Made by a program: the position numbers and the translations under genes
In this document: piece by piece, positions 1-21,214 of the stretch
Layout: each line of letters opens with the position of its first letter
Position numbering within the stretch: position 1 is the first letter of the stretch
Virus record (IMG/VR): IMGVR_UViG_3300023220_001073
Location: 1-21,214 of that record
Reading direction: 5' to 3' (one strand)
Source of the DNA: a virus
DNA: 21,214 nucleotides
The notes under the pieces: model-generated
What the model was told of the DNA's origin: nothing
What the model saw: only the letters and a program-made list of their open reading frames with translations
Databases searched by the model: none

Positions 1-1
1 A

Positions 2-110
2 ATGAATGACAACTTAAACGAAATGCACGAAACTTTGGCGGACATGATAAAAAACATAGCGCAAGCACAACAACAAAAAGACTTTCAATCGAGTGGTGAT
101 GGTAATAACA
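2..110 (+). other. possible coding fragment at left edge
   Basis: The first 36 or so codons from the ATG at 2 read like real protein: polar, helix-prone and Gln-rich, ending in an Asp/Asn/Gly-rich linker. Kept in this frame, the reading frame runs to 493 straight through the repressor gene on the other strand, where it becomes Cys/Ser/Phe-rich and implausible. Either a gene begins or continues from outside the window and ends by frameshift near 110, or the signal is chance. A membrane-helix frame starts at 99 or 111 in the next phase, so both parts may once have been one small membrane protein. Confidence 0.22.
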
Positions 111-239
111 ATGGAAAAACCAAAACCTTTGAAAAACATCATCGAGATGGCGTCAATGTCTATAATTCTTTTGGGGTTTCGTTTTTATCTTGCTGGTGTG
201 GCATTATTTGCATTTCGTTTTTATCGTGTGGGGCAATGA
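111..239 (+). CDS. possible small membrane protein
   Basis: This is a 42-codon frame, or 46 codons from the ATG at 99. Its C-terminal half is a single hydrophobic helix (residues about 16-36, rich in Ile, Leu, Phe and Ala) flanked by Lys and Arg. The sequence GAGTGG, 5 bases before the ATG at 99, could be a weak ribosome site. It overlaps the end of the leftward repressor (160-420) by about 80 bases, so at least part of the frame may be a shadow of that gene. I do not recognise a family. It is listed because hydrophobic mini-proteins beside phage immunity genes are common. Confidence 0.25.
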   Translation: MEKPKPLKNIIEMASMSIILLGFRFYLAGVALFAFRFYRVGQ

Positions 240-420
240 ACCATGTGGTGTCTATGTCGCAATACTGTGCAATTTTTTCTAGTGTCTTAAAAGATGAAAC
301 CCCCTCCTTCTTCCATTTATACACCACTGCTTTAGATATTTCCATATCAGATGCCATTTTTGCAACATCCATATTGGCAAGCGCAATAGTTATATTTTTA
401 GAAATTATTTTATCAATCAT
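160..420 (-). CDS. CI-like helix-turn-helix repressor, short form
   Basis: This 86-residue protein is the only convincing leftward gene in the window. Residues about 18-52 form a helix-turn-helix of the XRE/Cro-C1 type: an ALANMDVAKMA helix, a turn at MEIS, then a recognition helix around KAVVYKWKKEG. The tail is polar and contains two DKNE segments encoded by a 13-base direct repeat. It would bind the operator at 439-457 and silence the rightward early promoter, keeping the lysogenic state. It has no S24-type self-cleavage domain, unlike lambda CI or P22 C2, so induction by RecA would need another route. Its own promoter lies at 450-478 and gives a leader of roughly 20 bases. Function is inferred from fold, size and divergent placement. 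Confidence 0.75.
   Translation of the reverse strand: MIDKIISKNITIALANMDVAKMASDMEISKAVVYKWKKEGVSSFKTLEKIAQYCDIDTTWFIAPHDKNEMQIMPHQQDKNETPKEL
177..225. repeat. 13-base direct repeat in the repressor tail
   Basis: TTTCGTTTTTATC occurs at 177-189 and again at 213-225, 36 bases apart and in the same frame. On the minus strand it encodes the repeated DKNE segment of the repressor C-terminus, so it may be a small in-gene duplication. Confidence 0.6.
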
Positions 421-431
421 TACACATTTTA

Positions 432-459
432 TTGACAGTTTATATTTTTTGTATAAAAT
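432..459 (+). promoter_or_regulatory. rightward early promoter (PR-like)
   Basis: A perfect -35 TTGACA (432-437) is followed after 16 bases by TAAAAT (454-459, 5 of 6 consensus). It lies just upstream of the Cro-like gene at 480 and would drive the rightward early operon. The -10 element overlaps that of the leftward repressor promoter. Confidence 0.7.
439..457. promoter_or_regulatory. candidate operator palindrome
   Basis: TTTATA (439-444) and TATAAA (452-457) form a perfect inverted repeat with a 7-base spacer. It covers the spacer and -10 of the rightward promoter and the -10 of the leftward one. That is the expected place for a repressor/Cro binding site. The region is very A/T rich, so a chance palindrome is possible. 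Confidence 0.42.
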
Positions 460-478
460 TAAACAAAAACGGTATCAA
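450..478 (-). promoter_or_regulatory. leftward repressor promoter (PRM/PL-like)
   Basis: On the minus strand, TTGATA (478-473) is separated by 17 bases from TATACA (455-450). Transcription would start near 443 and reach the repressor ATG at 420. The element overlaps the rightward promoter at 450-459, so the two polymerases cannot both occupy the region. Confidence 0.6.
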
Positions 479-479
479 A

Positions 480-764
480 ATGGAGAGTGTTAAAGAAATA
501 ATTGAATCCTTGGGTGGTCCTAAAACTTCCTCACACTTCTTTAATGTGACAATAGCTTATATATATCAATGGATTAATAGCAATAAAATCCCATCGAATA
601 TGTTATTAAAACTTTATTGCTATTGTCAGAAATCTCCCTTTATATCCCTAAAAATTAATGGCAAAACATATACTTATGAAGTTACCGACCTGTTAGATAA
701 CACTGTACCACAAAAAGAACCTGTATACAAAAAGTATACGGTCAAACATGAACAAGGAATGTGA
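480..764 (+). CDS. Cro/YdaS-like DNA-binding protein
   Basis: This 94-residue protein starts at the ATG at 480. The frame is open further upstream, but that extension would run through the promoter. Residues about 5-42 form a small helix-turn-helix: helix EIIESLGG, turn, then helices around TIAYIYQWINSNKIPSN. This is the arrangement of YdaS/Cro-like phage regulators that begin early operons. The C-terminal half is Lys/Tyr-rich and without a recognised domain. It lies opposite the repressor and first in the early transcript, so its likely job is to repress the repressor promoter and help commit to lytic growth. The family is inferred from helix pattern and context. It could instead be a YdaS-type toxin/antitoxin-like regulator. 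Confidence 0.6.
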   Translation: MESVKEIIESLGGPKTSSHFFNVTIAYIYQWINSNKIPSNMLLKLYCYCQKSPFISLKINGKTYTYEVTDLLDNTVPQKEPVYKKYTVKHEQGM

Positions 765-798
765 AGCTGTTGTTTTTTATTAATTTTTAGGAGGAGAT

Positions 799-1266
799 GT
801 GGGGGGAATATTTGCTTTTATAACCGTTTTATTAAGCGTTGTGGGATTATCAATTGGGATTAAAAATCTCATCAAGCGTCATCAACAACCCCATCCCGAT
901 AACCCATTAAGTCACTATGTGCTGGGCTTAAAAAAATCGAGTGAAGAAAAGCAAGAACCCGATCCATTTGATCCACAATACCAGCATTCAACAATCACCG
1001 ACAAACAAATCGATATGATTTTTGAGAAACAGGATATCGATACTGAGTATGTCTTGGTACTAAAAAAACTTAGGCAATATTGCTTAACCCGCAAAAGCCT
1101 CCCGGTTTCCATGAGTCAGCTTCATGATTTAACTCATCTGCCCCAACACAAAATAAGAGAGGCCATTAAATTCTGGGAGCACAAGTGCGTTATCACGGTT
1201 TATAGGGCGCCGCCTCGTGCCAATCAGTATGAAGTAAATCACAGAGCACTTTATCAATTTATGTGA
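799..1266 (+). CDS. membrane-anchored protein with winged-helix-like C-terminus
   Basis: The chosen start is the GTG at 799, four bases after a perfect AGGAGG (789-794). The nearby ATG at 797 opens an 8-codon frame and is rejected. The 155-residue product has one N-terminal hydrophobic helix (residues about 4-22), a Lys/Arg/His stretch, a Pro/Asp-rich linker, and a C-terminal part (about 75-155) with the helix spacing of a winged-helix domain (VSMSQLHDLTHLPQHKIREA, then a basic wing ending RANQYEV). It precedes the replication gene by 9 bases, in the same operon. I do not recognise the family. A membrane-tethered DNA-binding or replication-associated role is a guess from layout. Confidence 0.6.
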   Translation: MGGIFAFITVLLSVVGLSIGIKNLIKRHQQPHPDNPLSHYVLGLKKSSEEKQEPDPFDPQYQHSTITDKQIDMIFEKQDIDTEYVLVLKKLRQYCLTRKSLPVSMSQLHDLTHLPQHKIREAIKFWEHKCVITVYRAPPRANQYEVNHRALYQFM

Positions 1267-1275
1267 GGGGGAAGC

Positions 1276-2223
1276 ATGATTATTAGAGGAAAAAGAAAAA
1301 AAGAGGAACCATATACCAAGATTTATAATTCGCTTATCTACGATGAGTTGTTGGACTGGAAAGATATGGGGTTATTGATTTACTTGCTTAGCCATAAGGA
1401 TAACTGGACAGTTATGCCAGAAGTGTTGGCTAAAACGAAAAAAACCGGCATTAAAGGCATTTATGCTATTTTACAAAATCTCGAAAAAGCAGGCTATGTG
1501 AAGAAAAAAAGAAGTATGAATGGTACCGTTGACTGGCATATATTTGGCGAGCCATGTGTTAGTGGCCCTGTGGATAACTCACCCACCCCTTATGCCGGAA
1601 ATAGGCATGAGGCTCCTACTATGTTAGATGGCATGCAAGCCATTGATTTAGAACCACATACCGAAAAGGGCGATAAGGCTTATCCTGTTGATTTAACACC
1701 TCATACCGAAAAAGGCGATGAGATTCCTCTAATAACAAATACTAATAAAACAAAGACTAAGTACGCGCATGCTGGAAAAGATTTTCCGGATACATCTAAA
1801 AATAATAATCGAGATAACCCAAAAATAGAAAAAGACGGGGTGCCAAAATTTTGGAATAAATGGCGTGAATACTTTGTCAATGAAATGCACTTTAGTCCAC
1901 ACCAAGCTTCAAGCCTTAAATCAATCAATATGATGAAATCATGGATGGATAAGGGCTATAAAAAATCCGATGTCGTCGAAGCCATTAATCTAAAATTAGA
2001 AACCATTCCAGAGGCCTCCATTTCAGTGCCGCACTTCTTCGCCGGCTGTGTTGATGATTATATGCGTAAGAAAAAACAAACCCAAAAAGCTGCACAAAAA
2101 CCTGATTTACCGGCCTACCAAGCATTCAAGAAACCCAATCCTGTTGAGGCAAGCACCGGAGTGGCAGAAGGGTATTTAGCCAAGTTAAAAAAAACACCAC
2201 ACAGACTGTGTGAGGCGGCGTGA
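1276..2223 (+). CDS. phage replication initiator, O-like
   Basis: This 315-residue protein starts at the ATG at 1276, preceded by a strong GAGGGGG site. Residues about 12-90 form a winged helix of the type found in phage O-like and DnaD-like initiators (YTKIYNSLIYDELLDWKDMG, an ILQNLEKAGYV recognition region, and a basic wing with KKKR). A polar linker (about 95-185) contains a duplicated DLxPHTEKGD segment. A second helical domain follows (about 190-275: FWNKWREYF, then IPHF-type ending SVPHFFAGCVDDYM), comparable to the helicase-recruiting domains of these initiators. It probably binds repeats in its own gene (see 1592-1765) and recruits the host helicase loader, since no DnaB or DnaC homologue is visible here. 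Its stop overlaps the next ATG by one base. Confidence 0.68.
   Translation: MIIRGKRKKEEPYTKIYNSLIYDELLDWKDMGLLIYLLSHKDNWTVMPEVLAKTKKTGIKGIYAILQNLEKAGYVKKKRSMNGTVDWHIFGEPCVSGPVDNSPTPYAGNRHEAPTMLDGMQAIDLEPHTEKGDKAYPVDLTPHTEKGDEIPLITNTNKTKTKYAHAGKDFPDTSKNNNRDNPKIEKDGVPKFWNKWREYFVNEMHFSPHQASSLKSINMMKSWMDKGYKKSDVVEAINLKLETIPEASISVPHFFAGCVDDYMRKKKQTQKAAQKPDLPAYQAFKKPNPVEASTGVAEGYLAKLKKTPHRLCEAA
1592..1765 (+). other. candidate replication origin inside the O-like gene
   Basis: Two near-identical 30-base direct repeats lie at 1645-1674 and 1690-1719, differing at only a few bases. Just before them are two inverted repeats: ATGCC/GGCAT (1592-1596 and 1604-1608) and ATGGC/GCCAT (1628-1632 and 1639-1643). 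A strongly A/T-rich, purine-rich stretch follows (about 1723-1765). In lambda and its relatives, iterons followed by an A/T-rich melting zone sit in the middle of the O gene, and this layout matches. There are only two copies here, so a plain protein-linker duplication remains possible. Confidence 0.38.
1645..1719 (+). repeat. two 30-base direct repeats
   Basis: Copies at 1645-1674 and 1690-1719 start 45 bases apart and encode DLEPHTEKGD and DLTPHTEKGD. They are in-frame, so they act as a protein-level as well as a DNA-level repeat. Confidence 0.85.
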
Positions 2224-2939
2224 TGGATAAAGACCAAAATTACCTCCCCTTCACTACCCATAGTGGCGGCAAGTACTTTAAGGACGGTAGCTATTGTGTG
2301 CCCATTCTTTTTGAGCCGTCCGACGCAGTGTCAGCGGCCAAATGGTTGGGTGGTGTGCCCGGTAAATTTGGCGCTCTAACGATTATTGAGCGAGAAGCGG
2401 CCCAAACACACCAACGAAAAAAATTTATAGAAGACAATACCCCGCACTATGGCCACTTTGCTCAAATCATCGATGAATCCGGCTTCTGGTGTCAGCTCAA
2501 GGTGTTAAAGGCGGTAGCCTGTGAGAGAACTTATATTGAGTGGTGTCGCTTGCAGCCTTGCGCCATCAATAAAGACCATCAGGGCGGCTGGGATATGATC
2601 AAAGGCGAAATGCGCAGCGAATATGACCATGTCAATACCGCAAAAAACGCCGGCACCGCTTATAAAAATCAACAATATTTCGGTTGGCCGCTGTGCTATG
2701 ACTGCCATCATGTAACAAAAGTAGGCGTAACGATGGACATTGAATCCAAAACACGCCTTATTCAAAAGCATCAATTTCAATGGGCTAGAGGGGTGGTTAA
2801 AAAACAATTTGGCTTTGACTCGTGGCGGGATATCCATCCCTCTTCTTTTCTGTTGTGGGTTAAAGTACATCAATTGCAAGAGTTAATCCCTGAAGTCTAT
2901 TTTATCCAATCAGACAAGATGAACCAGGAAGTCGCGTGA
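2223..2939 (+). CDS. HNH/zinc-knuckle protein, possible DUF968-like nuclease
   Basis: This 238-residue protein starts at the ATG at 2223, overlapping the preceding stop by one base; a GTG at 2220 is the alternative. It carries a likely zinc site of two pairs, C108-x4-C113 and C158-x2-C161. Around them are a YDH motif (H136) and a PLCYDCHH motif (H162, H163). This is the order of a small HNH-type nuclease fold and resembles DUF968-type phage recombination or junction-processing proteins encoded beside replication genes. The N-terminal 90 residues match no domain I know. Placement directly after the initiator supports a role in DNA metabolism. The nuclease assignment rests on motif spacing only. 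Confidence 0.5.
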   Translation: MDKDQNYLPFTTHSGGKYFKDGSYCVPILFEPSDAVSAAKWLGGVPGKFGALTIIEREAAQTHQRKKFIEDNTPHYGHFAQIIDESGFWCQLKVLKAVACERTYIEWCRLQPCAINKDHQGGWDMIKGEMRSEYDHVNTAKNAGTAYKNQQYFGWPLCYDCHHVTKVGVTMDIESKTRLIQKHQFQWARGVVKKQFGFDSWRDIHPSSFLLWVKVHQLQELIPEVYFIQSDKMNQEVA

Positions 2940-3772
2940 TTTATACCGCTTACCGACAAAATTGGCTGCCCAGAACGGTACGTAAACTGCGTCAAAACCA
3001 TCATATCTGGGTGACGGCTATGATTGTCTCAGTGGCATTATTTGTGCTGATTTTGGCGTTTTGTGGCCTGTATGGCCAAGAGCCACAATGGCCGCAAGAC
3101 AGAGTAATTGGCGTGATAGGTGCCAGCTTTGAGTCCTGTGAAATACCGCTTGATACCCCCTTCAACGGCATGGGTTTAGCCGGCTGCAGCTATACCAGTT
3201 TGACGGATGCACTAAAGAATAATCACGACTTAACTAAAATGGGCTTTAAGATTCGTCATACTGCACAAGCGGGCGCTTATTCTTACGATGTGCCTAATAC
3301 GGGTTGGCTGGGAATGGACGCCCAATATCTCAAGCTTAAGAAAATGACCTATTGGGCCTGGGATAAAAGCTCTCGACTGGACTATCTAGTGATTGGGTTA
3401 ACCAATGATTGTTTGCATTCCACTCCTTGTGATAAATCAGGTATTCAGCGCTTAATAGACAATAAAAAACAGGTGGTACTACAGGCCCAGAAGGAAGGCA
3501 TCAAGGTTATTGTTTTAAACTACCCAGAGTGGCACACCCTTGATTTAGACATCAGTGCACGCATTTTTGGCTTTAAGTACATTATTGATGAAGCGGGTTA
3601 CCACTCATTGAGAAGTGCTTATGACGGCGCCTTTAACACCCTGCCAGGGATTGCTTATCTCACGGTGTGGAACAATAAAACAAAAATGATTATCGATGGC
3701 CTGCATCCTGATGAAAAGTCACAACACAGTGCATCAGACGATATTTCTGATGTTATTTTGAGGAGGGGTTGA
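2936..3772 (+). CDS. membrane-anchored SGNH/GDSL-like hydrolase
   Basis: This 278-residue protein starts at the GTG at 2936, which overlaps the previous stop (GTGA) behind an AGGAAG site. It has a basic N-terminus, one transmembrane helix (residues about 27-46), then a soluble domain with all four SGNH blocks: VIGVIGASFES (Ser64; GAS instead of the usual GDS), Gly113, VIGLTNDC (Asn157) and IDGLHPDE (Asp254, His257). SGNH enzymes remove acyl or acetyl groups from lipids, sugars or peptidoglycan. With Nin-Cout topology this one would act in the periplasm, which suggests envelope or surface-polysaccharide modification, perhaps lysogenic conversion or exclusion of other phages. It lies in the early operon between DNA-metabolism genes and the late regulator. 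The family is well supported. Substrate is unknown. Confidence 0.78.
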   Translation: MIYTAYRQNWLPRTVRKLRQNHHIWVTAMIVSVALFVLILAFCGLYGQEPQWPQDRVIGVIGASFESCEIPLDTPFNGMGLAGCSYTSLTDALKNNHDLTKMGFKIRHTAQAGAYSYDVPNTGWLGMDAQYLKLKKMTYWAWDKSSRLDYLVIGLTNDCLHSTPCDKSGIQRLIDNKKQVVLQAQKEGIKVIVLNYPEWHTLDLDISARIFGFKYIIDEAGYHSLRSAYDGAFNTLPGIAYLTVWNNKTKMIIDGLHPDEKSQHSASDDISDVILRRG

Positions 3773-4218
3773 TGGAGGCTTTTTTTGTTAATTTTTATTG
3801 TCTGATTTTGTTTGCAGCAACTATTGTCGGCACGCTCCTTTATTTTTCTAATAAATATAATTGCGCCCATCCGGATAAAATGTGCGATGACTTTAATAAA
3901 GAAATTGGCAATAATGACGGTTCTTGGCAGCATTTGGAATATATAACCAAAGAGGATTTAACTCGGGTATTTCCCCTTATCATTGACCGTGAAACCAAAG
4001 CGGCGCTTTTTAATGCAGAGGTGATTTTTGGTGACAACCTCTCGCGAGAAATAAAGGTGTATGATGTCAGGCAATCAAAAGACCGCCTACACTTAAGCTT
4101 TAAATCCAATAACCAGGGTGTATCACTCAACTGTGAACAATCAACCTACTTAGATAGGCGTGTTACCGATGCTCTGTTTGTTTTATATCGCATGCTTTAT
4201 AAGCTGTATGAGCGCTAA
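3772..4218 (+). CDS. single-pass membrane protein of unknown function
   Basis: This 148-residue protein starts at the ATG at 3772, one base overlapping the hydrolase stop and behind a GAGGAGGGG site. One hydrophobic helix at residues about 4-25 is followed by a polar domain with three cysteines (two near residues 31-38, one near 120) and mixed beta/alpha character. I recognise no family. Tight coupling to the SGNH hydrolase gene suggests the two act together at the membrane, for example as enzyme and partner. Confidence 0.6.
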   Translation: MEAFFVNFYCLILFAATIVGTLLYFSNKYNCAHPDKMCDDFNKEIGNNDGSWQHLEYITKEDLTRVFPLIIDRETKAALFNAEVIFGDNLSREIKVYDVRQSKDRLHLSFKSNNQGVSLNCEQSTYLDRRVTDALFVLYRMLYKLYER

Positions 4219-4432
4219 ATTTATCAACGCTATGACATTGGCAGCCACAGCCTGCAAAAAACATGAATATAGCTGTAGAGACTGCGCTAAAACCTTTATC
4301 ACCCGAGATAAATTGGTAGCCCATCACCGAATTTGTCCCGAAAGAAAAAGAGTGCTTTCATATGAAGGCTGCCCCACAAGGCCTCAATCAGAGAGGCTTT
4401 ATTATACTATTGTTAATCAGGAGGTGTTATGA
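4208..4432 (+). CDS. small protein with a classical C2HC zinc finger
   Basis: This 74-residue protein is read from the ATG at 4208, overlapping the preceding gene by 11 bases. An ATG at 4160 would add 16 hydrophobic residues that are probably a shadow. Residues 23-43 match the beta-beta-alpha finger exactly: C23-x2-C26-x3-F30-x5-L36-x2-H39-x3-C43, with both hydrophobic core positions present. Such fingers usually bind nucleic acid or protein. The gene sits just before the Q-like regulator, so a regulatory role in the early-to-late switch is possible. A hairpin (4378-4400) lies in its 3' end. Ribosome binding at 4208 is weak, so translation may depend on coupling. Confidence 0.55.
   Translation: MSAKFINAMTLAATACKKHEYSCRDCAKTFITRDKLVAHHRICPERKRVLSYEGCPTRPQSERLYYTIVNQEVL
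4378..4400 (+). other. hairpin in the end of the zinc-finger gene
   Basis: AAGGCCTC (4378-4385) pairs with GAGGCTTT (4393-4400) over 8 bp with one G-U pair and a 7-base loop. The following ATTATACT has no clean U-run, so it is at best a weak terminator or an attenuator before the Q-like gene. The AGGAGG of that gene lies about 20 bases further on. Confidence 0.35.
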
Positions 4433-4752
4433 CTATGCAATCTGTTAATCTACCGCTAGATGACTGGGGACAGTGGCGCAGAACCGATAAAAGTACCGCC
4501 GCTTTAGACTATCATTGTCCTTTGGGGGAATTTAAACCGAGCTATGTATCAAATGATGAGATGTGCCATATTGAGAAAGCCTATACCCATTTAAAGTCGG
4601 TGAACAAAAAAGCAGCCAATGCCATTTATTATCGCTTTGTGAAACAATCCCCTACCGAAAAAGCCTGCAAGAAACTGAAAACCAATAAGACCGATTACTT
4701 TACCCACATCAAAATGGGGCGCATGTTTATTTTAGGTCGTGTTTTTGCTTGA
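4429..4752 (+). CDS. Q-like late gene regulator
   Basis: This 107-residue protein starts at the ATG at 4429, five bases after an AGGAGG and overlapping the preceding stop (ATGA). The C-terminal half (about 50-105) is basic and helical, with a helix-turn-helix resembling sigma region 4 and the DUF1133/Q-type antiterminators (AYTHLKSVNKKAANAIYYRF, then PTEKACKKLKTNKTDYFTHI). It is the last gene before a strong promoter and the terminase genes, the position of Q in lambda and gene 23 in P22. It would modify RNA polymerase at the late promoter so that transcription runs through the structural operon. The call rests mainly on position and helix pattern. Confidence 0.58.
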   Translation: MTMQSVNLPLDDWGQWRRTDKSTAALDYHCPLGEFKPSYVSNDEMCHIEKAYTHLKSVNKKAANAIYYRFVKQSPTEKACKKLKTNKTDYFTHIKMGRMFILGRVFA

Positions 4753-4777
4753 CATTCCGCACTGTAGGGTTTAAATT
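4749..4777 (+). promoter_or_regulatory. late promoter (pR'-like)
   Basis: A perfect TTGACA (4749-4754) overlaps the last codons of the Q-like gene. TAAATT (4772-4777, 4 of 6) follows after 17 bases. Its location between the Q-like gene and the terminase genes matches pR' of lambdoid phages. A second weak -10-like TAGAAT at 4782-4787 could serve as a pause element. Confidence 0.6.
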
Positions 4778-4831
4778 GGTTTAGAATTTGGCTTTTTGCA
4801 TGCCAATGAAAATAACCCTCCCCCTCCCCTT

Positions 4832-5275
4832 ATGGCCCAAGCACAATCCGTTGGTCGCCCTAAGGCTTTACTCTCTGAATTATCTGATGATTGGCCAGCT
4901 AAAATATTAGCGCTGTATGAGCAAGGTGCCTCAGATGTCGAGATTAAAGCTGAAATCTATAAAATGCGCGGCAGCTTTTCCAATGATTTATTTGATAGAT
5001 GGCTTGAGGAAGAGCCTGAATTTTCGAAAACCATAAAGATAGGCCGATTGTTATCACACGCTTACTGGGAAAGAAGTGGCCGTGTCTCCCTGACTAATAA
5101 GGATTTTAGCTATACCGGTTGGTATATGAATATGAAAAACCGATTTGGCTGGCGCGATAAGCAAGAAATAGAGCATCAAGGCGATATCGGTATTCATCAA
5201 ATGAGCGATGAGCAGCTTGATATGCGATTAAAGGCACTTATCAGTGCAACGACACCAGAAAATACAACTGATTGA
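4832..5275 (+). CDS. terS: terminase small subunit
   Basis: This 147-residue protein is read from the ATG at 4832. A TTG at 4796 would lengthen it by 12 residues; neither start has a clear Shine-Dalgarno, and the bases just before the ATG are a C/T-rich run. It contains a helix-turn-helix-like N-terminal part (ILALYEQGASDVEIKAEIY, residues about 25-45), central helices and an acidic tail (MSDEQLDMRLKALI). It lies directly before the large terminase and just after the late promoter. It should recognise the packaging site in the phage DNA and hand it to the large subunit. P22 gp3 is of similar size (about 160 residues). Confidence 0.75.
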   Translation: MAQAQSVGRPKALLSELSDDWPAKILALYEQGASDVEIKAEIYKMRGSFSNDLFDRWLEEEPEFSKTIKIGRLLSHAYWERSGRVSLTNKDFSYTGWYMNMKNRFGWRDKQEIEHQGDIGIHQMSDEQLDMRLKALISATTPENTTD

Positions 5276-6686
5276 GTTATTAGACGAAAAGCACAGGCGT
5301 GTAGAGCAAAACAAATTTTTTCATTTTAAGCCCTACGAGTGGCAAAAGCAGTTTTACGCTGCAGGCCACACTCATAAGCAACGCATGCTAATGGCAGCTA
5401 ACCGGGTGGGCAAAACCTTGTCTTCTTGCTTTGAGTTAGTCTGTCATCTGACAGGCATTTACCCCGATTGGTGGCCCGGCATTCGATTCGCCTTCCCGAT
5501 TAATGCTTGGGCCTTAGGGGTTTCTGGTGAACAGATTCGGGATGTACTACAGAAAGAAATGCTCGGCACCCTATCTAATGAAGGTTTTAGCGGCGGCGGC
5601 ATTTTACCCGTCAATTTGGTGCACGATGTGGTGCGCTCTATGACGCCCCGACTGGCAAAAGATGTGCGCATTCAGCATATTTGTGGCAGTTATTCTAACC
5701 TATCCTTTAAAAGCTATTCACAAGGACAGCACGTTCTTATGGGCACCTCGATTGATTTTGCGTTAATCGATGAAGAGCCAGAAGATGATGAGATTTGGCC
5801 CCAAGTATTAACGCGCCTGATGATGGGCAATCAAGGAGTTGGCGGTCAGATTGTTTTAAGCTTTACGCCTGAAAATGGTAATACGGAACTGGTGGAGCAA
5901 TTTTCTGACCACTTGCAACGTGGCCAATATTTACAAAATGCCACCTGGGATGATGCACCCCATCTGGATGAAGAAACCAAAACAGAAATATTAGCGTCTT
6001 ATCCGGCTTATCAGCGGGATATGCGCAGCAAAGGCATTCCGTTGCGCGGTGAGGGACTTGTTTTCCCGGTTGATGATGCCGTTTTTACCGAAGAGCCGCT
6101 GGCCCACATCCCTAAATTCTGGCCGCGCATTATCGGCATTGATATCGGGTGGGACCATCCCACGGCCTTGGTGTGGATTGCCTACGACCCAGAAAATGAT
6201 GTGATGCATGTGTATGACTGTTGGCGTCAATCACAAGTAACACCCGCCGATGTATCGGGTGTGATTCGACCCAGGGCCGATAGCTGGGCACCGGTGGCAT
6301 GGCCCCATGATGGTTTGCAGCACGATAAAGGCAGCGGTCAACAATTGTGTGAGCTGTATCGGCAACAAGGCGTTTTTATGCTGCAGGATAAAGCTACTTT
6401 TGACGATGGCAGTAATGGCGTAGAGGCGGGTGTATTCGCCCTGCTGGAACGCATGAAAAGCGGGCGCCTTAAAGTGGCGACCCATTTAAATGAATGGTTT
6501 GAAGAAAAACGACTCTATCACCGTAAGCGCAATAAGAAAACCCGCGATGCCACGCCGCAAATCGTCAAACTGAAAGATGACCTACTGTGTGCTACACGCT
6601 ACGCCATGATGATGTTGCGTTATGCAGAAACACAGCCAACGCATGAGCAGTATGAGCCTGAAACCGTTAAGGAGAATTGGTATTGA
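5244..6686 (+). CDS. terL: terminase large subunit
   Basis: This 480-residue protein starts at a GTG (5244) that overlaps the small-subunit gene by 32 bases. It has a Walker A-type loop A51-ANRVGKT58, Walker B ALIDEE (173-178), and a C-terminal RNase H-like nuclease with acidic residues at D300 (GIDIGWDHPTA), D356 (PHDG) and D445/D446 (KDDLLCATRYA). The N-terminus (QLIELLDEKHRR, then FHFKPYEWQKQFYAAGH) resembles P22 gp2, which supports headful packaging. It cuts the concatemer and pumps DNA into the procapsid through the portal. Confidence 0.92.
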   Translation: MQRHQKIQLIELLDEKHRRVEQNKFFHFKPYEWQKQFYAAGHTHKQRMLMAANRVGKTLSSCFELVCHLTGIYPDWWPGIRFAFPINAWALGVSGEQIRDVLQKEMLGTLSNEGFSGGGILPVNLVHDVVRSMTPRLAKDVRIQHICGSYSNLSFKSYSQGQHVLMGTSIDFALIDEEPEDDEIWPQVLTRLMMGNQGVGGQIVLSFTPENGNTELVEQFSDHLQRGQYLQNATWDDAPHLDEETKTEILASYPAYQRDMRSKGIPLRGEGLVFPVDDAVFTEEPLAHIPKFWPRIIGIDIGWDHPTALVWIAYDPENDVMHVYDCWRQSQVTPADVSGVIRPRADSWAPVAWPHDGLQHDKGSGQQLCELYRQQGVFMLQDKATFDDGSNGVEAGVFALLERMKSGRLKVATHLNEWFEEKRLYHRKRNKKTRDATPQIVKLKDDLLCATRYAMMMLRYAETQPTHEQYEPETVKENWY

Positions 6687-6889
6687 TTTACTTAATAGCC
6701 TACCTCATTTTTCATCTTTTTTGTGCCGTTCTTACGGTTGGCATGCTGATAGAACACCACTTGGGTGAGTATGGAGAATTGTCTCGCCAAGATGTCGGTT
6801 TCTTTTGGTTGATGGGATTGATTGGTGGCCCTCTTTGGCTGTTTATAACAATATTTATGACCGGTTTTTGTGAGCATCGGGTTAAATAG
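6683..6889 (+). CDS. two-helix small membrane protein
   Basis: This 68-residue protein is read from the TTG at 6683, eight bases after GGAG and overlapping the terminase stop (TTGA). Another TTG at 6677 is too close to the ribosome site. Two hydrophobic helices (about 2-23 and 41-61) flank a polar loop (EHHLGEYGELSRQD), and the tail is basic. The topology fits a class II-like holin, but no endolysin gene lies nearby. A membrane protein between terminase and portal is unusual. Function unknown. Confidence 0.6.
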   Translation: MIYLIAYLIFHLFCAVLTVGMLIEHHLGEYGELSRQDVGFFWLMGLIGGPLWLFITIFMTGFCEHRVK

Positions 6890-6910
6890 AAATAATAAAG
6901 GATAGTGAAA

Positions 6911-8941
6911 ATGCCAAATGAACTAGAAAACACCAACCCCAAAGCCGTAGAAGTCCTCATGGGCTTTCTAGAGGACCCCATTAATATCGCCGAGCAGCTC
7001 GATGACGACACCCTGATGAAAGTCGGTCGTGACGTGATGAATGGCTTTGATACCGATGAAGGCTCTATGAGTGAGTGGGTCGACATTATCGAAAAAGGCT
7101 TAGACCTGATTAAGCCGGAAACCCAACCCAAATCAGAACCGTGGGATAATGCCGCCAACTTTAAATCGCCGGTTATTATTGATGCACAACTTAGGTTTGG
7201 TGATTTAGCCAGCGCTGAATTGCTGCGCGGACCTGATTTCATGAAAACACGGGTGGTGGGAAATGACCCCACCCAACAAAAAGCCGAGCGCAGTGAGCGC
7301 GTTGCTACCTATATGAATTGGCAGCTTACCCAACAAATGACCGAGTGGGTTAAAGAGCAAAACAAATTGATTTATGATTTGGCCCCCATTGGGGCTTCCT
7401 TTAAGAAAACCTTTTTTAGCAGAGAATTACAGCGCAATGTCTCTGAGCTGATTACCTACCCAAGCTTTGTGATTAATAATGATATTACCAGCCTTGAGCG
7501 AGCACGCCGCTTTAGCCAAAAAATGGAGTTTTCCCATAATGAAGTGATTGAGCGTCAACGCGGCGGTTTATGGCTTGATATTAATCTGCAACACGCCTCC
7601 GGTAGTGATGAGAGCGTACCCGACCAAACCGAAGACGATAAAATTGATACCTTTATTGAGCAGCACACTTTTGCTGATTTAGATGAAGATGGCTATGAAG
7701 AGCCTTATATCATCACAGTCCATAAAAGCTCACAGCAAGTGGTGCGCATTGTGCCGCGATTTGGCCCGAAAGATATTTTACTGAAGGACGAAAAGAACCA
7801 ACGCTCGGCCGTATTAGCCGATTTGATTCAGCCCGATGGTGCCTTACCCAAGACCGATGGCCAGCGTGAAATCATTAAAATCACACCACAAAATAGCATT
7901 ACGCAATATGGCTTCTTACCTGCGCCAGACGGCGGCTTTTTAAACGTCGGTTACTTCCATTTGTTGGGGGGCCTTAATGCGGCCCTTAATGTCACGACAA
8001 ACGCCTTGATTAATGCCGGTAACCTAGCCAACTTACAGGGCGGATTTTTGTCCCGTGATATGCGCCAAAAGCTGGGCAACTTAAAAACCAAGCCCGGCAT
8101 GTATCAACAAACCCAACTCAGCGCCCAAGACTTGGCACAAGGTATTCGAGATTATAACTTTAAAGAGCCCTCCCCGACTTTATTCCAGCTCAATCAACTG
8201 ATGCTGCAAACGGCCCGTGAAACCTCTTCCAGTGTCGACTTAAAAGGGGCGATAGGCGCCAATGCCCCAGCGACCACCACCCTAGCCTTAGTTCAAGAGC
8301 AGCAACAATCCTCTAGCGCCATTATTCAGCGCATTTATCGGTCGGAAGCAGAGGAATTCAAAAAACTGTATCAATTAAATGGCGAATTCTTAGATGAAGC
8401 AGAATATCAACGGGTGGTTGACGACCCTGAAGCCTCAATTGAAGATTTTAATACCGAAGATTTTGATATTGTGCCGGTGGCCAACCCCGAAGCGTCCAGC
8501 AAAATACAGCGCTTACAATTGGCGCAGGTGGAAATGAACAGCTTACAAGCCGTATCGGCCGTCGGCGGCAACCCCAAGCCCATCGTGGAAAATTTCCTTA
8601 AAGCGATTGGCACCCAAAACATTGAAGACATCTTTCCAAAGCCTACTGAAGAACAACAACAACAGCAGCAAGCGTCTCAACAACAACAACTGCAAGAGCA
8701 GGAATTGTTGAAAGAAATGACCATCGACCATGCCGAGCGTACTCAAGAAAATGAAGACGCTAAAACAGAAGCAGAGGTGGCTAAAAACCAAGCGCAAACG
8801 GTTAAAGCGCTAGAAGAAGCCGAAACCGAACAAACCAAAAACTTAAGCGACCAATACACCACCGCGTTTAATTTAGACCAACAAGCATTGGATTTGCAGC
8901 AACAAATCAATCAACCCTTTCAAAACAATCAAGGAGTGTAA
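6911..8941 (+). CDS. portal protein
   Basis: This 676-residue protein starts at the ATG at 6911, eight bases after AAGGA; a GTG at 6905 is in frame. Its length is close to P22 gp1 (725). It has the podovirus-portal signature EPWDNAANFKSPVIIDAQLR near residue 75, a central wing/stem region, and a helical C-terminus (about 575-665) with Gln-rich stretches, Glu/Lys coiled coil and a Gln-rich end. This end is comparable to the barrel extension of P22-like portals. It forms the dodecameric DNA channel at one head vertex and is followed by scaffold and coat genes. Confidence 0.88.
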   Translation: MPNELENTNPKAVEVLMGFLEDPINIAEQLDDDTLMKVGRDVMNGFDTDEGSMSEWVDIIEKGLDLIKPETQPKSEPWDNAANFKSPVIIDAQLRFGDLASAELLRGPDFMKTRVVGNDPTQQKAERSERVATYMNWQLTQQMTEWVKEQNKLIYDLAPIGASFKKTFFSRELQRNVSELITYPSFVINNDITSLERARRFSQKMEFSHNEVIERQRGGLWLDINLQHASGSDESVPDQTEDDKIDTFIEQHTFADLDEDGYEEPYIITVHKSSQQVVRIVPRFGPKDILLKDEKNQRSAVLADLIQPDGALPKTDGQREIIKITPQNSITQYGFLPAPDGGFLNVGYFHLLGGLNAALNVTTNALINAGNLANLQGGFLSRDMRQKLGNLKTKPGMYQQTQLSAQDLAQGIRDYNFKEPSPTLFQLNQLMLQTARETSSSVDLKGAIGANAPATTTLALVQEQQQSSSAIIQRIYRSEAEEFKKLYQLNGEFLDEAEYQRVVDDPEASIEDFNTEDFDIVPVANPEASSKIQRLQLAQVEMNSLQAVSAVGGNPKPIVENFLKAIGTQNIEDIFPKPTEEQQQQQQASQQQQLQEQELLKEMTIDHAERTQENEDAKTEAEVAKNQAQTVKALEEAETEQTKNLSDQYTTAFNLDQQALDLQQQINQPFQNNQGV

Positions 8942-9190
8942 ATGGAGCTAACCTCTGACCAACTAGACGGATGGAAACATCACCCCGTTACTCAGTATAT
9001 TTTAAACAGCATTGCCGAGTCAGTGGTGGAGATGCGTCGTGTCCCCCGGTGTCGTGATGGCCAAAGCATGGAGCAAATTGCACTCAAGTGTGCTCAAGCC
9101 GAAGGCTTGATAGAGGGCGCGCTGCAAATTCAATTATGGCTCGACAATCTCGAGTTTCAAAAAAAACAATCTGAGGAAGGCAATGGATAA
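8942..9190 (+). CDS. small conserved-looking head-region protein
   Basis: This 82-residue protein begins at the base after the portal stop, with AAGGAG (8931-8936) five bases before. It is helical and polar, with two cysteines, and ends in a charged tail (EFQKKQSEEGNG) that overlaps the co-chaperonin start. No family is recognised. Position between portal and co-chaperonin suggests a head-assembly accessory. Confidence 0.7.
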   Translation: MELTSDQLDGWKHHPVTQYILNSIAESVVEMRRVPRCRDGQSMEQIALKCAQAEGLIEGALQIQLWLDNLEFQKKQSEEGNG

Positions 9191-9512
9191 CAATCCGATA
9201 AAAAAAGTCTGTGGCCATTATGTGTTGGTCAAAAAGGAACACATTGAAGAAAAAACCGCTGGCGGCATTGTGCTGCCCTCTCAAACCATCAGCAATGAAC
9301 GCGCCAGACAATGCGTTGCAACGGTGGTTGAATTTGGTCCTAAAGCGTTTCATGGTTATGTCGAGGGCACCGAATGCCATGGCCCAGAAGATTGGGGGGT
9401 CCAGGTGGGCGATAAAATTGAATTCTGTCGCTCCTATGGCCAAACCCCCTTAAGCGATGAATCAGAAGAATTCCTTATTATTATTGACAAAGATATTATG
9501 GTGGTGGTATGA
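9183..9512 (+). CDS. phage GroES-like co-chaperonin
   Basis: This 109-residue protein starts at the ATG at 9183, inside the end of the previous gene. It is a clear Cpn10/GroES homologue: YVLVKKEHIEEKTAGGIVL (residues 13-31) matches the first strand and mobile loop, with the hydrophobic I29-V30-L31 tripeptide that docks on GroEL. VQVGDKIEF (73-81) matches the core strand, and the C-terminal strand is DKDIMVVV. A Gly/His/Cys-containing insert (about 52-72) replaces the usual roof loop, and cysteines occur at 10, 44, 65 and 82. It should cap host GroEL to fold the coat protein, like T4 gp31. It lies between portal and scaffold. Confidence 0.9.
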   Translation: MDNNPIKKVCGHYVLVKKEHIEEKTAGGIVLPSQTISNERARQCVATVVEFGPKAFHGYVEGTECHGPEDWGVQVGDKIEFCRSYGQTPLSDESEEFLIIIDKDIMVVV

Positions 9513-10354
9513 GCGAACAAACCAATGAAGCAGACAACGTAGAAGAAGTAGAAGAAGCAGAGGGGGCCGTAGAGGCGCCTCCAGCAGAAACAGACATCAG
9601 TGAAACGCGTCAGAAAGCGACAGCCATGGGCTGGAAGGAGAAAGACGATCACGAGGGTAATCCGGAAAATTGGTTATCACCCGGCGCTTTTCTTAGATTT
9701 GAGTCACTAAAAAACCGGGTCAATGAACTGAACAGTGTCCAGCAAAAATCAAGCAAAGACTTTGAGCGCCGCTTAGAGGAAAACAATAAACTGCATCAAT
9801 TTAATTTGGATCAAACAAAAAAACAACTCGAGTCTAAAAGATTGGCCGCGGTGGAAGAAGGCGATGCAGAAAGCTTTAAGGCGCATCAGGCCCAGATTGA
9901 TGAAATCAATCAACAAGCGACACAGATGCAGTCGGCACCGGCTACACCGACGCCGGAACCTGAAATACAGACCTGGGTCAGTCGCAATCCGTGGGTATCT
10001 AATGGCCACGCAAGTTATGATGTATCAAAAGCCCGAGTGGCCGATGTCTTATTAAATGATATTGAGCACAGCAATCCCCATATGAATCGCAATAAACAAT
10101 TAGAGCTGCTAGATAATAAGCTGGGCACGCTGTATGGCAACCCAAAACCTGAAAACCCCAAACGGACGATGCCCAATATGACAGAATCTAGAGCCCCCGT
10201 CGCTAAATCACGCGACAAAAAAGCCAAAAGCTTTGCTGATTTATATGATGACGAAAAAGCCTATTGGAATGAAGTGGCAAAAGACCAACCACGTTATGCC
10301 GGTAATGAAAAAGCCTTTTTTAAAGTAGTTAATGATGCGAGAAATAGAAAATAA
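9509..10354 (+). CDS. scaffolding protein
   Basis: This 281-residue protein overlaps the co-chaperonin stop (ATGA). The N-terminus is very acidic (residues about 6-32), the middle is a long coiled coil rich in Gln, Glu and Lys (about 70-150), and a Pro-rich linker leads to a basic C-terminal region (SKARVADVLLNDIE, then KSRDKKAKSF). Acidic front, coiled coil and positively charged coat-binding end are the hallmarks of P22 gp8 (303 residues). It would guide coat assembly and leave the procapsid before packaging. Confidence 0.78.
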   Translation: MSEQTNEADNVEEVEEAEGAVEAPPAETDISETRQKATAMGWKEKDDHEGNPENWLSPGAFLRFESLKNRVNELNSVQQKSSKDFERRLEENNKLHQFNLDQTKKQLESKRLAAVEEGDAESFKAHQAQIDEINQQATQMQSAPATPTPEPEIQTWVSRNPWVSNGHASYDVSKARVADVLLNDIEHSNPHMNRNKQLELLDNKLGTLYGNPKPENPKRTMPNMTESRAPVAKSRDKKAKSFADLYDDEKAYWNEVAKDQPRYAGNEKAFFKVVNDARNRK

Positions 10355-10363
10355 GGACATTTT

Positions 10364-10816
10364 ATGACAAACAATCCCTCTTCAGACACTAAGCCCTCCT
10401 CGACACCGACGGACAAAAAAGGACCCGGCAGACCAAAAACCAATAAGGAGGCCTTTGTCGAACGCGAATATATTCGGCCCGCCAAGCGAATTCCGGCTAC
10501 CCGGCAGGATAAAACGCGCTTTCCTGATGGCATAGAGCAGCTGCCCGATAAGCGCTATTGCTGGGTGCTAGAGCAAGACATTCAAGATAAAATCAATGCC
10601 TGGTACGAGTTCGTCAAAGATAAAAACGGCACGCGAGTGCGTATGGTGGCCAATAAAAGTGTCGATATGACTGCCTTAAACCGTATGCAGTATCTGATGA
10701 TGGTGGATGAAAGCCATTACTTGGAGGATTTCGCCCTGCAACAGGATAAATGCATCGATTTAAAAAGAAAAAAAGAAACGCTGGGCGCTGGACAATATCG
10801 ACCCCGCTCCCTTTAA
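10364..10816 (+). CDS. unknown protein with an AT-hook-like motif
   Basis: This 150-residue protein starts at the ATG at 10364 after an AAGGA. The first 20 residues are Ser/Thr/Pro-rich, followed by KKGPGRPKTN (residues 19-28), whose GRPK core resembles an AT-hook minor-groove-binding motif. The rest is basic and helical with no recognised domain, ending KETLGAGQYRPRSL. It lies between scaffold and the capsid leader. DNA binding within the head is one guess; a structural linker is another. Confidence 0.65.
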   Translation: MTNNPSSDTKPSSTPTDKKGPGRPKTNKEAFVEREYIRPAKRIPATRQDKTRFPDGIEQLPDKRYCWVLEQDIQDKINAWYEFVKDKNGTRVRMVANKSVDMTALNRMQYLMMVDESHYLEDFALQQDKCIDLKRKKETLGAGQYRPRSL

Positions 10817-11103
10817 ATTTGTTTTTAAAAAAAATGCTTGACGCATTGTATAACATAAGGTAACTTATCGACAATAGTATTGTTGTATCGTGAGTAATAA
10901 GTGTGGCGTATTAATAAATACTCCTCCTTTCTCACCAACCGGCAGCTAGCACACTGGGAGAAGTGTCCCAGTTCAGCAAGCTATCTGTCGTTGTGATGGT
11001 CACATAACCATGTAACCATCCCAAATCAGGCCCCTAAAGTGGCAAACACTTTTGACTGATTTGTTAGGTTTATTTTTCTAACAATCAGTGTAGGAGTGTT
11101 CCC
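10817..11103 (+). promoter_or_regulatory. structured untranslated leader of the capsid genes
   Basis: These 287 bases carry no gene that I can support. They hold a 13-base palindrome, ACAATA-G-TATTGT (10871-10883), then four hairpins in a row: 10944-10982 (outer 7-bp stem with one mismatch, inner perfect 7-bp stem), 10995-11020 (GATGGT/ACCATC plus CAT/ATG), 11036-11052 (AAAGTG/CACTTT) and 11055-11089 (12 bp with one bulged T and a 10-base loop). The last ends two bases before AGGAG (11092-11096), the ribosome site of the next gene. TGTGA/TCACA (10992-11004) is an alternative pairing that excludes the second hairpin. It may stabilise or regulate capsid mRNA. Confidence 0.6.
10838..10866 (+). 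promoter_or_regulatory. weak candidate promoter before the capsid genes
   Basis: TTGACG (10838-10843, 5 of 6) is followed after 17 bases by TAACTT (10861-10866, only 3 of 6). It precedes the capsid leader. It would explain extra transcription of coat genes but is weak, and the late promoter may suffice. Confidence 0.25.
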
Positions 11104-11655
11104 ATGACTGGAGGCTTTAAACCCGTCCAAGACATTTCTGGCAACCCGTATACCGGCAAAGTCAGAACATATGCCGTTGCAGCATCCCATGCAACCTTAC
11201 TCGCACCCGGTGATTTCGTGGTTGAAATCGGCGATGCGGATTCCACGACCGGCAAATCGCAAGTCGATGCCATCTCATCTGGCACCGGCAATCTTACGTT
11301 AGGTGCGATTGTTTCGGTCGATCCTAATATTTCCAACTTAGAACAGCGCGGCTTACCCGCCACTATTGGCGGAACGGTTAAGGTTTCTATCGATCCCGAT
11401 ACGCTGTATGAAGGCATCTTAAGTAATGGCTCAATTGCCACCACTAATGTGGGGCAAAATGCCGCCGTTGCTGCGACCGCCGCGACTCAAACAGGCTCTC
11501 TTGTTGATTCCAATATGACCATTAATGCAGGCACCTTTACCGGCTCTACTGAGCAGGTTCGCGTCGTCGGTCTTAAAGATGGTGTGGTTGGAGCAGCGGG
11601 CACGGTTTTTGTGCGCCTCAATGAGTCCAGTATTAAATCTACAACAGGAGTGTAA
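11104..11655 (+). CDS. capsid decoration-like structural protein
   Basis: This 183-residue protein starts at the ATG at 11104 behind AGGAG. It is rich in Gly, Thr, Val and Ser, with a predicted beta fold and no charged clusters. A segment VKVSIDPDTLYEGI (about residues 93-106) resembles the DPDxLFE segment common in small proteins next to coat proteins. It precedes the coat gene by two bases of spacing and is probably made in large amount. Decoration or head-assembly role is inferred from context. Confidence 0.6.
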   Translation: MTGGFKPVQDISGNPYTGKVRTYAVAASHATLLAPGDFVVEIGDADSTTGKSQVDAISSGTGNLTLGAIVSVDPNISNLEQRGLPATIGGTVKVSIDPDTLYEGILSNGSIATTNVGQNAAVAATAATQTGSLVDSNMTINAGTFTGSTEQVRVVGLKDGVVGAAGTVFVRLNESSIKSTTGV

Positions 11656-11657
11656 TC

Positions 11658-12590
11658 ATGGCTGCAGGAGGCGTAATTACCCGCGGTAATAATCCGCGAT
11701 TATTAAGAGAAGACGTTAATGCTATTTTCAGTGATGCATATAACGAACATCCACAACAATTTTCTAAAATCTATGGTGCGCCACACATGGCATCCCATTC
11801 ATTTGAAGTCGACGTGCAATGGGGCAGTTTTGGTCCCGCACCGATAAAAGATGAATCCGATGGCGTGGTTAACGATTCACAACAACAAGGCATTACCCCT
11901 AAATATCCGATTGATACTTTTGCGCTCGCCTATCAGGTCAGTGAAGAAAACATGGAAGATAATAAATGGGGTTTATTTTCAGATGGTGCGCGTAAATTGG
12001 CTTTTTCATTACGTCAATCGTCTGAAATTGAAGGCGCTAATGTATTAAATCGTGCCTTTAATTCTGCTTTTGTGATGCAAGATGGCGATGGTAAATCTTT
12101 ATTGGCCACCGACCACCGCAGAGGACCGGATGATAACACCTCGGTTTCTAATAAACTGGCGATTGCTGCCTCTTTATCAGAAGCCAGCCTGGAAAGACTA
12201 TTAATTCAAGTCCAAGAATTAAAAGATACCCGCGGCAACCCGGTTGCTGCGACGGCAACGCGCATGATTGCCCCCCCTGCTTTATCTTTTGAAGCGCAAC
12301 GTATTACCGCTTCGGTATTACAAAGTGGCACTGCTAATAATGACTTAAATGCCATTCGCAGTATGGGCATGTTGCCCGAAGGCTTTTTTGTCAACAACTA
12401 TCTGACATCTGACACCGCTTGGTTTTTGATGACCGATGTTGATGATGGTTTAAAGCATATGTTAAGACGCGGCGTTAAATTCCAAGAAGATAATGATTTT
12501 GGCACCTCTAATATGCGCTTCAAAGCATCACAGCGTGAAACCTTTGGTTGGTCTGATTTCCGCGGTGTATTCGGCACAGAAGGCGCATAA
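11658..12590 (+). CDS. major capsid protein
   Basis: This 310-residue protein starts at the ATG at 11658 behind an AGGAG. Its size and layout fit an HK97-fold coat of the Mu gpT-like group: an N-terminal ITRGNNPRLLREDVNAIF helix, a central LSEASLERLLIQVQELKDTRG spine-like helix, and a C-terminal DDGLKHMLRRGVKFQEDNDF with MRFKASQRETFGWSDFRGVF. The strong terminator directly after it and the structured leader before it mark it as the high-expression head gene. Confidence 0.85.
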   Translation: MAAGGVITRGNNPRLLREDVNAIFSDAYNEHPQQFSKIYGAPHMASHSFEVDVQWGSFGPAPIKDESDGVVNDSQQQGITPKYPIDTFALAYQVSEENMEDNKWGLFSDGARKLAFSLRQSSEIEGANVLNRAFNSAFVMQDGDGKSLLATDHRRGPDDNTSVSNKLAIAASLSEASLERLLIQVQELKDTRGNPVAATATRMIAPPALSFEAQRITASVLQSGTANNDLNAIRSMGMLPEGFFVNNYLTSDTAWFLMTDVDDGLKHMLRRGVKFQEDNDFGTSNMRFKASQRETFGWSDFRGVFGTEGA

Positions 12591-12600
12591 AACTCGCATC

Positions 12601-12648
12601 CCTTAACGGCCTTAGTCCCTCTGAGGCCGTTTTTTAAAAACGTTAAGG
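12601..12648 (+). promoter_or_regulatory. alternative stem covering the next ribosome site
   Basis: CCTTAACG (12601-12608) is the exact complement of CGTTAAGG (12641-12648), which holds the Shine-Dalgarno of the gene at 12656. The stem shares four bases with the terminator stem, so the two compete partly. Read-through RNA could therefore hide or expose that ribosome site. Confidence 0.4.
12605..12635 (+). terminator. intrinsic terminator after the coat gene
   Basis: AACGGCCTTAG (12605-12615) pairs with CTGAGGCCGTT (12621-12631) over 11 bp with one G-U pair and a 5-base loop, followed directly by a run of Ts (to 12635). It should end or reduce transcription after the coat gene. Confidence 0.85.
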
Positions 12649-12655
12649 ATTTATT

Positions 12656-13078
12656 ATGGCAAACCCAACACGATTTACTAAAGTCGGCTTAACCGGTCGA
12701 CCTTCTCAAACCACCCAAACAGACGCTTCTCTGCAAGGACTTGTAGTAAAACTACCGGTCGTTGCCAGTGGTGCCGAGCAAAGTACTACGCTGACGTTGC
12801 CCGCCAATGCGATTGAACTCAGTGTCGTAGTGAGGGTTCTTACTGCAGAAGTGACGGGTACCACTAAAACCATTGATATTGGCGTGGTCGGTAATGCCGA
12901 TACCCTGATTGATGGCGCGGATGTATCGGCTACGGGCCTTGTCTCCAAAACAGGCGGTGCCGGTGAAAGCACCTTTCCCGTCGATTTAGGGGGTGCCACG
13001 ATTACCTATGCCTTGGGCTCTGCTGATTTTTTAGAGCTTGTCGCTGAAGTCGTCTTTTATATTGTAACCGCTGAATAA
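12656..13078 (+). CDS. small beta-rich structural protein
   Basis: This 140-residue protein begins at the ATG at 12656, seven bases after AAGGA. It is Thr/Val/Ala/Gly-rich, nearly free of aromatic residues, with predicted beta strands and no charged stretches. This suits a virion decoration or fibre-base protein. It is the first gene after the coat terminator, so its level should be lower. No specific family is recognised. Confidence 0.65.
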   Translation: MANPTRFTKVGLTGRPSQTTQTDASLQGLVVKLPVVASGAEQSTTLTLPANAIELSVVVRVLTAEVTGTTKTIDIGVVGNADTLIDGADVSATGLVSKTGGAGESTFPVDLGGATITYALGSADFLELVAEVVFYIVTAE

Positions 13079-13090
13079 CAGGAGGCGCAT

Positions 13091-13717
13091 ATGCGTCCTA
13101 TCGTTGTAACGGTCGCGCCTGTCGTTGACCAAGATGGTATTGCTTTATCTCAAACCACCGGTGGTGCAGGCGATTTAACGCTGGATGGTACGTTTGTTAC
13201 CGCGGGTGTTGCAACCCTCGCCGCAGCACAGCAAGTCACGCTGTTTTCCGCCGGTAATATCTCAACGGTTAATTTTTTGATTATTGGTACCGATGAAAAT
13301 GGCAATGCCGTTAATGAAACCATTCTAGGGCCGAATGCCACTACCGTGCAAACCAGTGTTTATTTTACAACCGTGACGCAAATTACCGTCGATGCGGCGG
13401 TTGCCTCTGCCGTTGAAGTCGGTAGTGCAGAACAAACCACCAGCCCTATTTTACCGGTCAATTGGCGCGAACATAATTTTGCCATGAGTCTATCGGTTGA
13501 ATTGTCTGCCGGTGCCACCGTGAATTATACCGTTCAATTTACGGTTGATGATGTGCAAACCAATGGCGCGCCTTTCTGGTTTGATACCTCAAATCTCATC
13601 AGTTTAACGGTCTCAGAATCAGGCAATGTCGTGGTGCCCGTATGTGCGGTGCGGCTTATATTTAACTCATTTAATGCAGGAACAGCTAAGTTTACAGCTA
13701 AACAAGGCGGTAACTAA
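13091..13717 (+). CDS. beta-rich structural protein
   Basis: This 208-residue protein starts at the ATG at 13091 behind AGGAGG. It is made of Thr/Val/Ala-rich beta strands, with a central Asn-Trp-Arg-Glu-His segment and a C-terminal half resembling an immunoglobulin- or lectin-like sandwich (VNYTVQFTVDD, then APFWFDTSN). Probably a virion surface or connector protein. No family is recognised. Confidence 0.65.
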   Translation: MRPIVVTVAPVVDQDGIALSQTTGGAGDLTLDGTFVTAGVATLAAAQQVTLFSAGNISTVNFLIIGTDENGNAVNETILGPNATTVQTSVYFTTVTQITVDAAVASAVEVGSAEQTTSPILPVNWREHNFAMSLSVELSAGATVNYTVQFTVDDVQTNGAPFWFDTSNLISLTVSESGNVVVPVCAVRLIFNSFNAGTAKFTAKQGGN

Positions 13718-13719
13718 CG

Positions 13720-14544
13720 ATGGCGATTGCCTCTATTGGTAAACGGGTTTCATTTACCGATGCCGGAGATATTCCGCTTATCGTTAAAAATCCGTTTGCC
13801 ATTGTAACAACAAGAGTCGCCGGTGACTTTACCACCAATGGCACCACCTCGGCGTGGGCCATCACCGACACCTCTGCTCCCCGCACCGCTACCTTAGGCA
13901 GTGCCGATGAAGTGTTGGACAGAATTATTACTATTACCGATGAATCCATCGGTGCGTTTACCAGCAATATTACCATTACCACTCAAAGCGGTTCATTAAT
14001 TGATGGTGCCGCATCCACGGCTATTGTCACTAATGGTGGTGGCGTTTCTTTTAAATTCGATGGCACTGATTGGAAGATTCAACCATCGCCTGATACGACG
14101 ACCGCCTCTATATCCGCTGCCATTGCCAATTACACCTTAATTGATAATGAAAGTAAGTTACCTGCACTGGTGGGGGGAGAGCATCTATTAACCACGGGCA
14201 CGTATGAGTTTGTTGATGATCCCATTACCGGTGGTGTTTTAATTATAGTATTTCCTGTCAAATTAGGGCCCGGCGTAGGCGCACTTATTCGAGGTGACAA
14301 ATTAGCTAATCCAGTGGTATATGTAGGGGGGGGTGGTTTTGTTAGGGCTAGTATAACCACACCACCATTGGGTTACATACAATTAAACTTCTTGCTCGTC
14401 AGTCTAGGGGGAACCGCCTTTGATTATGCGGGGGGCTTTTCTTTTTTTGCCGATAACTTTTCTTTCTTGGGGGGGGGCTGGCTATGGCTCCATTTCCAAT
14501 CAGTTTGCTTTTATAGCACTTGCTGGGGCGTCCCTCGGATTTGA
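13720..14544 (+). CDS. N-terminal part of a frameshifted fibre-like protein
   Basis: From the ATG at 13720 this frame encodes a beta-rich virion protein up to a run of nine Gs (14469-14477). The remaining 22 or so codons (WLWLHFQ to the stop at 14544) are unlike the rest and Trp/Cys-rich, as expected after a frameshift. Skipping one G joins the frame to the one ending at 15751 and gives a single 676-residue protein; the joined text reads smoothly (FFADNFSFLGGG, then AGYGSISNQFAF). Part of residues about 140-250 looks like a parallel beta-helix built of short hydrophobic and Gly turns. Either expression is switched by tract length, or the G count is a sequencing error. The truncated product may still be made. 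Confidence 0.7.
   Translation: MAIASIGKRVSFTDAGDIPLIVKNPFAIVTTRVAGDFTTNGTTSAWAITDTSAPRTATLGSADEVLDRIITITDESIGAFTSNITITTQSGSLIDGAASTAIVTNGGGVSFKFDGTDWKIQPSPDTTTASISAAIANYTLIDNESKLPALVGGEHLLTTGTYEFVDDPITGGVLIIVFPVKLGPGVGALIRGDKLANPVVYVGGGGFVRASITTPPLGYIQLNFLLVSLGGTAFDYAGGFSFFADNFSFLGGGWLWLHFQSVCFYSTCWGVPRI
14326..14333 (+). repeat. eight-G homopolymer in the fibre gene
   Basis: Eight Gs encode Gly codons in the segment VYVGGGGFVRA, in frame with the start at 13720. It is a second long G run 140 bases upstream of the nine-G tract; shorter runs lie at 14172-14177 (6), 14407-14411 (5) and 14430-14435 (6). Confidence 0.8.
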
Positions 14545-15751
14545 AACAGCCTATACGGTCCCTTTATCAGTTTCTGAAACGCCCTCATTTTCTTACGTAG
14601 GAGGTTCTTATGGGCCAAGCACTGCTTTGACAGGGCCCATTATATCGGTTGGTAAAAACATTGCTCGCTCGGTAATAAAAGAAATAAATAGTACCCCTTT
14701 GTCTGGCAGTTCTTTTCTCTCTGTTAGCCCAGAAGTGGGTGACACTTCATCCGTTATTATTACAGATAATATTTTTGATAATGCTAATGGTGGTGACTTC
14801 TTTGACCCGGGCCTGCAAGGCGATATCAGCTCGGTTGCCGATAACAGTTCAACGGGCAGTATTACGGCGTTTGCCGATAATGGCTCAGGCGGCACAACGG
14901 TCACCAGCTCATCTGCTCATGGTTTATCCGATGGTAGAACAGTCACCCTCAGTGGCACGACTAATTATAATGGTACCTTTGTGATTTCTGCTGCCTCCGG
15001 CTCGGTCTATGATATTGCAACGGCTTTTGTTGCGGATGATGCGACCGGTACCTGGAATTTTAATAGCATCACGGTGACAACGTCTGCACCCCACACCCTA
15101 TCCGATGGGAGTGCCGTTCAAATCGCCAAGAGCTACGAAGAATACAATAAAGGCCGCGCTATTTTTAATGCCTCAGGCTCGGTATTCGATGTCGATAATG
15201 TGGTGTTTGTTGCGACTGGTACCGGTAAATATGATAGTGGCAGCCTCAAAGAAAATGAACCGCGGATGATTGTGCGCAGTAACACCAATCAATCCGATAC
15301 CGCACAGATTTTGGTGTGTGAAATTACGGTCACTGAACCCATTGTTTTAACCCTTAACACCCCAACACCGGTTACCAGTTGGGTGACGACCAGTGATGAT
15401 CAATTTACCTTCGACCCACCCGGCCAGCCCGCAGGCACTTTTAGATATGATGGTCTTGATGTGCGTGCCAATATTGATTCTAATTTTGTATTTGTCGCCA
15501 CTAGTGGTAATCCGGGGGATGATATTGAATTTACCGTTTATAAATCAACCCCACCCGCTGCCTTTTCCCAAATTGGCGTCGCAGCACTTTCAACATTAAC
15601 CAATAAACAAAACTCTGCCATTGTCAGTATCGTTGACTCTATTACAAAAGGTGATTTATTGCAGATTCGAGTAGAAAATTTGTCGGGCAGCGCTTCAATC
15701 GACATTGATAACGCTTCTTTAACCGTTTTTACTGTGGCCCAAGGGGCTTAA
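14426..15751 (+). CDS. C-terminal part of the frameshifted fibre-like protein
   Basis: This frame is open from about 14420 to 15751. The ATG at 14426 is the nearest start but has no clear ribosome site, and its first 17 residues overlap the upstream frame. It is best read as the C-terminal 425 residues of the 13720 gene, entered after one G of the nine is skipped (from about 14477). It contains beta-helix segments, two similar Ser/Thr-rich repeats (TVTSSSAHGLSDGRTVTLSG and TVTTSAPHTLSDGSAVQIAK), and a C-terminal sandwich domain (FTFDPPGQPAGTFRYDGLDV, then DLLQIRVENLSGSASIDIDN). Likely a head or tail fibre binding partner. Confidence 0.68.
   Translation: MRGAFLFLPITFLSWGGAGYGSISNQFAFIALAGASLGFETAYTVPLSVSETPSFSYVGGSYGPSTALTGPIISVGKNIARSVIKEINSTPLSGSSFLSVSPEVGDTSSVIITDNIFDNANGGDFFDPGLQGDISSVADNSSTGSITAFADNGSGGTTVTSSSAHGLSDGRTVTLSGTTNYNGTFVISAASGSVYDIATAFVADDATGTWNFNSITVTTSAPHTLSDGSAVQIAKSYEEYNKGRAIFNASGSVFDVDNVVFVATGTGKYDSGSLKENEPRMIVRSNTNQSDTAQILVCEITVTEPIVLTLNTPTPVTSWVTTSDDQFTFDPPGQPAGTFRYDGLDVRANIDSNFVFVATSGNPGDDIEFTVYKSTPPAAFSQIGVAALSTLTNKQNSAIVSIVDSITKGDLLQIRVENLSGSASIDIDNASLTVFTVAQGA
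14469..14477 (+). repeat. nine-G homopolymer at the frameshift point
   Basis: A run of nine Gs lies exactly where the two halves of the fibre frame meet. Eight Gs restore one frame from 13720 to 15751; nine give a stop at 14542-14544. Runs of this length slip in replication, as in phase-variable genes. Confidence 0.85.
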
Positions 15752-15753
15752 CG

Positions 15754-16266
15754 ATGGATAACCTTACGCTCAGATTACAGTTGATTCATGCAGCACAAAG
15801 CAAAGATTTCAGCACATTGATGGATTTGTTGGATAGCCATACCCCCGATTTAAGTCATGAAGATTTTATCTTCCGCATGGCCGATGGCACCGTCACCAGC
15901 GCTGTGGCGCATGTGATCGGCGCTTATGTGGCCCATGAATGTGATTGCGCCGAATTAGAAACGGTCTTAAATCATGGCTGTTGTGCCAACAGTAATAATA
16001 ATGTAATTACCACCAAAATGGCCTCTCTGCCGGTTGGAGCCCCACTCAATGATGCCTATTTCGCTGAAAGCCGTCCGCTGATTAATGCCATTAAAACCGG
16101 CAAGCAGGATATGGTCGAGTTTTTAGTTAATTATAGTTGCGCTTGCTGCAATGGCGCTGGCGCCAACGTGACTGACAAGATTGTTGAATTGGCCGAAAAA
16201 CTAAAATCTTTTAACCCACAAGGCCAAGCCATTGTTGATTTTTTAACTGAAAACCTAGGAGCCTGA
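15754..16266 (+). CDS. Cys-rich ankyrin-repeat-like protein
   Basis: This 170-residue protein starts at the ATG at 15754 behind AAGGGG. Three helix-pair segments resemble degenerate ankyrin repeats: residues 8-30 (LIHAAQSKDFSTLMDLLDSH), about 107-127 (RPLINAIKTGKQDMVEFLVNY) and about 141-168. It has Cys pairs at 63/65, 76/77, and the CACC cluster 129-132. Ankyrin repeats mediate protein contacts and are rare among structural genes, so it may act on a host target or bind a neighbouring virion protein. The repeat assignment is by eye. Confidence 0.55.
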   Translation: MDNLTLRLQLIHAAQSKDFSTLMDLLDSHTPDLSHEDFIFRMADGTVTSAVAHVIGAYVAHECDCAELETVLNHGCCANSNNNVITTKMASLPVGAPLNDAYFAESRPLINAIKTGKQDMVEFLVNYSCACCNGAGANVTDKIVELAEKLKSFNPQGQAIVDFLTENLGA

Positions 16267-16267
16267 T

Positions 16268-16456
16268 ATGGCAAGACTGAGACAAACCTTACAACAAGTG
16301 AAAGGCAATCAATTGCCGGATGAATTACTGGAGAATCCCCTGAGCCGCGGTCGTTCGCGCAAAATAGTGAGCAGCAATATTAAGCAATTAATGGATGAAG
16401 GTCGTCCGCGCAAGCAGGCGGTTGCCATCGCCATGAATAAGTCGCGCAAAAAATGA
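16268..16456 (+). CDS. small basic phage protein
   Basis: This 62-residue protein follows the previous stop by one base, behind AGGAG. Its C-terminal half, with NIKQLMDEGRPRKQAVAIAM, matches a motif common in small basic phage proteins of the structural region (a conserved NI.x.G.p.kQAVAIA pattern). It is strongly basic and could bind DNA or a tail component. Function not established. Confidence 0.65.
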   Translation: MARLRQTLQQVKGNQLPDELLENPLSRGRSRKIVSSNIKQLMDEGRPRKQAVAIAMNKSRKK

Positions 16457-16788
16457 GACGCGGTCGGCGTGCTTCTAGTGGGCGCAGCCGCGCTATTTTA
16501 GGAGAGCACAATGTTATATCCGATATCTCAGGCTTTAAATATAAGGCCTCTGAAATGCGCATGGGCGTCGGCCTCGAAAAAGGCCTGCTTATGCATTGGA
16601 GTGAATGGAGCCCTGAAAATGCTCAACTCCATATTAAAGTCGAAGGCGATGATATGACGGTGAATAATCCGCGGGTTCGGCAACCCGACAAATTCGTTGC
16701 CATCGGTGTCGATGGCAATTATCTGTTTCAAGATGGTGCAGGCTATGGCTTTAACGATGGCTATGCCAACCCTTTTACCTTTAATTAA
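16453..16788 (+). CDS. hypothetical structural-region protein
   Basis: This 111-residue protein overlaps the previous stop (ATGA) and begins with an Arg/Ser-rich stretch, then a mixed beta region with aromatic residues (MHWSEWSPENAQ, then VAIGVDGNYLFQDGAGYGF). No family is recognised. It precedes the long tail fibre by 5 bases. Confidence 0.6.
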   Translation: MRRGRRASSGRSRAILGEHNVISDISGFKYKASEMRMGVGLEKGLLMHWSEWSPENAQLHIKVEGDDMTVNNPRVRQPDKFVAIGVDGNYLFQDGAGYGFNDGYANPFTFN

Positions 16789-16793
16789 TTATT

Positions 16794-19508
16794 ATGGCTG
16801 AACAAGAAAAACTAACCGACAAGACCGAATTATTGGTGGTTGACCCCAATGATTTCGCGCATGTGGTCGATGTTGATGACTTTACAGCCGATCCGTCTGG
16901 CACCAGTAAAAAAGCTAAATTAAGTACTATTTTTGCCTCGATTACCCCAGGCGAAGTGAATACCGCAACCAATGTCGGTGCTGCCGGTGTTGGGGTATTT
17001 AAGCAAAAAGTCGGTGCCGCATTACAATTTAAAAACGTCAATGCCGGCTCTTCTAAAGTCAGCGTCACAGACGATGCTGGCAATAGCGAGATTGATATTG
17101 ATGTGGTAGAGGCTAATCTTTCTCTGCCCAATCTAGGGGGGCAAGTCGGCACGCCGCAAATCGGTGATACCACCGTCAGCAATGTCAAGCTCGCTACCAT
17201 GAATGCCAATACCTTAAAAGGCAATAACACTGGCGGCAGTATTTCTCCGCTCGATTTAACCACTACACAAACCAGAACCCTACTCAATGTAGCAGACGGT
17301 GCCACCCAAAACAGCAGCGACAGTTTTCTGTTAAACCGCGCCAATCATACCGGCACCCAAACCATCAGCACTCTATCTGATGCCGGTACGCTCGCTGGGC
17401 TTAATAGTGTTAATACGGCACAAATAGACGCCGATGCCGTGACGAATGTTGAAGCCAACGATATGTCTGCCAATACTATAAAAGGGAATGACACCGGCGT
17501 CACCGCTGACCCCAAGGATTTGACGGGTCCCCAAGCCAGAGTGGTTTTAGCGCTCGATAATCTCACCAATGATGCGCAACTGAAAAGAAGCGCCGCTGAC
17601 TTTACCACCTTTAGCCAAAAGCTTTTGCCGGCCAGCGCCGATGTGGTACTCATTGAAGACAGTGCCGATGTTTTTAATAAAAAATATGCCACGCTGCAAG
17701 ATATTATGGGGGCCCCTCTAGACCAACTCATCGGCGGCGATGGCATTGATTATGATATTCCAACTGAAACCATCAGTGCGGATATCAATACCACCAATCT
17801 ACAGTTTAGCACCGGTCAAATTAACACCATTCAAGATATAGGCTCTAGTGCCAGCCCCACCTATGCTGGTGCCACGTTAACTGGGTTTTCGGGTGTTTTA
17901 AAAGCCACGGCGGGTGTGTTATCCGATAATGCCGCCAGTACCGATCTATCAGACACTGCAAACATTATTTATGATGGGGATTTTTCTACCGCGGGGATTA
18001 TGACCCGTACTGCGGCCAATACTTATAGTGGTCGCACCATAACCGGCACCAGCAGCCGAATAGATATCTCGAATGGCGATGGGGTTGCAGGCAACCCAAC
18101 CATTAATATTGATACAAGCTATGTCGGTCAATCAAGTATTACCACGCTCGGCACCATTAGTAGCGGCACCTGGCAAGGTGACGCCATCGCCGTTAATCAA
18201 GGTGGGTCGGGACAAACCAGCTATACCGATGGTCAATTGTTAATTGGCAACTCGACCGGTAATACATTAGCCAAAGCAACTTTGTCCGGCACGACCAATC
18301 AAGTCAATGTGGCCAATGGCTCCGGTACGATTACCTTATCTCTGCCGCAAGATATAGCCACCACGTCGAGCCCACAATTTGACGATCCCCTCGTTACCTC
18401 TTTAAGACTTGAAGACTCGGTACAAAATAATTCCTTAAGAATAACGTATGACACCAATTTGACGAGTGATGAATTCTTAATTTTAAGAACGGCCGACGCC
18501 ACCGTTAGTTTAGATATACAAGGTAATACCGTGGTTGATGATTGGTTTGACCAAAGTGTTAAAACCACGGCCAGCCCCACATTTGCTGGATTAGATGTCA
18601 ATACATCTGGAATCGCTAGAATAGAAGTAGAGTCTAGTGACGACCAAGCAGGTATAGGTTTTACATCCGATGGTACTGCAACAGTCGTTATATATTCACC
18701 AGATAGCACGGATGATTTAAGATTTTTTCTTAATGGAGCTGATCGTGTATCTATAAACCCTACTGGCAATGTTGGTATTGGTATACCTACTGCAAATAAC
18801 ACACTAGATATACAAGGCGTTACTAGAACAGGAACACATGCAAGCGGAAGACCCCTCTATGTAACGGGTAATATCAGTGAGGCATCTAATGGCATAGAGT
18901 TTCGCCATACAAATGGCTCTCAGGGGATAGGTTTTGGGTTCAATACTATCTATGCCACGGGCTCTGTTGCAAATGCAAATCAAAATTTAAGTCTACTAGC
19001 GAAAGGGACGGGTGGTGTTGGTATTGGTACATCAAATCCTGCTTGGGACTTGCATGTTAGAAAAACAACGCCGGATGTTATAAGCGCTATAGAATGCGTA
19101 TCTAACGACGCTATTTTTAGAATATGGGGTGGGTCTAATGATGCAGGGACGCAAAATTCAGTTATACAATTTGGCACTAAACAGTTAAGCGGCTTCCCTA
19201 CCGATCCTGATAGAAGTTTCTACGCCGGATTAAAACCGAATGCGTTTAATCCCACGTTTGTTATCGGCGGGGACACTACCGCTGCATGGAACCTGCCGGG
19301 TTCAGCAGACAGATTTACGCTCGATCTTAGCGGCAACATAGGATTCAACGGCGTTAGTTTTGGCGGAGGAACCAAAGTTTTTTTTATAGCAAATGCAACC
19401 GCTGTTCCTACGAGTAACCCAACGGGAGGCGGTATTGTTTATGTAGAATCAGGTGCCCTTAAATACCGTGGCTCTTCTGGAACCATCACCACCATCGCAA
19501 ACGCATAA
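16794..19508 (+). CDS. long tail fibre / receptor-binding protein
   Basis: This 904-residue protein starts at the ATG at 16794; no Shine-Dalgarno is visible in the A/T-rich bases before it. A head-binding-like N-terminus leads into long repetitive beta stretches. Examples are two ANTLKGNNTG/ANTIKGNDTG-type repeats, the phage-fibre phrase SSITTLGTISSGTWQGDAIA, and SSPQF/ASPTF/ASPTY segments. The C-terminus has NPTGNVGIG and KGTGGVGIGTSNPAWDLHV blade-like motifs typical of tail fibres. From about 18600 codon choice changes (more ATA and AGA), suggesting an exchanged C-terminal domain. It should bind the host surface. Confidence 0.8.
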   Translation: MAEQEKLTDKTELLVVDPNDFAHVVDVDDFTADPSGTSKKAKLSTIFASITPGEVNTATNVGAAGVGVFKQKVGAALQFKNVNAGSSKVSVTDDAGNSEIDIDVVEANLSLPNLGGQVGTPQIGDTTVSNVKLATMNANTLKGNNTGGSISPLDLTTTQTRTLLNVADGATQNSSDSFLLNRANHTGTQTISTLSDAGTLAGLNSVNTAQIDADAVTNVEANDMSANTIKGNDTGVTADPKDLTGPQARVVLALDNLTNDAQLKRSAADFTTFSQKLLPASADVVLIEDSADVFNKKYATLQDIMGAPLDQLIGGDGIDYDIPTETISADINTTNLQFSTGQINTIQDIGSSASPTYAGATLTGFSGVLKATAGVLSDNAASTDLSDTANIIYDGDFSTAGIMTRTAANTYSGRTITGTSSRIDISNGDGVAGNPTINIDTSYVGQSSITTLGTISSGTWQGDAIAVNQGGSGQTSYTDGQLLIGNSTGNTLAKATLSGTTNQVNVANGSGTITLSLPQDIATTSSPQFDDPLVTSLRLEDSVQNNSLRITYDTNLTSDEFLILRTADATVSLDIQGNTVVDDWFDQSVKTTASPTFAGLDVNTSGIARIEVESSDDQAGIGFTSDGTATVVIYSPDSTDDLRFFLNGADRVSINPTGNVGIGIPTANNTLDIQGVTRTGTHASGRPLYVTGNISEASNGIEFRHTNGSQGIGFGFNTIYATGSVANANQNLSLLAKGTGGVGIGTSNPAWDLHVRKTTPDVISAIECVSNDAIFRIWGGSNDAGTQNSVIQFGTKQLSGFPTDPDRSFYAGLKPNAFNPTFVIGGDTTAAWNLPGSADRFTLDLSGNIGFNGVSFGGGTKVFFIANATAVPTSNPTGGGIVYVESGALKYRGSSGTITTIANA
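17850..17870 (+). repeat. fibre DNA repeat, copy 1
   Basis: Copy 1 matches 18570-18590 at 18 of 21 bases, encoding ASPTYAG here. The other copy encodes ASPTFAG. Confidence 0.7.
18570..18590 (+). repeat. fibre DNA repeat, copy 2
   Basis: Copy 2 lies 720 bases after copy 1, at the point where codon choice in the fibre gene changes. It could serve as a recombination site for domain exchange. Confidence 0.7.
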
Positions 19509-19528
19509 TACAAAATTAAGGAAATATA

Positions 19529-19984
19529 ATGGCAACACTCATCTCTACTTTCACCCATCCTGACAATGCGTATGTTTACAGTGATATTTATATGAATTTT
19601 TCTTTAACGCATTATAACGGTGCCCTTAATGTCAATCTGCGTTTTTATAAAGACCGTGTGGCTCATGGAAATGATACTCAACCTATCTATAGCACTGATT
19701 TTATCCCCCTCACAGATGATTTTAATACTTATTTTTCTGAATCAGAGCTAAAGAGTGATGGAAAAAGCTTAAAAAGCCAAGTCTACCAATTGATTAATAC
19801 CATTGACCCAGCACAACAAGACGCATCCTATCCCCTGTTTCCTGCCGATATAAAAAATGATGGGATTCCTTCTCTGTCTCAATCACAAATTGATGCCATG
19901 ACCTGGCAAGAAGCAGATGAAGTCTACAACGAAACAGACGATGAAAAACAAACCTATACCAATAGTGTATGGGTTGCTACCTAA
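19529..19984 (+). CDS. hypothetical protein after the tail fibre
   Basis: This 151-residue protein starts at the ATG at 19529 behind AAGGAAA. It has an aromatic-rich N-terminal half (YVYSDIYMNFSLTHYNG, NLRFYKD) and an acidic C-terminus (WQEADEVYNETDDEKQTYTN). Position directly after a fibre gene suggests a fibre-assembly chaperone or a small fibre-associated protein, but no family is recognised. Confidence 0.6.
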   Translation: MATLISTFTHPDNAYVYSDIYMNFSLTHYNGALNVNLRFYKDRVAHGNDTQPIYSTDFIPLTDDFNTYFSESELKSDGKSLKSQVYQLINTIDPAQQDASYPLFPADIKNDGIPSLSQSQIDAMTWQEADEVYNETDDEKQTYTNSVWVAT

Positions 19985-20002
19985 CCGCTTATAAGGATTT
20001 AT

Positions 20003-20182
20003 ATGCTACAACTGGATGAAAAGATTAGAGATGAAATTAATAAAGCGGTATCCCTGCTGCTCAAAGATGAACAAACGATTGCCCACTCTGCTCATATTTT
20101 AAATATGACCAGTGTCATTAACTATCTCAGTAGTTTAGAGCCCGTTGCTGAGTGCAAAACAGACAGTAAGGTAAAAAAATAA
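20003..20182 (+). CDS. small acidic helical protein
   Basis: This 59-residue protein starts at the ATG at 20003, five bases after AAGGA, and ends one base before the gp4-like ATG. Predicted to be mostly alpha-helical (MLQLDEKIRDEINKAVSLLL, then HILNMTSVINYLSSLEPVAE) with a basic tail. No homology known; it is short enough to be missed by common length limits. Probably a small structural accessory. Confidence 0.6.
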   Translation: MLQLDEKIRDEINKAVSLLLKDEQTIAHSAHILNMTSVINYLSSLEPVAECKTDSKVKK

Positions 20183-20183
20183 C

Positions 20184-21134
20184 ATGGCAACCAGTGGCTC
20201 TACCGATTTTAATTTATCCGCTGCCGAGTGTATTACAGAAGCGTTTAAAATTATTGGGGTAAAAGCTCAAGGGCAATCGCTGCAAGCTGAAGAACTGCAA
20301 GATGGCTTTAGTGCCATTAACTTAATGATGAAAAATTGGCAGTCTCAAGGCTTGCATTTGTGGACCAAAACCGAAGGTATTTTGTTTTTAATCCCCGCTA
20401 AAACCGATTATTTCTTAGGCTTAAGCGGTGACAATGCCACCAATTTAGATAATCTGGTGAATGATGCCTTAACCACCGCTGCGGTATCTACGGCAACCAC
20501 ACTGGAAGTCGCTGATACCAGCCAAATGACCGCGCTGGATTTTATTGGTATTGAGCTCGACGATGGCACGCGTCAATGGACCACCATTGTGTCGGTTGAT
20601 AATGCCACCGACTTGACCATTACGGATCCCCTGACAGACGCTGCAGCCATTGGTAACACGGTGTATGTCTATACTACCCAAATAGAGCGGCCCTTAAGAA
20701 TTCTCGGCGCACGACGTAATACCACCGGCCAAGACACCGATATAGAAGTGCTGCCCTTTGACAGTCGCAGCGAATACTTTAATCAACCCAATAAATCGTC
20801 ACAAGGCACGGTGGTTAATTATTATTACACCCCAGAGCTCGGCAATGGCCGGGTGTATCTGTGGCAAACCGCCAGTGATATTAATGACATTTTTAAATTC
20901 ACTTTTGAGGCACCGATTCAAGATGTCGATGTCAATAATGATGACTTGGATTTCCCCATCGAAATGCAGCAAGTGGTGATTTATAACTTGGCGGTCTTTT
21001 TAGGCATTCAATATCCGTCGTTAGGCCAACAGCGCTTAACCAACATTAAAAGTATTGCTGATGACTTACTACAAAAAGCCTTGGCCTTTGATACCGACTC
21101 GCTGTTTTTAAGCATTCAACCGGATTTTAGCTAA
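20184..21134 (+). CDS. P22 gp4-like adaptor / packaged-DNA stabilisation protein
   Basis: This 316-residue protein begins at the ATG at 20184. The N-terminus shows the pattern of podovirus head-completion proteins: ECITEAFKIIGVKAQGQSL, then ELQDGFSAINLMMKNWQSQGLHLW. A beta-rich middle is followed by a helical end (QQVVIYNLAVFLGIQYPSLGQ, DDLLQKALAF). P22 gp4 is 166 residues; this longer form is typical of other podovirus adaptors. It should bind the portal ring after packaging, seal the DNA and receive the tail. Confidence 0.75.
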   Translation: MATSGSTDFNLSAAECITEAFKIIGVKAQGQSLQAEELQDGFSAINLMMKNWQSQGLHLWTKTEGILFLIPAKTDYFLGLSGDNATNLDNLVNDALTTAAVSTATTLEVADTSQMTALDFIGIELDDGTRQWTTIVSVDNATDLTITDPLTDAAAIGNTVYVYTTQIERPLRILGARRNTTGQDTDIEVLPFDSRSEYFNQPNKSSQGTVVNYYYTPELGNGRVYLWQTASDINDIFKFTFEAPIQDVDVNNDDLDFPIEMQQVVIYNLAVFLGIQYPSLGQQRLTNIKSIADDLLQKALAFDTDSLFLSIQPDFS

Positions 21135-21214
21135 TGCCTCAAGTAGAATTGCAATTCGCCTCTGGCTTCTATGAAAGTCAAAGCCGTCCTTTGGCTTTTC
21201 AAAGGTGCGTCAAT
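21134..21214 (+). CDS. probable gp10-like head-closure protein, 5' end only
   Basis: Only 27 codons lie inside the window, starting at the ATG overlapping the preceding stop (TAATG). The segment FASGFYESQSRPLAFQRCVN fits the start of phage stabilisation proteins of the gp10 type, which follow gp4 in P22-like gene order. Assignment by order and short text only. Confidence 0.4.
   Translation, partial: MPQVELQFASGFYESQSRPLAFQRCVN

Follow-up and report, generated by a model that had tools for sequence, protein, structure and literature searches.

A divergent phage co-chaperonin gene kept within a head-gene cassette across unrelated hosts

A Cpn10/GroES-type co-chaperonin gene (9183–9512, + strand) was detected within the head-gene cassette of the window, the whole stretch of viral DNA analyzed here, which is a linear 21,214-base virus fragment from IMG/VR. 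The gene is a new, divergent member among the well-known phage co-chaperonins, and its near-constant presence in related cassettes suggests that this virus-shell family needs a folding lid of its own. We consider it reasonably likely that the protein is a dedicated co-chaperonin for this head lineage that binds host GroEL and has the 310-aa coat protein as its most probable client.

The co-chaperonin ORF begins with ATG and encodes 109 aa (12.1 kDa), with a good ribosome-binding site, GAGGAAGG, directly 5' of it at 9173–9180. It shares 8 nt with the preceding 82-aa ORF and has an ATGA overlap with the next. The protein scored 41.8 bits against Pfam PF00166, about twice the cut-off of 21.1, and matched phrog_3188, 'co-chaperonin GroES', with an E-value of 2.4e-13. 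Its highest score to the NCBIfam bacterial GroES equivalogs was 40.1 bits, far below the cut-off of 136, and judged by its sequence the window protein is a Cpn10 yet not a housekeeping GroES. An AlphaFold (AF2) model built on a 43-row alignment had a mean pLDDT of 82.6, and in a Foldseek search of the PDB ranks 1–35 were all co-chaperonin chains, gp31 among them, with Cpn10-type chains of the ClpP complex 7ekq at ranks 31–33. Structural Z scores were 10.5 to Mtb Cpn10, 9.1 to E. coli GroES, and 8.9 (2cgt) and 7.7 (1g31) to gp31 entries, while the best unrelated fold reached only 6.2. The initial annotation of this DNA had described a phage-encoded GroES with a GroES fold signature, and the Pfam score, the PHROG match, and the predicted structure all agree with that description; structure prediction, which it had named as a check, recovered the Cpn10 fold.

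Two segments of the protein, placed from the AF2 model and a comparison of loop lengths, set it apart from host GroES: the mobile-loop segment at residues 19–44 (9237–9314, +) and the roof segment at residues 53–76 (9339–9410, +). The I-V-L tripeptide previously noticed in the mobile loop is present as part of GGIVL at residues 27–31 (nt 9261–9275). From the loop glycine to G52 there are 23 residues in the window protein and 23–25 in the other 59 cassette proteins of the alignment (representatives below 95 aa were dropped), versus exactly 19 in all 14 host GroES measured, the truncated host copy L193 having been excluded. All 60 cassette proteins thus have at least four extra loop residues, and in the window the second half of the mobile loop is four residues longer than in host GroES, with residues 33–42 modeled as a helix. 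The roof segment, counted from G52 to D77, spans 24 residues in the window and 10–24 across cassette copies, versus 18 in 14 of 14 host GroES; it is six residues longer than the host roof and keeps a predicted hairpin (E57–60/E63–66). A longer second half of the mobile loop, partly helical in the model, may be a mark of the lineage, to which the window copy adds a retained and lengthened roof. A roof-loop insert with cysteines had also been suggested for this protein, of which the longer roof stands, but C65 is the only cysteine in the hairpin and is not conserved. Significance of this cysteine was rejected because, among the 60 aligned sequences, only the window has Cys at that site.

The pattern GG[ILV] was found in 47 of the 60 cassette copies and is absent from 13, which leaves room for a different mode of GroEL binding in some branches. 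Several of the copies without it retain a hydrophobic stretch after a rewritten loop. Among these, one six-member clade (L008, L073, L091, L125, L128, and L166; branch 99/92) has a longer, helix-like stretch in place of the GG motif, and its members may bind GroEL differently.

The co-chaperonin gene is surrounded by head genes. Upstream are the small and large terminase genes (4796–6686, the large at 5244–6686), a portal gene (6905–8941, +; 678 aa, 76.4 kDa; phrog_1216, E 1.9e-13), and the 82-aa ORF (8942–9190, +), noted for its position directly before GroES. Downstream are a scaffold-like protein of 281 aa, ATGA-coupled to GroES (9509–10354, +), a 150-aa ORF assigned from its position in annotated relatives (10364–10816, +), p190, a 183-aa protein recognized by profile and fixed order directly before the coat gene (11104–11655, +), and the major capsid protein of 310 aa and 34.0 kDa, which has an HK97 fold and is related to gpT/Phage_capsid_4 (11658–12590, +). 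The coat protein matched Phage_capsid_4 and Mu-like gpT in Pfam as well as phrog_371, and its model (pLDDT 87.7) matched HK97-fold capsids and encapsulins; against the sequences of solved structures it gave two matches only (E 0.25 and 0.97), neither convincing. Profiles grown from the scaffold-like ORF and from p190 reached 154 and 171 source sequences, respectively. The earlier placement of GroES between portal and scaffold is borne out as to order, but the 82-aa ORF intervenes, and 'scaffold' is a name given by position and gene order, as the 281-aa ORF matched no curated scaffold family in Pfam or PHROG. Of the 121 loci whose upstream DNA reaches far enough, 114 have an ORF of 45–110 aa directly adjoining Cpn10, some of these picks looking spurious, and a profile made from the L003 copy reached 92 of 120, the window copy being linked only via that of L010. 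The small ORF is possibly a further part of the cassette.

Elsewhere in the window, we detected a Cro/C1-type regulator (HTH_26; 160–420, −) and a replication-initiation-like protein (1276–2223, +), so the window phage may be temperate; cassette-bearing phages are probably both lytic and temperate. A 278-aa protein (2936–3772) is hydrophobic over a stretch at its N terminus and contains the motif DGLHPDEKSQH, which we take to recall SGNH/GDSL hydrolases, with no match of that type in Pfam or PHROG.

Searches of viral contigs with the GroES protein as query returned no matches, probably because Cpn10 evolves fast, so the coat protein was used as bait instead. No close DNA relatives of the window were found in phage records. 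The coat matched 22 phage records, and 14 neighborhoods were examined, comprising 13 close relatives and FP_Mushu. Further loci were sampled by likeness to the window coat, taking the best 80 of at least 598 coat relatives in viral contigs and the best 80 of 117 in genomes. A coat ORF preceded by 2.8 kb or more of DNA was available at 131 loci; 128 of these had a Cpn10 ORF upstream of the coat on the same strand, and after clustering at 80% coat identity Cpn10 was present in 60 of 61 representatives. Altogether 133 Cpn10 ORFs were kept for clustering after removal of any that contained N or had no clear start, and ten diverse cassette Cpn10 proteins searched independently against Pfam all scored above the cut-off. 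The median distance between Cpn10 and coat was 2,087 bases over all loci with both genes, and the order portal, Cpn10, scaffold-like protein, p190, and coat was the same in all 90 complete cassettes, window included.

Three loci had no Cpn10: FP_Mushu, which is a distant outgroup, L139, and L156. In L139, p190 is truncated at profile position 48 and bacterial genes directly adjoin it, and in L156 gaps of 100 N lie between bacterial genes and the cassette; both misses are probably erroneous contig or scaffold joins in these genome records. An annotated GroES/Cpn10 lies between portal and coat in all 13 phages whose coat is 34–44% identical to that of the window over the match, and none lies there in FP_Mushu, with a coat 25.7% identical. 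Whole-genome Pfam searches gave the same result, with Cpn10 in 13/13 close coat relatives and 0/1 for FP_Mushu.

The terminase genes have a different history. The 18 phage records matched by the window portal are the same as the 18 with the best coat matches, while the large terminase matched 408, and none of the 40 listed was among those 18. The best terminase match was PfAn1 (51%), and whole-genome Pfam searches found Cpn10 in none of six terminase-sharing phages with other heads. These results suggest that GroES follows portal and coat and that the terminase has been exchanged. A mosaic junction lies between the terminase and portal of the window phage. Two of the six, PfAn1 and phiSG1, combine a related terminase with a P22-type cassette and have no GroES. 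A relationship to the P22 coat was considered and rejected, as the window coat matched other families and its Pfam and PHROG matches up to E 1 included none to the P22 coat family.

Hosts of the cassette are not short of co-chaperonins. All 12 cassette-bearing bacterial genomes have at least one further Cpn10, with a strong canonical copy (117–131 bits) in 11; in the remaining genome, G007, the sole other Cpn10 is a 46.7-bit match that is seemingly cut short. A tree was built from 60 cassette rows and 15 host GroES rows, and its 127 columns resolve little beyond the split between host and cassette; the host rows fall on one side of a branch supported at 100/99, and the window Cpn10 sits on a long branch (2.27). 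No tested cassette copy is therefore a recent copy of a host gene, and recent capture of GroES from the host was rejected for the 12 genomes. Since other GroES are available in cassette hosts, the probable reason for keeping the lid is a need of the head lineage itself and not a lack in the host. The loci in Zavarzinia, Salinisphaera, Sphingomonas, and Gluconacetobacter come from named isolates; many of the other genome loci are MAGs, for which host names may be wrong. Gluconacetobacter diazotrophicus PA1 5 (NC_011365.1) has two cassettes (L149 and L152) at separate places in the chromosome and two other groES besides those of the cassettes, which makes it a possible culture system. We detected no Cpn60/GroEL in any of 15 records (the 13 close relatives, FP_Mushu, and the window fragment), so the partner of the phage protein is most likely host GroEL.

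We propose that the phage Cpn10 would form a ring, presumably heptameric, that binds host GroEL through the GGIVL mobile loop and caps its folding chamber during late infection. The capped chamber would then fold phage head proteins, foremost the 310-aa coat. At 34 kDa this coat fits the ordinary GroEL-GroES chamber, so the size argument made for gp31 does not carry over. The longer mobile loop may lift the lid, change its tilt, or delay its release, and in combination with the retained roof it suggests an altered height or lining of the lid and not an opened dome.

The choice of the coat as client has to be weighed against co-variation of the cassette genes. Across 70 non-redundant cassettes, Cpn10 distances correlated with those of the portal (0.75), coat (0.71), scaffold-like protein (0.69), and p190 (0.39); with the other cassette genes held constant, the partial correlation was 0.30 for the portal (5–95%, 0.20–0.38) and 0.10 for both the coat (0.005–0.19) and the scaffold-like protein (0.006–0.24). 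Cpn10 thus tracks the portal more than the coat, and co-evolution does not point to the coat. Use of this mirror-tree comparison to identify the client was set aside, as it weakly favored the portal and did not single out the coat. The correlations, along with the position of Cpn10, which follows the portal and precedes the scaffold-like ORF in every one of the 90 complete cassettes, suit a genuine co-chaperonin that mainly serves some other phage protein (the portal, the scaffold-like protein, or a tail protein) or several of them. The GroES gene of phage B8b, which lies directly before the tape measure gene (PMC4294664), likewise makes clients other than the coat plausible. However, the portal of 76.4 kDa exceeds the capacity of the GroEL-GroES cage as given in PMC6318259, and its alignment is longer (766 versus 305 columns), which may alone yield the better correlation. 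As portal and coat match the same records, linkage cannot separate the two as client. We consider a main client other than the coat unlikely, though it is the strongest rival reading.

The protein could also take over folding in general, re-tuning host GroEL for late proteins or stress with no special client, and the canonical mobile loop of the window copy is compatible with this. Evidence from other phages points the same way: in vivo, gp31 is reported to be able to stand in for GroES with every E. coli client (PMC6318259), and host chaperone genes are downregulated when pelagiphages, HTVC027P among them, infect (PMC12753301). Yet a general factor would need no fixed place and could often be lost, whereas Cpn10 keeps the same position in the head cassette in hosts with GroES of their own, and the six terminase-sharing phages manage without it, so we view such a takeover as improbable. 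Recruitment of the Cpn10 fold to head structure or assembly, in a protein that does not bind GroEL, would explain a gene placed among structural genes and the altered mobile-loop motif of 13 of 60 copies; it is very improbable given that the window copy retains GGIVL and the full fold and that the motif is kept in the remaining 47. We therefore continue to favor a dedicated lid for host GroEL, with the coat as its likeliest client.

To our knowledge, the presence of GroES in phages whose hosts have their own is well explained only for T4, by coat size. Here the coat is small, the lid gene is nearly inseparable from the head genes, and terminases have been swapped. We suggest tentatively, and with somewhat less than even confidence, that a large head-cassette lineage in unrelated hosts has a near-obligate co-chaperonin of non-host type that provides a chamber specific to the coat lineage, coat size not being the reason. 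In searches of open-licence full-text literature, we found no description of a link between GroES and a coat lineage across hosts or of the longer loop. The question is testable in cultured HTVC027P, CRP-901, Caulobacter phage RW, and Alcaligenes phage QDWS535 and in prophages of isolates such as Gluconacetobacter diazotrophicus, where the need for the phage lid is predicted to follow the coat and not the host. A linked Cpn10 may also serve to flag coats of this type that have so far gone unannotated, and it is the lineage-wide cassette, rather than the single gene, that deserves attention.

The window protein has the fold, GGIVL loop, and roof hairpin in common with bacterial GroES/Cpn10 and is about 20–33% identical to solved bacterial and mitochondrial Cpn10 in structural alignments. 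T4 gp31 and RB49 CocO are likewise phage-encoded Cpn10 proteins that are tied to the coat and have a longer mobile loop than GroES, that of gp31 having 22 residues versus 16 (PMC6318259). For T4, gp31 is reported as essential for folding of the coat protein gp23, with GroES no substitute (PMC3012670). The linkage of Cpn10 to the coat gene would be consistent with a similar requirement in the window phage. According to PMC6318259, gp31 is without roof loops and serves a coat of ~56 kDa, slightly larger than GroEL-GroES accommodates, whereas the window has a 34-kDa coat and a roof longer than that of host GroES, with a hairpin predicted at residues 57–66. The analogy to gp31 drawn in the initial annotation therefore holds in principle but not for the usual reason, as a coat of 34.0 kDa occurs here with a retained roof hairpin.

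Among the closest known systems are the HTVC023P-type pelagiphages and CRP-901-type roseophages, which have the same cassette and gene order as the window; the window has the GroES-bearing order of HTVC023P-like heads together with homologous portal and coat. GroES is given as one of 13 core genes in 82 HTVC023P-type genomes (PMC9599517) and is labeled in CRP-901 genomes in a figure legend of PMC10149686. The GroES proteins of these types have N-terminal extensions and their hosts are marine, whereas the window protein is short and on a long branch, and the window phage, unlike them, has a Cro/C1-type regulator and a terminase of other origin. The P22-like order proposed earlier survives only in the broad sense of portal, scaffold, and coat: the window coat is gpT/HK97-like and belongs to a different family, and true P22-type head cassettes, such as those of PfAn1 and phiSG1, have no GroES.

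Follow-up and report, generated by a model that had tools for sequence, protein, structure and literature searches.

The intergenic leader preceding the decoration-like capsid protein gene in an IMG/VR virus record (21,214 bases, analysed in full and referred to here as the window) was found to fold beyond chance expectation, to be conserved with covariation among relatives and to contain one strand common to two mutually exclusive helices, one of which buries the Shine-Dalgarno (SD) sequence of that gene. Our preferred reading of these comparative data, held with moderate confidence, is that the leader would act in cis as a two-state RNA switch for translation of the decoration-like gene and, via the operon, probably for capsid supply.

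Protein family matches identified genes for a terminase, a portal protein, GroES and a Mu gpT-like capsid protein in the window, and a DNA search for cultured phages matching the window returned none. The leader (positions 10817-11103, + strand) separates a gene for a 150-aa product (10364-10816) from the decoration-like gene (11104-11655, +), which lies directly 3' of it and is followed in the operon by the Mu gpT-like major capsid protein gene (11658-12590, +). The order portal, GroES, scaffold-like gene, 150-aa gene homologue, decoration-like gene and capsid recurs in many capsid relatives; the phage-encoded GroES-like co-chaperonin, located at 9183-9512 between the portal and scaffold-like genes, is kept in many of them. 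The window contains no tRNA, and at its left end a Cro/C1-type HTH protein (HTH_26, E 3e-6) is encoded at 160-420 on the - strand, divergently from a small ORF without a Pfam match (432-764, +), a pair that could represent a lysogeny switch.

The 183-aa product of the decoration-like gene displayed no match to Pfam or PHROG. The PDB structures closest to its AlphaFold model (pLDDT 83.9) are small capsid chains from phages T1, FCWL1 and Sf11 (TM about 0.4-0.5; E 0.003-0.05), and the closest BFVD structures are uncharacterised phage proteins. These PDB matches of the predicted fold lend moderate support to the label 'decoration-like', which originated from an earlier sequence-only reading of this DNA, and make a function as decoration protein plausible.

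That reading had also proposed four tandem hairpins in a non-coding leader, and these were recovered: from the stop codon of the 150-aa gene up to the ATG at 11104, positions 10817-11103 carry no gene-like + strand ORF, and the leader is structured beyond its shuffles. Region 10930-11110 folds at -61.7 kcal/mol (z -4.67; 0/200 dinucleotide shuffles), while 10820-11110 yields a z of -5.43 versus dinucleotide shuffles; the structured leader is real and conserved. Hairpin 1 (10940-10990, +) possesses an inner stem at 10953-10959/10966-10972 (ACUGGGA/UCCCAGU) with the loop GAAGUG, and hairpin 2 (10995-11020, +; GAUGGUcACAU-AACC-AUGUaACCAUC) occupies the same place as a covarying hairpin of relatives. 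Hairpin 3 (11022-11063, +; CAAATCAG/CTGATTTG; -13.3 kcal/mol, z -3.5) is composed of P1 and P2. The 5' strand of P1, CAAATCAG (11022-11029, +), is the putative anti-sequestering strand and is conserved in relatives, and that of P2, AAAGTG (11036-11041, +), resembles GGAGTG of the SD region. The 3' strands of P2 (CACTTT) and P1 (CTGATTTG) together form the shared strand (11047-11063, +), which can find its partner upstream, in P1/P2, or downstream, in the SD region.

The last hairpin had been described as ending two bases before the ribosome site; instead, in the minimum-energy fold its stem (11056-11067/11078-11088) extends by AACACUUUU/AGGAGUGUU, 9-10 bp more, and pairs the SD. The resulting SD-sequestering stem, with its 5' arm at 11045-11067 (+) and its 3' arm at 11078-11100 (+), exceeds 20 bp, carries a single bulge and lies directly 5' of the gene; the SD within its 3' arm (AGGAG, 11092-11096, +) has an unpaired probability of about 0.01-0.03 (~97-99% paired). 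As this stem and the hairpin at 11022-11063 have one strand in common, the two folds are mutually exclusive, and both are kept in relatives with compensatory changes. Alternative folds had been suspected earlier on the basis of a TGTGA/TCACA pairing; that pairing is present and competing folds do exist, but the conserved alternative is the 11022-11063 hairpin. With regard to the strand that pairs the SD, CCCCAAATC itself was considered and dropped, since the folds show a different strand, CUCCGGAUU, in this position. A pyrimidine-rich stretch at 10921-10934, ACTCCTCCTTTCTC, is complementary to the SD (AGGAGT) and is a possible further partner.

In the window, the fold with the SD buried (OFF, -61.7 kcal/mol) is 7.3 kcal/mol more stable than the forced ON fold (-54.4 kcal/mol), so that equilibrium alone would leave the leader mostly off; the corresponding difference in relatives ranges from 0 to about 10 kcal/mol. 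When P1 is forced, the SD of the window is still partly paired with the 5' end of the leader. An SD unpaired probability below 0.1 was obtained for 9/20 leaders, as compared with 6% of 144 short-gap relatives, these controls not being composition-matched, and SD burial is only partial in L207-type and some other leaders.

Relatives were collected by capsid-protein searches, which were alignment-based for viral contigs. The gap before the decoration-like gene measures 6-106 nt in 147 of the 161 relatives measured, against 287 nt in the window, and an insert specific to the window phage was considered given that most relatives lack the leader. This notion was dropped, as the window's own clade (capsids about 44-60% identical) carries the leader: nearly all of its members possess a structured gap of 140-403 nt, and approximately 30 distinct IMG/VR contigs of the clade exhibit a tandem-hairpin leader in this size range. 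Four relatives (L240 and L244-L246) have short gaps.

Two groups of leaders were distinguished, group A consisting of 19 leaders besides those of the window and L247, and group B of L015, L177, L181, L184, L190, L196 and L241. In the capsid tree, group B forms one supported clade and group A, without the window, another, with the window as a long branch just outside both. Group A leaders are organized as a long hairpin 1, a hairpin 2 with a UAGANR loop, a hairpin 3 in which P1 (CAAATCA/TGATTTG) encloses P2, a GC hairpin 4 and, finally, a T-rich stretch followed by the SD. The UAGANR loop, with a G-C or A-U closing pair, is found in the second hairpin of 18/19 group A leaders, the stems of which vary; UAGANR-like loops were also recognized by eye in group B and, for several relatives, in hairpin 1. 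Hairpin 2 of the window carries AACC in place of this loop, and the window is for this reason regarded as a divergent relative rather than a typical member. Group B displays a different conserved core, close to AGTTAGAARACTGTTTAGGGT, plus a long stem of its own.

A number of individual features were observed among these leaders. L015 (1588-1617) and other group B leaders contain a strong hairpin followed by a T run approximately 40 nt before the decoration-like gene, which from its sequence may be an intrinsic terminator inside the leader. The entire leader is missing from L182 (contig 3300033141_000060), which is closely related to L181 and has an 18-nt gap; the junction in L182, AGCCAGCC|ATGGCTGG, joins an inverted repeat, and the loss is either a natural deletion or an assembly artefact. 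An extra insert in the leader of L249 (contig 3300037587_000108) matches the type I hammerhead ribozyme at 2110-2158, with a CUGAUGA/GAAAC core (RF00163; 25 bits, below the gathering threshold of 34; E 7e-4 in a 421-base search). A tentative promoter-like stretch of the window (10838-10866, +; TTGACG, 17 nt, TAACTT) is weak and was recognized by eye only, and a promoter scan of the window reported no + strand promoter in the leader. A TGGTAAAAT-like sequence occurs near the same place in some relatives and, by eye, a TGGTAAAAT-like -10 is common to several group A leaders, with no good match in the window.

Conservation of the two-way pairing was assessed by scanning each leader for the 18-nt strand with the best capacity to pair in both directions, with upstream sequence and with the 30 nt immediately preceding the start codon. 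In 16/17 other group A leaders, the strand selected was homologous to that selected in the window (CACUUUUGACUGAUUUGU); the two-way score was reached by none of 60 shuffles for the window, L243 and L208, by one each for L227 and L247 and by two for L236. Group B leaders failed the scan.

Covariation in related phages, which the sequence-only reading had named as a check, was found for all helices together, for P1/P2 alone and for the SD-blocking helix alone. It was counted as double-change cells on the 19-sequence group A alignment and compared with shuffles, in which respect the counts overstate independence, as the rows are related and are all metagenomic contigs of one clade. Taking all helices of the ON structure, 55 such cells were counted versus 22.1 +/- 3.6 after shuffling, and 9-14 when the structure was slid; P1/P2 tested alone gave 15 (6.4 +/- 1.7 shuffled). 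The OFF helix, tested as CUCCGGAUUGA with UUUAAUUUGGAG plus GUA/UAC, likewise gave 15 versus 9.5 +/- 2.0, a value attained in 3/500 shuffles, and is 90.5% paired. Compensatory changes are exemplified by L208 (CUCUUGAUU/AAUUAGGAG) and by L227, which has one base more on each side (CUCCCGAAUU/AAUUUUGGAG). No double changes were counted in group B leaders.

Membership of the window was examined independently using a covariance model, R1, built from the 19 group A leaders with the window left out. R1 matched the 21 kb of the window only once, at 10980-11106 (+), with the 3' end of the match at the start codon and a score of 26.7 bits (E 0.0023). This score is modest by itself, as a few group A loci give reverse-strand matches scoring as much as 25.3 bits; among relatives that lack the leader (627 kb), the best match reached 23.8 bits. 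The window also contains an exact 17-base motif, CCCAAATCA-N-TGATTTGT, which was absent from 100 shuffles. Across all viral contigs, the group A motif-pair pattern yielded 17 matches, 16 of which precede a decoration-like gene (6/16 known beforehand); no decoration-like gene was found after the motif in the remaining one, L264, which is apparently a chance match. The window thus resembles group A in position, model match, P1/P2 and SD-complementary strand, the UAGANR loop being the exception, and the place and strand of the R1 match agree with the exact motif in pointing to window membership. Group B leaders were not matched by R1. Rfam gave no match at gathering in the window, and 14 loci, among them the leader of the window, remained without a match up to E 1; the earlier reading had likewise assigned the layout to no named RNA family, and open-access papers yielded nothing on the element. 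The leader is confirmed as a conserved RNA without an Rfam entry, and the window belongs to its divergent members.

Translation control was among the functions originally offered for the hairpins, alongside protection of the mRNA end and a response to a ligand or coat protein, and the strand that pairs the SD points in this direction. In the proposed ON state, 11047-11063 would pair upstream with 11022-11041 to form the P1/P2 hairpin, and the SD would no longer be held. In the OFF state, the same strand, extended to 11045-11067, would pair downstream with 11078-11100, thereby burying the SD. We infer that, with the upstream hairpin transcribed first, a nascent mRNA would first adopt the ON fold and would then drift, or be forced, into OFF as the more stable fold, the balance being tipped by a phage protein or simply by time. 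A more far-reaching version, in which the leaders represent an undescribed RNA family and a structural or regulatory protein of the phage, bound to the tandem hairpins, selects the fold so that capsid synthesis is tuned to assembly, is put forward tentatively and is rather unlikely to hold in full.

Burial of the SD in the most stable fold would equally be expected of a static inhibitory helix without a two-state switch, in which the SD is hidden on read-through transcripts and a shorter transcript is needed for expression, and T4 e, soc, 49 and I-TevI do use helices that block the SD or AUG (PMC3014915). We consider this explanation unlikely, since it leaves the conservation and covariation of P1/P2, as well as hairpins 1 and 2, unexplained, and the stretch between 11067 and 11092 shows no evident promoter.

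The persistence of the UAGANR loop in group A second hairpins with varying stems, together with the similar loops noted by eye elsewhere, would also suit a protein operator, whereby multiple copies of a coat, decoration or regulatory protein of the phage bind to the tandem hairpins and block or open the SD. These loops on variable but paired stems look like protein contact points in the relatives, but the window lacks them, its own hairpin loops being GAAGUG, AACC and GCAAA, and as a separate explanation the operator appears slightly less probable still than a static helix; such binding may rather be the trigger of the switch than a rival to it. RNase III processing, with cleavage of the long stem at 11045-11100 freeing the SD, or protection of the mRNA 5' end by the hairpins, is improbable: a stem of this length with a single bulge directly before the gene speaks for it, as do the long stems also present in group B (e.g. 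L015), but RNase III does not need the sequence-specific conservation of P1 and of the UAGANR loop, and the competing helix is left unexplained. Transcription attenuation, with hairpin 4 as intrinsic terminator and the upstream hairpins deciding read-through, is very improbable, as the strong hairpins with T runs of group B (e.g. L015) and the GC hairpin with T-rich tail of group A are countered by the window itself, where a scan detected no terminator-like site on the + strand and the last hairpin is followed by GTGTAGGAG.

Tailed phages need shell proteins in hundreds of copies and in set ratios, and post-transcriptional tuning of their supply is known in few cases. A conserved switch before the decoration and capsid genes would provide a concrete RNA element for such tuning, and would supply annotation with a new RNA family as well as offering a naturally occurring SD-switch part. 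The present findings suggest that unlisted regulatory RNAs are to be found in the leaders of uncultured phages.

With respect to known systems, the two-state switch proposed here shares with translational riboswitches (anti-SD/anti-anti-SD) a single strand that serves in two exclusive helices, with the SD sequestered by one of them; it differs from them in that the leader folds look bistable without a recognized ligand core and without an Rfam match. In T4, soc encodes a capsid decoration protein. In the gene 43 and gene 32 operators of T4/RB69, a phage protein binds structured RNA, which for gene 43 includes conserved loop bases (PMC3014915). Like the leader, these operators are structured and lie at a phage SD or upstream of it, whereas the genes, loops and layout differ. 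A parallel in form is offered by the T4 e, soc, 49 and I-TevI mRNAs, in which the SD or start codon is buried in a helix, gene e being relieved through late promoters and transcripts without the 5' arm (PMC3014915). As in these tailed-phage mRNAs, the SD of the decoration-like gene is predicted to be paired in a stable RNA helix; unlike T4 e, the leader of the window possesses a conserved competing hairpin that shares the SD-blocking strand, plus further conserved hairpins upstream.

Follow-up and report, generated by a model that had tools for sequence, protein, structure and literature searches.

The two long open reading frames that overlap at a G run of an IMG/VR virus contig are halves of one coding sequence, divided at a run of nine Gs. 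The whole contig of 21,214 bases was analysed and is called the window below. In the best reading, to which we give a probability of about 0.5, the run is a poly-G contingency tract of a fibre-like gene and the contig was assembled in the truncated (OFF) state. The features at the break are:

13720-14544, plus strand: ORF1, upstream half of the fibre-like gene, 274 aa, which stops 22 codons beyond the G run in a frame that is non-coding-like there
14420-15751, plus strand: ORF2, downstream half, 443 aa, coding-like from the G run onward only
14469-14477, plus strand: nine-G run at the frame break, the longest G/C homopolymer of the window

The initial annotation had placed both frames and the run correctly, as a recheck of the coordinates confirmed, and its 676-residue product after removal of one G was reproduced by computed translation. 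Its statement that the frames overlap exactly at the nine Gs has to be amended, since they share an open stretch of 134 bp, at about 14408-14541, that contains the run; the chance that the longest G/C run of the window would land there is 134/21214, about 0.6%. With codon scores trained on the window's other genes, positions 14420-14468 scored +0.69 in the ORF1 frame versus -0.13 in the ORF2 frame, and positions 14478-14544 scored +0.16 in the ORF2 frame versus -0.62 in the ORF1 frame. The codon signal switches frame at the run, which upholds the earlier proposal of a single fibre-like gene split there by one base. A profile scan over 14000-15000 put the best switch point at 14476 (95% interval 14448-14488); it used codon frequencies only and was not supplied with the position of the run, the true frame being stop-poor by construction. 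The tail of ORF1 beyond the run, GWLWLHFQSVCFYSTCWGVPRI, had been described as implausibly Trp/Cys-rich, and indeed it is codon-poor, and its 22 residues include 3 Trp and 2 Cys, whereas all 676 residues of the joined reading include 4 Trp and 1 Cys. Downstream, the codon signal is intact over 1.27 kb without further stops. The computed products for runs of 7, 8, 9, 10 and 11 Gs are 264, 676, 274, 265 and 677 aa, respectively.

Five G runs (6, 8, 5, 6 and 9) were found within 306 bp of this gene, hereafter the poly-G gene, at 14172-14477, a cluster absent from the initial annotation. The four runs besides the nine-G run, and the region that holds them, are:

14172-14177, plus strand: G6 run, member of the cluster
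14326-14333, plus strand: G8 run, the second long run, currently in frame; seven Gs would give 211 aa and nine Gs 208 aa
14407-14411, plus strand: G5 run, within AGGGGG, a possible weak Shine-Dalgarno sequence 8 nt before the TTG at 14420
14430-14435, plus strand: G6 run, member of the cluster
14155-14740, plus strand: middle region of the gene, codons about 146-340, with atypical synonymous codons and all of the G runs

Either long run by itself decides whether the full protein is read, and the G8 run at 14326 is a possible second switch. When the same protein was simulated with the codon usage of the other genes, 0.7-0.8 G runs of at least 5 were expected against the five observed, about a 6-fold excess (P about 3-5e-4, for a region picked after being seen). 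When the region's own codons were permuted among their own positions, the number of G runs was ordinary (P 0.11), so the excess resides in the use of GGG codons itself and may reflect an oddity of mutation or composition. G/C runs of at least 8 are rare: the 1.32 Mb of 137 phage sequences contained three, two in the poly-G gene and one in the phage sequence L097. A G-run cluster of this kind is typical of slippage-prone contingency genes. Our script flagged the G8 of L097 as a broken frame, and inspection by eye showed an intact Gly-rich fibre gene with a normal next gene after it. This gene (14822-16684 of L097) encodes a fibre of a related phage, in which a Gly-rich domain with numerous G runs of up to 8 comes after repeats that are nearly identical (AVNSAGKFVAVGY...AAYSTDGTTWTTP).

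The synonymous codon score of the middle region was -0.025 versus 0.219 in the rest, and only 4% of equal-length windows of other genes scored as low, with the minimum in the other fibre gene of the contig. Atypical codons are expected for exchanged receptor-binding parts, and the middle region may be such an exchanged, putatively variable and receptor-facing part of the protein. An equally low score was found at 18564-19360 (plus strand) in the second fibre gene, as if the receptor-binding parts of both fibres had recently been exchanged.

The poly-G gene belongs to a cluster of fibre-type genes that separates the capsid genes from the adaptor. The landmarks of this region are:

11658-12590, plus strand: major capsid protein, 38-45% identity to Pam1/HTVC023P-like phages
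16794-19508, plus strand: second fibre gene, intact, 904 aa, phrog_31660 tail fiber
20184-21134, plus strand: tail/head-tail adaptor, on the far side of the fibre cluster from the capsid genes

The similarity of the major capsid protein fixes the phage group, and judged by its genes the contig is an uncultured tailed phage of the Pam1/HTVC023P-like kind. The portal, major capsid protein and tail adaptor are homologous to those of Pelagibacter phages HTVC023P and HTVC027P, Roseobacter phages CRP-901/902, Alcaligenes phage QDWS535, the two Manatee Spring phages (MW202785 and MW202796) and DSL-LC04, with which they group and whose head-module gene order is similar; one adaptor among these relatives carries the annotation Pam1-like. 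The large terminase was nearest to those of Pseudomonas and Vibrio phages (41-51%). The relatives share the order of the head module, but each has a fibre cluster of its own between capsid and adaptor, the fibre gene described here is absent from all of them, and the gene sets of this interval vary, with tail-fibre genes in MW202796. A divergent pair at 160-420 (minus strand) and 432-764 (plus strand), a repressor-like gene (phrog_8, transcriptional regulator, 5e-6) and a possible cro-like gene, suggests a temperate phage within the Pam1/HTVC023P-like group. A GroES co-chaperonin gene (9183-9512, plus strand; phrog_3188, 2e-13) is located between the portal and scaffold-like genes, and DSL-LC04 has a gene annotated as co-chaperonin GroES at a similar position. 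The gene at 2936-3772 (plus strand) encodes a membrane-anchored protein with GASFES and DGLHP motifs, SGNH hydrolase-like by impression only, for which no family match was obtained in Pfam or PHROGs.

Two domains were recognised in the product of the poly-G gene, one on each side of the join:

13738-14097, plus strand: N-terminal domain, residues 7-126, matching phrog_20556 'baseplate protein' (E 1e-6)
14855-15058, plus strand: second domain, residues 379-446, shared with further structural proteins of phages (in L002, 62% over 68 aa)

The N-terminal domain recurs in many phage and some prophage-like loci, usually as the C-terminal end of structural proteins, whereas it opens the product of the poly-G gene. 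In relatives it closes the protein near residue 120-126, not at a point corresponding to 14544. The domain, seen here and in L126 and L128-L136, ends in DGT/SNWxxI; a Fangia genome and tailed viruses of haloarchaea carry it as well. Matches in the homologue searches were confined to these two flanking domains; no homologue crossing the join was found in phage records, viral contigs, bacterial genome contigs or about 1,070 genomes, nor was a second contig of the same phage found among the viral contigs searched. Several candidate matches were discarded. Weak matches in the approximately 1,070 genomes had E-values at chance level over hundreds of genomes, a match to HTVC027P was gone after composition correction, and a match to SCTP-2 beyond residue 120 ran through a stop codon and is not homology. 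An AlphaFold model of the joined protein, made without an alignment, had a pLDDT of 32 and no usable fold. One joined translation, obtained by recoding at TGGC, has G in place of A beside the join. The product may be a fibre-like protein of the virion that binds a receptor; the observations on this point are the fibre-cluster position and the phrog_20556 match.

According to the contingency reading, one fibre-like virion gene at 13720-15751 would carry a slippage-prone poly-G tract, and the run at 14469-14477 would gain or lose Gs during genome replication. With 8 or 11 Gs the full protein of 676 or 677 residues would be made, with nine the truncated product of 274 residues and with ten one of 265, and the second tract, the G8 at 14326, might switch in the same way. 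In the phage population, phages carrying the distal and probably receptor-facing part of the fibre would then be mixed with others lacking it, and the assembled contig would show the OFF length. We infer tract-length variation, virion location, receptor binding and selective upkeep of the tracts. The reading is supported by the mapping of the frame switch to the run, by the location of the longest G/C run of the window in the overlap, and by the G-run cluster, the rarity of G/C runs of at least 8, the position in the fibre cluster and the atypical synonymous codons of the middle region. The main rival, which we consider unlikely yet serious, holds that the phage has eight Gs, that the ninth arose in library preparation, base calling or assembly, and that the gene is ordinary and intact. 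The break does coincide with the longest G run, the kind of place in which such errors accumulate, and in assembled phage sequences frame breaks at homopolymers have been shown to stem from 454 reads, with Sanger data used to mend them (PMC3670811). However, the other long homopolymers in genes of the window are all in frame (A8 at 2187 and 9159, T8 at 19378, C7 at 12271, G8 at 14326), so the contig is not generally error-ridden. In the 137 phage sequences, A/T runs of 8 in coding sequence were intact in 29 cases and broken in 0, and an error would leave the clustering of G runs in the gene unexplained.

The overlap could also be read as two genes, the 274-residue protein being natural and ORF2 starting internally at the TTG at 14420 after AGGGGG, a proposal that we find hardly credible. 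Phage fibres are often built of several short proteins, and the AGGGGG 8 nt before the TTG leaves a small possibility of internal initiation. But over the 49 bases upstream of the run (14420-14468) it is the ORF1 frame that looks coding, unlike the ORF2 frame, and ORF2 is therefore no independent gene whose start evolved ahead of the run; the Trp/Cys-rich, codon-poor tail and the closing of the protein by the first domain in relatives, near residue 120-126, likewise speak against it. It is improbable, though less strikingly so, that the break exists in the phage with no adaptive switching behind it, having arisen in a G-rich stretch through a single indel or because the fibre gene is decaying. 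Any long G run mutates, the observation amounts to a single contig with a single length that breaks the frame, and the intact fibre gene at 16794-19508 may make the poly-G gene dispensable. Against this, the stop-free coding signal downstream implies that the gene has not decayed, and several G runs are present rather than one. Programmed recoding, in which the ribosome (+1 or -2) or the RNA polymerase slips on the G run and both long and short proteins are made from one genome, is disfavoured here, and we regard it as very improbable; frameshifting of this programmed kind was the other option of the initial annotation. A G run permits re-pairing, phage Mu employs -2 frameshifting, and shifts of -1, -2 or +1 occur in tail assembly genes (PMC5009743). 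Yet the poly-G gene is not a tail-assembly chaperone, and the pairing of a slippery site with a stimulator that marks a programmed ribosomal frameshift was not found at the break: the downstream sequence has no unusual structure (fold z about 0), the site lacks both a stop codon and a Shine-Dalgarno element of the prfB type, and GGC, the codon in the A site, is used more often than any other Gly codon of the window (201/391). Programmed transcriptional slippage is associated with A or T runs of about 9 or more and the run here is of G; a report that transcription in E. coli and Buchnera shows no slippage on G/C runs (PMC5574713) likewise counts against it.

Beyond the single gene, we tentatively suggest, with rather less than even confidence, that poly-G hypermutation of a fibre gene, by way of two tracts acting independently in the same receptor-facing region, operates in Pam1/HTVC023P-like aquatic phages, and that it is a wider host-range strategy, not a peculiarity of Campylobacter, hidden in metagenomes as apparent frameshifts. 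If this is real, phase variation of fibre proteins by poly-G tracts would reach beyond the Campylobacter phages into an unrelated group. Single-base breaks of fibre genes in metagenomes, which are usually discarded as errors, may then be heritable host-range switches, and such switches would be directly measurable in reads.

As compared with the known systems, the -2 frameshifting of Mu tail-assembly genes resembles the present case in having two overlapping frames at a slippery sequence, but the poly-G gene is of another type and no stimulatory element was found. Poly-G contingency loci of Campylobacter surface genes have tracts of 7-11 G (PMC9311878); the tracts described here are of 8-9 G, likewise inside an open reading frame and in a putative surface-type protein, but in a phage gene with another genome context and in a single contig. 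The closest parallel is found in the phase-variable receptor-binding proteins of Campylobacter Fletchervirus phages (Sorensen et al. 2021, Cell Rep 35:109214), in so far as they are described in passages of PMC10579305 and PMC10877375. By sequence the protein of the poly-G gene shows no similarity to this family: when its N-terminal, middle and C-terminal parts were compared by tblastn with 50,697 phage records, allowing E-values of up to 10, none matched a receptor-binding protein of a Campylobacter phage. The phage group is unrelated as well, and the contig is known from one tract length. On the other hand both systems, the Fletchervirus one according to the same passages, have several fibre genes per phage and a poly-G run within a fibre-type gene, putatively of the virion in the present case, where a change of one G turns the full-length protein on or off. 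The tracts of the poly-G gene, G9 and G8, surpass the length of about 7 Gs that marks such proteins and lie within the coding sequence, and lengths one G apart give the full-length or a truncated protein. By tract lengths, fibre-gene position and the effect of each length, the gene matches the Campylobacter phage precedent as reported there.
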